From Betaproteobacteria bacterium MOLA814 (GTDB taxonomy: Bacteria > Pseudomonadota > Gammaproteobacteria > Burkholderiales > Burkholderiaceae_C), in assembly GCA_000496475.1 (NCBI GenBank), contig AYMW01000002.1, forward strand, positions 62,001 to 126,000: a stretch of 64,000 bases of DNA, written 5' to 3'. Of this stretch, positions 1-64,000 are shown piece by piece (within the stretch, counting starts at the first letter, position 1; each line of letters starts with the position of its first letter). The notes under the pieces were generated by a model. That model was not told the origin of the DNA. It ran no database searches and saw only the letters and a list, made by a program, of their open reading frames with translations. The position numbers and the translations under genes are program-made.

Positions 1-2
1 CG

Positions 3-935
3 CTTACGCCAGAGTTGCAAACGGCTGCGCGTTGGTTGCTCTCGCATCAACAAGAAGCTGCTGTGTTGTCGATGCGCCGTTGTGCGGTGATGGCCGGTGT
101 GTCTGCGCCCACCATGACGCGCTTGGCCAAGGCTTTAGAGCTGACTGGTTTTGCCGACATACAACGCCAACTCAGCACCGCGACTTTGGCTTTGGCAAAG
201 CAACAGTTAGCAGCCGTTCGCCATGCTTTGCCGGTCGACTCTTACGCGGCCAACGCCCGTTTGGTTCAAGCCAATGCACGCGATCAGTCTGGGCGAAACA
301 CCAACAGTGCTTGGCTGCACACGTTGTCTCAAGCGCAAGTGGCCAATGCCGTATCTGGCAGCACCTCACTCACGCCTGTGCAGTGGCAAGCACTTGGTAA
401 GCGCTTGCTGCTTGCATCGCATGTTGTTTGTTTAGGCCTGCGGGCTAGTTTTTCTGTGGCGCAGCAGCTGCATTACGCCGCGGCGTTGCTGCGTCCCAAC
501 GTGCATCTCATGCATGCCAACGGCGGCTCAGTGGATGTGTTGTGCGGCTTGGGCTCACGCGACGCCATGGTGGTGGTCTCGCAAGCGCCTTACACCCAGC
601 AAACACTTGACACGGCGACACAGGCCAAGCGCCAAGGCTTGTTTGTAGTGGCTGTCACCGACAGCACCATCAGCCCATTTGCCGGCGTAGCCGATCAAGT
701 GGTTGTGTTTGAAGCTCAAACCAGCTCTTTCTTCCCGTCCATGTTGGGCAGCTTGAGCGCGGTTGAGACGCTGGTTGCAGCCATGGCACTGCAAGCCAAA
801 CCCAAGGATTTAGAACACTTGGCTGCACGCGAACATTATTTGCGCGACCAGCGCGCGTATGTGTTGACCGGCAAAGACAGCGCCACCTTTTTACAACTTT
901 CTCCACATGTCCAAGGGATTTTAAAAACACCATGA
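3..935 (+). CDS. RpiR/MurR-family transcriptional regulator (5' end outside window)
   Basis: The reading frame is open to the window edge, and the first visible residues (LTPELQTAARWLLSHQ) match the middle of helix 1 of RpiR-type helix-turn-helix domains, so roughly 15-25 residues are missing upstream. The HTH (VSAPTMTRLAKALELTGF) is followed by a SIS sugar-phosphate isomerase fold from about residue 125 (LGLRASFSVAQQLHYAAALL, then VVVSQAPYTQQT). RpiR proteins bind a phosphosugar or related metabolite through SIS and usually regulate adjacent catabolic genes. The stop overlaps the next start by 4 bp (ATGA), so it is translationally coupled to the aminotransferase and probably controls this operon. 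Confidence 0.88.
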   Translation, partial: LTPELQTAARWLLSHQQEAAVLSMRRCAVMAGVSAPTMTRLAKALELTGFADIQRQLSTATLALAKQQLAAVRHALPVDSYAANARLVQANARDQSGRNTNSAWLHTLSQAQVANAVSGSTSLTPVQWQALGKRLLLASHVVCLGLRASFSVAQQLHYAAALLRPNVHLMHANGGSVDVLCGLGSRDAMVVVSQAPYTQQTLDTATQAKRQGLFVVAVTDSTISPFAGVADQVVVFEAQTSSFFPSMLGSLSAVETLVAAMALQAKPKDLEHLAAREHYLRDQRAYVLTGKDSATFLQLSPHVQGILKTP

Positions 936-2284
936 ACGCTGTCGCTTCAGACTCTGCAATCATTCATCGTCTCATGACGGTTCAACCAGCAACGGCCGTC
1001 ACGTCTTCAGGCGTCTGGATACAAGATGACAAGGGCAAACGCTACATGGACGCTTCTGGTGGGGCGGCGGTCTCTTGCCTTGGCCATGCGCACCCTGAAG
1101 TGCTGGCGGCCATGCACCAGCAAATTGACAAGTTGGCTTATGCCCACACGGGGTTTTTCACCACAGAAGTGGCAGAAAACTTGGCACACCAGTTGGTTCA
1201 ACACGCCCCCGCTGGACTTGAGCATGTGTATTTTGTAAGCGGTGGCTCAGAGGCTGTTGAGGCGGCACTCAAAATGGCTCGCCAGTACTTCGTGGAAATT
1301 GGCCAGCCCCAACGCCAGCACTTTATTGCACGCAAGCAAAGCTACCACGGCAACACACTTGGCGCCTTGTCGGTCAGCGGCAACGCTTGGCGCCGTGCCC
1401 AGTTTGAGCCCTTGCTGATTGACGTTAAACACGTCTCTCCTTGCTACGCCTACCGCGACCAAGTTGAGAACGAAACGCCCCAAGCCTACGGCTTGCGTTT
1501 GGTACAAGAGTTGTCAGATGCCATAGATACGTTGGGTGGTGAGAACGTCATTGCCTTTGTTGCCGAAACGGTTGGGGGCGCAACAGCTGGTGTTTTGCCC
1601 CCAGTTGAAGGTTACTTTAAAGGCGTCAGAGCGCTGTGTGACCGACACGGTATTTTGTTAATTTTGGATGAAGTCATGTGTGGCATGGGTCGCACTGGCA
1701 GCCTGCATGCTTGCGAACAAGAGGGCGTTGCACCCGACTTACTCACCATTGCAAAAGGCTTGGGTGGGGGCTACCAGCCCATTGGCGCAGTTCTAGCCCA
1801 CACGCGTATTGCCCACAGTTTTGCCAAGGGCAGTGGCTTGTTTCAGCATGGCCACACTTACATTGGCCATGCCGTTGCCTGTGCGGCGGCTTTGGCTGTT
1901 CAAACAGTTATTCAGCGCGACAACTTGGTGCAACGCGTGCAAGAGCTCGGCACATGGTTTGGTCAAGCATTGCGCACCCAGTTTGAAGCGCATGAGTCTG
2001 TTGGTGATGTGCGTGGACGGGGTCTGTTTTGGGGCATTGAGTTGGTCGCCGACAAGGGCACAAAAAAGTGGTTTGAGCCAAGTCGCAAAGTCCATGCTGC
2101 TGTCAAGGCAGCGGCCATGAAAGAGGGCCTCATGGTCTACCCAATGGGCGGCACGGTAGACGGGCGCTGTGGTGACCATATTCTGTTGGCACCGCCCTTT
2201 ATAGCCAGTCAAGATGAATTGGCACAGGTCATAGAGCGCTTGGCGCGCGCCATTGATTCGGGCATTGCATCAGCCCATGCTTGA
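932..2284 (+). CDS. Class III (omega) PLP-dependent aminotransferase
   Basis: 450 residues, full length for a class III aminotransferase. Visible landmarks are the cofactor-phosphate segment SGGSEAVEAALKMARQY (about 103-119), the Asp of LILDEVMCGMGRTG (D246) and the Schiff-base lysine in TIAKGLGGGYQPIG (K275). The family moves an amino group between an omega- or alpha-amine and a keto acid such as pyruvate or 2-oxoglutarate. The substrate cannot be read from sequence; close relatives are usually annotated 'aspartate aminotransferase family'. It starts inside the RpiR stop codon and precedes a TAXI-TRAP transporter, so it probably acts on the amine or amino acid imported by that system. Confidence 0.9.
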   Translation: MNAVASDSAIIHRLMTVQPATAVTSSGVWIQDDKGKRYMDASGGAAVSCLGHAHPEVLAAMHQQIDKLAYAHTGFFTTEVAENLAHQLVQHAPAGLEHVYFVSGGSEAVEAALKMARQYFVEIGQPQRQHFIARKQSYHGNTLGALSVSGNAWRRAQFEPLLIDVKHVSPCYAYRDQVENETPQAYGLRLVQELSDAIDTLGGENVIAFVAETVGGATAGVLPPVEGYFKGVRALCDRHGILLILDEVMCGMGRTGSLHACEQEGVAPDLLTIAKGLGGGYQPIGAVLAHTRIAHSFAKGSGLFQHGHTYIGHAVACAAALAVQTVIQRDNLVQRVQELGTWFGQALRTQFEAHESVGDVRGRGLFWGIELVADKGTKKWFEPSRKVHAAVKAAAMKEGLMVYPMGGTVDGRCGDHILLAPPFIASQDELAQVIERLARAIDSGIASAHA

Positions 2285-2342
2285 TCGGCAATTCACGGTG
2301 AGAAAGTTTTTTTGTTGTGAAAATTTAATGCACAATACCGCC

Positions 2343-2391
2343 ACCTAAGGCGCAACGGGTTAGGTCCGTAGCATGTCGTGCTACCCTAAAG
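2343..2391 (+). promoter_or_regulatory. Structured leader upstream of the TAXI binding-protein gene
   Basis: The 177-nt gap before the binding-protein gene holds several short perfect inverted repeats: ACCTAA (2343-2348) with TTAGGT (2360-2365), and GTAGCA (2368-2373) with TGCTAC (2379-2384). The segment TTAGG at 2360-2364 can also pair with CCTAA at 2385-2389, which would exclude the first stem and enclose the second. This resembles a mutually exclusive leader structure, but no known riboswitch class is recognised and no ligand can be proposed. Confidence 0.35.
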
Positions 2392-2461
2392 TTGGGATTG
2401 TAATTTTTTGATGACAAGTCATAAAAAGGCAATTCTTTTTTGTATAAAGAGGAGTAAGTTA

Positions 2462-3445
2462 ATGAAATCAGCAATTCAAAAAAGCATGGCGCATTTGGCC
2501 ATCGCAGCAGCAAGCTTCGCTGTACTGGCGCCTGGCGCACAAGCTGCAGAGCAGCGCTTCATGACCATTGGCACCGGTGGTGTTACAGGCGTTTACTACG
2601 CTGCTGGCGGCGCTATTTGTCGCCTGGTCAACAAAGACCGTGCCACGCACGGTTTGCGTTGTTCAGTTGAGTCCACTGGTGGCTCGGTGTTCAACATCAA
2701 CACCATTCGCGCTGGCGAATTGGACTTTGGTGTTGCCCAGTCTGACTGGCAGTACCACGCAGCCAAAGGCAGCAAGGTGTTTGAAAAAGACGGCCCTTTC
2801 AAAGAGTTGCGCGCTGTTTTCTCTATTCACCCCGAGCCCTTCACTGTGTTGGCCCGCAAAGAATCCAACATCACCAAGTTTGAAGATTTCAAAGGCAAAC
2901 GCTTCAACGTCGGCAACCCAGGTTCAGGTACACGTGCCTCTATGGAGCAGTTGCTGTCAACCATGGGCATGAGCAACGCCGACTTCGCGGTCGCATCTGA
3001 GTTGAAGGCCGACGAGCATGGCGCAGCGTTGTGTGACAACAAGATTGATGGTTTCTTTTACGGCGTTGGTCATCCTTCAGCCAATATTCAAGACCCCATC
3101 ACAACTTGTGGCGCCAAATTGGTGCCTTTAACAGGTCCTGCTATTGACAAATTGGCTTCAGAGAACAGCTTCTACGCCAAGGTTGAAATTCCAGGTGGTT
3201 TGTACGCAGGTCAAGACACGCCAGTGCCTACCTACGGCGTGTTGGCTACATTTGTGACGTCAGCCAATGTGTCAGACGAAGTGGTTTACGCTTTGGTTAA
3301 GGGCGTGTTTGATAACTTCGACAGCTTCAAGAAGTTGCACCCAGCGTTTGCGCACCTCAAGCCAGAAGACATGATTAAAAATGGTTTGTCAGCGCCATTG
3401 CATTCAGGTGCTGTGAAGTACTACAAAGAAAAAGGTTGGATGTAA
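2462..3445 (+). CDS. TAXI-family TRAP transporter solute-binding protein
   Basis: 327 residues starting at the ATG behind an AAGAGGAG ribosome site; an upstream in-frame ATG at 2408 lacks one and would disrupt the signal peptide. Residues 1-27 form a Sec signal peptide ending at AQA-AEQ. The mature start ([27 protein letters not shown]) is the hallmark of TAXI proteins, the periplasmic receptors of tripartite ATP-independent transporters; glutamate and other organic anions are known ligands in the family. It is followed by a hairpin terminator and then its permease, an arrangement expected to yield more receptor than permease. The actual ligand is unknown. Confidence 0.92.
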
Positions 3446-3476
3446 ATCGCCTAGGCGAACATTGAACTGATGTCGC

Positions 3477-3505
3477 AAAAAAGCTCCACTATGTGGAGCT
3501 TTTTT
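3477..3505 (+). terminator. Intra-operon rho-independent terminator/attenuator
   Basis: A perfect hairpin GCTCCAC-TAT-GTGGAGC (3483-3499) flanked by A6 on the left and T6 on the right. It lies between the binding-protein stop and the permease start, so partial read-through would give less permease than receptor. The A6/T6 symmetry also allows termination from the opposite strand. Confidence 0.85.
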
Positions 3506-3539
3506 GTCGATAGGGAGACAGAATTTAGCAAAGAGCACT

Positions 3540-6119
3540 ATGGCACAAGACAACAATAACCCTGTTCATGCACCGGATGTAGACGTCAACCAATTTGTCA
3601 GGGATACCGACACGGGTGCACGACAGCCTGGTCCGGGCGTGGCAGCTTTTATGACTGGTGTGGCTTTGGCGTGGTCTATGTTTCAGCTATGGATCGCATC
3701 TCCCTTGCCGTTTTCGTTAGGTATTTTCGTTTTTAACGACACCGAGTCGCGCGCCATCCATTTGGCTTTTGCCGTCTTTTTGTCGTTTATGTCTTATCCG
3801 GCTTTCAAGCGCTCGAGGCGAGACATAGTCCCTGCGCTGGACTGGTTACTCGCACTGACCGCAGCGTTTTGTGCCGCGTATCTATTTTTGTTTTACAACG
3901 ACTTGGCAACCCGACCAGGTCAGCCCACAACTGTTGACATCACGGTTGGTGTGATCGGCATGATTTTGTTGCTAGAGGCCACTAGGCGCGTGCTGGGTTT
4001 GCCCATGGTGATTGTGGCAAGCGTATTTTTGTTGTACACCTTCGCTGGCAGCTACATGCCGGGTTTGATTGCTCACCGTGGTTACTCGCTGGCACGTGCC
4101 ATGACCCACCAGTGGCTCACCACCGAGGGCGTATTTGGTGTGGCGCTGGGTGTGTCCAGTGGCTTTATTTTCTTGTTTGTGTTGTTTGGCTCGTTGCTAG
4201 ACAAGGCTGGCGCCGGCAATTACTTCATCAAGTCGGCCTTCGCCTTGTTGGGCCACATGCGTGGCGGCCCAGCCAAAGCGGCCGTGTTGTCTTCAGCGGC
4301 TACGGGCTTAATTTCAGGGTCTTCCATTGCCAACGTGGTAACGACGGGAACATTTACCATCCCGCTCATGAAGCGTGTGGGGTACAGGCCAGACCAGGCC
4401 GGCGCCGTCGAGGTGTCTAGTTCTGTCAACGGTCAACTCATGCCGCCTGTGATGGGCGCTGCGGCTTTTTTGATGGTGGAGTATGTGGGCATCCCCTACA
4501 CGGAAGTCATCAAGCATGCATTTTTACCCGCCATTATTTCGTATGTGGCGCTGTTGTACATCGTACATTTAGAAGCTTTAAAAGCAGATATGCAGGGGCT
4601 GCCGAGGCGCAGCACCGCACCTTGGCAACAACGCATGGTGTCGTTTGGCTTAACTGTTACCGGTTTTGTAGTGCTGGCAGGCGTGGTCACTTGGGTGATT
4701 GGTTTGCTCAAAAGCATGCTCGGTGCCGAAGCCGTATGGCCTATTGGGCTGGGCTTGTTGGGTCTTTACGTTGGCTTGTTGTGGTTTGGCGCCAAGCAGC
4801 CGCAGCTGGAGTTGGACGACCCCGATGCCCCCGTTTTTGAGCTGCCTGAAACAGGGCCCACCCTTAAATCTGGTTTGCACTACCTGCTGTCGGTGGTGGT
4901 GTTAATTTGGTGTCTGATGGTGGAACAATTGTCGCCTGGTTTGTCTGCGTTTTGGGCCACCATGTTTATGGTGTTTGTCATGCTGACACAAAAGCCCATC
5001 AAGGCTGCATGTCGTGGTCAGTCAGATCTAGTGGCGCAGTTTAAAGAGGGCTGGGCTGATTTAATGGATGGTTTGGTTGCCGGTGCACGCAACATGATTG
5101 GCATTGGTGTGGCCACTGCAGCTGCTGGCATTATTGTGGGTACCGTCTCACTCACTGGTGTGGGCTTGGTGATGACAGAGGTGGTTGAGCTGCTCTCTGG
5201 CGGCAACCTCATGTTGATGTTGTTCTTGGTTGCCATCATCAGTTTAATTTTAGGCATGGGCTTGCCTACTACAGCCAATTACATTGTGGTGTCGACCTTG
5301 ATGGCGCCCGTGGTGGTGGAGTTGGGTGCGCAAAGTGGCCTCATCGTGCCGCTCATTGCGGTGCATTTGTTTGTGTTTTATTTCGGCCTGATGGCCGACG
5401 TCACACCCCCAGTGGGCTTGGCGTCGTTTGCCGCAGCGGCCATTGCACGCACCGACCCGATAAAAACAGGTGTTACGGCGTTCATGTACAGCATGCGCAC
5501 AGCGATTTTGCCGTTCTTATTTATCTTCAATACCCAGCTGTTGTTGATTGGTATAGATGGCCCCTGGCACTTGTTTTTAACGGTCTCTAGTGCACTGGTG
5601 GCGATGTTGGTATTTGCTGCGGCCACCCAAGGTTTCTTTGTCGTGCGCTCCAAATTGTGGGAGTCGGCGGCCTTGTTGCTGGTGACTTTTACCTTGTTTC
5701 GTCCAGGTTTTTGGTGGGACATGGTCTACCCACCCTACACAACCATTCCAGCGGCGCAAATGGCATCGGTGGTGGAAGAGGCCCCAGTCGACACTGGCAA
5801 GCGTGTATGGGTTGAGGGCCTCAGTTTAGAGGGCAACGAGGTGCGCAAAGGTGTGTTGTTGCCGTTGGGTCCTGCAGGCACTATGCGTCAGCGATTGGCC
5901 TACTCGGGGTTGTCGGTAATGCCACAAGACGGTGGTTTATTTGTCAGTGTTGTGGCCTTTGGTAGCCGAGCTGAAAAGCTTGGCGTTGAGCAAGGTTTTG
6001 TCATCACCGAAGCAGAGGTCCCCAGCGACAGGCCGGACAAAGAGTGGATGTTCATTCCTGCTTTGTGTTTGTTGATGCTGGTAGTTGTGTCTCAGCGCCG
6101 TCGTCGGGTGAGCAAGTGA
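3540..6119 (+). CDS. TAXI-type TRAP transporter, fused small/large permease (DctQM-like)
   Basis: About 859 residues with many hydrophobic helices. The start at 3540 (MAQDNNN) is preferred over a TTG at 3504, which lies inside the terminator T-run. Residues about 40-165 form a DctQ-like four-helix part. The rest carries DctM signatures such as GLISGSSIANVVTTGTFTIP, GLPTTANYIVVSTLMAP and DVTPPVGLASFAAAA. The C-terminal ~120 residues, a soluble segment plus a final helix (WMFIPALCLLMLVVV), resemble the DUF3394 tail typical of fused TAXI permeases. It imports a solute with Na+ in partnership with the upstream receptor. The stop overlaps the next gene by 1 bp (TGATG). Confidence 0.92.
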   Translation: MAQDNNNPVHAPDVDVNQFVRDTDTGARQPGPGVAAFMTGVALAWSMFQLWIASPLPFSLGIFVFNDTESRAIHLAFAVFLSFMSYPAFKRSRRDIVPALDWLLALTAAFCAAYLFLFYNDLATRPGQPTTVDITVGVIGMILLLEATRRVLGLPMVIVASVFLLYTFAGSYMPGLIAHRGYSLARAMTHQWLTTEGVFGVALGVSSGFIFLFVLFGSLLDKAGAGNYFIKSAFALLGHMRGGPAKAAVLSSAATGLISGSSIANVVTTGTFTIPLMKRVGYRPDQAGAVEVSSSVNGQLMPPVMGAAAFLMVEYVGIPYTEVIKHAFLPAIISYVALLYIVHLEALKADMQGLPRRSTAPWQQRMVSFGLTVTGFVVLAGVVTWVIGLLKSMLGAEAVWPIGLGLLGLYVGLLWFGAKQPQLELDDPDAPVFELPETGPTLKSGLHYLLSVVVLIWCLMVEQLSPGLSAFWATMFMVFVMLTQKPIKAACRGQSDLVAQFKEGWADLMDGLVAGARNMIGIGVATAAAGIIVGTVSLTGVGLVMTEVVELLSGGNLMLMLFLVAIISLILGMGLPTTANYIVVSTLMAPVVVELGAQSGLIVPLIAVHLFVFYFGLMADVTPPVGLASFAAAAIARTDPIKTGVTAFMYSMRTAILPFLFIFNTQLLLIGIDGPWHLFLTVSSALVAMLVFAAATQGFFVVRSKLWESAALLLVTFTLFRPGFWWDMVYPPYTTIPAAQMASVVEEAPVDTGKRVWVEGLSLEGNEVRKGVLLPLGPAGTMRQRLAYSGLSVMPQDGGLFVSVVAFGSRAEKLGVEQGFVITEAEVPSDRPDKEWMFIPALCLLMLVVVSQRRRRVSK

Positions 6120-6790
6120 TGTCCAACACAGCACCGCGTATAGCGCTTATTCATGCACTGGCGCATTCGGTTGCACCCATCAACGAAGCCATGCATCAGC
6201 AATGGCCACAAGCTGTGCGTATGAACTTGTTGGACGACAGCTTGTCGGCTGACTTGGCTGCGCAGTCCGCAGGTCTGAATGATGCCATGACACAGCGCTT
6301 TTTAGATTTGGCGTCGTATGCTGTGGCCACGGGTGCGCACGCGGTGTTGTTCACATGTTCGGCATTTGGGCTTTGTATCGAAGCCGTCGCGCGTGCCCAT
6401 CCTACTGTGCCCGTACTCAAACCCAATGAGGCCATGGTGGCCGAGGCCTTAGCCGTGCAGCAAGGTAACCCAGCGCCTGTGGGGCTTATTGCCTCGTTTG
6501 CGCCTACGCTGGCCAGCATGCCCAGTGAGTTTGGTGCAGGTGCGAGTCTGCAAACAGCGCTGGTAGAGCCAGCTTTGGTGGCGTTGAACGAGGGGCGTTT
6601 GGGCGACCACGACGCCGCTGTGTTGGCCGCTGCCAAAGAGCTGGTTGCCAATGGCTGTGGTGTGATAGCTTTGGCACAGTTCAGCATGGCCAGAGCTGCC
6701 AGCTTGCTGCGCCGTGAGCTCCATGTGCCTGTGTTGACCACACCGGACAGCGCCATTAGGCGCTTGCAATTGAGACTTCAAGGTTCGTAA
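6119..6790 (+). CDS. Asp/Glu/hydantoin racemase superfamily protein
   Basis: 223 residues, starting at the ATG that shares an A with the permease stop. The fold markers are an N-terminal ALIHALAHSVAPINEAM, a first cysteine in VLFTCSAFGLCIEA (about residue 79) and C-terminal NGCGVIALAQFSMARAA, where a second cysteine would be expected near residue 180. This matches the aspartate/glutamate racemase and arylmalonate decarboxylase superfamily, which use one or two cysteines for proton transfer at an alpha carbon. Coupling to the TRAP permease suggests it racemises or decarboxylates the imported compound. No specific substrate can be named. Confidence 0.75.
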   Translation: MSNTAPRIALIHALAHSVAPINEAMHQQWPQAVRMNLLDDSLSADLAAQSAGLNDAMTQRFLDLASYAVATGAHAVLFTCSAFGLCIEAVARAHPTVPVLKPNEAMVAEALAVQQGNPAPVGLIASFAPTLASMPSEFGAGASLQTALVEPALVALNEGRLGDHDAAVLAAAKELVANGCGVIALAQFSMARAASLLRRELHVPVLTTPDSAIRRLQLRLQGS

Positions 6791-7654
6791 TCTAAAGCCT
6801 GATAATTTCGAGATTGTTATGTGGTTTTGTGTGGTGGCCGCACAAGCGCGCAACGTCGTTACGACACCTGAACAAACCAGTCTGAGTGCACCGTCCAGCA
6901 AGCTCAAGAAGTTGTGCGCAGCGTTGTGGCCTTATTTGCTTGTTACCCACCCCCAAGCGTGGTGAAACTCAAGCAACACATGCATGCCGTACAACACCAG
7001 ATTGCGTCAGAGCAAGCACATCTTGTCTCGCCTGCAGCTCAACCTATTAACCGACGTGTTCAAGCGTATCAATGGCTAGAGCAATGTCGTTTGCCCATGG
7101 TCTTTTTTTAATACTATAGATTTACAGCTCATTTGAACTTGTTGTTCAACTGGCGCAGAAGATCTGTATCGCTCAAGGCTGTTATTTGAAATTGGTAATA
7201 TTTTCTCAAAGCATACAGATGAGATAAAAACATATGGAATTATTTGTAGTTGAATGATTCTTTATTTTTATGCTTACAAAGATAAGTGAAATTTATCTCA
7301 ACAGACCAACAGACCAACAGACCAACAGACCAACAGAGTAGTTGGCATAAAACTCATTTTAAAGTGTTTTTTTGTTATAGATTCAGCCGTAAGGGTATGC
7401 GTAAATACTTGGCAATCCTAATTTGTTACAAAATATTGCTATGCCAGCCTCTGTATCATTTCCGTATGACTGCCAATATAATCTTATGCTGATCAAACAT
7501 AAATATCTAAATAATATCCAATAGCTATGGTATAAGGATTTTTATTTAATTATTTCCGAATTCAAAAATTAGTAAATAGTTTTGTAGGTGTGAGAATGTC
7601 CCTATTTAAATGTTACAGACATATCTATTTGCACATGCGCTTGTTGATACGATG
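6791..7654. other. Non-coding, AT-rich stretch
   Basis: No convincing gene: short open frames at 6914-7111 and 7286-7492 have no ribosome site and no recognisable domain. Base composition shifts to strongly AT-rich from about 7110 onward, unlike the coding regions on either side. The only obvious structure is the 8-bp tandem repeat at 7300-7337. Confidence 0.6.
7300..7337. repeat. 8-bp tandem repeat, about 4.7 copies
   Basis: Four perfect copies of AACAGACC in a row, then AACAGA. It lies in AT-rich intergenic DNA; such arrays are prone to slippage and often mark recently rearranged sequence. Confidence 0.9.
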
Positions 7655-7810
7655 TATTGATGACCGTGCCTCCAAAAAACATATCTCTTGCTGCGTGTTT
7701 AAATTCACGCAAGGAAAACGGAAATGACGAAGGCGGCACGAGCGTTGGAGACGCTTGAATTTATGCAAAAAGCGCTGCGACGGGTACAGCATGCTCAGCG
7801 CAAGCGGTGA
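7655..7810 (+). mobile_element. Degenerate IS3-family left end (remnant copy 1)
   Basis: The segment starting ATTGATGACC, with TCTTGCTGCGTGTTTA, an A-rich leader and ATGACGAAGGCGGCACGAGCG at 7724, is clearly homologous to the segment at 8933-9090. The orfA-like frame reads MTKAARALETLEF and then degenerates to a stop after about 28 codons. No orfB or right end follows. This is a decayed stub of the same element seen at 8933. Confidence 0.75.
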
Positions 7811-7935
7811 TGCACTGCGCAGTCAGTGTGGTGCATTGGGAGATGGATGCGCTTATAGCGTCCTAGGTGAGACGGAATGAGCTGAACATCGGTCTTGGGT
7901 AAGTACTGACCCTTAACAGCGTGTCGACCGGGACT

Positions 7936-8466
7936 TTAGCCGTGATGGGCGCATACAGGCACATCGAATTGTGCCAACTCGGACCCTTTAACAAATGTGA
8001 ACTCCCTGTTGTTCCAGTTGTCGGCAAAATTTTGTGCCAGACGGCGGCGGGAACCCATGTCGAAGATGCCGGCGGTATTTCTAGCTTGTAATCGGCCGGT
8101 GAGTTTGTGCCGTGATGCGTGGAAAGCAAATACCGCATCGGACTCGGCACAACTGTTTGGAAGCGTTAGCAGAAACGTAGGCGACGACCAGATGTTACCC
8201 CCCAACACAACTGGGCGGCCTAACGACAAAATGATGTCGCGGCATTGCACCATTAGAAGTGTTGAACCCCCGTAATTATTGCGAACAACGATGGGGCCGG
8301 TTGCAGGGATGGTTATGCCAGCGCGTTCACATTCGTTACCTGTCGGAGCAGGATATCGGGGCGCCTCAACAATGGTAACTGGAACCATGATTGCGCTAGC
8401 AATGGTTGGCAACACAGCCGCACATATCAACAACAGGGTAGCAGAGAATTTAGAAACGTATTTCAT
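7936..8466 (-). CDS. Secreted hypothetical protein (island cargo)
   Basis: 176 residues. The start at 8466 is fixed by an AAGGAG site 8 nt upstream (CAAAGGAGTTTTCTATG), so the extra 7 codons upstream are discarded. The N terminus MKYVSKFSATLLLICAAVL...IASA is a clear Sec signal peptide cut after about residue 25. The mature part has three cysteines (NECERAG, VQCRD, NSCAES) plus one near the C terminus (PVCAHHG), so two disulfides are possible, and few charged runs. I recognise no domain. It lies alone in an AT-rich island between two IS3 remnants in direct orientation, which suggests horizontal acquisition. Confidence 0.7.
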   Translation of the reverse strand: MKYVSKFSATLLLICAAVLPTIASAIMVPVTIVEAPRYPAPTGNECERAGITIPATGPIVVRNNYGGSTLLMVQCRDIILSLGRPVVLGGNIWSSPTFLLTLPNSCAESDAVFAFHASRHKLTGRLQARNTAGIFDMGSRRRLAQNFADNWNNREFTFVKGSELAQFDVPVCAHHG

Positions 8467-8932
8467 AGAAAACTCCTTTGAATACATCTGAGCTTATCAA
8501 GCCTAATAAGTTAAAATAAATTGATATACCACCGAGCGAAACCTGTATGTATTTTTTTAACATCAACGTGTCAAACGGGATTCAAATCTTTATTTATTTT
8601 CACAAAAATGTGCATAAGCTGAAGATATAGATATGTAATCTACGAGTATCATTGCACTTATTCTTTTTTTACTATACATACACGGGAAGTAATAATATAG
8701 TAGTCAATTATTTCGGTACTGATGTTCTCATTTTCATCTTCCTTAAATGCTATTAAGTTGATTCTACATACCATTTCGCCTGGAATATTCAAGAGGAAAA
8801 TGAATTTATAGACATTCGTATTTCTTCATATAAAAACAACTAGTAGATAGATTTAAGCTGGCATTAATTGTGTGTATTTAAGTATTATCAAATATCTATA
8901 TTTACATATAGTTTTATTAATGAGATGTTTTT
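8467..8932. other. Non-coding AT-rich DNA upstream of the secreted-protein gene
   Basis: About 465 bp of strongly AT-rich sequence with no open frame of note on either strand. It contains the promoter region of the leftward secreted-protein gene, but I cannot single out a confident -35/-10 pair. Confidence 0.6.
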
Positions 8933-8999
8933 ATTGATGACCTTCCCCGCGAAAAGGTGTCTCTTGCTGCGTGTTTAGATTCACGTCAGGAGAACTGAA

Positions 9000-9296
9000 A
9001 TGACGAAGGCGGCACGAGCGCTGTACACGCTCGAATTCAAGCAAGAAGCGGTGCGACTGGACGAGAGTGGTCAGTGCAATGCAGCGTCGGCCCTTACGCT
9101 GGGCGTTGTCGACCAAATACGCTACAACTGGGTCAAGGCGCAGCGCGAAGGCAAACTCAAGGAGGCTGACAGCCCAGGCATAGTCAGCGCCGAGCAGGTG
9201 GATCTCAATCGGCTGCAAGCCGGATTGGCGCGCGTGAAGATGGTGCGCAATAGTCAGAAAAAAGCGTCGGCGTACTCAGCAAAGTGTTGCGCATGA
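9000..9296 (+). pseudogene. IS3-family transposase OrfA (degenerate)
   Basis: 98 codons starting MTKAARALYTLEFKQEAVRL, the typical HTH N terminus of IS3 OrfA proteins, then GVVDQIRYNWVKAQREGKLKEAD and the leucine-zipper-like region LNRLQAGLARVKM. The expected C terminus (DILGKATAYFAK) has drifted to SQKKASAYSAKCCA. The frame is intact, but key positions have changed and the partner OrfB is broken. Confidence 0.8.
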
Positions 9297-9561
9297 CGTT
9301 CGCCTGCATCGCGCGTCACCGCCGCGTGTAGACGATCTCACCCAACTTGTTTGACCGGGAGTGCATGGCGGCAAAGCCCGACGAAGTCTGGATGAGTGAC
9401 ATCACGTACATCGCCACAGACGAATGCTGGCAGTATCTGGCAGTGGAGATGGACTTGTTCAGTCCTCAGGTTGTGGGCTGCTCGTCCACCACGGCATGAC
9501 GCGCGACATCGTCAGCGATGCCTTGCACACGGCGTGTTTCAAGCGGCAACTGCTGGGATAA
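9293..9561 (+). pseudogene. IS3-family transposase OrfB fragment (broken)
   Basis: Begins MTFACIARHRRV, like the normal OrfB N terminus, then hits TAG at 9329. It resumes in the same frame at PNLFDRECMAAKPDEVWMSDITYIATDE, which is the start of the DDE integrase core about 100 residues further into a normal OrfB. It stops again at 9497 and continues in another frame as MTRDIVSDALHTACFKRQ. So there is an in-frame stop, an internal deletion and a frameshift; only the first catalytic Asp remains. Confidence 0.8.
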
Positions 9562-9660
9562 GGCTTGCGGCGAGACCTTGTTTGCCAATCTACGGAGTCG
9601 GTCGCTTATGTGCTGTAGCGGCGTTGACGCGCTGCTGGGGTGGTGAGTTGTCTTGCGAAT

Positions 9661-10548
9661 TCAAGCTGAACCTGCTTTTGCCAATTGGTAACGCTGGTAC
9701 AACTCTTGGTAAATAGGGCCAGGCACACCATTGCCAACGGCTTGGCCGTCTAACAAGGTGATGGGCAGGACTTCTTTGGTGGCAGATGACAGCAGCAACT
9801 CGTCGGCTGCCAAGACCTCATCTCTGGTGATGAGGCGCAGCTCGAAACCGATACCGGCGTCTGCGCACAACTGCTCAATGAGGCCGTATCGAATACCCTC
9901 TAGCACCAAGTTGTCTTTGGGTGGCCCCATGACCACGCCGTTTTTGACCACCCACACGTTGCTGGCAGCGGCTTCGCTGAGGTGCTCGCCTCTGAACATA
10001 ACGGTTTCTAGCGCACCCGCGTCGGCGCTGATTTGTCTAGAAAACACCGCGCCCAGCAACGAGGTACTTTTAATGTGAGCCTTTTCCCAGCGGAAATCGG
10101 ATGCACTGACGCACGCCACACCGCTTGCGCGCTGGGCATCAGAAGGCATGCGCATGGCGCTGACCATCACAAACACGGTGGGGGTGATGTTGTCTGGCAT
10201 AACGTGGTCGCGCATGGCGACGCCGCGGGTAATCTGCACGTATATCAAATGGTTGGCGCACACTGGGGTGTTGGCGTGGTGTAACAAGTCGTTGGCAATG
10301 GCCAACCACTCATCGCGCGTGTGTGGATTGGGTATGCGCATCTCAGCCAACGAGCGTTCAAGACGTTGCATGTGTTGCTCAAACCGAAAGACGGTGTTGT
10401 CATACACCGACAAGACCTCGTACACGCCATCGCCAAATATAAAACCACGGTCCATCACGCTGATGTTGGCTTCGTTCAGGGGCAGGGTGTGCCCATTTAA
10501 AAAGCATGGCGTAGCTGCAATGGTTGAGAGGTCTGATGCGGTTGTCAT
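9661..10548 (-). CDS. Class IV aminotransferase, D-amino-acid transaminase-like
   Basis: 295 residues, a usual length for the fold IV PLP family. It contains NISVMDRGFIFGDGVYEVLSVYD near the N terminus, RFEQHMQRLERSL, the lysine segment AHIKSTSLLGAVFSRQ (catalytic Lys about 160) and SEAAASNVWVVKNGV. The 'DRGFIFGDGVYEVL' and 'HIKSTSLLG' motifs fit D-amino-acid transaminase better than branched-chain aminotransferase or aminodeoxychorismate lyase. It would interconvert D-alanine/2-oxoglutarate and D-glutamate/pyruvate. Its start overlaps the end of the upstream DUF2520 gene by 4 bp, forming a leftward GST-DUF2520-transaminase operon. Confidence 0.82.
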   Translation of the reverse strand: MTTASDLSTIAATPCFLNGHTLPLNEANISVMDRGFIFGDGVYEVLSVYDNTVFRFEQHMQRLERSLAEMRIPNPHTRDEWLAIANDLLHHANTPVCANHLIYVQITRGVAMRDHVMPDNITPTVFVMVSAMRMPSDAQRASGVACVSASDFRWEKAHIKSTSLLGAVFSRQISADAGALETVMFRGEHLSEAAASNVWVVKNGVVMGPPKDNLVLEGIRYGLIEQLCADAGIGFELRLITRDEVLAADELLLSSATKEVLPITLLDGQAVGNGVPGPIYQELYQRYQLAKAGSA

Positions 10549-11447
10549 GGTGGTGTGTGGTCTGGTTGAAGTCGTAAAGCAAGGTGCAAGTCACGTGCTT
10601 GTTCTGCGCTCAGGCGTTCAGCAGTTGCTAGTAAGTTTAGCTGTCGCAGGGCCACTTGTTGGTATAGCTGTGTGGCAGAAGGGCCAATCAGTTGTAAGGC
10701 GTGCATGTGCTGGCGCACCACGCCGGCATCACCCCTGGCAATGGGGCCTGCTACCGCATCGGCCAAGCCGTTGTGGCGCATAGCTTGCAGGGCACCGTGG
10801 CTTAAGGGCAACAGGGCCTCCCGCGCTTGCTCTGGGTCAATACCGACTTGTTGCCATAAGTGACTGGCCTCGCTCAGCATGGACACCAACGCGCTGGCCG
10901 CGTAGCCCGCACCGGCGTGGTACAACGCACGCTGGCCGCTGGCTATGCGCAGGGGTTTGAGCTGCACGGTGCTTGCAAGTTGGCTGGCCAGTTGCCAGGC
11001 ATCTGTCTCCAGTATGTGAGGCTGATGCGCGACAACTTCAATGCCCACGCTGCTGCCGGCTAGGAGTTGGAGTGCAATGGCGGGTTGCGAAAATATTTGC
11101 AAGGGGTGAAAGCCAATTGCCGCACTGGCCTTGTGCGCGTGTAAATGGCTTAGTTCAGTGGCACCGCTGCAGTGAAGAGCCACTTGGTGGGGCTGCCAAT
11201 CTATGTGGCGCGACACGCTGTCAATGCGGTCGTCGGCAACGGTAACCCACACCCAGTCAACCGCTTTCAACGCTGCAGTATCAAGCGGTCCAAGTCCTTG
11301 AAAACCCAAGGATTGAGCGGGTTGAAACTGGTGTACAGCGTTGGGGTTGGCCACATAGCCCGCTACTGTCTCACCGGCCGCGCGCATGGCCGCTGCCAAG
11401 GTGTTGGCAACACGGCCAGGCCCTATAAAGGCATGGGTGGTAGGCAC
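10545..11447 (-). CDS. Rossmann-like / DUF2520 domain protein
   Basis: About 300 residues if the GTG at 11447 is used, one base past the stop of the upstream GST gene; the longer frame to 11540 would overlap the GST by 90 bp. An N-terminal Rossmann segment (HAFIGPGRVANTLAAAMRAAG) and DWVWVTVADDRIDSV are followed by HCSGATELSHL and GFHPLQIFSQPA. These are characteristic of the COG5495 proteins with a Rossmann-like domain plus DUF2520, related to pantoate and pyrroline-5-carboxylate reductase folds. The substrate is unknown. It is tightly packed between a GST and a transaminase. Confidence 0.75.
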   Translation of the reverse strand: MPTTHAFIGPGRVANTLAAAMRAAGETVAGYVANPNAVHQFQPAQSLGFQGLGPLDTAALKAVDWVWVTVADDRIDSVSRHIDWQPHQVALHCSGATELSHLHAHKASAAIGFHPLQIFSQPAIALQLLAGSSVGIEVVAHQPHILETDAWQLASQLASTVQLKPLRIASGQRALYHAGAGYAASALVSMLSEASHLWQQVGIDPEQAREALLPLSHGALQAMRHNGLADAVAGPIARGDAGVVRQHMHALQLIGPSATQLYQQVALRQLNLLATAERLSAEQARDLHLALRLQPDHTPP

Positions 11448-11448
11448 G

Positions 11449-12153
11449 TTAGCGCTTGGCGTATTGGGTTGCGCCAAACAAAGCTTGCTTGGCTGTGTCG
11501 TCTGTGAGTGGTACACGCAAGTTGGCCAGCACGTCAACACCGCGCTTAACCGCTGGGCGCTCAGAGATGCGGTCGAACCAATCTTTTAGGGCAGGGTAGT
11601 CACTCCAGTCTATGCCTTGGTTTTTCCAGCTTCGGATCCAAGGGAAGGTGGCAATATCTGCAATGCTGTACTGGTTGCCAGCAATGAACTTGCGGCTTTG
11701 AACTTGCTTGTCGAGTACGCCGTAAATGCGTTTGGCCTCGTTGGTATAGCGGTCGTAGGCGTAGTCAATTTTTTCAGGCGCGTAAATGCGAAAGTGGTGG
11801 GCTTGGCCAAGCATGGGGCCAACGCCACCCATTTGAAACATCAGCCACTGCAGTGTTTCAAATTTGGCAGCATCACTTTTGGGCATGAATTTTCCGAACT
11901 TGCTCGCCAGATACACCAAAATGGCACCCGACTCAAACAAAGAAAACGGCTTGCCATTGGGGCCATGGCTGTCCAGCATGGCGGGTATTTTGTTGTTGGG
12001 GCTGAGCTTTAGAAAGTCAGGCTGGAATTGGTCGCCAGCACCAATGTCAACCGCGTGGGCGTGCCAGTCTTTGCCTAAACGTTGCCCACACTCTTCTAGC
12101 ATGATGTGTACTTTGTGGCCGTTGGGCGTGGCCCAAGAATAGATGTCGATCAT
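11449..12153 (-). CDS. Glutathione S-transferase, YfcG/YghU-like
   Basis: 234 residues starting MIDIYSWATPNGHKVHIMLEECG at 12153 behind AGAGAG; an upstream in-frame start at 12210 lacks a ribosome site and falls within the hairpin. The thioredoxin-like N domain has the TPNGHKV motif of the YfcG (Nu class) group and NNKIPAMLD with the cis-Pro, and FESGAILVYLASKFGKF binds glutathione. The helical C domain has YSIADIATFPWIRSW. These enzymes act as disulfide-bond reductases or peroxidases with glutathione. It is the first gene of a short leftward operon with DUF2520 and transaminase genes. Confidence 0.88.
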   Translation of the reverse strand: MIDIYSWATPNGHKVHIMLEECGQRLGKDWHAHAVDIGAGDQFQPDFLKLSPNNKIPAMLDSHGPNGKPFSLFESGAILVYLASKFGKFMPKSDAAKFETLQWLMFQMGGVGPMLGQAHHFRIYAPEKIDYAYDRYTNEAKRIYGVLDKQVQSRKFIAGNQYSIADIATFPWIRSWKNQGIDWSDYPALKDWFDRISERPAVKRGVDVLANLRVPLTDDTAKQALFGATQYAKR

Positions 12154-12196
12154 GGTAAAAAACTCTCTGAAATGTGCAGCATTGAATTGTACAAAC

Positions 12197-12233
12197 AACA
12201 ATGCCAGCATGTTGAAACGATGCTGGCATTGTT
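12197..12233 (-). terminator. Perfect 14-bp hairpin after the acyl-CoA dehydrogenase gene
   Basis: AACAATGCCAGCAT and its exact reverse complement are separated by 9 nt. On the minus strand it is followed by TTGTTTGT, a modest U-rich tail. It lies 33 bp past the acyl-CoA dehydrogenase stop and 44 bp before the GST start, so it most likely terminates the acyl-CoA operon. Confidence 0.7.
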
Positions 12234-12266
12234 AACGGTACAGTGTTGAACGCTTAGCGCATTGAA

Positions 12267-13526
12267 TTAACTTCCGCGTGTCACTGGCATGTCTACTTCA
12301 GCAGGTACGACCATGTGCTTGGCCAGTTCAAGCTTTGCCACCGCAACGCGGTGAACTTCGTCAGGACCGTCTGCCAACCGCAAGGTGCGCTGGTTGGCGT
12401 AGGCATAGGCCAATGGGAAGTCATCACTCACGCCAGCACCGCCGTGGGCTTGAATGGCCCAGTCAATAATTTGCAAGGCCATATTAGGTGCTACCACCTT
12501 GATCATGGCGATTTCTGACTTGGCCACTTTGTTGCCAACGGTGTCCATCAAGTAAGCAGCTTTGAGCGTGAGCAAGCGGGCTTGCTCAATCAAACAACGT
12601 GAGTCTGAAATACGCTCGTGCCACACGCCTTGCGCTGATACAGGCTTGCCAAAAGCAATGCGGCTGTTGAGGCGTTGACACATGAGCTCTAATGCGCGCT
12701 CGGCGATGCCGATGGTGCGCATGCAGTGGTGAATCCGCCCAGGGCCTAAGCGCCCCTGTGCAATTTCAAACCCACGGCCTTCACCGAGTAGCAGGTTGCC
12801 AACGGGGACGCGCACATCGGTCAATGTCACTTCCATGTGGCCGTGTGGTGCGTCGTCGTAACCAAACACAGTCAGTGGGCGGATGATTTTGATACCAGCG
12901 CTGTTGGAGGGCACCACAATCATGGATTGCTGTTGGTGGCGACCAGCCTCTGGGTCGGTTTTGCCCATGACAATGTAGACCGCACAGCGGGGGTCACCTG
13001 CACCTGAACTCCACCACTTGCGTCCGTTGAGCACGTACTCGTCACCGTCGCGGACAATGCTGCACTCAATGTTGGTGGCGTCAGAGGAGGCGACTTCTGG
13101 TTCAGTCATTAAGAAGGCCGAGCGAATTTCGCCGCGCAGCAGTGGCTCCAACCATTGGTCTTTGAGTTCTTCGCTGGCGTAGCGCTCAAATGTTTCCATG
13201 TTGCCAGTGTCAGGCGCTGAACAGTTGAACACCTCTGCGGCAAACGGCACACGTCCCATGATTTCGCACAAGGGTGCGTACTCAAGATTGGACAAGCCCT
13301 CAGGGGCGCGTTTGCTGTGTGGCAGAAACAGGTTCCACAGTCCCGCAGCTTTGGCTTTGGGCTTTAATTCTTCAACAATTTTGGTGGGAATCCAGGCGTT
13401 GCCATTGGCGCGATTTTCCGCAATTTCTGCAAAAAAACGTGATTCGTTGGGGTAAATGTGTTCGTTCATGAACGCGATCAGTCGCGTGCGCATGGATTGA
13501 ACTTTGTCGGTGTAGTCGAAATGCAT
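12267..13526 (-). CDS. Acyl-CoA dehydrogenase, ACAD10/11-like
   Basis: 419 residues with the full ACAD fold: [20 protein letters not shown] (FAD contact), [10 protein letters not shown] and [20 protein letters not shown]. At the usual catalytic Glu in the C-terminal helix (YEGT in short/medium-chain enzymes) this protein has ADGPDEVHR, that is Asp (D386), the form I associate with the ACAD10/11 group. It follows an APH-fold kinase gene by 80 bp, the same order as kinase and dehydrogenase domains in ACAD10/11. This points to dehydrogenation or isomerisation of phosphorylated 4-hydroxyacyl-CoA (LvaC-like) rather than ordinary beta-oxidation, though this is inferred. Confidence 0.88.
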
Positions 13527-13606
13527 AACGTTGTCCTTGGTCTGTGTGAATCAGTAAATGTGTGGGTGTGTCAGTGTGTGTAAAAGCTTGTGTGTATGTG
13601 GTTTGG

Positions 13607-14707
13607 TCAGTGGTTGTGGTGTTGTTGGGCAAATTTCCATGCCATTTCAGCAAGAGGCTTGGCCCCTGCGGCAGATGACTTGGCTTGTGGGCTGGATGCG
13701 GTGCCGTCTTCTACGCGCTTGGCAATACCTTGCAAAATAGCGGCCAATCTAAACAGGTTGTAGGCCATGTAAAACGGCCAGTCTGCTTTGAGTTGTTCGG
13801 GCGAGACAAAGCCAGTGGCGCTGCAGTATTGGGCGATGTAATCGTCTTCTAGCGGTATGCCAAGTGCGTTGTGGTCTAAGCCGCCAATGCCGCGAAACGC
13901 GCCAGGCGTGATGTGCCATGACATGCAGTGGTAGCTGAAGTCTGCCAAGGGGTGACCGATGGTGGACAGTTCCCAATCAAGAACCCCGATGATGCGAGGC
14001 TGATTGGCATCAAACATCAGGTTGTCCATGCGGTAGTCACCATGCACCACACTCACCAAGCTGGGATCTCGCGCGGTTGCTGGTAGCTGCTGTGGCAACC
14101 ACTTCATCAGGTTGTCCATGGCCGGTATGTCTTGTGTCACAGAGGCAACGTACTGTTTGGACCAGCGTCCAATTTGTCTGTCGAAGTAGTTGCCAGGTTT
14201 GCCGTAGTCCGTCAAGCCAACACCGGCAACATCAACGCGGTGTAGTTTGGCCAGCACATCGTTCATGGCCCAGTAAATTGGGGCGCGCTGTTCGCGGTTG
14301 AGGTTGGGCAAGGCTTGGTCCCACATCACACGTCCCGGCATGAAGTCCATGACGTAAAAAGCACGCCCAATAATTGATTCGTCTTCACACAAGGCACCCA
14401 TGGTCGGCACTGGCACGTCGGTGGTGGCCAGTGCGCTCATTACCCGGTATTCACGTTCTATAGCGTGCGCAGACGGTAGCAATTTGGCGCTTGGGCCGGG
14501 CTTGGCGCGCATCACATAGGTGTGCGTTGGTGTGGTGAGTTTGTAGGTGGGGTTGGATTGCCCACCTTTAAACATGTCAACACTCAAAGGCCCAGCAAAG
14601 CCTGCGAGGTTGGCGTACAACCACTGTTCAAGTGCGAGCGTATCAAATTGATGGGCATCTGATACGGGTCGTGTTCCTGTGAAAGCTTCGCTGGCGGTGT
14701 CGCTCAT
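13607..14707 (-). CDS. APH-fold phosphotransferase, likely 4-hydroxyacyl-CoA kinase
   Basis: 366 residues. It has a Gly-rich ATP segment (FKGGQSNPTYKL), the conserved Lys-like position in YVMRAKPG, the Brenner motif VVHGDYRMDN (D224, N229) and the metal motif DWE (D244). This is the aminoglycoside-phosphotransferase fold of the subgroup joined to acyl-CoA dehydrogenases in ACAD10/11 and found as LvaA in levulinate degradation, where the 4-hydroxyl of 4-hydroxyvaleryl-CoA is phosphorylated. A strong AAGGAGG site precedes the ATG, and the Crp/Fnr-like gene ends only 25 bp upstream, so the three genes are probably one operon. It is not a likely antibiotic-resistance gene. Confidence 0.85.
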   Translation of the reverse strand: MSDTASEAFTGTRPVSDAHQFDTLALEQWLYANLAGFAGPLSVDMFKGGQSNPTYKLTTPTHTYVMRAKPGPSAKLLPSAHAIEREYRVMSALATTDVPVPTMGALCEDESIIGRAFYVMDFMPGRVMWDQALPNLNREQRAPIYWAMNDVLAKLHRVDVAGVGLTDYGKPGNYFDRQIGRWSKQYVASVTQDIPAMDNLMKWLPQQLPATARDPSLVSVVHGDYRMDNLMFDANQPRIIGVLDWELSTIGHPLADFSYHCMSWHITPGAFRGIGGLDHNALGIPLEDDYIAQYCSATGFVSPEQLKADWPFYMAYNLFRLAAILQGIAKRVEDGTASSPQAKSSAAGAKPLAEMAWKFAQQHHNH

Positions 14708-14732
14708 GAAACCTCCTTGGTTGTTGTGTTGT

Positions 14733-15458
14733 TTAGTCCTCGTCGACCTCTATGAGTCGCATCAATGCAGCGCGATCCCGAACAATCAGTCCGGTTTGCT
14801 CCACGCGAATAATGCCTTCGCGCTCCATAGATTTCAGCTCTTGGTTGACACGTTGGCGTGATGCACCCAGCAACTGTGCCAGTTCTTCTTGTGCCAGTTG
14901 CAAGCCAATGCGCACCTCGCTCGGGTTGTTCAGGCACGGCATACCGTAGCTGCGACTCAGGTGAATCAACTGCTTGGCCAATCGGGCACGCAGCGGCAGT
15001 GTGTTGAGATCTTCCACCAAGCCAAACAGCTGGCGGATGCGCCGTGCTTGCAAGCGCATCAAAGCCTCGTAGAGCTCGACGTGTTGCGACAGTATTTTGA
15101 AGAAGTCTGCGCGCGCTACACACAACAGCGTGGTCGGACCGTGTGCATAAGCGTCGTGCGTGCGTGAGTCCCCATCGAACAACGACACATCCCCAAACCA
15201 AATGCCTGGTTCCACATAGGTGTAGGTTATTTGCTTGCCTGAAATGGAGGTCGAGCTTACCCTGGCTGCCCCTTTGGTCACGGCAATCCATTCGTTGGGT
15301 ACATCTCCCCTGGCGCAAATTAAGTCGCCGTCTTTGTGTCGTCTGACGTAGGCGCATCGCAGTATGTCGTGTCGAAGTGAGGGTGAAAGGCTTGAGAACC
15401 ATCGACCTGCGTTGATGGCCTCGCGTTCATCCATAGTAAGAATAGGCTCGTCATTCAT
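14733..15458 (-). CDS. Crp/Fnr-family transcriptional regulator
   Basis: 241 residues. The N-terminal cyclic-nucleotide-binding barrel runs from about residue 20 to 125 (DGDLICARGDVPNEWIAVTKG, then EPGIWFGDVSLFDGD) and the winged HTH lies at about 190-225 (LAQLLGASRQRVNQELKSMEREG). There is no N-terminal cysteine cluster, so it is not an Fnr-type iron-sulfur sensor; the phosphate-binding Arg-Ser pair of true Crp is replaced by GDSRTHDAY, so cAMP binding is uncertain. It is first in a leftward operon with the APH-like kinase and acyl-CoA dehydrogenase and probably regulates them. Confidence 0.88.
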   Translation of the reverse strand: MNDEPILTMDEREAINAGRWFSSLSPSLRHDILRCAYVRRHKDGDLICARGDVPNEWIAVTKGAARVSSTSISGKQITYTYVEPGIWFGDVSLFDGDSRTHDAYAHGPTTLLCVARADFFKILSQHVELYEALMRLQARRIRQLFGLVEDLNTLPLRARLAKQLIHLSRSYGMPCLNNPSEVRIGLQLAQEELAQLLGASRQRVNQELKSMEREGIIRVEQTGLIVRDRAALMRLIEVDED

Positions 15459-15485
15459 GTGTCGTATCAGTGACTAGTTAGGGTT

Positions 15486-15505
15486 AAAAAGCCGCAAATA
15501 TGCGG
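15486..15505 (-). terminator. Rho-independent terminator after the crotonase gene
   Basis: On the minus strand CCGCA-TATT-TGCGG is followed by CTTTTTAA. It lies 44 bp past the crotonase stop and separates the crotonase/PaaH operon from the Crp/Fnr gene. Confidence 0.72.
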
Positions 15506-15548
15506 GTTTGTACAGGTTTGGTTGATGTGTGTCGCGCTGGCGATTGTC

Positions 15549-16328
15549 TTATTTGTAATGGGGTGGGCGTTTTTCTAAAAAAGCACTGATGCCTTCAGCA
15601 CCGTTTGCATGGTGTAGGTTGCGCACAAAGTGTTTTTTCTCGGCTAGCAAGTGCGTTGTGAAATTGGTGTCGCAGGCATCGTTCATCAGTTCTTTGATGC
15701 TGGCCATCACATTGGGTGCCCGCGCATTGATGGTTGCGGCACTGTTCAGCGCTTGCCCCAAAGCGTTGCCGGGTTGCGCTAATTGCGAGACCACACCCAA
15801 TTGATGCAAGGCAGTGGCCGTCATAGGCGCGGCGCTGAGCAACATGTGCATGGCTGTTGCACGTGGCAGGTTGCGCGCCAATACCCACGCGCCGCCGCCG
15901 TCTGGTGACAAGCCAACGCTGCTGTAAGCCATCACAAACTTGGCGTTGTCAGCTGCCACAACCATGTCGCAGGCCAAGGCCAAAGACACGCCAGCGCCTG
16001 CAGCAGCGCCCTCAACAGCCGCAATAACCGGCTTTGGTGAATTACGAATGCATTCAATAAACGTGTGCAAGGCCTCAATGCTGTCTTCTTGTACTTGGGG
16101 TGCTTGTGAGCGGTTGTCTTGAAGACGGTTGAGGTTGCCCCCAGCGCAAAAATGCTCACCTTCACCTGTGATGATGATGCTGCGTACATCGCGGTTGGAT
16201 TCGGCCGCGTTGATGGCCTCAATGCCAGCCGTGTAAATTTCTGCACCCAACGCGTTGCGGAACTGCGGGTTGGAGATGGTGAGCACCAACGTGGCGTCTA
16301 TTTGCTCAGACAGTAAACGGGCGCTCAT
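15549..16328 (-). CDS. Crotonase-family enoyl-CoA isomerase/hydratase (PaaG-like)
   Basis: 259 residues from the ATG at 16328, which overlaps the upstream dehydrogenase stop by 4 bp (ATGA). The oxyanion-hole motif HFCAGGNLNRL and EGAAAGAGVSLALACD place it in the crotonase superfamily. The two catalytic glutamates of true enoyl-CoA hydratases are absent: the first position reads GVSLA instead of GCELA, and the second AYSSVGLSPDGGG instead of QPEI. The Asp in LSPDGGG is retained, as in PaaG and related delta3-delta2 isomerases. So an isomerase or ring-opening role is more likely than hydration. It is the second gene of a two-gene operon. Confidence 0.85.
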   Translation of the reverse strand: MSARLLSEQIDATLVLTISNPQFRNALGAEIYTAGIEAINAAESNRDVRSIIITGEGEHFCAGGNLNRLQDNRSQAPQVQEDSIEALHTFIECIRNSPKPVIAAVEGAAAGAGVSLALACDMVVAADNAKFVMAYSSVGLSPDGGGAWVLARNLPRATAMHMLLSAAPMTATALHQLGVVSQLAQPGNALGQALNSAATINARAPNVMASIKELMNDACDTNFTTHLLAEKKHFVRNLHHANGAEGISAFLEKRPPHYK

Positions 16329-17899
16329 GACCTTGACTCCAAATGCGTGAGGCTTAAACCCAACGCGCCACGGCGGCGCAACCACGGGCTTGGGCGGTAG
16401 CGCGGGTCGCCGTAAACGGTTTGCAAGTTGAATAAAATTTCCAACACATTGGTGGGCCCAATGGCATCCCCCATGGCCAAAGGTCCTAGGGGATAGCCCA
16501 AGCCAAGATGGACGGCGACGTCTAAATCTTGTGGTGAGCAAATACCTTGTTGGCACATGTCAGCTGCAATGTTGACCACCACAGCGACCACGCGTTGTGT
16601 GACAAAGCCACCACTGTCTCGAATGACGCTGACCGCTTTGCCGTCAGTGGCAAACAAGGCGTGAGCGGCATCGCGCATGTCATCGCGTGTGGCCGGATTG
16701 GTTGCCAGCACGCGGCGCTTGACGCTGGCATCAGACAGCATCATGTCAATGCCAATGACCCTCGTTGCGTCTAAACGCTCAACAGCGGCCAGTGTGGTCA
16801 CATCCAAACCCAACGGCGCAACGACTATGAGAGCCTGCTCGCTGGGTGTTTGGCCCGTTTCTATGTCAGCGCCCAAGTCTTTTAACAGCTGGTACAACTC
16901 TGGGCGACGTGCCGCCTTGGGTGAGACCCACACAGGCGGCATGTTGCGCACGTTTGGTACTGGTGGCTCTGGCGGGGTGATCACGGCCCCGTTGGGTACA
17001 TTGCCCTCGTAGGCGTAAAAACCCGCGCCTACTTTTTTACCCAACACACCGCCCGCCAGGCGCTGTGCCGTGATGACACTTGGGCGGTAGCGCGGCTCTT
17101 GGTAGTACTGGTTGTAAACCGACTCCATCACTGGGTGAGACACGTCTAAAGCGGTCAAGTCCATCAGCTCAAATGGACCCAGTCGAAAGCCCATTTGGTC
17201 GCGTAAAATCCGGTCTATGGTGCAGAAGTCTGCCACGCTCTCTGACACAATGCGCAAGGCCTCTGTGCCATAACCCCGTCCCGCGTGGTTGACGATAAAG
17301 CCTGGTGTGTCTTGTGCCTGCACAGGGATGTGGCCCATGGCGCTGGTGAAGTTGCTCAAACGCGCACACACACCGGCGTTTGTTTTGAGGCCTGCAATGA
17401 CTTCCACCACGCGCATCAATGGCACTGGGTTAAAAAAATGATAGCCGGCAAAACGCTCTGGGCGTGACAGGGCGGCGGCCACCGACGTGATGGCCAGCGA
17501 GGAGGTGTTGGTTACCAGCACGCATTGCGAATCCACAATGCCTTCTAGCTGCACGAACAGTTGTTGCTTGACGTCTAGGCGCTCAACAATGGCCTCAATC
17601 ACGAGGTCACAACTGGCCAGGCTTTCAATGTCCGTAGCCACTACGACGTGGGTTGCAAAAGAGGTGGCTTGTTCAGGCGTTATCTTGCCCTTGGCCTGTA
17701 ACTTGGCCCACATGGCAAGTAAGTTGGCATGTGCTGCTTGTGCGGCACCAGTGCTGACATCAAAGAGGTGCACTATCGCGCCTGCTTGCGCAGACATTTG
17801 AGCAATACCTTGACCCATGGCGCCGGTGCCAACAATGCCCACTTCGTTAAAACCGTGTGGCACAGCTGCCATTGGAGAGTCTGGGGAGTTAAGTTTCAT
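16325..17899 (-). CDS. 3-hydroxyacyl-CoA dehydrogenase, PaaH-like
   Basis: 524 residues, the long two-domain-repeat form. The NAD-binding motif VGIVGTGAMGQGIAQ begins at residue 22. The 3HCDH C domain (HFFNPVPLMRVVEVI, then DTPGFIVNHAGRGYG) is followed by a second C-terminal 3HCDH copy (DSGGFVTQRVVAVVVNIAADMC and GLGYPLGPLAMGD). This architecture is that of PaaH of phenylacetate degradation, which oxidises a 3-hydroxyacyl-CoA with NAD+. No paaABCDE/K genes are in the window, so a general or other acyl-CoA route is also possible. A palindromic operator-like site lies 28-51 bp upstream of the ATG. Confidence 0.9.
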   Translation of the reverse strand: MKLNSPDSPMAAVPHGFNEVGIVGTGAMGQGIAQMSAQAGAIVHLFDVSTGAAQAAHANLLAMWAKLQAKGKITPEQATSFATHVVVATDIESLASCDLVIEAIVERLDVKQQLFVQLEGIVDSQCVLVTNTSSLAITSVAAALSRPERFAGYHFFNPVPLMRVVEVIAGLKTNAGVCARLSNFTSAMGHIPVQAQDTPGFIVNHAGRGYGTEALRIVSESVADFCTIDRILRDQMGFRLGPFELMDLTALDVSHPVMESVYNQYYQEPRYRPSVITAQRLAGGVLGKKVGAGFYAYEGNVPNGAVITPPEPPVPNVRNMPPVWVSPKAARRPELYQLLKDLGADIETGQTPSEQALIVVAPLGLDVTTLAAVERLDATRVIGIDMMLSDASVKRRVLATNPATRDDMRDAAHALFATDGKAVSVIRDSGGFVTQRVVAVVVNIAADMCQQGICSPQDLDVAVHLGLGYPLGPLAMGDAIGPTNVLEILFNLQTVYGDPRYRPSPWLRRRGALGLSLTHLESRS

Positions 17900-17926
17900 A
17901 GAGAGAGTTTCAGTAGCGCAGTGAAT

Positions 17927-17950
17927 GTCAACGTTGACGTAAACGTCAAC
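17927..17950. promoter_or_regulatory. Two overlapping palindromes upstream of the PaaH-like operon
   Basis: GTCAACGTTGAC (17927-17938) is a perfect 12-bp palindrome. It shares GTTGAC with a second one, GTTGACGT-AA-ACGTCAAC (17933-17950), giving three alternating half-sites. The GACGT-N-ACGTC pattern resembles operators of the MerR/TetR regulators of acyl-CoA catabolism (for example LiuR-like sites). Its position just before the leftward operon suggests a repressor or activator site; no such regulator is encoded nearby. Confidence 0.6.
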
Positions 17951-18022
17951 TCATGATGGTACTGCTAAAGGGCCTCTCTAAAGCTGAAGCGCCACTTTGC
18001 TCGGCAAACATAGGGTAAACAC

Positions 18023-19063
18023 TTATTTTGGTGACACGTCAGCGATGTTGGCTCGGGCCAAAGGATTGATCTCATGGACTGGTGCTCCCCGCGCATAGGC
18101 TTCGATGGTCGCAAATGCCGCGGCATAGTCGCTGTCGAGCGTGTCAATTTCAACGGCACCTATGTGCGGTGTGGACAAGCAGTTTTCCAAACGCATCAAC
18201 GTGTGGCCAGGTGCCGGAGGCTCGGTATCAAACACATCGACAGCAGCCGAGCCAGGTCGCCCACGGTTGAGTGCATCTATTAAAGCGTCGGCCTCTATCA
18301 GGCCGGCATTGGTGGTGTTGACGAGCAAGGCACTGGGTTTCATGCGGCTGAGGTCTGCCAAACTGAGCAGGGCTGCTTGGCCCTTGCTGTAGGTCGGGTG
18401 CAGTGTCAACACATCGCTGATGTCAAGAATCGACTCTTTGCTGGTGGCAACTTCAAAGCCGTTTTGTGCGGCATAAGCACGCGCTTGGGCGTTGCCCCAC
18501 ACCAACACGCGCATGCCAAATGCCCGGCCAAAACCCGCGACCAAGTGACCAACGCTGATGTGTTGTTGAGCCAGGTCATCAGACCACAGGCCCAGCACCT
18601 TACCGCGAAGTAGACTGCCTATGCAAAAGTTGGTGGGCATTGCCTGCGCTTTCATGCCGGATTGCTGCCAGGCACCATGCTTGAGGTGCGCGACATATTG
18701 CGGAATCCGCCTGGTACTGGACATGATGAGTCCCCATGTCAGCTCCGCTATGGCATGCGGGGCACCTGTACCGCCTACCACCAAAATACCGCGTTCTGTG
18801 CACGCGGCAATGTCGATGTTGTCTTGACTAGGACCTGTTTGAACTACAAGGCGGAGTTTGGGCAGTTTGTCGATGAGTGGGCGGGTAATGCTGGTTCGCT
18901 GGTGGGTGAGGACAACCACTTCGGCATCTCGCAAACGAATGGCCAATTGGCCCACGCCTTTGACGTTGTTGGTGTAGACCTTGGCCGTGTGGGTGTCGAG
19001 CAATGTGGCGCAGGGTAACTTGCGGATGGTGTCTTGGAAATCATCAAGAATTACTATATTCAT
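18023..19063 (-). CDS. D-2-hydroxyacid dehydrogenase homologue with altered active site
   Basis: 346 residues with the phosphoglycerate-dehydrogenase-type fold: VVQTGPSQDNIDIAACTERGI, HAIAELTWGLI, FGRAFGMRVLVWG, RPGSAAVDVFDTEPP and the catalytic His in TPHIGAVEID. Two key features are missing. The NAD-binding GxGxxG segment is replaced by VLGLWSDDLAQQHISVGHLV, about six residues longer, and the catalytic Arg of the usual NTSRAxLIE is Asn (LLVNTTNAGLIEADAL). The catalytic Glu and His remain. The frame is uninterrupted, so it may be a diverged paralogue or a gene losing function. It is alone, with no clear operon partner. Confidence 0.82.
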   Translation of the reverse strand: MNIVILDDFQDTIRKLPCATLLDTHTAKVYTNNVKGVGQLAIRLRDAEVVVLTHQRTSITRPLIDKLPKLRLVVQTGPSQDNIDIAACTERGILVVGGTGAPHAIAELTWGLIMSSTRRIPQYVAHLKHGAWQQSGMKAQAMPTNFCIGSLLRGKVLGLWSDDLAQQHISVGHLVAGFGRAFGMRVLVWGNAQARAYAAQNGFEVATSKESILDISDVLTLHPTYSKGQAALLSLADLSRMKPSALLVNTTNAGLIEADALIDALNRGRPGSAAVDVFDTEPPAPGHTLMRLENCLSTPHIGAVEIDTLDSDYAAAFATIEAYARGAPVHEINPLARANIADVSPK

Positions 19064-19122
19064 AGACCATATTGTGCCTGTGAGTGCGGGGCATCTAGGT
19101 CGGTGGTGTGTGAAAAACAGCT

Positions 19123-19150
19123 AAAAAAAAGCCTCGAAGTGACTCGAGGC
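19123..19150 (-). terminator. Rho-independent terminator after the lexA-linked small gene
   Basis: On the minus strand GCCTCGA-GTCACT-TCGAGGC is followed by eight T residues. It lies 55 bp past the stop of the 95-residue gene and would end the lexA transcript. It also lies upstream of the leftward hydroxyacid dehydrogenase gene and insulates it. Confidence 0.88.
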
Positions 19151-19204
19151 TGTTAAAACTGCGCAGAAAGAAAACAATCTAGATCAACAGCTAAGAACTG
19201 TTTG

Positions 19205-19492
19205 TTAAGCACAGGCTTCAAGTGCGGCCATGCGGTTAAGTTCAGCACACACGTCTGCCAACCGACCGGTTAGTACCATTCGCCCAGCAACCGGTGTTTG
19301 TCCGCCAATGCTGCGCATGCGCACCTTGCTTGCCAACTCAATACCGGGTCCTACGGGGCTGTTGGCAGCTTGCAGGCTGTTGACACCGTGTGTGCCAAAA
19401 CGCGGTGCAACGGCCATGTGTGGCAACCGATGACTGCTCGATGGAAAGGCAATCACGTTGTCAGAAGCGGTATGAGCAAAAAATGGGGTCAT
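19205..19492 (-). CDS. Small hypothetical protein downstream of lexA
   Basis: 95 residues starting MTPFFAHTASDNVIAFPSSSHRLP, with an AGGAT ribosome site about 8 nt upstream. The C-terminal part (MVLTGRLADVCAELNRMAALEACA) should form a helix; the rest is Pro/Gly/Ser-rich and probably loosely folded. No transmembrane segment or known domain is recognised, and it does not look like SulA. It lies 93 bp downstream of lexA on the same strand and is followed by a strong terminator. So it is probably transcribed with lexA and could be induced by DNA damage. Confidence 0.62.
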   Translation of the reverse strand: MTPFFAHTASDNVIAFPSSSHRLPHMAVAPRFGTHGVNSLQAANSPVGPGIELASKVRMRSIGGQTPVAGRMVLTGRLADVCAELNRMAALEACA

Positions 19493-19585
19493 GGCTAAAT
19501 CCTGTAGCTTGGGCTGCGCAACAGATGCACAGGGTTGGTAAATGGGGCGTGGGGTCGTTCTTTTTCGAACTTTTTTTGGCTGTTT

Positions 19586-20251
19586 TTAGTTCAGCACGGT
19601 GTTGCGTATCAGACCAACGGCTAGGCCTTCTATGTCAAACGGCTCGTCTGGTTGCACCACGATGGTGGAGAAATCTGGGTTTTCAGCACGCAGTTCAATG
19701 TGGTTTGCCTGTTTGAAAAAACGCTTCACGGTGACTTCGTCACCCAAGCGCGCCACAATGATTTGGCCGTTGCGTGCGTCACGTGCGGTTTGAACCGCGA
19801 GCAAGTCGCCGTCCAAGATGCCTGCGTCGCGCATGGACATACCGCGTACCTTGAGCAAGTAGTCGGGCTGTTTTTGAAACAGGCTGGTTTCGAGTTGGTA
19901 GCTGTGCTCAACGTGCTCTTGGGCCAAAATAGGGGATCCAGCTGCAACGCGGCCGACCAAAGGCAGCATGAATTGGTTGAAGCCACTGATGGGTAGCATC
20001 AGTTGGCGGTCGAGTTGGTCGTTGATGTTGCGCAAGTCGCTTGACCGAAGCCTGATACCACGTGAGGTACCGCTGACCAACTCAATGACGCCTTTGCGAG
20101 CCAACGCTTGCAAGTGTTCTTCTGCAGCATTGGCAGACTTGAAACCCAACTCCCTAGCGATTTCAGCGCGGGTTGGCGGCGCCCCTGTTTGTGCAATGGC
20201 CCGTTGAATGAGTTCAAAAATTTGCTGTTGTCTGTCGGTAAGCTTGGCCAT
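19586..20251 (-). CDS. lexA: LexA repressor
   Basis: 221 residues from the ATG at 20251 ([15 protein letters not shown]); the in-frame ATG at 20296 adds a non-conserved tail. The winged HTH is at 26-50 ([25 protein letters not shown]), the self-cleavage site Ala-Gly in RVAAGSPI (A104-G105) and the catalytic dyad S139 (GMSMRD) and K176 (TVKRFFK). LexA represses SOS genes and is cleaved when RecA filaments form on damaged DNA. Two consensus SOS boxes lie 65-99 bp upstream, consistent with autoregulation. A small hypothetical gene and a terminator follow. Confidence 0.97.
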
Positions 20252-20315
20252 GGTGCAACGCTTTCTAAGATGATGGGTTTGGTCAGGTGTCGACACTTAC
20301 TGGTTGTTTAAACAC

Positions 20316-20331
20316 CTGTTTATTCAAACAG
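20316..20331. promoter_or_regulatory. SOS box 1 (LexA operator)
   Basis: CTGT-TTATTCAA-ACAG, an exact match to the CTGT-N8-ACAG consensus of beta- and gammaproteobacterial LexA. It lies between the divergent lexA and asparaginase genes. Confidence 0.88.
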
Positions 20332-20334
20332 TGA

Positions 20335-20350
20335 CTGTATTTTTAAACAG
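20335..20350. promoter_or_regulatory. SOS box 2 (LexA operator)
   Basis: CTGT-ATTTTTAA-ACAG, a second exact consensus box 3 bp after the first, so the centres are 19 bp apart, close to two helical turns. It ends only 11 bp before the asparaginase ATG. A degenerate third box-like sequence (CTGG-N8-ACAC) precedes box 1 at 20300-20315. Confidence 0.88.
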
Positions 20351-20361
20351 GATAAACAATA

Positions 20362-21486
20362 ATGCAAGCGTTTTTTTCGCCGTGCTCTGCAAAAACAGAT
20401 ACAAAGCCATCGCAACGGCCAATTGATGGCTATGTAGCCGTGCTGGGGACGGGGGGCACCATCGCTGGTCAGGCCAGCGGTGGCGCTGTCAACGAGCACT
20501 TGGATTACAAGTCTGGGGAGGTGGGCATTGACGCACTCATTGGTGATTTGGCGCACCGCGTGCTGGTGGTGCATGGAGACGTCGTGTCTGTGGGTGTGGG
20601 CGTCCATTGCGAGCAAGTGGCGCAAATTGACAGCAAGAATGCGAGCTGGGATTTTCTGTGGCGTTTGGCCGCTGCAACGGCAAAGGCTTTGGCCAAGCCC
20701 CAATGCATGGGGGTCGTTGTCACGCACGGCACGGATACCTTGGAAGAAACTGCGTGGTTTTTGTCGTGCGTGCTGGGCGATAGATTGGCTGACAAACCTG
20801 TGGTACTCACATGCGCCATGCGTCCTGCCAATGCGCTGTCCCCAGACGGTCCGCAAAACATGGTGGATGCCATCACGGTCGCCGCGTATGAGGGGGCCAG
20901 TGGTGTGCAGGTGTGCGTGGCGGGGGCTTGTTGGTCGGGACAGTCGGTTCAAAAAGTACACCCCTACAGACTGAATGCATTTGACGGTGCTGACACTGGG
21001 CCAGTGGCTTATGTGGAGGGAGGGCGTGTGCGTCCTGTGGTTGTGTCGGCGCCGAGTAGGGGTGATTGCCCCGTGCTTGGCTATGCAGCGGCCCGAACAG
21101 CGCTGAACAGCGTGGTGGCTGGCGGTTCTGTTCCAGTTCAGGCTTGGGTGGAGTTGGTGGTGCACACCGCGGCTTCGAATGTGGCGGTGTTTGATGCATT
21201 GAAGCAAGTGGGCGTGCAGGGTGTGGTGGTCATGACCACCGGCAACGGCACGGTCAATGACCAGTGGTTGGCAGCGCTTCAGGCCCACAGCACAGCAGGT
21301 TGGCCTGTGTGGTGTGCGTCGCGTTGCCAGTCTGGTTTTGTTGTGGCAGGGCGCAGCGCAGCAGGTGTTGAAACCAGCCCAGCGCGATGGCAAACGACCG
21401 ATGGGCTGCCAGTGGTGTTGGGTCTGTCGGGTGTGAAGACCCGAATCAGCATGCTGTTGTGGTTGTTAGACCGTACTGACAGCTAG
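20362..21486 (+). CDS. L-asparaginase-family amidohydrolase
   Basis: 374 residues. The first catalytic Thr is in VLGTGGTIAG (T33) and the second set in VVVTHGTDTLEETAWFL; GTGG and HGTDT are the two asparaginase/glutaminase signature patterns. PVVLTCAMRPANALSPDGPQN is also typical. There is no signal peptide: the first 20 residues are polar with SPCSAKTDTKPSQRP, so it is probably cytoplasmic. It hydrolyses asparagine (and perhaps glutamine) to aspartate and ammonia. The gene is divergent from lexA, with two SOS boxes just before its start, so LexA probably blocks or modulates its transcription. A bidirectional hairpin lies 57 bp downstream. Confidence 0.9.
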   Translation: MQAFFSPCSAKTDTKPSQRPIDGYVAVLGTGGTIAGQASGGAVNEHLDYKSGEVGIDALIGDLAHRVLVVHGDVVSVGVGVHCEQVAQIDSKNASWDFLWRLAAATAKALAKPQCMGVVVTHGTDTLEETAWFLSCVLGDRLADKPVVLTCAMRPANALSPDGPQNMVDAITVAAYEGASGVQVCVAGACWSGQSVQKVHPYRLNAFDGADTGPVAYVEGGRVRPVVVSAPSRGDCPVLGYAAARTALNSVVAGGSVPVQAWVELVVHTAASNVAVFDALKQVGVQGVVVMTTGNGTVNDQWLAALQAHSTAGWPVWCASRCQSGFVVAGRSAAGVETSPARWQTTDGLPVVLGLSGVKTRISMLLWLLDRTDS

Positions 21487-21543
21487 TACAAGCCAAACGC
21501 CGGCATACACCAGGACCCTATGGCATGACGCGCTGGTCAGAAG

Positions 21544-21564
21544 AAAACGCCCTACAAGGGCGTT
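21544..21564. terminator. Bidirectional terminator between asparaginase and adk
   Basis: AAACGCCCT-ACA-AGGGCGTTT, a perfect 9-bp stem. On the minus strand the stem ends in TTTTCTTC, giving a good terminator for the adk operon; on the plus strand GTTTGTCGTT is a weaker tail for asparaginase. Confidence 0.8.
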
Positions 21565-21612
21565 TGTCGTTGGCCAGTCAATGTGAAAAAGAGCCGCCTG
21601 AAGTGGCGCCTG

Positions 21613-22332
<720 letters not shown>

Positions 22333-22402
22333 TTATTTAAATGGAGCAGCATGGCTCACATTTGTAAGAATGCGAGCATAGCACGCAAGACTTTTATGTG
22401 GC

Positions 22403-23242
22403 TTACGCTGCCAATGTAGGCCACATCTCCCTGGCAATACGCAAATCCTCTGGCGTATCGACCCCAGGACTTGGGGGCCCTTGCGTGATGTGCACTGCAA
22501 TTTTGTAGCCATGCCATAGCACGCGCAACTGCTCTAAGGACTCGCTGATTTCTATTGGCGCCATAGGCAGCGTGGGGAATGTTCGCAAAAAACCTGCTCG
22601 GTAAGCGTATATACCCACGTGGCGCATAGGTTGCGCCTTGAGGGTGGCTTTGGGGCCTGCGCTCACGTGCACATCAACAGCCTCTGGTTCTGAATGCGCT
22701 TGCGGTGTGGTGGTCAGTGACATCGCATCGCGTGGCCAAGCAATAGGTGCGCGGCTGAAGTACATGGCCGTGTCACGGTGGTCCAACACCACCTTGACGA
22801 TATTGGGGTTTAAAAAATCTGTTGCACTGTGGATGGCGTGGGCAGCGGTGCTCATCACGCAGTCTGGGCGATCTGTTAGCGTTTGCGCCACCGCGTTAAT
22901 CAGTTCGGGTGGAATCAAGGGCTCGTCTCCCTGCACGTTGACCACCACAGCGTCGTCCGGCAAGTTGAGCAGCGATACAGCTTGTGCCAAGCGGTCGCTC
23001 CCACTTGGGTGGTCAGTGCTGGTCAGCACACAGGCAATGTGGTGCTGCTCGCAGGCCAAAACTATAGACGCATCGTCGCCTGCCACCACAACTTGCGTCG
23101 CCGCACTGCGCAGCGCGCGTTGCGCCACCCGCACCACCATAGGCGCGCCGTGGATATCGGCCAAAGGTTTGTTGGGCAGTCTGCTGGATGACAACCGAGC
23201 GGGAATGACCACACAAAAATCGGTCTGGACTGGTCGTACCAT
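22403..23242 (-). CDS. kdsB: 3-deoxy-manno-octulosonate cytidylyltransferase
   Basis: 279 residues, about 30 longer than the usual ~250. The nucleotide-binding start [49 protein letters not shown] and the closing [15 protein letters not shown] are all conserved. The extra length is a low-conservation insert after the IAWPRD motif ([22 protein letters not shown]). KdsB activates Kdo as CMP-Kdo for lipopolysaccharide inner-core synthesis. It follows the YcaR-like gene by 4 bp, next to lpxK, another lipid A gene. Confidence 0.96.
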
Positions 23243-23246
23243 GTGC

Positions 23247-23453
23247 CTATCCCGCGTCGATGGTGCTGCCTAGCGCATCGATTTCGTTATCAGTTAGCGG
23301 GCGTGCCTGATCCTCTAGCATGATGGGAATACCATCACGCACGGGGTAGGCCAAGCGCGCGCTGCGCGAAATGAGCTCGGTTTTGTCTGCATTCGTTCGC
23401 AGAGGACCTTTGGTGACTGGGCACACCAGCATGTTGAGTAGTTTGCTATCCAT
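23247..23453 (-). CDS. UPF0434/Trm112-like small protein (YcaR family)
   Basis: 68 residues beginning [18 protein letters not shown], the standard start of YcaR/UPF0434 proteins, with [18 protein letters not shown] near the C terminus. The family has a Trm112-like fold; only the first cysteine of the usual zinc set (CPVT) is present here. Its ATG lies 8 bp inside the end of lpxK and its stop is 4 bp before kdsB. This lpxK-ycaR-kdsB order is conserved widely in proteobacteria, but the protein's role is not known. Confidence 0.93.
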
Positions 23454-24594
23454 AAGGCAATGATAGTGGTGAAGTGGTTGAAGCGTGGCACGCGCCCAAG
23501 TGCTTGTCTAGTGCTTGCCAAAATGCGTCTGGCAATCCAAGTTCAAGCGGCGCTACCCAGATGTTAAGTGAGGCTGCGTCCGGTCGTTCGCGCAGCTTAA
23601 CGGCGTCTTTAGCGGTACAAATGGTGGCTGTGTTGGCGTCAAGCTGATAGGCGCTAGGCCACGCACCCATCAGCGGGTCGTGGTCAGCAACATGGGCAAC
23701 GGTGGTGACATGGAAGCCTTGCTCGCGCAACATGGCAGCAAAAGCGTGCGGTTTGGCAATACCTGCCAGCACCTGCACACAGTCGCCAGCTTGCGGCGCT
23801 GTGCGCGCAAGGAGGGCGTCACGTCCTGACCGCTCAGCCATCAATGGGTGTAGATCACCCAGGCTGCGGTGAGAAGTGAATACCGGTTGGTCGTGGTTGG
23901 CAGGCGCAATGTGGGCCTGTTTGACACCGTTTTGCACCACCAAACAAGCGGCGCTGGTGTCTGGGTTATGGCGAGGCCAAGCTTCACGCAACAAACCCGC
24001 AGGCAGTAAACGGCCGTTGCCTAGACCGCGCTCGTCAAACACCACGATTTCTAGGTCTCTAGGCAGGGCCGCATGCTGTAAACCATCGTCGCTGACCAGC
24101 AGGTTGACCTGTGGGTGCTGCGCTAACAAATGCTGCGCAGCCCACACCCGCTTAGGGTGAACACACACTGGCACGCCAGTGAGCTGCGCCAACAACTTGG
24201 GCTCGTCGCCGCACAACGCCGATGGTGTGTCAACGGTTACCAACAGGGGCGTTGTGAGTGGCCCTGGTGTGGGTGAGCGTGTGGCGCTTGGGCCAGGTTG
24301 AATGGCGGCTTTGTAGCCTCTGGCAATGATGCCAACCTGCCAGCCGGCGCGCTGTAAATGCTGAACCACGCTGGCAACAATGGGGGTTTTGCCGGTGCCA
24401 CCAACCAACACATTGCCCACCACCAATACCGGTACAGCCAATGGTTGACGCGCCATTCGTTGGTGCTGGTGGGCGCGTCGCGCCAAGACCGCGTAGAGGG
24501 CAGCCAGCGGTGCCGACACATGGGCCCACAAACCATTGACGCTGGCCCAGCGCAGCCACACTTGGGCCAAGCGCATGTGCCAGTTACCGCCCAT
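23446..24594 (-). CDS. lpxK: Tetraacyldisaccharide 4'-kinase
   Basis: About 382 residues from the ATG at 24594, which has GAGG just upstream and overlaps the exbD stop by 11 bp; an ATG at 24576 is an alternative. A hydrophobic N-terminal helix ([16 protein letters not shown]) is followed by the Walker A motif [21 protein letters not shown], and [21 protein letters not shown], all LpxK hallmarks. The enzyme phosphorylates the 4' position of the lipid A precursor at the inner membrane. It shares an operon with exbB/exbD upstream and kdsB downstream, a common betaproteobacterial order. Confidence 0.95.
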
Positions 24595-25063
24595 TGACCT
24601 CGACTCTGGTGGCAAATTGCAGTTGGTTTAAACCGGCTAACCGTGCGCTTGACATGGCGTCAATAACCGCTTGGTGCGGTGCATTGCCGTCGGCTTCTAT
24701 AACCACTCGCACTTGTTCGTGTGTGCCAGCGGCTTGCAGCAAAGCCGCGCCCATAGCCGCCGTGCCGCCATCAGAGCGTGTGCCGTTCACGGCGCTGTTG
24801 CCCTTGCTGTCTATGCGCACCACGATGGTGTGTGTGCTGGGTTGTTGTGTCTGTGTTTTGGCGGTGGGCAATACAACGCTCAGACCAGCCTTGTTGGCGT
24901 ACACCGTGGTGAGCATTAAAAACATCAACAGCACCAACAACACGTCTATGAAGGCAATCAAGTTGATCTCAGGTCCTTCGTGTGAGGCACTGCTGTTGTT
25001 GGCAAAACCTTGGCTGGCGCCAGATGAGCTTGTCAATGAGTTGGTGAAACTAAGCTTGGACAT
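24584..25063 (-). CDS. exbD: ExbD/TolR-family energy-transduction protein
   Basis: 159 residues starting MSKLSF at 25063, with AAAGG 9 nt upstream; two preceding TTG codons are rejected. A single transmembrane helix carries the essential Asp (INLIAFIDVLLVLLMFLMLTTVY), and the periplasmic domain has VVRIDSKGNSAVNG and ARLAGLNQLQFAT. With ExbB it forms the proton channel that energises TonB-dependent uptake, or a related Tol-like system. There is no tonB in the window. The ExbB gene ends 12 bp upstream. Confidence 0.93.
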   Translation of the reverse strand: MSKLSFTNSLTSSSGASQGFANNSSASHEGPEINLIAFIDVLLVLLMFLMLTTVYANKAGLSVVLPTAKTQTQQPSTHTIVVRIDSKGNSAVNGTRSDGGTAAMGAALLQAAGTHEQVRVVIEADGNAPHQAVIDAMSSARLAGLNQLQFATRVEVNGR

Positions 25064-25075
25064 CAACAAGGCCTT

Positions 25076-25699
25076 TCAGCGTTTGCGTGATTGGGTCATC
25101 ACATTGAGCAGTTGCTCGGTGCCCAGCTCTAGCTGCATGACCAAGTCATCAACCCGCGCACGAAGTACACGCCAAGCCAATAAAGCTGGCACAGCAATCA
25201 TCAGCCCGAACGCGGTGTTGTACAGCGCAACCGCAATGCCGCCAGCCAAGGCGCTGGGGTCAGCTTGACCGGCTTGCCCCAAGGCTTGGGCATTGAACAT
25301 GTCAATCATGCCAATGACAGTGCCCAGCAAACCCAAAAAAGGCGCAATGCTTGCAACAGTGGCAATGCCAGACAAGTGCTTGTTCAACGCGGCAGCTTGC
25401 AAACGCCCCGTTTGTAAAGCCGCCTGGCGCATGGCGTCTTCGTGCGGAGTTTGGGCGATGGCAGCGGCAAAAATTTTGCCCATTACCGAATTGCCACAGG
25501 CAGACAACGCTGCTGCTGGACCTTGTTGCAACCACAATTTGGTTACTTTGGTCTGCAAGCCAGGCGTTATGACTTTGCCAGCGCGCAGCACCCAAAAACG
25601 CTCTGCTATCAAAGCCAAACCCACAATGGAGCACACAATGAGTGGCCAAATAGGCCATCCGGCGGCTTGTATGATGCTAGTCAAGTTGTGTCCCTGCAT
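25076..25699 (-). CDS. exbB: ExbB/TolQ-family proton channel protein
   Basis: 207 residues. The first helix is at about 12-30 (GWPIWPLIVCSIVGLALIAERF). A cytoplasmic loop contains MGKIFAAAIAQ. The conserved pair of helices is at about 110-180 (IATVASIAPFLGLLGTVIGMIDMFNA, then ALYNTAFGLMIAVPALLAWRVL). The GLLGTVIGMI motif is diagnostic of MotA/TolQ/ExbB channels. It is the first gene of the leftward operon and works with the ExbD encoded next. Confidence 0.93.
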   Translation of the reverse strand: MQGHNLTSIIQAAGWPIWPLIVCSIVGLALIAERFWVLRAGKVITPGLQTKVTKLWLQQGPAAALSACGNSVMGKIFAAAIAQTPHEDAMRQAALQTGRLQAAALNKHLSGIATVASIAPFLGLLGTVIGMIDMFNAQALGQAGQADPSALAGGIAVALYNTAFGLMIAVPALLAWRVLRARVDDLVMQLELGTEQLLNVMTQSRKR

Positions 25700-26001
25700 T
25701 GTGGGTGGGTTGGCAAATTTTAATCATCAGCCATTATCCATGTGTGCGTGTCGGAACTGACTGTTTCCATAGCGCTTTGTGAGCAAAACGGCCCAGTCGA
25801 GACAAAAAAGTTGCTCACAGTTTCTGTGTATAACTTTGTTGATAACCAACAAACGCGACCACAAACAGCTAAGTAAACTGACTGTTTGTTTAAATTGCGC
25901 AATTTTTAAGCAGAAAAATATTTAATAAAATCAATGAGTTGCATATTTTTTAACGATTTTAAATGGTACAACACCTCGTTAGACCATGAATACTGTCATT
26001 T
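25700..26001. other. AT-rich divergent promoter region between exbB and xseA
   Basis: 302 bp, no gene. It contains a palindrome TTTGTTG-ATAAC-CAACAAA (25835-25853) and, just beside it, TGTGTATAA (25825-25833), whose complement TTATACACA fits the DnaA-box pattern TTATNCACA; a single box has little meaning. From 25890 the sequence becomes very AT-rich and probably carries the xseA promoter. No confident -35/-10 pair is assigned. Confidence 0.5.
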
Positions 26002-27327
26002 GTGGATGACAAGCCAATGATGGCGGGCGATACGCCAACATCTGCCGGTGCACCAAGCCCGTCTGTTTGGGCCGTTGGTCAGCTGGTCACAGCCATAGCG
26101 CGCAGCTTGGCACAGCGTTTCAACCCCGTTCGTGTGCGCGGTGAGGTGTCTGGCTTCATGCGCGCATCCAGTGGTCACTGCTACTTCACCCTCAAAGACG
26201 GGGCTGGCCAAGTGCGTTGTGCCATTTTCAAGCGCGCCGCCTCCATGCTGGTGCAGTTGCCCAAAGACGGCGACATGGTAGAGGTGATGGGCAAGCTGGA
26301 CGTCTACCCAGCCAGGGGGGACTTGCAGTTGATTGTGGAATCTATGCGCACGGGTGGGCAGGGTGCCTTGTTTGAGCGCTTTTTGGCGCTCAAAGCCAAG
26401 CTGGAAGAGCAAGGCCTGTTTGACGTGCAGCGCAAACGCGCCTTGCCCGAGTACCCATCCCATATCGGGGTGGTCACATCCCTAGGAGCTGCGGCCTTGC
26501 GCGACGTGGTCACCACACTAGAGCGGCGTGCGCCGCATGTTGTGGTGAGCATATTTCCGGCCAGTGTGCAGGGCAACTTGGCCCCTGGCGAGCTGGTTGC
26601 CGCAATGGGCAACGCAGCGGTTTACCAAGACCCACAGCGTGGCCCTTGCGATCTGGTGTTGCTGGTGCGCGGTGGCGGTTCTCTTGAGGACTTGTGGGCC
26701 TTTAATGACGAACAACTGGCGCGCAGCATTGCAGCCATGCCCATGCCAGTGGTCAGCGGCGTGGGCCACGAGACCGATTTTTGCATCAGCGATTTTGTAG
26801 CCGACTTGCGCGCACCCACACCCACTGCGGCTGCTGAAATGGCGGCCCAGGCTCAAGCCGACTTGATGGCTAGGCTCACAGATGTACAGGATGACTTGCG
26901 CACTGCAACCAGCTTGCAGCTCGACAGACGTTGGCAGCGACTAGACCGTTTGGGCGCGCGTTTGACCAAACCGGTTCAGGCCATTGCTGGCCAGCGCGAG
27001 CGCTTGCACAAGCATATGTTCGCTTTGCAACGTGCTTTGTCTAGGGCGCACGACCTGCAGTTGCGCCGCTTTGAGGTGCTTGAGCAAGGGCTTCAAGACG
27101 CTGCGCACCAATTTGTACAGCGCAAAAGCACTGCGCTGCAGCACTGGACTCTGCGCTTGCAAGGTCTTAACCCAGCAGCGACCCTTGACAGAGGCTTTGC
27201 ATGGGTGCGCCACAGCAATGGCCAAGCATTGGGCAGTGTGCGCGATGTCCTGCCCGGCCAAGCCTTAACGCTGTTTGTGCGTGATGGCCAATTGGATGTG
27301 GCTGTGAAAGATTCCCGAGCCGACTAG
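26002..27327 (+). CDS. xseA: Exodeoxyribonuclease VII large subunit
   Basis: 441 residues if the GTG at 26002 is used; ATG codons at 26017 and 26020 are alternatives, since no ribosome site decides between them. The N-terminal OB-fold is clear (VRVRGEVSGFMRASSGHCYFTLKD). The catalytic region has PSHIGVVTSLGAAALRDVVTTL and VLLVRGGGSLEDLWAFNDEQLARSI, then GHETDFCISDFVADLRAPTPTAAAEMA. The enzyme degrades single-stranded DNA with the small subunit XseB, which is not in the window. The sodB gene follows 157 bp later. Confidence 0.95.
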   Translation: MDDKPMMAGDTPTSAGAPSPSVWAVGQLVTAIARSLAQRFNPVRVRGEVSGFMRASSGHCYFTLKDGAGQVRCAIFKRAASMLVQLPKDGDMVEVMGKLDVYPARGDLQLIVESMRTGGQGALFERFLALKAKLEEQGLFDVQRKRALPEYPSHIGVVTSLGAAALRDVVTTLERRAPHVVVSIFPASVQGNLAPGELVAAMGNAAVYQDPQRGPCDLVLLVRGGGSLEDLWAFNDEQLARSIAAMPMPVVSGVGHETDFCISDFVADLRAPTPTAAAEMAAQAQADLMARLTDVQDDLRTATSLQLDRRWQRLDRLGARLTKPVQAIAGQRERLHKHMFALQRALSRAHDLQLRRFEVLEQGLQDAAHQFVQRKSTALQHWTLRLQGLNPAATLDRGFAWVRHSNGQALGSVRDVLPGQALTLFVRDGQLDVAVKDSRAD

Positions 27328-27484
27328 GGTTTTGTAGGCTGCTTTGGCACACGCAGCCTGACAGCCCTAGAATAAGAGTTAACGCTTTGCTAAAGCTAAA
27401 GCTTTATTAAGCGCCAGCCTAACGGCTTGCCGCGATACGTTACACAAGCTAGTTAGCCAATTCAATTACCCATAAGGAAGAACC

Positions 27485-28066
27485 ATGGAACATACCCTGC
27501 CAGCACTGCCATACGCAATCGACGCGTTGGCGCCTCATTACAGCCAAGAGGCATTTGAATACCACCACGGGAAGCACCACAACGCGTATGTGGTGAACCT
27601 GAACAACCTGCAAAAAGGCACAGAATTTGAAGCCATGGACCTAGAGTCCATCGTGAAACAATCGGCCGGTGGTGTTTACAACAACGCCGCCCAAGTGTGG
27701 AACCACTCATTCTTTTGGAACTGCATGAAGCCCAACGGTGGCGCAGCCCCAACGGGTGCGTTGGCCGATGCCATCAACACCAAGTTTGGCAGCTACGACG
27801 GTTTCAAAGAAGCCTTCGTTAAATCTGCAACTGGCAACTTCGGTTCAGGCTGGACTTGGTTGGTGAAAAAAGCCGACGGCTCTGTTGACATCGTCAACAC
27901 CGGCCCTGCCGGCACACCGTTGACCACAGACGACAAGGCATTGATGACGGTTGACGTGTGGGAACACGCCTACTACATCGACTACCGCAATGCACGTCCA
28001 AAATTTGTTGAAGCCTTCTTCGACAAGTTGGTGAACTGGGAATTTGCCGAAAAGAACTTTGCCTAA
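27485..28066 (+). CDS. sodB: Superoxide dismutase (Fe type)
   Basis: 193 residues starting MEHTLPALPYAIDALAPHYS behind AAGGAAG. Metal ligands are the His of YHHGKHH (27), the His of QVWNHSFFWNCM, and Asp/His of DVWEHAYYIDYRN. AGGVYNNAAQ and GSGWTWLVKK are typical of the Fe-dependent class. It converts superoxide to oxygen and peroxide in the cytoplasm. xseA upstream and sodB downstream is a usual order in Comamonadaceae-like genomes. A strong terminator follows at 28118. Confidence 0.97.
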   Translation: MEHTLPALPYAIDALAPHYSQEAFEYHHGKHHNAYVVNLNNLQKGTEFEAMDLESIVKQSAGGVYNNAAQVWNHSFFWNCMKPNGGAAPTGALADAINTKFGSYDGFKEAFVKSATGNFGSGWTWLVKKADGSVDIVNTGPAGTPLTTDDKALMTVDVWEHAYYIDYRNARPKFVEAFFDKLVNWEFAEKNFA

Positions 28067-28117
28067 ATAGCCCGTGGTCTAGGCGCGACGCTCGCAGCGT
28101 TGCGCTGTACCGAACAG

Positions 28118-28150
28118 CCCGCGTTTGATGCTGTCTCACGCGGGTTTTTT
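28118..28150 (+). terminator. Rho-independent terminator of sodB
   Basis: CCCGCGT (28118-28124) and ACGCGGG (28138-28144) form a 7-bp GC-rich stem with a 13-nt loop, followed by T6. It lies 52 bp past the sodB stop. Confidence 0.88.
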
Positions 28151-28215
28151 CACATCTTCTCTTTGGTTCCGCGGGCTTGGCTGCTGGTGACACAGCACAC
28201 ACGCCAGCTCATATT

Positions 28216-28893
28216 TCAGCGCACGGCCCAGCCGCCTGACATGGGAAATACCTGCCCGACAAAGCAATCGGCCGCGTCGCTGCACAAGTAGGCCACAAAG
28301 CTGGTGTCTTCTTGTGCGCTGACCAATCGACCTAGCGGGACTTCTCGCTTTAGACGTTCTTGAAAACGTGGGTTGGCCTGCACCGCTGCAGGAAAGTAGG
28401 TGGGGTTGTCCACAAAATTTTGCGCAATCGCATTGACTTGTATGTTGTCTGGGGCCAACTCAACGCCCACGGCCTGAACAAACGCCAACTGCGCACCGCG
28501 TGCAGCGCTGTAACTGGCCGTGCGCTTCATGCCCCTCAACGCAGCTGCACTGCCCATGACAATGACTTTGCCACCCCCTCTGGCCTTCATGCCAGGCACC
28601 ACAGCGCGCAGCAGTCTGGGCAGTGGGTCGACCATGACTTCAAACACTTGGCGCCACTCGTCGTCTTGAATATCGGCTACAGGCGTAGAGGGTGCCGCCA
28701 TGGCCAGGTTGATGACCAACACGTCCAATGGCCCGGCACTGTCAATCAGTGCCTGGGAGTCGTGGGGCAGTGTCAACACGCGTGTATCTGAGATGACATG
28801 CGCGCCATGGTCAGCCAAGGTGGCGCACAGCGCAGGCCCCATGAAGGCGTCAGCTTGCGTGACCAAAATTCGTTTATCCGTTAAGTGTTGCAT
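28216..28893 (-). CDS. Halohydrin dehalogenase-like SDR-fold enzyme
   Basis: 225 residues from the ATG at 28893 (MQHLTDKRILVTQ); the longer frame upstream is non-conserved. It has an SDR fold but not SDR chemistry. The cofactor motif TGxxxGxG is replaced by T12-QADA-F17-M-G19, which fits the halide-pocket pattern T-x4-(F/Y)-x-G. The catalytic residues S115, Y128 and R132 fit S-x12-Y-x3-R, with Arg in place of the SDR Lys. NAIAQNFVDNPTYFP and GQVFPMSGGW also match this family. Halohydrin dehalogenases close vicinal haloalcohols to epoxides without NAD(P)H, and run the reverse opening with azide, cyanide or nitrite. It is divergent from an MFS exporter gene. Confidence 0.85.
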   Translation of the reverse strand: MQHLTDKRILVTQADAFMGPALCATLADHGAHVISDTRVLTLPHDSQALIDSAGPLDVLVINLAMAAPSTPVADIQDDEWRQVFEVMVDPLPRLLRAVVPGMKARGGGKVIVMGSAAALRGMKRTASYSAARGAQLAFVQAVGVELAPDNIQVNAIAQNFVDNPTYFPAAVQANPRFQERLKREVPLGRLVSAQEDTSFVAYLCSDAADCFVGQVFPMSGGWAVR

Positions 28894-29044
28894 GGTATGG
28901 CCTGTTGTGTGCGCATTCAGTGTGTGAGCGAAGTCGTTTGCAGATGGTGTATTTTTACAGATGTACCGCTTTGTAGCTGTCTCATGCAGGCGGATGTGTC
29001 TGAGGATTGGTGGCACACTGAGCCACCTTGTTACCACTTTCAAT

Positions 29045-30460
29045 ATGATTGCCACCACGCCAGTTGACCGTGCCCCGCCACATTGCCCTGATGGCACGCA
29101 GCGCAGCGACAAACAAGCGCTCATTGCTGTTTTTTTAGGTGTCGCACTCGCTGCGCTGGATACCTCTATTGCCAATACCGCCTTGCCCGCCATTGCACGT
29201 GACTTGCAAGCCACTGCGGCGCAATCTATTTGGATTGTCAATGCCTACCAACTGGCTGTGGTAGCGGCTCTTTTTCCATTGGCAGCATTGGGCGATTTGT
29301 GGGGTGCAAGACGTGTTTTTTTATGCGGCATAGCGCTCTTCACTGCGGCCTCATTGGCGTGTGCATTTGCTCCCACTTTGCTCACTCTGTCAGTGGCGCG
29401 CGCCTGTCAAGGCTTAGGCGCAGCCGGTGTCATGAGCGTGAACATTGCGCTGATCCGCATGCTGTTTCCCGCCTCTAGGTTGGGGCGAGGCGTGGGCCTC
29501 AACGCGTTGGTGGTGGGTACTTTTTTTGCGCTGGGCCCCAGCGTTGCTTCGTTGGTGTTGTCGGTGGCAACATGGCATTGGCTGTTTGCTATCAGCGTGC
29601 CTTTTGGCTTGCTAGCGCTGGTGTTTGCATGGCATACGTTGCCGGTTACGTTGCCCCAGTCTCACACCCTAGACCCCTTGTCTGCGGTCTTGTCAACGCT
29701 GTGCTTTGGCACCTGTATCTTCGCCATCAGTTCTGGTGCGCAGCTGTCTGGATGGTTGCAGTTTATAGGCTTGGTTGTGTTGGCGCTGTGTACTGGTGCG
29801 TGGCTCTTAAAGCGACAGCAAGGACACCCCGCGCCAATATTGCCTGTGGACTTGTTCCACATGCCCATGTTCAGCTTGTCTGCAGTCACAGCGGTCGGCG
29901 CGTTTGCTGCGCAAGGCGTGGCCTTTGTGGCGTTGCCCTTTTACTTTGAGCATGCGCTGGGCCGCGATCCAATTGAGACCGGCTTTCTTATGACAGCTTG
30001 GCCTGCCATGGTGGCCTTGCTCGCGCCATTTGCAGGGCGTTTGTCCGACCGCTATGCGCCAGGCCTGCTGTGCGGTATTGGTTTAAGCGTGCTGAGCGCA
30101 GGCATGGTGTCCCTGTTTATGTTGGATGGCCAATCCAGCACCCAGACCATCGTATGGCGAATGGCGTTGTGTGGCTTGGGTTTTGGCTTGTTTCAGTCGC
30201 CCAACCTCAAGGCCATCATGTCCAGCGCACCCGTTCACCGCTCCGGTGGTGCCAGCGGCGTCATTGGCATGGCGCGCTTGCTTGGGCAAACGACTGGTGC
30301 GGCCTCGGTTGCGCTGTGTTTTGGTCTAATAGGTGGGTTGGGTGCACATACAGCGTTGCTGGTAGGTGCCGTTGCCGCAGGCTTGGCCGCTGCGAGCAGT
30401 TTGTGCCGCTTAAAACTTCACACCACGCCCCCAGTTACGCCAGCCACAACAAACGGGTAA
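29045..30460 (+). CDS. MFS transporter, DHA-type drug:proton antiporter family
   Basis: About 471 residues from the ATG at 29045; an earlier in-frame start at 28961 would add a poorly hydrophobic tail. Multiple transmembrane helices begin at residue 24. Motif C-like and DHA2-like segments include LDTSIANTALPAIARDLQA, QSIWIVNAYQL, GDLWGARRVFL (motif A) and ARACQGLGAAGVMSVNIALI. These resemble EmrB-type exporters, though the length fits 12-14 helices. Its substrate is unknown; divergence from the halohydrin-dehalogenase-like gene, with a 151-bp shared region, hints at a link. The DMT gene follows by 7 bp. Confidence 0.88.
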   Translation: MIATTPVDRAPPHCPDGTQRSDKQALIAVFLGVALAALDTSIANTALPAIARDLQATAAQSIWIVNAYQLAVVAALFPLAALGDLWGARRVFLCGIALFTAASLACAFAPTLLTLSVARACQGLGAAGVMSVNIALIRMLFPASRLGRGVGLNALVVGTFFALGPSVASLVLSVATWHWLFAISVPFGLLALVFAWHTLPVTLPQSHTLDPLSAVLSTLCFGTCIFAISSGAQLSGWLQFIGLVVLALCTGAWLLKRQQGHPAPILPVDLFHMPMFSLSAVTAVGAFAAQGVAFVALPFYFEHALGRDPIETGFLMTAWPAMVALLAPFAGRLSDRYAPGLLCGIGLSVLSAGMVSLFMLDGQSSTQTIVWRMALCGLGFGLFQSPNLKAIMSSAPVHRSGGASGVIGMARLLGQTTGAASVALCFGLIGGLGAHTALLVGAVAAGLAAASSLCRLKLHTTPPVTPATTNG

Positions 30461-30467
30461 TACACCT

Positions 30468-31373
30468 ATGACACACAGCCAACGGGCTATTTCTGGCGCG
30501 GCCTTTCTAACGCTGCTCACCATTGCGTTGATGATGGGCGCCAACCATGTGGCTGCTAGGTTTGCTTTTGACAGTGGCGTGGATGTGGTGACAGCCATTG
30601 CTTTTCGCAGCGTACTCACTGCCTTTGTGATCGCCCTAATTGTGTGGCAACAGCGCGTGCCATTGATGTTGACGCGTCAGCAACAGCGCCACCTACCAGT
30701 CATCGGCTTGCTCATTGCCGTCCAAAGCTTTTGTCTGTACTCGGCGGTTGCACGGTTGCCTGTGGTCTTGGCCCTGCTGGCTTTCAACACCTACCCAATT
30801 TCTACCGCTCTGTGGGCACGCTTGTTGTACAAGCAGCGCCCGCAGCGCGAGGTATTGCTGGTTATACCGTTCATATTGCTTGGTTTGGCACTTGCGCTTG
30901 ACGTGTTGGGTGCGGCATCTGGCTTGAGCGCCAGCGCACACTGGCTGGACATTGGCAGCGGCGTGGCGTTTGCATTTGCAGCTTCGCTTACATTTGGCCT
31001 GTGTTTGGTGATTACAGAAAATGAAACCCGCGGCCTAGACGGACGCCTGCGCACCTTGTCAACGCTTGGCATTGTGGGACTGCTAGCAGTAGCCGCTGCG
31101 CTCAGCGGCGATGGGTTTCAACTGCCCAACGCATCGCCAGGGTGGTGGGGGTTGATGTTGCTGACGTTCTTGTACGGCACGGCGTTCACGGTAATGTTCA
31201 CGGTATTGCCCAAACTCGGTGTCGTGGGCAACTCTGCCATCATGAATGTGGAGCCCGTCTTTGCGCTGTTGTTGGCGTGGGCATTGTTGGGCCAGACCAT
31301 CGCCCCTATGCAAGTGGGAGGCGCATCACTGGTGGTGGTATCCGTTATGTGGCTGGGGCTGCGCAAGGGGTGA
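30468..31373 (+). CDS. EamA/DMT-family permease
   Basis: 301 residues, ten predicted helices in two EamA repeats: FLTLLTIALMMGANHVAARFAF at the N terminus and GTAFTVMFTVLPKLGVVGNSAIMNVEPVFALLLAW in the second half. The 'NVEPVFALLLAWALLGQTI' segment is the signature of the second repeat. Family members export amino acids or other metabolites; the substrate is not predictable. It starts 7 bp after the MFS gene, so the two are co-transcribed. The DUF2130 gene on the other strand ends 21 bp downstream. Confidence 0.88.
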   Translation: MTHSQRAISGAAFLTLLTIALMMGANHVAARFAFDSGVDVVTAIAFRSVLTAFVIALIVWQQRVPLMLTRQQQRHLPVIGLLIAVQSFCLYSAVARLPVVLALLAFNTYPISTALWARLLYKQRPQREVLLVIPFILLGLALALDVLGAASGLSASAHWLDIGSGVAFAFAASLTFGLCLVITENETRGLDGRLRTLSTLGIVGLLAVAAALSGDGFQLPNASPGWWGLMLLTFLYGTAFTVMFTVLPKLGVVGNSAIMNVEPVFALLLAWALLGQTIAPMQVGGASLVVVSVMWLGLRKG

Positions 31374-31394
31374 AGGGCAGCGAGCGCGTGGCGC

Positions 31395-32786
31395 TTATTC
31401 GCCTTTCAGCGCCGAAAACTTGGCGCCCATGGTGGGGTTGTTTTTGGTGAGTTTTTTAATTGTGACGTCTTGCGCCTTGTCATTGGCCAGTCGCAGGTTG
31501 CGGTCGGTGCCCAAGAGAGCCTCTTTGGTTTTTTGCAAGTGGTCTATGGACTTGTCGATTTCATCAATGGCCGTTTGGAAGCGTTTAGAGGCCAGGTCGT
31601 AGTTTTTAGCGAAGGCGCTTTTAAACGAATCCAGGTCTGTTTCAAAGTTGGTGATATCCAAGTTCTGAGCCTTCACCAATGCCAGTTCTGACTTGTACTG
31701 TAGCGAGTTCATCGCCGCATTGCGCAGCAACGTGATGATGGGAATGAAAAACTGCGGGCGTATGACATACATTTTGGGATAGCGGTGAAACACGTCAACA
31801 ATGCCCGTGTTGTACAACTCGCTCTCAGGCTCCAGCAGCGAGACCAGGACAGCATACTCACACCCCTTTTCTGTGCGGTCTTTGTCGAGCTCTTTTAAAA
31901 AGTCTTCATTCTTGGTTTTGGTAGCGGTGTGATCGCTTTCGTTTTTCATTTCGAACATAACTGAGACGATTTCAGTACGCGCCTCGTCGAGATCGCGAAA
32001 GATGTAGTCTCCCTTGCTGCCGCTTCGCGCGTCGTTGTCTTTCTCAAAATAGGCCCTGGGAAACGCAGTGGCGCGTATGCGGTTGAATTCGGTTTCGCAA
32101 TGTTGCTCTAAGGTCTCGCCAACCATTTTGGTGGACAAGCGCGCCTTCATATCGCGCAGACGCTCTATTTCTGCATCGCGGTCTTTGACCTGCGTTTCAT
32201 ACTTGTCTTTCAGTGCCGTTTCAGCCAGTTGTTTTTCGAGCTGTGACCTGTCTAGGTTGTTCTTCAGCGCATCGCGCTGCTTTTCAACAACACCCACGGC
32301 CTCAGTGATTGAAATTTGTTGGCGCAATGCAATCGCGTCGAGCTTGGCCGTAAGCCCCTGTATTTCAGAGTCTTTCGCCGCAGTTGTTTGTTGCAACGCA
32401 TGCACCAACGTGGCGTCAGCCAAATGGGCCGCCGCTTGCTTGTCGCTGTTGGCCTGACGCAACGCATGCATCAGCCCATCGCGTTCTTTTTCAGTTTCAA
32501 CCAAGGCCGCGGTCACGGCGTGTTGCTGGGCCAGTGCTGCGGCGTCCAACTGGGATTTCAGGCGCTGAATTTCAACTTCTTTAGCCGCGCCGGCACCATG
32601 CAGCTCGGCGGTGACTTGCGTCTTGGCAAGCGCTATGGCGCTTTGCTTGTCTTGCTCTGCCAACTCAAGCCTATCGCGCATTTGTTGGTCAAACTCGCTG
32701 TCGCGAACTTGTTTCACAATGTCTGCGTAGCCCGACTCATCGATCTTGAATGCTGTCGCGCAGTGCGGGCAGGTTATGTCGTGCAT
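31395..32786 (-). CDS. DUF2130 protein with long coiled coil
   Basis: 463 residues. The N terminus [24 protein letters not shown] has a CPHC knuckle. Residues about 30-215 are a long charged heptad-like coiled coil (Lys/Glu/Gln/Ala rich, many AEL/LDAAAL repeats). The C-terminal domain from about 225 holds [30 protein letters not shown] and [10 protein letters not shown], then [27 protein letters not shown], which identify DUF2130. The fold of this domain has been compared to restriction-endonuclease-like proteins, but no function is established. It is a lone gene facing the DMT transporter. Confidence 0.9.
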
Positions 32787-33187
32787 GTCAGTTTTCCTTG
32801 TGTGTGCTTCATTGTGTGTGCTTTATTGTGATGTGTTTATGGCCAACAATGTGTGTCGATGTATGGTTTGCCTCGTGGCCACCTGCAGTGGTTTGCCCAT
32901 CAGCGCTATCACCCGTTACACCAGCATGCCCATGGTTTCACGGGTAGTGGCGCTGAAGTCGAGCGTCGTGCAACGCCAATGCTTCAGCGCTCAAGAGCAC
33001 TCAGCGATGCAAGCCGTATCTTGCATGCGTATAGGCCGATGCCAAGGGTTCAAAGTGAAGCAGCGCAACCACGGCCTGGTGAGCCAGTCCGGGGCTAGCG
33101 GGGTGCCAGGTCTGCTGCGTGTGAGGTTGATGAAGTTTTTTTTCAAAGAAACTGAACATTGGCCCTGCTTTTGAGTCACATATAACT
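32787..33187. other. 400-bp intergenic region, probably non-coding
   Basis: Between the divergent DUF2130 and M16 peptidase genes. A plus-strand open frame (32746-33174) has no ribosome site and is cysteine/valine-rich without a recognisable domain; I do not call it. It starts with a GT-rich stretch containing a 14-bp tandem duplication (32801-32828). The M16 promoter must lie toward 33100-33180, but no clear -35/-10 is seen. Confidence 0.5.
32801..32828. repeat. 14-bp tandem duplication
   Basis: TGTGTGCTTCATTG followed directly by TGTGTGCTTTATTG, one mismatch, 15 bp upstream of the DUF2130 start codon. Confidence 0.8.
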
Positions 33188-34588
33188 ATGAAACACACAC
33201 ACCGTATTCTGTTGGCTGCGTTTGTGCCACTATGCTTCACAGCTGTTGGCGCTCAAACCACACCTATGGTCGAGCAGTTTACCCTTGCCAATGGCTTGAC
33301 TGTCATTGTCAAACCAGATCGTCGCTCACCAACCGCAGCACACATGCTGTGGGTGCGGGTTGGCTCGATTGACGAGGTTGATGGCACATCAGGCGTGGCG
33401 CATGTCCTGGAACACATGCTGTTTAAGGGGACTGCGACCACCAAGCCTGGAGAGTTTTCGCGCCGCGTGGCGGCCTTGGGCGGGCGCGACAACGCCTTTA
33501 CCAGTCGCGACGCAACCGGTTATTACCAGCAAATACCAAGCGACACGCTTGAAGATGTGATGCGTTTGGAAGCGGATCGTTTTGCCAACAACCAGTGGGT
33601 TGATGACGAGTTCAAACGCGAGATTGAGGTGGTCAAAGAGGAGCGCCGCTCACGCACGCAAGCATCGCCCATAGCGCTGATGCTTGAAGCTGCCACTGGT
33701 CTGACATTCACCGCATCACCATACCGCCGTCCAATCGTTGGCTGGATGAGCGATCTTGATGCCATGACGGCGCAAGATGTCAGAAACTTTTACCAGCGTT
33801 GGTATGTGCCTGGCAATGCGGCTGTGGTGGTCAGCGGTGATGTGGAGGTGGCCGAGGTCAGACGGTTGGCAGTTACATACTATGGCCCGATTGCGGCTCG
33901 CCCTGTGCCTGTCAGAAAACCACAGGACGAGCCTGTTCAGGCGGGCCCACGGCGTATGGACTTCAAGGGTGTGGCCTCTCAGGCCTACGTCAACCTGGCG
34001 TTCAAAGTTCCCAAATTGGAAGCAGCCGATTTTGCGGGTGACGAACAGGGCCGTGATGCGGTTGCCTTGACGGTTTTGGCGTCTGTTCTGGACGGATTCA
34101 GTGGTGCCCGCCTGGCTCGGGCATTGGAGCAAGGTGACAGTCGCCTGGCAGATAGAACCAGCGCTTACAACGGTTTGATGGGCCGAGGTCCGCAGCTGTT
34201 CGTGTTGTCAGGTGTCCCAGCGCCGGGCAAAACGGCAGCGCAGGTGGCTGCGGGTTTGCGCCAGCAAATTGCCCTGATTGCGCAGGAGGGCATCAGCGAC
34301 GAAGAGTTGAACCGAGTCAAAGTGCAGTGGGTGGCCAGTGAGACCTACAAACTCGACAGTGTTTTTTACCAAGCGCGTCAGCTGGGCTCAAACTGGATCA
34401 ATGGACTCCCTCTGGATGCCGACACGCGCCTGCTGTCCAAGCTGCGCAGCATCACCAGCGCTGAGGTGCAAAGAGTGGCTGCCAAATACTTTGGCGACGA
34501 TCAGATGACTGTGGCCACGTTGGTACCGCAACCCATAGACCCCAAGCTGACACCGCGCGTTGCCCCAGCCCTGCCTACGCGCCATTAA
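33188..34588 (+). CDS. M16-family zinc peptidase, catalytic subunit (periplasmic)
   Basis: 466 residues. A signal peptide (MKHTHRILLAAFVPLCFTAVGAQ) is followed by the M16 N domain. The inverted zinc motif HxxEH is intact (H72-VLE-H76 in GVAHVLEHMLFKGT), and the distal Glu lies in EIEVVKEERRSRTQ. The C-terminal half has the second, non-catalytic M16 repeat (GARLARALEQGDSRLADRTSAY). Such pitrilysin-type enzymes degrade oligopeptides or act on specific precursors. It is paired with a second M16 protein 16 bp downstream that lacks the motif, so the two probably form a heterodimer. Confidence 0.92.
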   Translation: MKHTHRILLAAFVPLCFTAVGAQTTPMVEQFTLANGLTVIVKPDRRSPTAAHMLWVRVGSIDEVDGTSGVAHVLEHMLFKGTATTKPGEFSRRVAALGGRDNAFTSRDATGYYQQIPSDTLEDVMRLEADRFANNQWVDDEFKREIEVVKEERRSRTQASPIALMLEAATGLTFTASPYRRPIVGWMSDLDAMTAQDVRNFYQRWYVPGNAAVVVSGDVEVAEVRRLAVTYYGPIAARPVPVRKPQDEPVQAGPRRMDFKGVASQAYVNLAFKVPKLEAADFAGDEQGRDAVALTVLASVLDGFSGARLARALEQGDSRLADRTSAYNGLMGRGPQLFVLSGVPAPGKTAAQVAAGLRQQIALIAQEGISDEELNRVKVQWVASETYKLDSVFYQARQLGSNWINGLPLDADTRLLSKLRSITSAEVQRVAAKYFGDDQMTVATLVPQPIDPKLTPRVAPALPTRH

Positions 34589-34604
34589 ATAGACCACGAT
34601 TGAC

Positions 34605-35963
34605 ATGACTTTTACCATTCAACCCATAGCCTTTAGAGCCCGTGTTTGTCTGACTGCTGCCGTTTTTACCGTGTCGGGTTATGCCGTGGCGGCTTTGCCG
34701 TTGCACAAGCTGACGTTGCCCAATGGCGCCACCCTCGTTGTGGTCGAAAGCCCGGCGATCCCCATGCTAGATGTGCACATTGACTTTGACGCTGGCAGCA
34801 GGCGCGACCCCATGGGCAAAGCAGGTTTGGCACGGTTCACAGCGGAACAAGCAAGCCATGGCGTTTCAGCGCGCAGTGGCATGTTGGCACTTGATGAAAA
34901 CGAGGTCGGCCAAGCCTGGGCTGACCTTGGCGCCATGTACGGCAGCAACGCCAGTGATGACCGACTGAGCTTTTCATTGAGAACCCTGACCGAGCCTGAC
35001 CTGTTGGCCAAAGCAATAGCGCTTGCAGCGCGACAAATCGGCGAGCCGGCATTTGCCGATAGCGTGTGGCAGCGTGACAGGCAAAAGGCGATCGCCAGCT
35101 TGAAGGAGTCCTACACGCGGCCAAGTAGTGTGGCGTGGCGCGCTTACTCGCAGGCGGTTTACGGAAGTCACCCCTATGGCTATGAGGTGTCAGAGGGCAG
35201 CCTAGGCCGTATCAGCGTTGCGGATATGCGCCAGTTTTATGCATCTGGCGTTGTTGCCTGTCGGGCACGTGTCAGCATGGTGGGGGCCGTAACGCTTGCT
35301 CAGGCAGCGTCTATTGCCCAGCAGCTGCTGTCGCGTGTACCCCAAACGCCTTGCGCAGAGTTGCCCGCCTTGCCAACTGTTCCTGAGGTTGCGCCCTTGG
35401 CGCAGCCTGTGCAACACGACATTGCTTTTGACGCCGCGCAAGCGCATGTGTTGATGGGGCAGCCAGGTTACAAACGCAACGACCCCGCATTTTTCCCGCT
35501 GCTGGTCGGCAACTATATTTTGGGTGGGGGCGGTTTCGTGTCGCGCCTGCAAAACGAGGTGCGCGAGAAGCGCGGCCTGACTTACGGCGCATACAGTAGT
35601 TTTTCGCCTGGCTTGCACGCTGGCGCATTCACAGTCAGTCTGCAAACCCGGCCTGACCAAGCGGCCCAGGCGCTGGCTGTCGCCAGCAGAGTCGTAGAAG
35701 ACTTTGTCGCCAATGGCCCGACCCAGGCAGAGGTCACAGCCGCCAAAGACAACCTGATAGGAGGCTTTGGTCTGATGAATGACAGCAACCGCAAGCTGCT
35801 CGGCAACATCAGCACCATTGCTTGGAACGATTTGCCACTTAATTACCTAGATACCTGGGTGCAGCAGATTAAAAAGGTCACGTTGCAAGACATCAGAACC
35901 GCGATGGCGGCCAAGCTGCAGCCTGACAACATGGTGACCATCGTTCTGGGTGCCACCCCTTGA
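34605..35963 (+). CDS. M16-family peptidase-like protein, non-catalytic partner
   Basis: 452 residues with an N-terminal hydrophobic signal (FRARVCLTAAVFTVSGYAVAALPL). The M16 fold is clear from TLVVVESPAIPMLDVHIDFDAGSRRDP and GGFVSRLQNEVREKRGLTYGAYSSF, the R/Y motif of the family. Where HxxEH should be it reads LARFTAEQASHGVSA, so zinc cannot bind there. The pairing of an active and an inactive M16 subunit is common in bacteria. The gene follows the active partner by 16 bp. Substrate unknown. Confidence 0.9.
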   Translation: MTFTIQPIAFRARVCLTAAVFTVSGYAVAALPLHKLTLPNGATLVVVESPAIPMLDVHIDFDAGSRRDPMGKAGLARFTAEQASHGVSARSGMLALDENEVGQAWADLGAMYGSNASDDRLSFSLRTLTEPDLLAKAIALAARQIGEPAFADSVWQRDRQKAIASLKESYTRPSSVAWRAYSQAVYGSHPYGYEVSEGSLGRISVADMRQFYASGVVACRARVSMVGAVTLAQAASIAQQLLSRVPQTPCAELPALPTVPEVAPLAQPVQHDIAFDAAQAHVLMGQPGYKRNDPAFFPLLVGNYILGGGGFVSRLQNEVREKRGLTYGAYSSFSPGLHAGAFTVSLQTRPDQAAQALAVASRVVEDFVANGPTQAEVTAAKDNLIGGFGLMNDSNRKLLGNISTIAWNDLPLNYLDTWVQQIKKVTLQDIRTAMAAKLQPDNMVTIVLGATP

Positions 35964-36081
35964 AGTGCCAGAACAAGCAATTCACCGCACAGCACAAACA
36001 GCAATAAAAAGGCCATAAAAGAGCCTGTTCTGCATGGGTGTAGAACGCTATGTGTGCAGCCGCAACATGGTACTTAGGGCA

Positions 36082-36138
36082 GTTGGTGAGACGGTGACAG
36101 CTGGCTTTGCAGCAGCTACACCGTTGACCGTCACCAAC
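36082..36138. repeat. Interrupted inverted repeat between M16 operon and HCCA-isomerase gene
   Basis: GTTGGTGA (36082-36089) pairs with TCACCAAC (36131-36138), with further pairing between ACGGT and ACCGT inside. There is no T-run, so this is at most a factor-assisted terminator for the two convergent transcripts. Confidence 0.45.
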
Positions 36139-36149
36139 TACAAGTCACC

Positions 36150-36755
36150 TTATTGACCCATCACATGCCACTCAAGCAGCTCTAGGCGGTCTTGGCCCCA
36201 AAACAATTCACCTGCCACGCTGTAGGTGGGGGAGCCAAATACGCCGGCGGCAATGGCTTCGTCTGTGTTTGCCTGGAATGCAGCAATGGTTTCAGCGTTT
36301 TCTGCGTTGGCCAATGTGTCTGGTGGCAGGCCGCACGCTTGCACGATGGCCGCCAGGGTGTCTGGGTTGGAAATGTCTTGTTCGTGTACCCATACGGCCG
36401 TCATGATGGCGCCTGTGAGGGCCATGGCTTGTTCGTCACCATGTGACAACTGGGCGGCCACAATCACCGCGGCCGCTGGGTTGCCCGGTATTGGGAAGTA
36501 ACGCGGCTGTATGTTGATGGGTATGTTGAGCATGGCACCAAACCGCTTGAGTTCAACCAGCCTGTAGGCTTGGCGTTGTGGCGCGCGTTGGCCCAAGGGT
36601 ATGCCGCCAGACACCGGAAACACTTGTCCACCCAAGTCAATGGGCTTGACGCGTATGGCCATGCCTGCGCGCTGGGCGATGCTGGCCAGCCTGTCGTGGC
36701 CCAAGTAGGTCCATGGGCTGTTGGGGGCTAAGTAGTAGTCAATAAATGGGGTCAT
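36150..36755 (-). CDS. 2-hydroxychromene-2-carboxylate isomerase-like (GST kappa / DsbA fold)
   Basis: 201 residues from the ATG at 36755 (MTPFIDYYLAPNSPWTYLGHDRLASIA). The N-terminal SPWTYLG serine motif replaces the CxxC of DsbA and is typical of HCCA isomerases, as are GNPAAAVIVAA and GVFGSPTYSVAGELFWGQDRLELLE at the C terminus. The family uses glutathione to isomerise hydroxychromene carboxylate in naphthalene breakdown, but many members have unknown substrates. No other naphthalene genes are present. It is a single gene. Confidence 0.88.
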   Translation of the reverse strand: MTPFIDYYLAPNSPWTYLGHDRLASIAQRAGMAIRVKPIDLGGQVFPVSGGIPLGQRAPQRQAYRLVELKRFGAMLNIPINIQPRYFPIPGNPAAAVIVAAQLSHGDEQAMALTGAIMTAVWVHEQDISNPDTLAAIVQACGLPPDTLANAENAETIAAFQANTDEAIAAGVFGSPTYSVAGELFWGQDRLELLEWHVMGQ

Positions 36756-36955
36756 GGTGGTCAATCCTGTTACAAGCACATTCGGACATGGCTTGTTTAG
36801 ACCGCCACCTTAGCAGACCCCTTGAAAGTGTGTTGTCTGCGCTGATGGGCTCTGCGGGTACGGGCCTACAAGCCTGTTGAAAAGGCTGGCTTCATAGACC
36901 AACTCTCACGCGCAAGTTAGCAGATGAACTCAACAATGCAACTGAAAGACGCAGA

Positions 36956-38554
36956 TCAAAAGTCAAAGGTGTCTTGCTTGGTGCTGACAGCCGCTGTGCG
37001 CCGGCTGGCCGTTTGCCTGGTGGGTGTGCCGCTTCGTTGGCCGTTGATGGGGGCGCGTTGCGATGCATGGCGTTTGATCACGCTGGCCTTGCCCGCGCGC
37101 ACATGGTCTTGTGCGCGGTAGGTGTGTAGGCGCTGTTTGGCTTGGCGGGTTGCCAGCTCCAAGTCCACCACAGGCGTGGGTATGTCAATGCCAACCCGCA
37201 CGCCGCAGTTCTGCTGCACAGACTCTGGCATGCGCCAAGGCTCTAGCAGCCAGGTGTCTGGTACTTGGCGCAGCGCAGGCAACCAGCGCCTAACAAACTC
37301 ACCCTGCGGGTCGTGGTCTTGGGCTTGTTTAACAGGGTTGTACACGCGCGTGGTGTTGATACCTGTGGTGCCCGATTGCATTTGCATTTGGCTCCAATGA
37401 ATGCCTGGCTCGTAGTCTAAAAACTGTGTGGCCAACCATGTGCCCACGTCGCGCCAGTGCAACCACAGCGGGTAAGCTGCAACAGATACCAACATGGCGC
37501 GCATGCGAAAGTTGATCCAACCCGTGGCTTGCAGCATGGCCACGCTGGCATCCACCATGGGCCAGCCTGTTTGGCCCGTTGTTAGGGCTTGAAAGTGGGT
37601 GTCGTTCCAGTCGGCCTCGCGCAGGCCGTTGTAGCCTTGGTGCATGTTGCGCCATTCAATGGCCGGCTCGGTTTCTAGTTTTTGTATGAAATGGCAATGC
37701 CAGTGCAAGCGGCTCACCATGGCGTTCAAGCCTTGTCGGTTGCGCGCGGGTAACTGGGCTTGTGCGGCTGCGTGGCGCGTGGCTTGCACCACCTCGCGCA
37801 TGCTGACGCAGCCAAACGTGAGGTAGGGGGACAAACGCGAGCAAGCCGTGGGTGCTGAGAGTGGCGACGATATACCGCCTCTGTATGAGCCACTGCGCTC
37901 GTTTAAAAACGAGTTGAGCACGCCCAAGGCGTTGTCGCGACCACCCCGTTGTCGGTGCGTTGGCTCGTGTGTGGACAAGCCCAGTTGGTCGGCGCTGGGG
38001 ACGCGCAGCATGGCCGGCGTGAGGTGCGACAAGCCGTTGCTGACCCGTGGGTCATGCCAGTTGCCTGTGGGTGCAAGCAGTGGGAGCACGCCCATGTGGC
38101 GCTCCCATTGCGCGGCCCAGCGCGCACGCACTTGCAAGCCGCGCTCTACGCCAAATTGGGGCAACTCCAGCCAGGTAATACGGTTGTGTTGTGTCCACTG
38201 GCCTACGGCTATGTCGCGCGCATAGCTGGCGGCGTTGCCTGTTTCTTCGTGGCTGAGCAAGGTGGTGAACGCAGTGGCCGTGTGCAGCACGCCCAAGGCC
38301 TCAATGGCGTTGGCGTGCAGCACATACAAGGGCAGGCCGATGCGCTGGAGTTGTTCGCGCAGATCGCGCAGACATTCCAATACAAAGTGGTAGTGCTGCC
38401 TAGCCGCATCGGGCTGTGCCCACAGGGCGGGTTCAATACAGTACAAACACACCACCGGCCCGTGCGTGGCTACTTGGGACAGTGCGTGTGAAAGCGGTGC
38501 GTGATCTGTAACGCGCAAATCGCGCTTAAACCAAACCAGCTGGGTAGAGCTCAT
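36956..38554 (-). CDS. Cryptochrome/photolyase-family flavoprotein, atypical
   Basis: 532 residues. The Rossmann antenna domain starts LVWFKRDLRVTDHAPLSHAL; the FAD domain has SRLSPYLTFGCVSMREVV, WHCHFIQKLETEP, GWPMVDASVAMLQATGWINFRMR and DPQGEFVRRWLPAL. In the flavin pocket, where E. coli photolyase reads DGDLAANNGGWQW, this protein reads DYEPGIHWSQMQM. So by my alignment the Asn near flavin N5 is His and the terminal Trp of the electron-transfer chain is Met. The C terminus adds about 50 basic residues (RAGKASVIKRHASQRAP). It may repair DNA or act as a light sensor; the class is unclear. Confidence 0.85.
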   Translation of the reverse strand: MSSTQLVWFKRDLRVTDHAPLSHALSQVATHGPVVCLYCIEPALWAQPDAARQHYHFVLECLRDLREQLQRIGLPLYVLHANAIEALGVLHTATAFTTLLSHEETGNAASYARDIAVGQWTQHNRITWLELPQFGVERGLQVRARWAAQWERHMGVLPLLAPTGNWHDPRVSNGLSHLTPAMLRVPSADQLGLSTHEPTHRQRGGRDNALGVLNSFLNERSGSYRGGISSPLSAPTACSRLSPYLTFGCVSMREVVQATRHAAAQAQLPARNRQGLNAMVSRLHWHCHFIQKLETEPAIEWRNMHQGYNGLREADWNDTHFQALTTGQTGWPMVDASVAMLQATGWINFRMRAMLVSVAAYPLWLHWRDVGTWLATQFLDYEPGIHWSQMQMQSGTTGINTTRVYNPVKQAQDHDPQGEFVRRWLPALRQVPDTWLLEPWRMPESVQQNCGVRVGIDIPTPVVDLELATRQAKQRLHTYRAQDHVRAGKASVIKRHASQRAPINGQRSGTPTRQTASRRTAAVSTKQDTFDF

Positions 38555-38818
38555 GGTGCTGTTACGCCGTTCACGTTCACAGACAAGCAGACGCCGTGTT
38601 GATGTCTAGCCAATGCGGTCGGCAAAGGCACAGATAGGAATGCGGTTAAATGTGTCAACAATCGAAGAGGGCGCATGGTGTGGTGACATCATCGCAACAT
38701 GCCCAAAACCCTGCGCAGGGCTGGGTCAAGAGACGCTGTCTGTTGTGCTGGCACATGGCGGCAAACAGCACACTGGCGCAGCATTCATGGTTGTGCATTC
38801 AGCTTATCAGCCTGGCTC

Positions 38819-39301
38819 TCAATAAAGCCCTTGTATTGAACTGTCATCCAGTCGCAAAGACATGAACACGCTGTGTGGGTCATGGGTGTAGCCAGCAAAC
38901 GGTTCGCTGTATATAAAGTGGTTTTTTAAATACAGGTGGCGCGCTGCAGCAAAGTCGGGGTGGTTGCCAGTTTCTAGGCTCAGCAACTCGTAGTTGCGTT
39001 GCTTGGCCACCATGATAATGTGGCCCAGAATGGCTTGTGCAGCGCCTCGCCTCCGCCACCGGTCTGACGTACGCATGGACTTGATCTCGCCGTGTGTGGG
39101 CGATAATTCTTTCAATGCACCGCAGCCCAGTAACAACCCATTATCCCAAGCCGTCCACAAGCTCCGGCTTTGTGTGTTCAGCGCATCGAGGTCTAGCGCG
39201 TGCACGCTCTCAGGAGGTGACAAGCTCTGCATGTGTCGCAGGTGCTCACGCAACAACCCAGCCACCGCGGGTCTCGACAAGTCGTCTGTCTCTATGTGCA
39301 T
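38819..39301 (-). CDS. GNAT-family N-acetyltransferase
   Basis: 160 residues. The acetyl-CoA pyrophosphate loop is RWRRRGAAQAILGHIIMVAK (the R-x-x-G-x-A variant), preceded by LLGCGALKELSPTHGEIKSMR and followed by YELLSLETGNHPDFAAARHLYLKNHF. This arrangement, with 'GEIKSMRT', fits the YsnE/ArgA-like subgroup of putative acetyltransferases. The acceptor is unknown. It is a single gene with a 264-bp gap before the photolyase gene, in which I see no gene. Confidence 0.88.
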   Translation of the reverse strand: MHIETDDLSRPAVAGLLREHLRHMQSLSPPESVHALDLDALNTQSRSLWTAWDNGLLLGCGALKELSPTHGEIKSMRTSDRWRRRGAAQAILGHIIMVAKQRNYELLSLETGNHPDFAAARHLYLKNHFIYSEPFAGYTHDPHSVFMSLRLDDSSIQGLY

Positions 39302-39324
39302 GGTTTGGACGGTGCGGTCAAGAA

Positions 39325-39372
39325 ATTAGGGTCAGATCCTAATTAAATAAACAATTAGGATCTGACCCTAAT
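39325..39372. repeat. Perfect 20-bp inverted repeat with 8-bp loop
   Basis: The left arm (39325-39344, beginning ATTAGGGTCAGATC) and the right arm (39353-39372) are exact reverse complements, spaced by AAATAAAC. The stem is far too long and perfect for a normal terminator and has no T-run. GGGTCAGATCC-type palindromes occur as repetitive extragenic elements near RAYT-type transposases in related bacteria, so this may be a copy of such an element. Confidence 0.9.
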
Positions 39373-39499
39373 AATTTTAAGCCGGTGATTTGGGCACTGT
39401 GCAGCCCCCAATTGCCATATCGAAAGGCGATTTTAAAGTGCACTTGCAAAAGTGCCCGACAATCAGTCTTTTGATTAGACGGTTAGCAGCGATTTTTTT

Positions 39500-40444
39500 A
39501 TGGCGATTCAATGGTTTCCCGGACACATGCACCTGACGCGCCAAGCGATTGGGGAGCGCATCAAAAACATCGATGTGGTCATTGAAATGTTGGATGCGCG
39601 CTTACCTGGCTCTAGCGCCAACCCCATGTTGGCCGAGCTGATTGGGGACAAGCCTGGGCTCAAAATCTTAAGCAAGCAAGATTTGGCAGACCCTGTGCAA
39701 ACCGAGGCTTGGTTGGCACACTACAACGCCTTGCCGGGTATGAGCGCCTTGGGTTTGGACACCAGCACGGTGTCGCCCTCCAAGGCTTTGATTGCTGCTT
39801 GTAAGCTGCTCGCGCCCAAGCGCGGCGGCATGGTTAAGCCCATGCGCGTGCTGATTTGCGGTATCCCTAACGTGGGCAAGTCCACGTTAATCAACACCCT
39901 GAAGGGCAAGCGCGCTGCCAAAACCGGTGATGAGGCTGGCGTGACCAAGCTTGAGCAACGCATTGCGTTGGCCAATGATTTTTATGTGTTTGACACGCCG
40001 GGTGTGTTGTGGCCGCGCATTATTGTTGAGCAAAGCGGCTTTAACTTGTCGGTCAGCGGCGCTATTGGCGTGAATGCCTTTGATGAAGATGTGGTGGCAC
40101 TGGAGTTGCTGCATTACATGATTGCCCATTACCCGAAAGCGCTGAGCGAGCGCTACAAGATTGAAGACGTGGCCAGTCACACCGATGAGACCATGCTGGA
40201 GGCTGTGGCTCGGTACCGTGGCGCGGTGCAAAGTGGCGGTCGCCTCAACACCAACAAGGCCGCACATATTGTGATCCATGACTTTCGAAGCGGCGCATTT
40301 GGCCGCATCACCATTGAGACGCCAGCGCAATTTGCCGAATGGTTGGTCAAAGGACAAATGGCAGACGCCGAACGCACCCTGCGCAAAGCAGCCATTGAAA
40401 AAGTGGTCAAGTCCTCCTACAAAGCCAAGGCCAAGCGCAAATAA
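39500..40444 (+). CDS. ylqF: YlqF/RbgA-type ribosome-biogenesis GTPase
   Basis: 314 residues starting MAIQWFPGHMHLTRQAIGE, the classic YlqF N terminus. It is circularly permuted: G4 comes first (KILSKQDLAD, Ser replacing the usual Asn of NKxD), then G1 (CGIPNVGKSTLIN) and G3 (FDTPGVLWP). The C-terminal helical domain ends in a basic tail (SSYKAKAKRK). RbgA proteins assist late assembly of the large ribosomal subunit. A GNRA-loop hairpin (GCACTT-GCAA-AAGTGC, 39440-39455) lies 44 bp upstream of the start and could be part of the leader. Confidence 0.92.
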   Translation: MAIQWFPGHMHLTRQAIGERIKNIDVVIEMLDARLPGSSANPMLAELIGDKPGLKILSKQDLADPVQTEAWLAHYNALPGMSALGLDTSTVSPSKALIAACKLLAPKRGGMVKPMRVLICGIPNVGKSTLINTLKGKRAAKTGDEAGVTKLEQRIALANDFYVFDTPGVLWPRIIVEQSGFNLSVSGAIGVNAFDEDVVALELLHYMIAHYPKALSERYKIEDVASHTDETMLEAVARYRGAVQSGGRLNTNKAAHIVIHDFRSGAFGRITIETPAQFAEWLVKGQMADAERTLRKAAIEKVVKSSYKAKAKRK

Positions 40445-40466
40445 GGCCTGTTTCAGCGGGTGGTGG

Positions 40467-41042
40467 TCAGAGGTTGATGGTGTGTTGCCAGCTGATGTGG
40501 GGGTCTGCCTCGTAGTCGGCAATGACCCAGGCGCGCTGGCTGTGAGGGGCGGCATCTTCAAAAAATCTCCGCAGCACGTCAATGGATGGCCGGTCCAAAG
40601 CACCAAAAGGCTGGTCGAGGCACGTGACTGTAGCGCCAGAGGCTAGCAACACCACCAAACCGACCTTGCGCCTAGAGCCTGTAGACAACATGTACAACAA
40701 CTTGTGCGCATGCGGCTCCAAATTCAATGCGCTGGCCAAGTCACGCGCCAAAGCTTGATCCCACTGGGGGTAGTCGGTGGTGCATTGTTGCCACACGTCT
40801 AATGGTGTGCTGTGGTCGGCGTCTGGCAAGCTGTGGTCCAGCCACACGGTGTTGCTGTTGGTTGCAGCCAGCACTCTCAGCAGGGCGGTTTTGCCAGTGC
40901 CTTCATCACCCACTACAGCGCATAAGCCCGGAAAAATCTCAACATGCCGAGCTTTGTGTGCGCCCTCACCAAAACCCTTTACCGAACTCAAGGCTTGACC
41001 TTGTACTACATTGATGTCTGTGGCAGGTTTGGCGTTTGGCAT
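40467..41042 (-). CDS. Orphan ABC-type ATPase
   Basis: 191 residues, short for an ABC ATPase. Walker A is VVGDEGTGKTALLRVL, the signature motif is LYMLSTGSRRKVGLVVLLA (LSTG instead of LSGG) and Walker B is VTCLDQPFGALDRPS, with Gln where the catalytic Glu normally follows Asp. The D-loop (GALD) is present. The layout resembles CcmA-like ATPases, but no permease gene is near. The Glu to Gln change suggests slow hydrolysis. It is flanked by ylqF on one side and the histidine phosphatase gene, divergently, on the other. Confidence 0.8.
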   Translation of the reverse strand: MPNAKPATDINVVQGQALSSVKGFGEGAHKARHVEIFPGLCAVVGDEGTGKTALLRVLAATNSNTVWLDHSLPDADHSTPLDVWQQCTTDYPQWDQALARDLASALNLEPHAHKLLYMLSTGSRRKVGLVVLLASGATVTCLDQPFGALDRPSIDVLRRFFEDAAPHSQRAWVIADYEADPHISWQHTINL

Positions 41043-41120
41043 GCCTGCATGCTACATCAGGCTGAGCTTGGTCTAAAGGGGCCAGCTTGCAAGCCCCACA
41101 ACGTTAGGAGTTCGGTCGTG

Positions 41121-41729
41121 ATGAGTCGCAATGTATGGGTTTTGGCAGGTGTATGGGCGAGTCTGTTGAGACTGGCCGTCGGTGGTGGTGTGTTGGTGCT
41201 TGGGGCTTCGTGGTTTGCAGCGCAGCCAGCCCAGGCTCAGGCGCAAGTGGAAATTACAGCAACGGTTTATATGATGCGCCACGCGTTGGCGCCGGGCTTC
41301 GGTGACCCCAGCAACATCAGACTGGGCGACTGCGCTACCCAACGAAATTTGAATGACCAAGGTCGCGCCCAAGCCGTCAAAGCAGGTGAGTGGTTGCGCG
41401 CGCAGGGGCTTGATGCCCCTATGTTGCTGGCAAGTCCATGGTGTCGCACCTTAGAGACGGCTGAGTTGCTAGGCCTTGGCGATGTGCGTGCTACCGCTGC
41501 CTTGTCATCTTTTTTTCAGCAGGGTTCTAGCAGCGACACCACCCGCAAGCTTCAGCTTGAGTTGAAGGCAGCGCTCCAAGAGCAGCCGCCGCGTGATGTG
41601 GCGTTGGTGACCCACCAGGTCAACATTCAAGCTTTCACGGGCAGTGGCGTGGCGTCAGGTGAAATACTGGTGCTGACGGTGTCGCCAAATGGGGAGTTTG
41701 TGGCGGTGCGCCAGCGACACGTGCCTTAG
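41121..41729 (+). CDS. Secreted histidine phosphatase-family protein
   Basis: 202 residues from the ATG at 41121, with TTAGGAG 10 nt upstream (GTG at 41118 is an alternative). The N terminus has a signal peptide or anchor (LLRLAVGGGVLVLGASWFAAQPAQAQAQ). The phosphohistidine motif is YMMRHALAPG (RHA rather than RHG), and the second catalytic His is in VALVTHQVNIQAFTG. The first Arg/His and LLASPWCRTLETAELLGLG are typical of this branch. It likely acts in the periplasm on an unknown phosphoester or phosphohistidine. Confidence 0.85.
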   Translation: MSRNVWVLAGVWASLLRLAVGGGVLVLGASWFAAQPAQAQAQVEITATVYMMRHALAPGFGDPSNIRLGDCATQRNLNDQGRAQAVKAGEWLRAQGLDAPMLLASPWCRTLETAELLGLGDVRATAALSSFFQQGSSSDTTRKLQLELKAALQEQPPRDVALVTHQVNIQAFTGSGVASGEILVLTVSPNGEFVAVRQRHVP

Positions 41730-41782
41730 CTGTTGGAGCAGGACAGCACCTTCTAATCAACAACTTAAATTGCTTCAACCGC

Positions 41783-42484
41783 TTATTGGGGCTGGCCCAG
41801 CAGCGCGGCCAGTTCTACAAAGTTGCTTGCGTGCCATGTGTTGTCGACGCAAGGCGATATGTCTTTGGGTTGGGCTGTGCCAAATTCGTGTGGGCGTTCA
41901 ATATAGGCGGTTTGCAGGCCACAGGTGCGTGCAGCTGCCAGGTCATCTTGGTGTGCGGCAACCAGCATGACTTGCTCTGGTGCCACATCAAATGTGCTGG
42001 CCACGCCCAAGTAGGTGGCGGGGTCGGGCTTGTAGGCGCGAAATACTTCGGCAGACAAAACACAGTCCCAAGGCAAGCCTGCCTGTTTGGCCATGTTGGC
42101 GAGCAAGCCCATGTTGCCGTTGCTCAAGGTACAAATGGTGAATTGTTGCTTCAGTAGCCCGAGACCTTGCACAACGTCAGGCCAAGGATTGAGCCTGTGC
42201 CATACGCGGTTGAGGTGTTGGCGCTGCGATTCGTTGAGGTGCTCCAAACCATGGTCTGGCAACAAGCCATTGAGTATGAGGCGGTGTAAGTCGTCAATTC
42301 GTGTCCAGCCCAACTCGCCGCTGCGCACACGCTGCATGGCGGGTTGGTAGCCCGCTCGCCAAGCCAGCGCAAACGCGTTGCCGTCAACGTGCGGGTACAA
42401 CTGGTGCAGCTCAGCAACAATGCTGCCATGCCAGTCCACCACAGTGCCAAATACATCAAAAGCCAGGATCAAGGGTTTGTTCAT
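41783..42484 (-). CDS. HAD-superfamily hydrolase, haloacid dehalogenase type II-like
   Basis: 233 residues from the ATG at 42484. Motif I AFDVFGTVVDW carries the nucleophile D10; R43 (LAWRAGY) matches the substrate Arg of L-2-haloacid dehalogenase; motif II CTLSNGNM and motif III AYKPDPATY are conserved. The last motif reads AAHQDDLAAA instead of SSNxWD, so two substrate-site residues of characterised enzymes differ. Type II enzymes replace the halogen of S-2-haloacids with hydroxyl. Dehalogenation is possible but unproven; a small phosphatase activity is the alternative. It is a single gene. Confidence 0.82.
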   Translation of the reverse strand: MNKPLILAFDVFGTVVDWHGSIVAELHQLYPHVDGNAFALAWRAGYQPAMQRVRSGELGWTRIDDLHRLILNGLLPDHGLEHLNESQRQHLNRVWHRLNPWPDVVQGLGLLKQQFTICTLSNGNMGLLANMAKQAGLPWDCVLSAEVFRAYKPDPATYLGVASTFDVAPEQVMLVAAHQDDLAAARTCGLQTAYIERPHEFGTAQPKDISPCVDNTWHASNFVELAALLGQPQ

Positions 42485-42672
42485 GGTCGCATTATTGGCT
42501 GGGTGAGGTCTGTTGCGCTGTCGCTCAATGTGGTTCTGTAGGTTTTTGTTCACATTGTCTTATTGACTCTAGTCCAAATATTGTGCTTTGTGGTGCGCAC
42601 TGATGGGTATTGCATTCGAATGCATAAATGTTAAATTACAGGATTCAGAAACGCTCAACTCACAGAAAGCTT

Positions 42673-43983
42673 ATGACTATTACATATTTAAAAACGGGTA
42701 AACCCGCCGCAGAGCGTGCTGAAGACGACGCAAAAGTTCGTGCCACTGTTGAGGCAGCGCTGCTGGATATAGAAACCCGTGGCGATGCCGCTGTGCACGA
42801 CATGTCTAAGAAGTTTGACAACTACGAGGCTGAAGCGTTTCGCTTGACCGACGCCCAAATTCAAGAAGCCATGAGCAAGGTAAGCCCCAGAGATTTGGAC
42901 GATATTAAATTTGCACAAACTCAAATCCGACGATTTGCTGAGGCGCAGCGCGCCAGCATGACCGATGTGGAGGTTGAAACCTTGCCCGGTGTGATTCTGG
43001 GCCACAAGAACATTCCCGTGCAGTCGGTTGGCTGTTACGTACCAGGCGGTAAATTCCCCATGGTGGCCAGTGCCCACATGTCGGTGCTGACCGCCTCTGT
43101 AGCCGGCGTGCCGCGTATTGTGGCGTCTGCGCCACCTGTCAATGGTGAGCCGCATCCGGCCATCGTGACCGCCATGCATTTAGCTGGTGCGCATGAAATT
43201 TATGTCATGGGTGGCATTCAGGCCGTAGGTGCCATGGCCATTGGCACGCAAACTATCAAAGCCGTTGATATGTTGGTGGGCCCAGGCAATGCATTTGTGG
43301 CCGAGGCCAAGCGCCAATTGTTTGGCCGCGTGGGTATTGACTTGTTTGCCGGTCCTACCGAGACCATGGTGATTGCCGACGACACCGTTGACGGTGAGAT
43401 GTGTGCCACCGATTTACTAGGACAGGCCGAGCATGGTTACAACTCGCCGGCTGTGCTGCTAACCACCAGTCAAGCTTTGGCGACAGCCACCGTGGCAGAG
43501 ATTGATAGATTGCTCACCATATTGCCCACACGCGACACGGCATCGGTCAGCTGGCGCGATTATGGCGAGGTGATTGTCTGCGACACCTACGCGGAAATGC
43601 TCGAAGTGGCCAACGACATTGCCTCAGAGCATGTGCAAGTGATGACCGACAGAGACGACTGGTTTTTAGCCAATATGCACAGCTACGGTGCCTTGTTCTT
43701 AGGCCCTAGAACCAATGTGTCCAACGGCGACAAAGTGATTGGCACCAACCACACGCTGCCAACCAAAAAAGCTGGTCGTTACACAGGTGGGTTGTGGGTG
43801 GGTAAGTTTTTGAAGACACACAGCTACCAAAAAATACTCACTGATGAGGCCGCGGCGCTGGTGGGTGCTGTCGGCAGTCGCCTGTGCATGTTGGAAGGTT
43901 TTGTTGGCCATGCTGAGCAATGTAATGTTCGCGTGCGTCGCTATGGCAAGCAAGACGTGCCTTACGGCACTGGGGCGGATTAA
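42673..43983 (+). CDS. HisD-family dehydrogenase, probably catabolic (HpsN-like)
   Basis: 436 residues from the ATG at 42673. HisD hallmarks are present: [60 protein letters not shown] (Zn-ligand Gln and His), ASEHVQV (catalytic Glu-His) and [17 protein letters not shown] (last Zn His). The stretch [31 protein letters not shown] fits the paralogues that oxidise sulfopropanediol (HpsN) better than true histidinol dehydrogenase. No other his gene is nearby; an SDR and a LacI regulator follow. HisD-type enzymes oxidise a primary alcohol to a carboxylate in two NAD-dependent steps. The substrate here is unknown. Confidence 0.88.
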
Positions 43984-44144
43984 CGGCCATGCGTCGTCAA
44001 CGATAAGTGCATTTCACCAGTTGATTCAGACAGCGTGACAAGCTGTCATGCGCACTTTTTTGTATTAATTTGAGCCACTAATTTTGTAACATAAACACGC
44101 ATCCGTGTGCAGCCCGAAGTGCTGATGACAATTGGACAACAGAT

Positions 44145-44909
44145 ATGACATTACCCCGTACCCCATCTTTTCGCTTAGACGGCAAACGTGCATTGGTCAC
44201 TGGGGCCTCATCAGGCATTGGTCTGGCCAGTGCCATGGCCTTGGCTGAAGCGGGTGCCCACGTGGTCCTTGCTGCGCGTAGTTTAGACAAATTGGAGGGC
44301 GTAGCGAGTGAAATGCGAGCTTTGAATTTAAGCGTGGACGTCTTGGCCATGGATGTGTCTGATACCGCTGCGGTGTCGGCCACGATTGCCAGTATGCCTG
44401 CGTTTGATGTACTGGTGAACTCAGCGGGCATGGCCAAAAACAGCTCAGCCATAGAGACCACAGAGTCTAATTTTGATGCTGTACAGGGCATCAATGTGAA
44501 AGGCGCTTATTTTCTAACTGTAGCAGTTGCCAAGCGCTTAATTGAGCTGGGTCAGCCGGGCAGTCTGATTAATATATCCAGTCAAATGGGCCACGTAGGC
44601 GGTATTGATAGGGCGGTGTATTGTGCCAGCAAACATGCGGTGGAAGGTATGACCAAGGCCATGGCCATTGAGTGGGGCCGCTTGGGAATACGTGTCAACA
44701 CCATCTGCCCCACTTTCATTCTGACACCCCTCACGCAAGCAACGTTTGATCAACCCGACAAGCTTGCGTGGATTGAAGAGAACATCAAGCTGGGCAGGGT
44801 TGGGCGCGTTGAAGACATCATGGGTGCTGTGGTCTACCTAGCCACCGAAGCCAGCGCCTTGGTGACAGGCTCAGCGCTGATGGTCGATGGCGGTTGGACT
44901 GCGGGTTAA
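44145..44909 (+). CDS. Short-chain dehydrogenase/reductase
   Basis: 254 residues, a complete classical SDR. The cofactor motif is VTGASSGIGLASA, followed by DVLVNSAGMAK (NAG-like), the catalytic Ser in INISSQMGHVGG and the Y-x3-K pair in AVYCASKHAVEGM. The C terminus LVTGSALMVDGGWTAG is also typical. It oxidises or reduces a hydroxyl/keto group with NAD(P). It lies 161 bp after the HisD-like gene and its stop overlaps the LacI start (TAATG), so it works in the same regulated unit, probably on the same substrate class. Confidence 0.92.
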   Translation: MTLPRTPSFRLDGKRALVTGASSGIGLASAMALAEAGAHVVLAARSLDKLEGVASEMRALNLSVDVLAMDVSDTAAVSATIASMPAFDVLVNSAGMAKNSSAIETTESNFDAVQGINVKGAYFLTVAVAKRLIELGQPGSLINISSQMGHVGGIDRAVYCASKHAVEGMTKAMAIEWGRLGIRVNTICPTFILTPLTQATFDQPDKLAWIEENIKLGRVGRVEDIMGAVVYLATEASALVTGSALMVDGGWTAG

Positions 44910-45961
44910 TGAGACCACTACCTCACATGACAGAACACAAGGTCACCTCCTCAGCAGTTGCCAAACGCGCGGGAGTGAGCCAGTCGGCCGTCAGCCGCGT
45001 GTTCACACCTGGTGCAAGTGCCTCACAAGCCACTATTGACAAAGTGCGCAAGGCTGCCGCTGAGTTGGGCTACCGGCCTAACCGATTGGCACGCAGTTTA
45101 ATCACCGGGCGCACACGCATGATTGGGTTGGTTGTCGCATATTTAGACAACCAGTTTTACCCACTGGCGTTGGAGAGGCTTAGCCAAGCCTTGCAAGCAC
45201 GCGGTTATCACATTTTGATTTTTATGGCCGAAAACTCCACACAAAGCGTGAGTAAAGTAGTGGAAGAGTTGCTGGATTACCAAGTCGACGGCATCATCAC
45301 GGCCAGTGTGGACGTCACCGGCGATTTGGCCAAGCGCTGTGCACAGGCGGGCATTCCCATTGTGTTGTTCAACCGCGGACAAGACGAGGCACATTTATCT
45401 GAAGTGACTTCCGACAACCTAGCTGGTGGGCGCAGTGTGGCCAAGTTTTTGGTCGCAGGCGGTCATAAACGCATTGCGCATATTGCGGGTTGGCAAGGTT
45501 CATCAACTGGACGCGACCGGTCGTTGGGTTTTGTCGATGCGTTGAAAGAGCTGGGTGTTCACAACATCACACAGATAGACGGCATGTACAAGCGCGAAGT
45601 TGCAGCCCAAGCTGCAAGAGATTTATTTCGTGGCCCAAAATCGCCAGATGCGGTGTTTGTCGGCAACGACCACATGGCCTTCGCAGTACTTGATGTGCTG
45701 CGCTTGGAGTTGGGCTTGTCTGTGCCCAATGATGTGTCTGTGGTGGGCTACGACGATGTGCCACTGGCTGCATGGCCATCTTTTTCTTTAACCACTGTGC
45801 GCCAGCCACTCGACCACATGGTGCGTACAACAGTTGATTTATTGCTGGGCACTATTGAAGACATGGCGCGCAGCCCAGCCAAAATAAGAATCAGCGGTCC
45901 GTTGGTTCTGCGACAGTCATCCCGTATTCCCAAGGGTGGTTGGCCACTTCACCAAGTTTAG
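44909..45961 (+). CDS. LacI-family transcriptional regulator
   Basis: 350 residues if the ATG overlapping the SDR stop (TAATG) is used; the ATG at 44927 is an alternative. The HTH is at about 13-34 (SSAVAKRAGVSQSAVSRVFTPGASAS), followed by the hinge ELGYRPNRLARSLITGRTRMIG, which matches LacI/PurR proteins. The effector domain has FYPLALERLSQALQARGY, DNLAGGRSVAKFLVAGGHKRIAHIAG and GLSVPNDVSVVGYDDVPLAAW. It probably represses the HisD-SDR unit until the catabolic substrate binds. The RidA gene on the opposite strand ends 18 bp downstream. Confidence 0.92.
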   Translation: MRPLPHMTEHKVTSSAVAKRAGVSQSAVSRVFTPGASASQATIDKVRKAAAELGYRPNRLARSLITGRTRMIGLVVAYLDNQFYPLALERLSQALQARGYHILIFMAENSTQSVSKVVEELLDYQVDGIITASVDVTGDLAKRCAQAGIPIVLFNRGQDEAHLSEVTSDNLAGGRSVAKFLVAGGHKRIAHIAGWQGSSTGRDRSLGFVDALKELGVHNITQIDGMYKREVAAQAARDLFRGPKSPDAVFVGNDHMAFAVLDVLRLELGLSVPNDVSVVGYDDVPLAAWPSFSLTTVRQPLDHMVRTTVDLLLGTIEDMARSPAKIRISGPLVLRQSSRIPKGGWPLHQV

Positions 45962-45979
45962 TCGTCACCATTGATATTG

Positions 45980-46339
45980 TTAAGCTGCTTTTGCCGCCAC
46001 AACAGTGACTTCAAACAACAGCTCAGGGCGAGCCAAATCCGCCTGGACGGTAGACCGTGCTGGCGCGCAACCAGCGGGTAACCAGGCGTCCCATACCGCA
46101 TTCATGGCGGCAAAATCACCCATGCTTTTGATGTGTAGCAGGGCACTGAGAATGTGCGACTTGCTGCTATTTAATTCGTTGAGCAAGGTCTCGACGCGTT
46201 CTAAAGCAACTTGGGTTTGTGCGCTGATGTCAGTTGCATCAGAGCCGCCAGCCGTTTGGCCACACAAGTAAATGGTGTCACCATGGATAACCGCTTTGCT
46301 CATGCGCACTTGGGCATCATGACGTTGAATGGATGGCAT
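45980..46339 (-). CDS. RidA-family protein (enamine/imine deaminase)
   Basis: 119 residues from the ATG at 46339 (MPSIQRHDAQVRMSKAVIHG); the long upstream frame overlaps the next gene and is not conserved. It has the YjgF fold markers YLCGQTAGG and PARSTVQADLARPELLFEVTVVAA, with the Arg of PARSTV and the Glu of LFEV that contact the substrate. RidA deaminates reactive imines from PLP-dependent enzymes. It sits 26 bp after the DUF3726 fusion gene and ends a leftward operon, so an imine or enamine intermediate is likely in this pathway. Confidence 0.88.
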   Translation of the reverse strand: MPSIQRHDAQVRMSKAVIHGDTIYLCGQTAGGSDATDISAQTQVALERVETLLNELNSSKSHILSALLHIKSMGDFAAMNAVWDAWLPAGCAPARSTVQADLARPELLFEVTVVAAKAA

Positions 46340-46365
46340 ATAACGCTTTCTAATACAGGTTGTTG

Positions 46366-48753
46366 TTAATCGTTGTCGCTGCGCGTCCCACCAGCACCTG
46401 CGCGCGACGCTTCGGTGCTCGGTACCAACGTTCTGTGTGCGAAGGTTTGTAGTGCGTCCCATGTGCTGTCGGCGACCGCCTGGGCTTTGTGGCTGTAAAC
46501 CCATGGCTTGATGTGTGTGTCGATAAGGACATCGCTGGCATTGTTTGGCAAGGCAATGGTGACGTCGCACACGGTGTTGTCCCCAGCGCCCAGTGGCATA
46601 CCGATAACGTCACCGTTGGCCAAGCACGTGACTTGCACCTGGGCCCACGTTACTTGCATGTCAAAGTCATTCTCTTGGGCTGCTCTCGCTACAAATGGCA
46701 CCAGCAGGCTGGGGTGAGTCACCGCCTCTAGTCGGAGCGGCCACGTGACACCAACGCCAGCGTAATCAACCAAGGTTGACCCTGCTATCAATGGACACAT
46801 GTGACCAATCCTTGACTGCCATGTGGTCGAGTCGTCTTTGGCGTCGCTGTTGGGACACAGGCTGTGGTAGTCCAAACCATCGTTGTGGTTCAGCACACCA
46901 AGCAGTGCCTGCGCACCGGCTTGACCGTGGGCTTGTAACCACCGAACAGCTTTACCAGCTTCTTCTGCCAAGCCCCAGCTCAAGCCAGCACCGCGTGCAG
47001 CTCGTTTGCTCAGTGAGTCAATTTCGGAGAGTGAAAATTGTTGCGTTGTTTGATCTGAATCGGCTGCGTTGGCCGCATGGGTTACAGGATCGCACAAGCA
47101 GATATCTTGCGGTGTTGGGGCATTTTGGTACAAGCTGATGCGCAACCACCGGTCACTGCGTGGATCGAACTTGGTGGCACCAAAAAAAGCCAGTTTGCAT
47201 CTGAGCAACTCTATGGGCAACATGTCAGCGCTTAACAGGTTGTCTTGTATTTCTGCGTAGGCAAACTGGGCGCACAGTTGAATGCGTCTGACCACTTGCC
47301 TATGTTGCGGAAATGCATATAAAAAACTGGCAACGTTGGTGTGTGCAGAGCTGGCTAAATCTGATGCAATGTGCTGCACCAACTCAGCCGTCCCCAGTGA
47401 CAACTCTAAGCTGGCGCCTTCTTCTGTAAAACGTTGGCCTAGACGCGGCTCTAGCTTCTCTTCAGACACGTACCAAAAACGACTGCGTGCGTTGTTGTCT
47501 GAAAAGTCAATGTCCAATGCCCATTGGTAGTTGTCCGCAATGAGTTGTTGTAATTGGCTAACCTGCATGGCCCCGTTGATCGTGAAACTTTTAGTTTCAT
47601 CAATGCTCATTTGGTCGGCTAAATCGTCGACCAAGTCACCGTAGGGCTCTAACATCAGGCCAATCAGTTGCTCCTGGCCCTCGTTGTTCATGTGGGTTTC
47701 ACCCCACTTGAACAAATCGTTCCACGGGTAGGGACCTGACAGACCATGTGTATCAACATGCTGTCTGAGCAGTTCTAAATCTTGGCGCAACATGGCTACA
47801 CGTTCAATTTGCAAGGGGTGATCTGTCGTCCATTGGCTGGCATTGATCACCGCGTCATCTAGCTCTTTAACAAATACTGCACGCGCTGCTTCAGTGGCTG
47901 CGGGCACGGCACGCACACGCTGCAAAGCGTGTTCTTTGCACTCTATCCATTGGTGAAGCAGTGCAGGGTGGTTGACCAAAAATGGCGCCATGCCCAAGCC
48001 CGTTGAGTTACCAACGCCAATGAGTCTGCGAATCTCTGGATGTAGTTTGCACGCCTGTGCACCGCCAGCTTGCTGGGCCATGTGTTCAACGTAGTCGATG
48101 GTGAAATTTCGAATCAACCAGACAGTTAGCATTTCGGCTCTGAAGGGGCCTGCCATTTCATCGCGCCAAGCCGTTTGCACACGGTCGGCTGCACCAAACT
48201 TGCCTGAGCCGTAAACGGCCGTTGTGCGCATGAGATAACCCACATTGTTGATTTCTGTCACATCAGGTTGTTCACCTTTGGCCAAGGCTTTGACCACATG
48301 AGACCACAGCCGAACCGAGCGATTTGCCCTGGCTAGTGTTAACTCTGAATCAGTCACACGCCCAGTTTCCTGCTTGGGTACATTGGCTGCCAGACGCACA
48401 ATATCGTGTGCGGTTGGGATGCCGTCAAACAGCGTAAAAGTGGCGTCCCAAGCCGTTGCGATAACGCGGTCAGAGCGCATGTCGTCAGGCAGGTCGTGGG
48501 CAAATGCAACGAGGCTATAAGGACGTTGGGGGCCATGCAAGGTGTACACAGCGTGCCCAACACCTAGCTCGTTCACCACCCATTCGCTTCTCTCATACCG
48601 CCACGCTTGTTGTTCTATGCGCCTTAACAAGGCGCGTAAAAAACTCAAGCGTGTCCGGTGAGAAGCTCCAAGTTTGCTCAGACGCATCACAGCACTGGCA
48701 GGACGAAGACCTATAACGGGTAACGGTTGGTCACCACTGACAAGTGCGTGCAT
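46366..48753 (-). CDS. 795-residue protein of unknown function ending in DUF3726
   Basis: Start at 48753 (MHALVSGDQPLPVIGLRPAS). The last 223 residues (573-795) carry FSLSEIDSLSKRAARGAGLSWG and AEEAGKAVRWLQAHG, which I associate with DUF3726 proteins. Residues 1 to about 550 form a second unknown region with conserved-looking runs: SLVAFAHDLPDDMRSDRVIA, RTTAVYGSGKFGAADR, GNSTGLGMAPFLVNHP, FWYVSEEKLEPRLGQRF and LAFFGATKFDPRSDRW. There is no signal peptide or membrane helix. Two proteins that may be separate elsewhere appear fused here. It sits between BCCT and RidA genes in a catabolic locus; its reaction is unknown. Confidence 0.85.
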   Translation of the reverse strand: MHALVSGDQPLPVIGLRPASAVMRLSKLGASHRTRLSFLRALLRRIEQQAWRYERSEWVVNELGVGHAVYTLHGPQRPYSLVAFAHDLPDDMRSDRVIATAWDATFTLFDGIPTAHDIVRLAANVPKQETGRVTDSELTLARANRSVRLWSHVVKALAKGEQPDVTEINNVGYLMRTTAVYGSGKFGAADRVQTAWRDEMAGPFRAEMLTVWLIRNFTIDYVEHMAQQAGGAQACKLHPEIRRLIGVGNSTGLGMAPFLVNHPALLHQWIECKEHALQRVRAVPAATEAARAVFVKELDDAVINASQWTTDHPLQIERVAMLRQDLELLRQHVDTHGLSGPYPWNDLFKWGETHMNNEGQEQLIGLMLEPYGDLVDDLADQMSIDETKSFTINGAMQVSQLQQLIADNYQWALDIDFSDNNARSRFWYVSEEKLEPRLGQRFTEEGASLELSLGTAELVQHIASDLASSAHTNVASFLYAFPQHRQVVRRIQLCAQFAYAEIQDNLLSADMLPIELLRCKLAFFGATKFDPRSDRWLRISLYQNAPTPQDICLCDPVTHAANAADSDQTTQQFSLSEIDSLSKRAARGAGLSWGLAEEAGKAVRWLQAHGQAGAQALLGVLNHNDGLDYHSLCPNSDAKDDSTTWQSRIGHMCPLIAGSTLVDYAGVGVTWPLRLEAVTHPSLLVPFVARAAQENDFDMQVTWAQVQVTCLANGDVIGMPLGAGDNTVCDVTIALPNNASDVLIDTHIKPWVYSHKAQAVADSTWDALQTFAHRTLVPSTEASRAGAGGTRSDND

Positions 48754-48788
48754 GATGCGTTTCTTTCTTGCTACTTGGGTTGCGATGA

Positions 48789-50351
48789 TTAGCCTTGGAG
48801 CTCGCGGCCTTTGAGTCGTACGATGCGAACAGCATCCCATAAGGAGGGCAGCAAAATAAGCGACACAGGTACGGCCGTTATCACAATAAAGCTTTGCAGC
48901 TTACCGATACCGCTAGAGCCGAGAGACACGAGTACGAGTGCGGTTAACCCCATGGCTATTGCCCAAAATGCGCGCAGCTTAGAGGACGGTGTGTCTGAGT
49001 TGGACATAGACACGGATATGACGTACGTCATAGAGTCACCAGTTGTTGCCACAAAGACAAAAGTCAAGATCATGAACAGTATCGAGAGCAGAAATCCCAT
49101 GGGCATGTTCTGCGTAATGGCCAGCAAAGCAGCAGGCAGGTTAAAGCCTTCAAACGCCGCAGACACTGTGCCGGCTTGTGCCAACTCCATAGAGATGCCG
49201 GTACCGCCAACAATGGTGAACCAAAAGTTGGTGACCAAGGGTGCGACCAATGACAACAAAATGATCATGGCTCGAATGGAGCGTCCACGGCTGATGCGGG
49301 CAACAAACACAGCCATCAATGGACCGTAGCCTAGGAACCATCCCCAGAAAAACACCGTCCACCAGCCCAACCAGCCTGGCTCACCAAACATACCGGCCTC
49401 ACCACGGTACATGGCCATGGGGAAAAAGTTGGTTAAATACACGCCCAAGCCTTGGAAATAGCTTTCAAAGATGAAGGCGGTAGGGCCAGCAATCAGCATG
49501 TACAGCATCAAAGCGCCGGCCAACCAAATATTGAATGTGCTCATGGCCTGGATGCCGCGCGTGATGCCGCTGAGCGCTGAGGCGGTGTAAATACCAACCA
49601 ATACCAAAATGACAACGGCTTGCGTGGCGAATTCGTTTGGAATACCAAACAAGGCGTTTAAGCCATATGACACTTGTAAGCCTAAAAATCCTATGGGACC
49701 GACTGTACCTGCAACAACTGCAACGATACAAGCCGCATCAGCAATTTTGCCAATAGGTCCGTTGATGGCTTTGTCACCGAAGACTGGATACAGCAACGTA
49801 CGTGGTGCCAGCGGAAGCTGCTTTTCGTAGTGGTAGTACATCAACATGATGGCTGCCAATGAACCCAAAATGGCCCACGCCAAGAAACCCCAATGCATAA
49901 ATGACTGTGCCAAAGCGGGGAAAGCAGCTTCAGCTGTTTTACCTTCCACGCCAAACAGAGGTGGTGGGGAAATAAAGTGGGCCATAGGCTCACCTGCTGC
50001 CCAAAACACACCGCCACCTGCCAACAAGGTACACATGATCATGGACCCCCATTGAAAGGTCGAAAATTCAGGCTTTTCTAAGTTGCCTAATTTTGCTTTT
50101 GAGCCAGGCATGAGGCAAATTGCCAAGCTGATTAAAAAGGTCGCTAGCAACAATATTTGCCAGTACAAGCCAAAGTACTTGGCCGAAAAGGCAAAGCCAA
50201 TGTCTACAGCGCTGGATAAACCTTTGAGGTCAACCAGAGCCCATAAACAAAATAGCGCGATGAATCCTCCCGATAGGGCGAATATTGTTTTGTCAACTGA
50301 AGGGGGGGCAGCCAAGGCTGCGTCCTTCAAGCTGTCTGTTTGCATGGTCAT
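48789..50351 (-). CDS. BCCT-family transporter with divergent substrate site
   Basis: 520 residues, 12 hydrophobic helices, behind a TAGGAGAAAC ribosome site. The TM8 segment FFWGWFLGYGPLMAVFVARISRGRSIRAM identifies BCCT. By my alignment to BetP, the betaine aromatic residues Trp373/374/377 read W, F and Y here. The BetP glycine stretch (GMGIG) is replaced by AGGGVFWAAGEPMAHF. So a betaine-like or other zwitterionic substrate is plausible, but glycine betaine itself is not assured, and Na+ coupling cannot be judged. It is upstream of the DUF3726 fusion (35 bp) and downstream of the dipeptidase and ALDH genes. Confidence 0.92.
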   Translation of the reverse strand: MTMQTDSLKDAALAAPPSVDKTIFALSGGFIALFCLWALVDLKGLSSAVDIGFAFSAKYFGLYWQILLLATFLISLAICLMPGSKAKLGNLEKPEFSTFQWGSMIMCTLLAGGGVFWAAGEPMAHFISPPPLFGVEGKTAEAAFPALAQSFMHWGFLAWAILGSLAAIMLMYYHYEKQLPLAPRTLLYPVFGDKAINGPIGKIADAACIVAVVAGTVGPIGFLGLQVSYGLNALFGIPNEFATQAVVILVLVGIYTASALSGITRGIQAMSTFNIWLAGALMLYMLIAGPTAFIFESYFQGLGVYLTNFFPMAMYRGEAGMFGEPGWLGWWTVFFWGWFLGYGPLMAVFVARISRGRSIRAMIILLSLVAPLVTNFWFTIVGGTGISMELAQAGTVSAAFEGFNLPAALLAITQNMPMGFLLSILFMILTFVFVATTGDSMTYVISVSMSNSDTPSSKLRAFWAIAMGLTALVLVSLGSSGIGKLQSFIVITAVPVSLILLPSLWDAVRIVRLKGRELQG

Positions 50352-50494
50352 GATGTTTCTCCTACTTTCGTTATTGATACTTATTGAGTGAGGGCGTGTG
50401 TCATGCGGTTCGTGGTGTTGTGGTCGTGGTCAATGTAGCCGCTGGAAATCTGTACGTTGTCAGTGTTTGTATTGGTTGTATTAATGTGGTGTTT

Positions 50495-51505
50495 TTAGCT
50501 GGTTGGGATTGGTTGTGCGCCGATTTGACCAAAGTTGTTGTCAAAAAATGTGAGCCAGTTCTCACCCATCAGGGCATCGACCTCTTGGGGTGAGAAACCA
50601 ACGGTGGCAAGGCCAGCTGCAACATTGTCAAAATCACGGTTGTCTTGGAACCATGCTGGCATGTTTGGAAAGCCGGGGTTGCTGGGCGAACCCTCGCCAT
50701 AGTCTGTTTCTTTGGTGTAGCGGCCTTTGCGCATCCACTCAACCACTGTGTCGGGTTGGTCTTGGCACAAGTCGGTGCCCATGCCAATGTGTGCCACACC
50801 CACCATGTCTGCCGTGCGAGCCACCATGTGGCAAAAGCTCTCAAGCGTGCACTCGGTTTTGTCTTTCAGGTGATGCGGGTACAGCGAAAAGCCAAACATG
50901 CCCCCGCGTCCAGCGACTGCCTTGATCACCGCATCGCTTTTGTTGCGCAGTGCAGGCGCCCATGCATGTGGGTTGGCATGGGTGATGGCGATGGGGCGAC
51001 TAGATAAATCGACGGCCTCCAGTGTGGAGCGCTCGCCGGAGTGGCTCATGTCGACAACCAAGCCCACGCGGTTCATTTCCTTGATGACTTGTTTGCCCAT
51101 TCGGGTCACGCCACTGTCGTTGGCCTCGTAGCATCCACTGGCCAACAACGACTGGTTGTTGTAGGTGAGTTGCATAAACCGCGCACCAAGGGTGTGGACT
51201 ATTTCAACCAAGCCGATGTCGTCCTCAATAGGCGACGGGTTTTGAAAACCGAAAAATACCGCCGTTTTACCCAGTTGTTTAGCCAAACGCACATCGTCGC
51301 CTGTGCGGCCTTGCATGATGAGTTGTGGGTATCTCTCAAACCACAGGTTCCACTGCTCTATGTTGAGGATGGTTTCACGCAAGTTTTCGTGGTACGCAAT
51401 AGTGACGTGTACAGCATGTACGCCGCCTTGTTGCAGTTGTTCAAAAATCTTTGGCGACCAGTTGTTGTACTGAAGGGCGTCTATTCTGTGAGCCGACTTG
51501 TTCAT
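50495..51505 (-). CDS. M19 'membrane dipeptidase'-family protein lacking canonical metal ligands
   Basis: 336 residues from the ATG at 51505 (MNKSAHRIDALQYNNWS); the ALDH gene ends 13 bp upstream. It keeps the two later His ligands (VDMSHSGERST and IAITHANPHAW) and the Asp of HIGMGTDLCQDQPD. The N-terminal HxD is missing (IDALQYN in place of DGHND) and the bridging Glu of GxEG is Gln (FFGFQNPSPIEDD). So a two-metal site as in renal dipeptidase cannot form; a single-metal hydrolase or lyase is more likely. Homologues often sit in methylated-amine gene clusters. There is no signal peptide, so it is cytoplasmic. Confidence 0.85.
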   Translation of the reverse strand: MNKSAHRIDALQYNNWSPKIFEQLQQGGVHAVHVTIAYHENLRETILNIEQWNLWFERYPQLIMQGRTGDDVRLAKQLGKTAVFFGFQNPSPIEDDIGLVEIVHTLGARFMQLTYNNQSLLASGCYEANDSGVTRMGKQVIKEMNRVGLVVDMSHSGERSTLEAVDLSSRPIAITHANPHAWAPALRNKSDAVIKAVAGRGGMFGFSLYPHHLKDKTECTLESFCHMVARTADMVGVAHIGMGTDLCQDQPDTVVEWMRKGRYTKETDYGEGSPSNPGFPNMPAWFQDNRDFDNVAAGLATVGFSPQEVDALMGENWLTFFDNNFGQIGAQPIPTS

Positions 51506-51518
51506 GGGTGCACGTCCT

Positions 51519-52970
51519 TTAAAAGGGTTGGCCAGCTTTGATGTAAGACGTTTTGACCGTGGTGTAAAAGTCCTTGGCGTATTGACCCTGCTCACGTGGG
51601 CCATATGAGCTCTGGCCACGTCCACCAAACGGCACGTGGTAGTCGGTGCCGGCGGTTGGTAAATTCACCATGACACAACCGGTGCGCGCAGTGCGCTGGA
51701 AGTGGGTGGCTTTGGCCAAGTCTTTGGTCACGATGCCGGCGGTCAGACCAAAGCGTGTGTCGTTGACGGTGTGTATCGCTTGCTCATAGTCGTCTACCGC
51801 AATGACGCAGGCCATGGGTGCAAACAGCTCTTCTTGGTTGACTGTCCACTTGTTGTGTGTGCCGATAAACAGCGCAGGGTTGATGTAAAAGCCTGGTGTG
51901 GCCATGTCAAGCTGTTCGCCACCGCACATGAGTTCGCCACCTTCTTGTTTGGCAAGCGCCACGTTGTTGAGGTTTTCTGACAGCTGCTGTGCGCTGACGA
52001 TTGGCCCAATTTGCGTTCCCGCTTCTAGCGCATGGCCAACGACCATTGCTTTGGCGCCAGCAACCAGACGCGCCACAAACTCATCGTGCACAGCGCGGTG
52101 AACAATCAAGCGCGAGGAAGCCGTGCATTTTTGGCCGGAGCCACCAAATGCGCCGTTCAAAGCGCAGGCCACTGCAGTGTCCATATCACCGTCATCCATG
52201 ATGACCAATGCATTTTTGGAGCCCATCTCCAACTGAACACGTGTGAAATTGGCTGCCCCCGCCATAGCAATGCCGCGCCCGACAGGAACAGACCCCGTAA
52301 AGCTGATGGCGTCAATCGACGTGCTGTTAACCAGGTGGTTGCCAACCTCGCTGCCAGCGCCCATGACAAGGTTGAATACGCCGGTTGGTACGCCGTGCTT
52401 GGCAATGATTTGTGTGAGCGCTACGGCAGAAGCTGGCACCAAGTTGGCGGGCTTCCACACCACTGCGTTGCCGAATGCTAGAGCTGGGGCTATTTTCCAA
52501 GCCGCCGTCGCCATAGGGAAATTCCAAGGCGAGATGATGGCTACAACGCCCACTGCTTCGCGTCGAACATCAATGTCCACGCCTTCCCGAACGGAGTCGG
52601 CGTTGTCGCCAATTTGGCGCAATACCTCGGCTGCGTAGTAGGTGAAAAACTGGCCACTGCGGTACACCTCGCCACGGCCTTCTGCGACCGGTTTGCCTTC
52701 TTCCCGTGCCAGTAGCTCACCCAGCTCTTGCGCTCTGGCCATGAGCTCTTGCCCAATGTTCATGAGTACGGTTTGACGCTGCTCCAAGGAGGTGCGTGCC
52801 CACCCCGCCTGGGCTTGTTGCGCGGCATTAACCGCGTTTTCTAGCTGGGCTTGACTGGCTTGTGCGTATTGACCAATGACGTCACGGGTATCTGACGGGT
52901 TGATGTTGGCAATGGTTGAGGTCCCATTGACCCATTCCCCGGCTATGTAATTGCGTGTTTCTAGTGTCAT
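51519..52970 (-). CDS. NAD(P)-dependent aldehyde dehydrogenase
   Basis: 483 residues. The cofactor segment is ISPWNFPMATAAWKIAPALAFGNAVVWKPA, the general-base Glu is in QLEMGSKNA and the catalytic Cys in SGQKCTASSRLIV; NQEELFAPM and PFGGRGQSSYGPREQG complete the family pattern. The EMGSKN and GQKCTASSR combination fits the 2-oxoglutarate-semialdehyde dehydrogenase group, though substrate range cannot be read off. It is first in the leftward ALDH-M19-BCCT-DUF3726-RidA series, divergent from a LysR regulator gene 111 bp away. It presumably oxidises an aldehyde made from the imported compound. Confidence 0.92.
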   Translation of the reverse strand: MTLETRNYIAGEWVNGTSTIANINPSDTRDVIGQYAQASQAQLENAVNAAQQAQAGWARTSLEQRQTVLMNIGQELMARAQELGELLAREEGKPVAEGRGEVYRSGQFFTYYAAEVLRQIGDNADSVREGVDIDVRREAVGVVAIISPWNFPMATAAWKIAPALAFGNAVVWKPANLVPASAVALTQIIAKHGVPTGVFNLVMGAGSEVGNHLVNSTSIDAISFTGSVPVGRGIAMAGAANFTRVQLEMGSKNALVIMDDGDMDTAVACALNGAFGGSGQKCTASSRLIVHRAVHDEFVARLVAGAKAMVVGHALEAGTQIGPIVSAQQLSENLNNVALAKQEGGELMCGGEQLDMATPGFYINPALFIGTHNKWTVNQEELFAPMACVIAVDDYEQAIHTVNDTRFGLTAGIVTKDLAKATHFQRTARTGCVMVNLPTAGTDYHVPFGGRGQSSYGPREQGQYAKDFYTTVKTSYIKAGQPF

Positions 52971-53081
52971 GTGGTGCTCCAGTGACTGGTTTTTTGTTGG
53001 TTGGGGCTATTGTTGACGCCATAGATAATTTCAGTCAAACTAATTTTATTTAAAATAATTTAAGTTTTTCTTAAATATAAA

Positions 53082-53972
53082 ATGATCAAACTTGAGTACT
53101 TGCGTGTCTTTGTGGCCGTGGCGGACGCCGGCGAGTTGCACACAGCAGCAGCCCAGTTGGGCCGCACACCCGCCGCGCTGTCCATGACGTTGAAGCAGCT
53201 AGAAGAGTCCTTGGGTGGCAGCCTGTTTGAGGGGGAGCGCAAAGGGCATCTCACGCCGTTGGGTACATTTGCCTTGCACCAGGCTAGGCCACTGGTGAAT
53301 CAGTGTGACCATGTAGTTGCAGACATGCGCAAATTTGCTTTGGGCGCCACGGGAGCGGTAAAAGTGGCGGCCGTACCGTCTGCCGCGGCCTTGCTGATGC
53401 CTGCGGCATTGAAGCGGTTTCATGCCCAGCGGGCTGAAGTGCGTGTGGAGTTGCGCGATATCGACTCCAGTGCAGTTATTCAGTCTGTTTTAAACAATGT
53501 GGTGGATGTAGGTGTGGCCTCCGTGGTCGGCTCATTCAGCAACCTACGCGTACAGCACTTGTTGGATGACCCATTTGTGTGGGTTTGTAAGCGCAACCAT
53601 CCGTTGAGCCAGCTGCGCCGCGCGGTTAAATGGCGAGATATCAATCCATCAGATTTCATCGCCAATGGTCTGTGTGCAGGTCTTCACGTTCCCGAGCTTG
53701 ACCATCTGGTGCAGCACGCCAAGTTGATGCTGTTAAGCACCACATCGCTGCTGAGCTTTGTACGCGCTGACATGGGTGTGACCTTGTTGCCTGCCTTGTC
53801 GGTGCCGCTTGGTGATGATTTGCTGGCTTTGCCTGTGGCCCATAAAGGGCTCAACAGACGTCTGGATTTGATAACAGTTGACAACGTGTCGCTGCAGCCA
53901 GCGGCTGAGGCGTTGATTCAACACATCACAATTGAAGCCGAGATTTGGACATCCAAACTGTTACAGCCGTGA
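53082..53972 (+). CDS. LysR-family transcriptional regulator
   Basis: 296 residues. The N-terminal winged HTH is at 1-60 (MIKLEYLRVFVAVADAGELHTAAAQLGRTPAALSMTLKQLEESLGGSLFEG). The periplasmic-binding-like effector domain from about 90 has VKVAAVPSAAALLMPAALKRF and ADMGVTLLPALSVP. It is divergent from the ALDH gene with a 111-bp AT-rich shared region, the standard layout for a LysR activator of a neighbouring operon. So it most likely controls the ALDH-to-RidA genes. Confidence 0.92.
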   Translation: MIKLEYLRVFVAVADAGELHTAAAQLGRTPAALSMTLKQLEESLGGSLFEGERKGHLTPLGTFALHQARPLVNQCDHVVADMRKFALGATGAVKVAAVPSAAALLMPAALKRFHAQRAEVRVELRDIDSSAVIQSVLNNVVDVGVASVVGSFSNLRVQHLLDDPFVWVCKRNHPLSQLRRAVKWRDINPSDFIANGLCAGLHVPELDHLVQHAKLMLLSTTSLLSFVRADMGVTLLPALSVPLGDDLLALPVAHKGLNRRLDLITVDNVSLQPAAEALIQHITIEAEIWTSKLLQP

Positions 53973-53983
53973 CCATGTCTTGA

Positions 53984-54003
53984 CACCGCACCGCACCGCA
54001 CCG
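53984..54003. repeat. 5-bp tandem repeat, four copies
   Basis: Four copies of CACCG just after the LysR stop, in non-coding DNA. It is a simple repeat with no evident function. Confidence 0.85.
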
Positions 54004-54138
54004 CAGTTCTGTGGTGTTAATTGGGCTGCGTTGTGTGTGCCAAAGCCTGTGCGCGACAGGCGCAACAAGCGCTTGCACCTATAAACAGTTTAATCAAAAT
54101 TGCCGTTTTTACATTTCACGCCCACATAAGGAGTCACC

Positions 54139-54834
54139 ATGTTGAAGTTTTTCTACAACGCAGCCCCCAACCCCATGAAAGTGGCATTGCTGTTGGAGGA
54201 ACTCGGTTTGCCCTACGAGGCCATACCTGTTGACACCCGCAAGGGTGAGCAATTTACGCCTGAATTTTTGCGTGTTAACCCCAACGCCAAATTGCCGGCT
54301 ATCACAGATGGTGACGTCACCGTGTTTGACAGCAACGCCTGTTTGCTGTTTCTAGCAGAGCGTGCCGGGCAGTTTGTGCCTGCAGTCCACGACGCGCAAC
54401 AGCGTGGCGTGATGTTGTCGTGGCTGATGTTTATTGCCAGTGGTATTGGCCCTTTTTCTGGCCAGTCTGTGCACTTTCGCCATGCCGCGCCGGAACCTAA
54501 AGCCTACGCATTAAACCGCTACGATTTTGAGGCACACCGTCACTGGTCGCTCATCAACGAGCGCTTGGCCACACACACCTACATGCTCGGCGACGGTTAC
54601 TCCATTGTGGATATTGCCCTGTGGGGTTGGGTGCGTTTGCTACCGTATGTGTTGGGCACTGGTGATGCGACTTGGACGCAATACCCCAACATCAAACGTT
54701 TTTTAGACCTGGTCAACACCCGCCCGGCTGCACAACGCGCCGAAGCACTCAAAACACGCCACGCGTTTAAGACCGACATGGACGACACGGCCAAAGGCTT
54801 TATGTTTCCACAAAACAAACGCTTGCCATCATGA
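54139..54834 (+). CDS. Glutathione S-transferase, YfcG-like
   Basis: 231 residues starting MLKFFYNAAPNPMKVALLLEELG behind AAGGAG. The N domain has NPMKVALLLEE, NPNAKLPAITD with the cis-Pro and FDSNACLLFLAERAG, while the C domain has YSIVDIALWGWVRLL. It belongs to the YfcG/Nu-type group like the GST at 11449, but the two differ in most positions. The next gene, an OYE flavoenzyme, starts 4 bp inside its stop (ATGA). The pair may detoxify electrophiles or reduce activated alkenes. Confidence 0.9.
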   Translation: MLKFFYNAAPNPMKVALLLEELGLPYEAIPVDTRKGEQFTPEFLRVNPNAKLPAITDGDVTVFDSNACLLFLAERAGQFVPAVHDAQQRGVMLSWLMFIASGIGPFSGQSVHFRHAAPEPKAYALNRYDFEAHRHWSLINERLATHTYMLGDGYSIVDIALWGWVRLLPYVLGTGDATWTQYPNIKRFLDLVNTRPAAQRAEALKTRHAFKTDMDDTAKGFMFPQNKRLPS

Positions 54835-55958
54835 GCAACAGCCTGCTGTTTTCACCCTTTACGCTGCCGAGCCCACAAGGCGGCTTGGCATTGGCCAACC
54901 GCATCGTCATTGCCCCCATGTGCCAATACGCCGCCGACGACGGTCAAGCGACAGACTGGCACTTGGCCCACTGGACCAACTTGCTCAACAGCGGTGCAGC
55001 AATGGTCACCCTTGAGGCTACCGCCGTGACTGAAGACGGGCGCATCAGCCCCGGCTGTTTGGGCTTGTGGAATGACGCCACACACGCCGCGCTGCAATCT
55101 AATTTGCACAGAGCGCGTGCCCTGGCACCCGCCACACCTGTGTGCATACAGCTGGCCCACGCCGGACGTAAAGCCAGCAGTGCTAGGCCTTGGGATGGCG
55201 GTCAGTTGTTAGACCTAGACAACCAAGGCTGGCAGACGTTGGGCCCCTCGAATGTGCCGCATCTGTCGACAGAGCGCGCGCCCAAGGCCATGAGTGTGCA
55301 AGATATAGCTGACGTCACACGAGCTTTTGTGGTGGCGGCTCAGCGCGCGCAATCAATGGGCATTGAAGCGGTAGAGCTACACGCCGCACACGGTTATTTG
55401 TTACACCAATTCATGTCGCCATTGGCCAACCACAGAGACGACGCCTATGGTGGCAGCTTCGAGGGCAGAATTCGCATCGTCATGGAGGTGTTTCAAGCGG
55501 TCAGGGCTGTTTACACCGGTGTGTTGGGTGTGCGCATATCGGCCTGTGACTGGGTTGAAGGTGGTTGGACCGTGGAGGAGACCACCCGCTTGAGCGCGTT
55601 GCTGAAAGCCCAGGACTGCAACTTTGTCCACATTTCAAGCGCTGGCGTGTCGCCGTTGCAAAAAATCGACGTTGCACCGGGTTTTCAGCTGCCTTTTGCA
55701 AGAGCTGTGAAGGTTGCAACTGGCCTGCCAACCATCGGTGTGGGATTGGTAACAGACCCACAGTGTGCCGAGGATGCCTTGGTCAGAGGCGACGCCGATC
55801 TGATAGCCATTGCCAGAGCTGTGTTGTTCAACCCCCGGTGGCCATGGGCGGCTGCGGCGCAGTTGGGTGGACAAGTGGTGGGCAAGGTGAATTACCTGCG
55901 TTCACAACCCTTGCAAGCTAGGCATATATTCAGTAATCAAGGTGGTGGCCAACGCTAG
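54831..55958 (+). CDS. Old-yellow-enzyme NADH:flavin oxidoreductase, YqjM/XenA-like
   Basis: 375 residues, an FMN-dependent TIM barrel. The flavin-tuning Cys lies in IVIAPMCQYAADDGQATDWH, the substrate-binding His/His pair in ELHAAHGYLLHQFMSP, then SPLANHRDDAYGGSFEGR and GVGLVTDPQCAEDAL. The 'thermophilic-like' class has this Cys and the APMCQY motif. Such enzymes reduce the C=C of enones, nitroaromatics and nitroesters. It is coupled to the GST gene and converges on the GntR gene; both stop codons share CTAG at 55955-55958. Confidence 0.92.
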   Translation: MSNSLLFSPFTLPSPQGGLALANRIVIAPMCQYAADDGQATDWHLAHWTNLLNSGAAMVTLEATAVTEDGRISPGCLGLWNDATHAALQSNLHRARALAPATPVCIQLAHAGRKASSARPWDGGQLLDLDNQGWQTLGPSNVPHLSTERAPKAMSVQDIADVTRAFVVAAQRAQSMGIEAVELHAAHGYLLHQFMSPLANHRDDAYGGSFEGRIRIVMEVFQAVRAVYTGVLGVRISACDWVEGGWTVEETTRLSALLKAQDCNFVHISSAGVSPLQKIDVAPGFQLPFARAVKVATGLPTIGVGLVTDPQCAEDALVRGDADLIAIARAVLFNPRWPWAAAAQLGGQVVGKVNYLRSQPLQARHIFSNQGGGQR

Positions 55959-56692
55959 TCGGTTTGAATGGCGTTCGCCGTCGGCACGGCGCGCTCACGG
56001 ATGAGGGCGATTAAGTCTGTGAAGCGCTGGCCTTGTACGACCACGTGGCCACGGGCTGCAGCACTGGCTTTGCCAGCATCGCCCGCCACAATAGCGTTGC
56101 ACAATTCTCGGTGTTCGGCCAACGATTGCCCTATCCGGTGGCTGATTTGCAGTTGCATACGCCTGTAAGGTTTCAAGCGGTTTTTAAGCTGTAACGTTTG
56201 GTGTTGTAAGAACTGGTTTGCACTGGCCTTGTACACCAAGTGGTGAAAATTTTCATTGGCCCGGTAGTAGCTGTTGACGTCGCCGTGTTGGGCTTCATGC
56301 TCACACATGCTCATGGCTTGGGCCAGTTCGGCGTGCACTGCGGTACTGGCCCGTTTGGCAGCCAGGCCCGCGCACAGCGCCTCCAGTTCGGCCATGACCT
56401 CAAACATCTCCATCATGGTGCTCACGCCTAACGCTGCTACGTAGGTGCCACGCTTGGGGAAAACTTCTACCAAGCCGCTGGATTCAAGTTGCTGCAAGGC
56501 CTCACGCACGGGCGTGCGCGACATATTCAAACTAGCCGCTATCTCATCGGCGTGCAGTTGTGCGCCAGGCAACAGCCGGCCTTCGATGATGTCATCTTCT
56601 AACTGTTCACGCACCATGTGCACGCGTGATTGTTTGGAAGTGGCAGTAGATGAGGGCGTGTTGGGTAGTTTTGGCATATGGGTTGTCATCAT
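55955..56692 (-). CDS. GntR/FCD-family regulator of the malonate cluster
   Basis: 245 residues from the ATG at 56692, with AAGG 5 nt upstream; a longer frame to 56728 is less likely. The winged HTH is at 35-95 (HADEIAASLNMSRTPVREALQQLESSGLVEVFPKRGTYV). The FCD effector domain has FHHLVYKASANQFLQHQTLQL and AEHRELCNAIVAGDAGKASAAARGH with the metal-binding His. It is divergent from a TRAP transporter, malonyl-CoA decarboxylase and malonyl-CoA synthetase genes, a layout known for malonate catabolism, so it is probably their repressor. Confidence 0.9.
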   Translation of the reverse strand: MMTTHMPKLPNTPSSTATSKQSRVHMVREQLEDDIIEGRLLPGAQLHADEIAASLNMSRTPVREALQQLESSGLVEVFPKRGTYVAALGVSTMMEMFEVMAELEALCAGLAAKRASTAVHAELAQAMSMCEHEAQHGDVNSYYRANENFHHLVYKASANQFLQHQTLQLKNRLKPYRRMQLQISHRIGQSLAEHRELCNAIVAGDAGKASAAARGHVVVQGQRFTDLIALIRERAVPTANAIQTD

Positions 56693-56742
56693 TGCGACCT
56701 TGCGGGCACGAAGTATAGGGAAAACCATATGCTTTCACGCCA

Positions 56743-56764
56743 CTTGTTACATATAACATTCAAG
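56743..56764. promoter_or_regulatory. Possible GntR operator
   Basis: CTTG-N14-CAAG with an A/T-rich core (TTACATATAA) in the 102-bp divergent region between the GntR and binding-protein genes. It has an outer inverted repeat of only 4 bp, so support is weak. Confidence 0.3.
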
Positions 56765-56794
56765 CTCATTTATACAACACAAGTAGGAGACATG

Positions 56795-57790
56795 ATGAAG
56801 TTTGCATTCAAATCAGTGGCTTTGGCAGTATTGGGCGCAGGCCTTGTTGCAGCGGCACACGCCGATGTGGTGTTAAGGGCATCGCATCAATTCCCGGGTG
56901 GCAAAGGCGACGTGCGCGACGAGATGGTGCAGATGATTGCCCGCGACGTAGCAGCAGCCAATGTAGGTTTAACAATACAAGTGTTTCCAGGCTCCAGTTT
57001 GGTCAAGCCCAAAGAGCAATGGAAAGCAATGTTAACGGGACAAATCGACATGACGTCGCTTCCCCTTGATTATGCCTCTGGCTTTCACCCTGAGTTTGGT
57101 GCCACGCTGATGCCAGGTTTGGTCAAAAACCATGCCCATGCACGTCGTATCAACGACTCAGCATTCATGACAGATATTCATTCAGTCATCAACAAAGGCG
57201 GCATTGATGTGTTGGCCAATGCTTGGTTGGCTGGCGCTTTTGGCGGCAAGGACAAATGCATTATTGAACCCAAAGATGTTGAGGGCATGAAGGTGCGTTC
57301 AGCTGGCGCTACGTTTGCACAAATGTGGGCCGGCGCTGGCGCCTCTATTGTGTCTATCCCGTCTAGCGAGGTGTACAACGCGTTGCAGCAAGGTGTTGCT
57401 CAAGGCACCGACACGTCAGCAGGCAGCTTTGTGTCATTTCGCTTGTATGAACAACTCACTTGTTTGACGGCCCCAGGCGACGAAGCGCTGTGGTTTATGT
57501 ACGAGCCAGTTTTGGTGTCTCAGAGAGCCATGGCCAAATTGAACGATGCCCAGAAAAAGGCATTGTTAGCAGCCTCTGCAAAAGCTGAAGCTTACTTTGA
57601 ATCAGAGTCTAAAAAGCTTGACGAAAAGCTGGTTGACTCCTTTACCAAAGCGGGTGTGAAAGTGGCTTACATGACTGCGGCTCAAGCTGATGCATGGCGT
57701 GCCGTTGCTGCTAAAACATCGTACAAAAACTTTGCCGAAAAAGTTCCTACCGGCCAAGCGTTAATCGACAAAGCTTTGGCGGTTAAGTAA
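56795..57790 (+). CDS. TRAP transporter substrate-binding protein (DctP family), likely malonate
   Basis: 331 residues from the ATG at 56795, 5 nt after AGGAG; the ATG 3 bp earlier is too close. Residues 1-22 (MKFAFKSVALAVLGAGLVAAAHA) are a signal peptide. The mature part has the DctP motifs LRASHQFPGGKGDVRDEMVQMIARDV, VRSAGATFAQMWAGAGASIVSIPSSEVYNALQQGVAQGTDTS and DEALWFMYEPVLVSQ, with the Arg that salt-bridges a carboxylate ligand. Adjacent malonyl-CoA enzymes indicate malonate as ligand, as in the matPQM system. Confidence 0.93.
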   Translation: MKFAFKSVALAVLGAGLVAAAHADVVLRASHQFPGGKGDVRDEMVQMIARDVAAANVGLTIQVFPGSSLVKPKEQWKAMLTGQIDMTSLPLDYASGFHPEFGATLMPGLVKNHAHARRINDSAFMTDIHSVINKGGIDVLANAWLAGAFGGKDKCIIEPKDVEGMKVRSAGATFAQMWAGAGASIVSIPSSEVYNALQQGVAQGTDTSAGSFVSFRLYEQLTCLTAPGDEALWFMYEPVLVSQRAMAKLNDAQKKALLAASAKAEAYFESESKKLDEKLVDSFTKAGVKVAYMTAAQADAWRAVAAKTSYKNFAEKVPTGQALIDKALAVK

Positions 57791-57846
57791 GCCTGAGTGC
57801 GCTCTAGCCACAATAAAAAGAAATCTAGTTAGTTCAAGGAGTAGGT

Positions 57847-58386
57847 GTGAGCGAAGTTTATAAATGGGTGTGTAGGGTATCAACAGCGGTGGGTATTTTT
57901 GCCGCTGGTCTGATGTTCGTCGCCATATTGGTGGTTTGCCACATGGTGTTTGTCAGGGCGGTGCTCAATGAGTCGTCAATTTGGCAAACTGAATTTGTGA
58001 CCTTTGCACTGATAGCGGCCACCTTCTTGGGTGCGCCCTATATTTTGCTCACGCGTGGCCATGTGAACGTCGACTTACTCCCTATTTTGTTGGGTGAGTC
58101 TGGTCGGCGTCGATTGGCTTGGCTTGCGACACTGTTGAGTTTTGGTTTTTGTATGGTGTTGTTTTACAGTTCCGTGCATTGGTGGTGGGAAGCCTGGGAG
58201 CTAGGTCTCACCACCCCGACTATTTGGCGCGCGCGTTTGTGGATTCCATACCTCAGTTTACCGGTTGGTTTGGGTTTGCTGTGTCTGCAATATGCAGTGG
58301 ATATGTGGGCGCTGGCCAAGGGCCTGTCGTCACCTTTTGCACCTATCGTTACCAACGACAGTGTGCCGCAAGAAAGCGCAGCATGA
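57847..58386 (+). CDS. TRAP transporter small permease (DctQ family)
   Basis: 179 residues from GTG at 57847 with AAGGAG 6 nt upstream; no ATG is available. Four helices are visible: VGIFAAGLMFVAILVVCHMVFV, WQTEFVTFALIAATFLGAPYIL, LATLLSFGFCMVLFYSSVHWWW and PVGLGLLCLQYAVDMW. RGHVNVDLLPILL and TPTIWRARLWIPYLSLPVG are the family's conserved loops. It pairs with the large permease, whose start overlaps its stop by 4 bp. Confidence 0.93.
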   Translation: MSEVYKWVCRVSTAVGIFAAGLMFVAILVVCHMVFVRAVLNESSIWQTEFVTFALIAATFLGAPYILLTRGHVNVDLLPILLGESGRRRLAWLATLLSFGFCMVLFYSSVHWWWEAWELGLTTPTIWRARLWIPYLSLPVGLGLLCLQYAVDMWALAKGLSSPFAPIVTNDSVPQESAA

Positions 58387-59690
58387 ACCCCTTAATCATT
58401 GGTGCGTTTATTTTCGCTCTGACCCTTGTGTTGTTAGCCACTGGCATGCCCATTGCGTTTGCGCTGGGTATCACGGCATTGTTTTTTATGGTCCTCAACG
58501 ACGGTTGGATGGCCATCACGTTTTTGCCTGAGACTTTGTTTTCAGGCTTAGACGATTTCACCTTGGCTTCAATTCCCATGTTCATCATCATGGGGGCGGC
58601 GGTTGCCTCGTCTCGCGCTGGCAGCGACTTGTACGAGGCCTTATCGCGCTGGTTGTACAAAGTGCCTGGCTCTTTGGTTATCTCTAATATTGGCGCTTGC
58701 GCTTTGTTTTCAGCGCTTACTGGCTCGTCTCCAGCTACCTGTGCTGCCATTGGCAAGATGGGTATTCCAGAAATGCGCCGCCGTGGCTACGACGCTGATT
58801 TGGCCACAGGTGCCATCGCTGCGGGTGGTACTTTGGGCATTTTGATTCCGCCCAGTGTGACCATGATTTTGTACGGCATCGCCAGTGAAACATCGATTGG
58901 CGCTTTGTTCATTGCCGGCATATTGCCGGGTTTGTTGCTCACCTCGTTGTTTATTGCGTGGGCTTTATTTCTAAGTTGGAAGCGCGGGAACACCCAAGTG
59001 TTTGCTGGGCAAAGCTACACTTTGGCACAGCGTCTAGAGCTGATGCCCAAGCTGCTACCGCTCATGTTGGTGGTGGTGGGTGTTATTTACTCGCTGTACG
59101 GTGGCATTGCCACGCCGTCTGAGGCCGCAGGTGTCGGCGCGGCTTTGTGCTTGGCCATGGTGGTTGTTATTTACCGTATGTGGACAGTCAAAGACTTGTG
59201 GCACATTTTTCGCGACGCTTTGCGAGAGTCGGGCATGTTGCTGATGATCATTGGTATGTCTGTGCTGTTCAGCTACGCCATGTCGTCGTCATTGGTGACA
59301 CAAAGTGTGGCCACCGCGATTGCTGAGATGGATGTGAACCGCTGGGTCATGCTAGGCGCGGTCAATGTGTTCTTGCTGGTTCTGGGCTGTTTCTTGCCGC
59401 CAGCAGCCATTATTCTGATGACAACCCCAATTATTTTGCCAGTCATCACCGCCGCTGGTTTCGATCCAATATGGTTTGGTGTGATGTTGACCATCAACAT
59501 GGAGTTGGGCCTCATCACGCCGCCAGTAGGCTTAAACCTATTTGTGATTAATGGCATCACACCTGATGTGAAACTCACCACGATTTTGCGCGGTGCGTTT
59601 CCATTCATGATGTGTATGGTGTTAGCCATTGTGTTGTTGTGTTTTTTCCCTGGCATCGCAACGTGGTTGCCAAGCGTGTTGATGGGGTAA
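58383..59690 (+). CDS. TRAP transporter large permease (DctM family)
   Basis: 435 residues. Conserved DctM segments are present: LASIPMFIIMGAAVASS, ISNIGACALFSALTGSSPATCAAIGKM, ATGAIAAGGTLGILIPPSVTMILYG, PSEAAGVGA and NMELGLITPPVGLNLFVINGI. About 12 helices follow the family pattern. With the small subunit and the binding protein it forms a Na+-driven importer. The ATG overlaps the DctQ stop (ATGA); malonyl-CoA decarboxylase follows 17 bp later, so the transporter is probably for malonate. Confidence 0.94.
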   Translation: MNPLIIGAFIFALTLVLLATGMPIAFALGITALFFMVLNDGWMAITFLPETLFSGLDDFTLASIPMFIIMGAAVASSRAGSDLYEALSRWLYKVPGSLVISNIGACALFSALTGSSPATCAAIGKMGIPEMRRRGYDADLATGAIAAGGTLGILIPPSVTMILYGIASETSIGALFIAGILPGLLLTSLFIAWALFLSWKRGNTQVFAGQSYTLAQRLELMPKLLPLMLVVVGVIYSLYGGIATPSEAAGVGAALCLAMVVVIYRMWTVKDLWHIFRDALRESGMLLMIIGMSVLFSYAMSSSLVTQSVATAIAEMDVNRWVMLGAVNVFLLVLGCFLPPAAIILMTTPIILPVITAAGFDPIWFGVMLTINMELGLITPPVGLNLFVINGITPDVKLTTILRGAFPFMMCMVLAIVLLCFFPGIATWLPSVLMG

Positions 59691-59707
59691 CAGGTCGGGG
59701 TATTGCG

Positions 59708-60991
59708 ATGTTTGAAAAACTATGGTCTATGGCCAAAAAAGCTCAAGAAGACAGGGGCTTTAGGCAATTGGTTCAAGCCTGCGAAGGTTTGCTGTCTGAG
59801 CGGGGCCAGGCCAATATGTATGCACTGGCGGATGAAGTTGTTGGACGCTGGATCGATTTACCAACGTCAAGACACGAGGCCTTTTTTGCGGTGTTGGCGA
59901 CACAATTTGCACCCGACGAGCAGTTGGTTGACCAGGCCATTACCGCTTACAGAGATCAACCAAACCCAGATACCTTGGCAAAGCTGTCGTTGGCCAGCGA
60001 GGCGCCGCGCCAAGAGTTGTTGCGCCGAATCAACCGTACGGGCAAGGGCACTGCAACGCTGTTGTCCATGCGTGTGGCTTTGCTGACGTGCATGCGCACC
60101 CGTCAAGGCTTGAATGTGGTGGATGCTGACTTTTTGCATTTGCTCTCGTCGTGGTTTAACCCCGGGTTCTTGCGGTTTGAACCCGTGAGTTGGCACTCTA
60201 GCGCGGCCTTGCTTGAGAAGATCATTCAACATGAAGCTGTACATGCAATAGACAGCTGGACGCATTTGCGCAGGCGTCTAGACAGCGACCGCCGATGCTA
60301 CGCTTTTTTTCATCCGCAGTTGGAAGACGAGCCGCTGATATTTGTTGAGGTGGCTTTAACAAACGAGATTCCTCCGGCAATTGCACCGCTGATTGACATC
60401 AAAGGCCAGCCAGACCCTTCAACCAAGCCAAAAGTGGCGGTGTTTTATTCGATTAGTAATTGTCAGCCCGGCTTACGCGGTGTGTCGTTGGGTAATTTTT
60501 TGATCAAACGGGTTGCCGAGCATTTGTCCACCGAGTTGCCCAGCCTTAAAACGTATTGCACCTTGTCGCCAGTGCCAGGGTTTGGCAAGTGGGTAGACCA
60601 AGTTGATGCGTCAGATTTGCCTGCCTTTCAGCGCGAGCAGCTGACACTCATTAGACAATGGCACGCCGAACACGCGCCGCTGAATCAAAGCGACATTGCG
60701 CTGATGCCTAAAACTGTAGAGACGGCTTTAAACAACTGCTGCGCCCATTGGTTGGTCAATGGTTCGCATCAACACTTAAGTGACCCTGTTGCACGTTTTC
60801 ACTTAGACAACGGTGCTCGCCTAGAGCGGGTCAATGTAGCAGGCGACATGTCAAAAAAAGGCATCAAGCAGTCGCTGTCTGTGATGGTTAATTACTTGTA
60901 TGACTTGGACAAGGTTGAGGCCAGGCACGAGGCATTCATTCAAGGCATCGCATCGCATTCGTCACAAGTCAAAAAATCCCTTAAAGCTTAA
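59708..60991 (+). CDS. matA: Malonyl-CoA decarboxylase
   Basis: 427 residues from the ATG at 59708. The helical N domain is followed by the GNAT-like catalytic domain: FFHPQLEDEPLIFVEVALTNEIPPAI, FYSISNCQPGLRGVSLGNFLIKRVAEHL (conserved S-x-x-GL-GVSLG loop) and TLSPVPGFGKWV, typical of the MCD family. It converts malonyl-CoA to acetyl-CoA and CO2. Between the TRAP transporter and the malonyl-CoA synthetase gene, it completes a malonate assimilation route. Confidence 0.94.
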   Translation: MFEKLWSMAKKAQEDRGFRQLVQACEGLLSERGQANMYALADEVVGRWIDLPTSRHEAFFAVLATQFAPDEQLVDQAITAYRDQPNPDTLAKLSLASEAPRQELLRRINRTGKGTATLLSMRVALLTCMRTRQGLNVVDADFLHLLSSWFNPGFLRFEPVSWHSSAALLEKIIQHEAVHAIDSWTHLRRRLDSDRRCYAFFHPQLEDEPLIFVEVALTNEIPPAIAPLIDIKGQPDPSTKPKVAVFYSISNCQPGLRGVSLGNFLIKRVAEHLSTELPSLKTYCTLSPVPGFGKWVDQVDASDLPAFQREQLTLIRQWHAEHAPLNQSDIALMPKTVETALNNCCAHWLVNGSHQHLSDPVARFHLDNGARLERVNVAGDMSKKGIKQSLSVMVNYLYDLDKVEARHEAFIQGIASHSSQVKKSLKA

Positions 60992-61065
60992 GTATCTGTA
61001 TGTGTTCACCCGTTCAATCTGCAAGCACAACATCAAACACAACACAAAGCACTGTTTCAAACGCT

Positions 61066-62625
61066 ATGACCAGCAACAACATCAACGACAACTTTTACCA
61101 ACTCTTGCGCGAGCAGTTCCCTACAGACCTGAGCCTGCCAGCTGTTTACGACGATGCTGGTGTCTACTCTTGGTCGGATTTAGACAAGGGTTCGGCCATG
61201 ATGGCCAACCTGCTACAAGGCTTGGCATTGCCCAAGGGCAGCCGCATTGCCGTGCAGGTTGACAAGTCCGTTGAGGCGGTGATGCTGTATTTGGCAACCT
61301 TGCGCGCAGGCTACGTGTTCTTGCCACTCAACACGGCCTACCAAAGCGCTGAGGTGGCTTACTTTATTGACAACGCCAAACCAGCCGTGGTGGTATGCAG
61401 TCCAGCTACATTTGGCTGGGTCAGCAAGGTGGCCTTTACGCATGGTGTTGGCAGTGTGTTTACTTTAAGTGACGAGCGCACAGGCAGTTTGCTTGACCGT
61501 GCCGCCCATTACGACTCACAGCACACACCGGTGCAGCTTATGCCAGATGACTTGGCAGTCATCATTTACACCAGTGGGACGACTGGGCGCAGTAAAGGTG
61601 CCATGCTGAGCCATCACAACTTGGCTAGCAACGCGCAAACACTGAAGGCTTATTGGGGTTGGCAGCCTGGCGATGTGTTGCTACACGCGTTGCCAATTTT
61701 CCATGTGCATGGCTTGTTTGTTGCCATTCATGCTGCGTTGATCAATGGCAGCCCTATGATTTGGATGAAGAAATTTGACGCCCAGAGTGCCATTGCACAT
61801 ATGCAACGTGCCACCGTGTTCATGGGTGTGCCAACGCTGTACGTTCGGTTGCTGGCTCAAGCCCAGCTCAATCCACAAGCGGTGGCTAATATGCGCTTGT
61901 TTATCTCTGGTTCTGCGCCTCTGTTAACAGACACATTCCAACAATGGCATGAGCGAACTGGCCATACTATTTTGGAGCGTTACGGTATGAGCGAAACCAT
62001 CATGCTCACGTCCAACCCTTACAGCGCAGACGCGCGCCACCAAGGCGCAAATCAGCGCAAGGGTGGCACCGTTGGTTTTGCACTGCCCGACGTGGAGCTG
62101 CGCGTTGTAAATGACGACGGCGTTGTGCTGGCAAACACCCAAACGGGTCATATTGAAGTGAAAGGGCCCAGCGTGTTTTTAGGCTACTGGAACATGCCAG
62201 AAAAAACAGCTGAAGAGTTCACCGCTGATGGTTTTTTTAAAACAGGCGACGTAGGCGTGGTGAGTAGCCAAGGCTACGTCACCATAGTCGGTCGTAACAA
62301 AGACTTGATTATCAGTGGTGGCTACAACGTGTACCCGGCTGAAATAGAGGCCGTCATTAACAAACTACCGGGTGTGTCCGAAAGTGCAGTGGTGGGCATT
62401 GCCCATGCCGATTTCGGTGAGGTGGGCGTGGCGGTGGTGGTAGCTGATAAAGGTGCAGTCCTTGACCCCCTTGCCGTGTTGACCGCTATTAAGGGGGAGT
62501 TGGCCAACTTCAAAGTGCCCAAACATTGCGTGGTGGTTGATGAGCTACCCCGCAACGCTATGGGTAAAGTGCAAAAAAACATACTGCGACAACAATACAC
62601 TTCTCATGTGTTTGCATCGCACTAG
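61066..62625 (+). CDS. matB: Malonyl-CoA synthetase (acyl-AMP ligase)
   Basis: 519 residues from the ATG at 61066; an upstream ATG at 61000 would add 22 Ser/Thr/Gln-rich residues, and no ribosome site favours either. AMP-binding motif VIIYTSGTTGRSKGAMLSHHNL, ERYGMSETIMLTSNPY, GFFKTGDVG and YNVYPAEIEAVINKLPGVSE are present, and the catalytic Lys lies in LPRNAMGKVQKNIL. The 'RYGMSE' region is as in MatB. It ligates malonate to CoA with ATP, giving malonyl-CoA for the decarboxylase encoded 74 bp upstream. Confidence 0.93.
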   Translation: MTSNNINDNFYQLLREQFPTDLSLPAVYDDAGVYSWSDLDKGSAMMANLLQGLALPKGSRIAVQVDKSVEAVMLYLATLRAGYVFLPLNTAYQSAEVAYFIDNAKPAVVVCSPATFGWVSKVAFTHGVGSVFTLSDERTGSLLDRAAHYDSQHTPVQLMPDDLAVIIYTSGTTGRSKGAMLSHHNLASNAQTLKAYWGWQPGDVLLHALPIFHVHGLFVAIHAALINGSPMIWMKKFDAQSAIAHMQRATVFMGVPTLYVRLLAQAQLNPQAVANMRLFISGSAPLLTDTFQQWHERTGHTILERYGMSETIMLTSNPYSADARHQGANQRKGGTVGFALPDVELRVVNDDGVVLANTQTGHIEVKGPSVFLGYWNMPEKTAEEFTADGFFKTGDVGVVSSQGYVTIVGRNKDLIISGGYNVYPAEIEAVINKLPGVSESAVVGIAHADFGEVGVAVVVADKGAVLDPLAVLTAIKGELANFKVPKHCVVVDELPRNAMGKVQKNILRQQYTSHVFASH

Positions 62626-62824
62626 GCGTTTTTATTGTTAAGGCTGCAACTTGCCTGAGCTCGCGTTAAGTGTTCGCACATCAAGCGTTAAATTGCATCG
62701 TCCGTTTTTTAATTGTGCTGTGAATGGCTTTGTTTTGAGCTGTTGTGCCGAGTTCAATCTGATTGTTTGTTACAAATCAAGGACCTGCTTATAATTCTAG
62801 ATCTTGTGTCTAGGAGTCTCCATT

Positions 62825-63634
62825 TTGTTTTCTTACCGCGTAATGTGTCGTTGTATTGCCTTGTTGTGTGTCGTGACAGGTACCGCTGTGGCGGCTGACT
62901 TGCCCCTTGGCGTTGTGGCTGTGGTGAATGGCAAACACATCAGGCAAGTGATGGTGGATGTAGCAGTGGCTCAAGAAGGTGCACGTGGCCAAGCTGATAC
63001 CCCGGCCCTGCGCACGGCGGTTTTAAATGACTTGGTAGTTGCGGCAATGCTTGCAGACCGTGCACGTCAGATTGGCGTGTCTAACTTGCCCAAAATTGCT
63101 GCTGGCTTGGATGTGCTAGAGACCAATTTTTTAGCACGTGAACTCCAACGTTTTTGGGTTGAAAAAAACCCTATTTCAAACGCTGAGCTGCGTTATGAGT
63201 ACAACCGTCAAGTTGCCGAGTTGTCCAAGCGCGGTCAATTACAAGAGTTTCAGTTGTCACACATAGTGGTGCCTGATGAAGCGCTCGCGCAGCAGATTCT
63301 TTCTGAGGTCAAGGGCGGCGCTGACTTTGTGGCCACCGCCACGGCAAGGTCCATAGATCCCAGCCGGGAGCGCGGTGGTGACATGGGTTGGGTCTTGCCA
63401 TTTAATATATTGCCTGAAATTGGCAATGTGCTGGTCAACCTTGCCCCCAACACCTTGGCCATGGCCCCCATACAAACGCGTCTTGGTTGGCATGTCGTCA
63501 AACTGGGTGGCAAGCGTGACTTCACCATTCCAACGTTTGAGGCCAGCAAGCTGCCGTTGCAGCAAGCGGTACAAAATACCAATTGGGCTGCCTATTTGCT
63601 AGACCTCAACAGCAAAACCAACATACAGCGCTAA
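62825..63634 (+). CDS. Periplasmic parvulin-type peptidyl-prolyl isomerase
   Basis: About 269 residues from a TTG at 62825, with AGGAG ending 8 nt upstream; the ATG at 62843 has no such site. Residues 1-24 (MFSYRVMCRCIALLCVVTGTAVAA) are a signal peptide. A helical chaperone-like N domain (GVVAVVNGKHIRQVMVDVAVAQEG) precedes the PpiC rotamase domain at about 155-245 (LSHIVVPDEALAQQILSEVKGGADFVATATARS and DMGWVLPFNILPEIGNVLVNL). It probably aids folding of secreted proteins, like PrsA/SurA-type enzymes. It is a single gene after the malonate operon. Confidence 0.9.
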   Translation: MFSYRVMCRCIALLCVVTGTAVAADLPLGVVAVVNGKHIRQVMVDVAVAQEGARGQADTPALRTAVLNDLVVAAMLADRARQIGVSNLPKIAAGLDVLETNFLARELQRFWVEKNPISNAELRYEYNRQVAELSKRGQLQEFQLSHIVVPDEALAQQILSEVKGGADFVATATARSIDPSRERGGDMGWVLPFNILPEIGNVLVNLAPNTLAMAPIQTRLGWHVVKLGGKRDFTIPTFEASKLPLQQAVQNTNWAAYLLDLNSKTNIQR

Positions 63635-63925
63635 GCTGAGTGTGTATGGGTGGCCTCGACAATTGCGCCTGACCTGCGTTGGCCTTATCGGTTGCAGCCA
63701 AGGGCAGTTGGCGCAGCTGAAGCGTTTTTTCTACTTGTGATGAGCTCTTTGTGTTGGTGCAGTTACCAGTGCTTGGTCTAGACAGTGAAAAGCCACTTTA
63801 GAGGTAACGCTTGTAACCGTTGCAAGGCTGATAATGTGTCGTGCTGTGTTGTGTGGTGGGATCTAGCCTATGGTGCGGATCTAAGCACAGCACGCACCAA
63901 GCAATAAGAGTTAGGGATACAGCTT

Positions 63926-64000
63926 ATGAATTTGTTGTCATCAATGCGGTACTTGGTGGCGTTAAGCGAACACAAGCACTTTGGACGTGCAGCCGAAGCC
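63926..64000 (+). CDS. LysR-family regulator, OxyR-like (3' end outside window)
   Basis: 25 codons remain before the window edge: MNLLSSMRYLVALSEHKHFG then RAAEA. The pattern YLVAL-x-EHKHFGRAAEA is the start of OxyR-type LysR helix-turn-helix proteins. The upstream 290 bp has no gene. The target and effector cannot be read. Confidence 0.75.
   Translation, partial: MNLLSSMRYLVALSEHKHFGRAAEA

Follow-up and report, generated by a model that had tools for sequence, protein, structure and literature searches.

Does the 225-aa protein encoded on the minus strand at 28893-28216 of the Betaproteobacteria bacterium MOLA814 window (the whole stretch of 64,000 nucleotides analyzed here) belong with the NAD(P)-dependent SDRs, or is it a halohydrin dehalogenase (HHDH)? 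HHDHs remove halide from small haloalcohols, yielding epoxides. The open reading frame begins with an ATG at 28893-28891 and ends with a stop codon at 28218-28216, and the gene call draws on the translation, matches to PDB sequences, fold matches and a family alignment. Its coordinates agree with those of an initial annotation, which named it an HHDH and gave no strand. The host genome consists of three contigs totaling 2.86 Mb, and a locus labelled as an uncultured Comamonadaceae bacterium is near-identical, with 98% identity at the protein level. Judging from sequence comparison, the gene, referred to here as hheD, very probably encodes a D-type HHDH.

Fingerprint motifs and expected chemistry

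Published criteria for HHDHs are a T-x4-F/Y-x-G motif that replaces the TGxxxGxG of SDRs, together with an S-x12-Y-x3-R motif (PMC4989007, PMC11976700), and the hheD product carries both. Motif 1, T12-QADA-F17-M-G19 (28837-28860, minus strand), corresponds to the nucleophile/halide pocket, and motif 2, S115-x12-Y128-x3-R132 (28498-28551, minus strand), to the catalytic triad. The discriminators invoked in the initial annotation are these same published fingerprints, and T12, F17, G19, S115, Y128 and R132 each lie where it had placed them. Likewise, the NFVDNPTYFP loop (residues 159-168; 28390-28419, minus strand), which is common to HheD2, and the C-terminal motif GQVFPMSGGW (residues 213-222; 28228-28257, minus strand) read as it had quoted them. 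Neither part of the classical SDR signature, T-G/A-x3-G/A-x-G and Y-x3-K, is found in the hheD product.

When the same protein was shuffled 200,000 times and motif 1 was sought within the first 30 residues, motif 1 and motif 2 occurred together at a rate of 2e-5. All six motif residues are invariant in an alignment of 48 relatives, as are N159, V161, N163, Y166, F167 and W222. Seven SDRs from the same genome were checked; each has YxxxK along with a TGxxxGxG-type motif, and both HHDH motifs are missing from all seven. Both HHDH motifs are present at 111 matched loci of more than 55% identity, a count that combines different tools and in which the same genome may recur. Three further loci above this identity have motif 2 only, which in at least two cases is explained by a match that begins past motif 1 at a contig end.

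In HHDHs, the Ser-Tyr-Arg triad supports cofactor-free intramolecular displacement of the halide, and an anion pocket replaces the nicotinamide site (PMC4989007, PMC11976700). By analogy with the family, the hheD product would be expected to act in the same way. Tyr128, its pKa lowered by Arg132, would abstract the hydroxyl proton of a vicinal haloalcohol while Ser115 holds the substrate oxygen; the freed halide would occupy the anion pocket around Thr12, Phe17 and Gly19, and the product would be an epoxide, formed without NAD(P)H.

Subtype, phylogeny and predicted fold

The initial annotation had proposed a sequence search against HHDHs and classical SDRs. In a phmmer search of PDB sequences, 7b73 (HheD2) ranked first (E 5.8e-94), 8xxb (HheD8) came next (1.8e-80), HheB took third place (2.5e-47), and ordinary NAD(P)-dependent SDRs trailed far behind. 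The predicted structure gave the same order, aligning with HheD2 over 220 residues at 64% identity (VIA Z 33.2, rmsd 1.7), with HheD8 at 57% identity (Z 31.1) and with HheB at 40% identity (Z 30.7), and the best row outside the HHDHs reached Z 27.2 at 28% identity. HheD2 shares both motifs with the hheD product, as well as the NFVDNPTYFP loop, a near-identical C-terminus and a short N-terminal half, but comes from another genome and differs by about 35% substitutions. HheD8, solved as a triple mutant with chloride, is alike in motifs and fold and is more diverged than HheD2. HheB (PDB 4zd6) has both motifs and falls in the same length class, but it belongs to another subtype and its motif 1 has Tyr where the hheD product has Phe. 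HheC from Agrobacterium radiobacter AD1 (PDB 1pwx) has both motifs and the expected chemistry, whereas its identity is only 27-29% (measured against engineered HheC chains aligned by structure) and it is longer by about 22 residues between strands 2 and 4 and by a C-terminal extension. The HheC reference sequence used here agreed with 1pwx from end to end.

The identities also speak to the subtype. For HheD19-38, identities of 57-95% to verified HheD enzymes have been quoted (PMC4989007), and the hheD product is 64-65% identical to HheD2 and 57-58% to HheD8, versus 38-41% to HheB. A maximum-likelihood tree of the hheD product, HheB, HheC, HheD2, HheD8, 6a41, 24 relatives and six SDRs from the same genome separated the hheD product and HHDH references from the SDRs with support of 100/99; the bootstrap had not converged, and neither the order within the D clade nor the position of HheB relative to D is resolved by this tree. 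Published fingerprints, closest solved structures and phylogeny thus all bear out the HHDH call of the initial annotation. Its remark that such a protein would normally be mislabelled was fair, as Pfam, NCBIfam and PDB molecule names all read "SDR"; even 7b73 and 8xxb carry merely this molecule name, with their identity as HheD2 and HheD8 given in the entry titles.

An AlphaFold model of the hheD product (pLDDT 86.2) has six strands, with low confidence at residues 118-122 within motif 2. The strands probably correspond to beta1, beta2 and beta4-beta7, which would be one beta-alpha unit fewer than in the classical SDR core, and the protein is ~22 residues shorter than HheC in the stretch of the missing unit. 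The SDR glycine motif is lost. The predicted absence of this unit, together with the shorter stretch, would be compatible with an absent nucleotide site.

It is scarcely credible that the protein is instead a diverged NAD(P)-dependent SDR, altered at the sites of the cofactor motif and the Lys but still with some oxidoreductase activity: Pfam and NCBIfam offer SDR families only, matching mostly the region C-terminal to the cofactor motif, but no NCBIfam model is matched above its curated cut-off, both diagnostic motifs are those of HHDHs, HHDHs are the closest solved proteins, the tree excludes the SDRs of the same genome and the cofactor motif is replaced throughout the 48 relatives.

Distribution and genomic neighborhood

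Relatives of the hheD product are encoded in 377 pattern-matched stretches of genome_contigs. The best 80 of these 377 are mainly from Burkholderiales and Rhodocyclales, and the rest of the 80 are scattered among gamma-, alpha- and deltaproteobacterial, planctomycete and other MAG records. Under a strict cut-off, 39 of the 301 genomes in the host's family encode a relative, at 62-100% identity. A relative was found in 3 of the 10 genomes of the host's genus and in 4 of 398 genomes of a phylum sample, all four from the host's own family. The family was initially described as having few characterized members, which is outdated given that D-type enzymes were listed up to HheD38 in 2016 and that hundreds of relatives were found here.

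In two congeners (G217 and G306), the gene that follows SodB is homologous to the one at 36.9 kb in the window, and the window segment from ~28.1 to 36.9 kb, including hheD, is therefore variable. Between SodB and the photolyase-like gene (36956-38554), these two genomes lack the segment, which in the window contains hheD, the MFS and EamA genes, a coiled-coil protein and two M16-type peptidases. Within the genus, G288 has the closest copy of hheD, still beside SodB and XseA. A scan between SodB and hheD found no intrinsic terminator. An origin of hheD from a mobile element was rejected, as the window has no tRNA and the locus no GC shift.

Divergent from hheD are genes for a DHA2/EmrB-like MFS transporter (29045-30460, plus strand; start inferred at 29045 in a frame open from 28961) and, 7 bp past it, an EamA (DMT) transporter (30468-31373, plus strand). 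This layout had been described correctly in the initial annotation, and the distance from the hheD start is 151 bp, assuming an MFS start at 29045. Neighbor questions were answered by tblastn because a simple gene caller lost hheD in ~30 loci to long antisense ORFs. Near the other D-type loci fetched, tblastn recovered nothing homologous to the EamA gene and nothing close to the MFS gene, for which the single match was weak (24% identity). The transporter pair thus has no conserved association with D-type loci, is uninformative on hheD function and was rejected as a partner of hheD. It is accordingly most improbable that HheD works together with the MFS and EamA transporters as a single module, for instance for detoxification and export. 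The divergent adjacency in the window speaks for such a module, as does a Novosphingobium relative that also abuts an MFS gene, although convergently; against it stand the tblastn results at other D-type loci and the variability of the whole segment in the two congeners.

Indeed, no neighbor is conserved across ~80 D-type loci. The exception is a set of Burkholderiales contigs in which hheD lies near urease genes and a gene for a secreted alpha/beta hydrolase with a Ser nucleophile (GHSMG), an arrangement that is most simply explained as lineage synteny. The secreted hydrolase is found near hheD at ten loci (L053, L055, L056, L062, L070, L085, L093, L100, L110 and L115), with urease genes next in most. 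It was rejected as an epoxide hydrolase on account of its Ser nucleophile.

Physiological role

A role in detoxification and degradation of haloalcohols is assumed in the literature (PMC11536340). The most likely role of the hheD product in the cell, although a weakly supported one since no neighbor is conserved in the ~80 D-type loci and an epoxide hydrolase is adjacent in only one of them, is to scavenge or detoxify small haloalcohols or epoxides. The epoxide would be handed to either of two epoxide-hydrolase-like proteins encoded apart from hheD. These are two Asp-nucleophile alpha/beta hydrolases of the host genome (L144 and L148, contig C1), with the motifs GHDWG and GQDWG, and their closest relatives among solved proteins are epoxide hydrolases. 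The genome also encodes two type II haloacid dehalogenases above the curated cut-off. All four genes are unlinked to hheD and are thus circumstantial for the role. One of the two dehalogenases, a type II (S)-2-haloacid dehalogenase, is located within the window at 41783-42553 (minus strand), ~13 kb from hheD, and scores 166 bits against an NCBIfam cut-off of 125.4; among solved proteins, it is also related to cis-epoxysuccinate hydrolase.

The adjacent case is a D-type locus of 70% identity in a Halopseudomonas MAG (L095), where an epoxide-hydrolase-like gene with the motifs HGFP and GHDWG lies in the same orientation, 69 bp upstream. The two genes, epoxide hydrolase then hheD, make up a putative operon at L095:4948-6669. 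A more distant relative of 43% identity (L168, NZ_CP017077.1 475700-488362), annotated "SDR", directly follows an annotated epoxide hydrolase on the Novosphingobium plasmid pSA2, within a catabolic cluster. Both loci support the textbook pathway from haloalcohol to epoxide to hydrolysis.

These two adjacent epoxide hydrolases, and the role assumed in the literature, argue against a different reading, in which an enzyme of HHDH fold opens or closes rings on a native metabolite and haloalcohols are promiscuous substrates. In its favor are the wide but patchy spread of a stand-alone gene without catabolic neighbors, and a review that leaves room for other physiological functions of HHDHs (PMC4989007). 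We regard this reading as unlikely, though with a real chance of being correct. On a similar line, it is conceivable but doubtful that the widespread stand-alone D-type enzymes of aquatic Burkholderiales serve not for pollutants but for some common native metabolite, an epoxide or a haloalcohol, in which case "dehalogenase" would describe a side activity.

As a very probable D-type HHDH, the hheD product is an ordinary addition to a known subtype and leaves knowledge of the family unchanged. It would provide one more enzyme of this type, from a Comamonadaceae-type genome, and a potential biocatalyst. More broadly, D-type genes are common in Burkholderiales yet carry SDR labels only.
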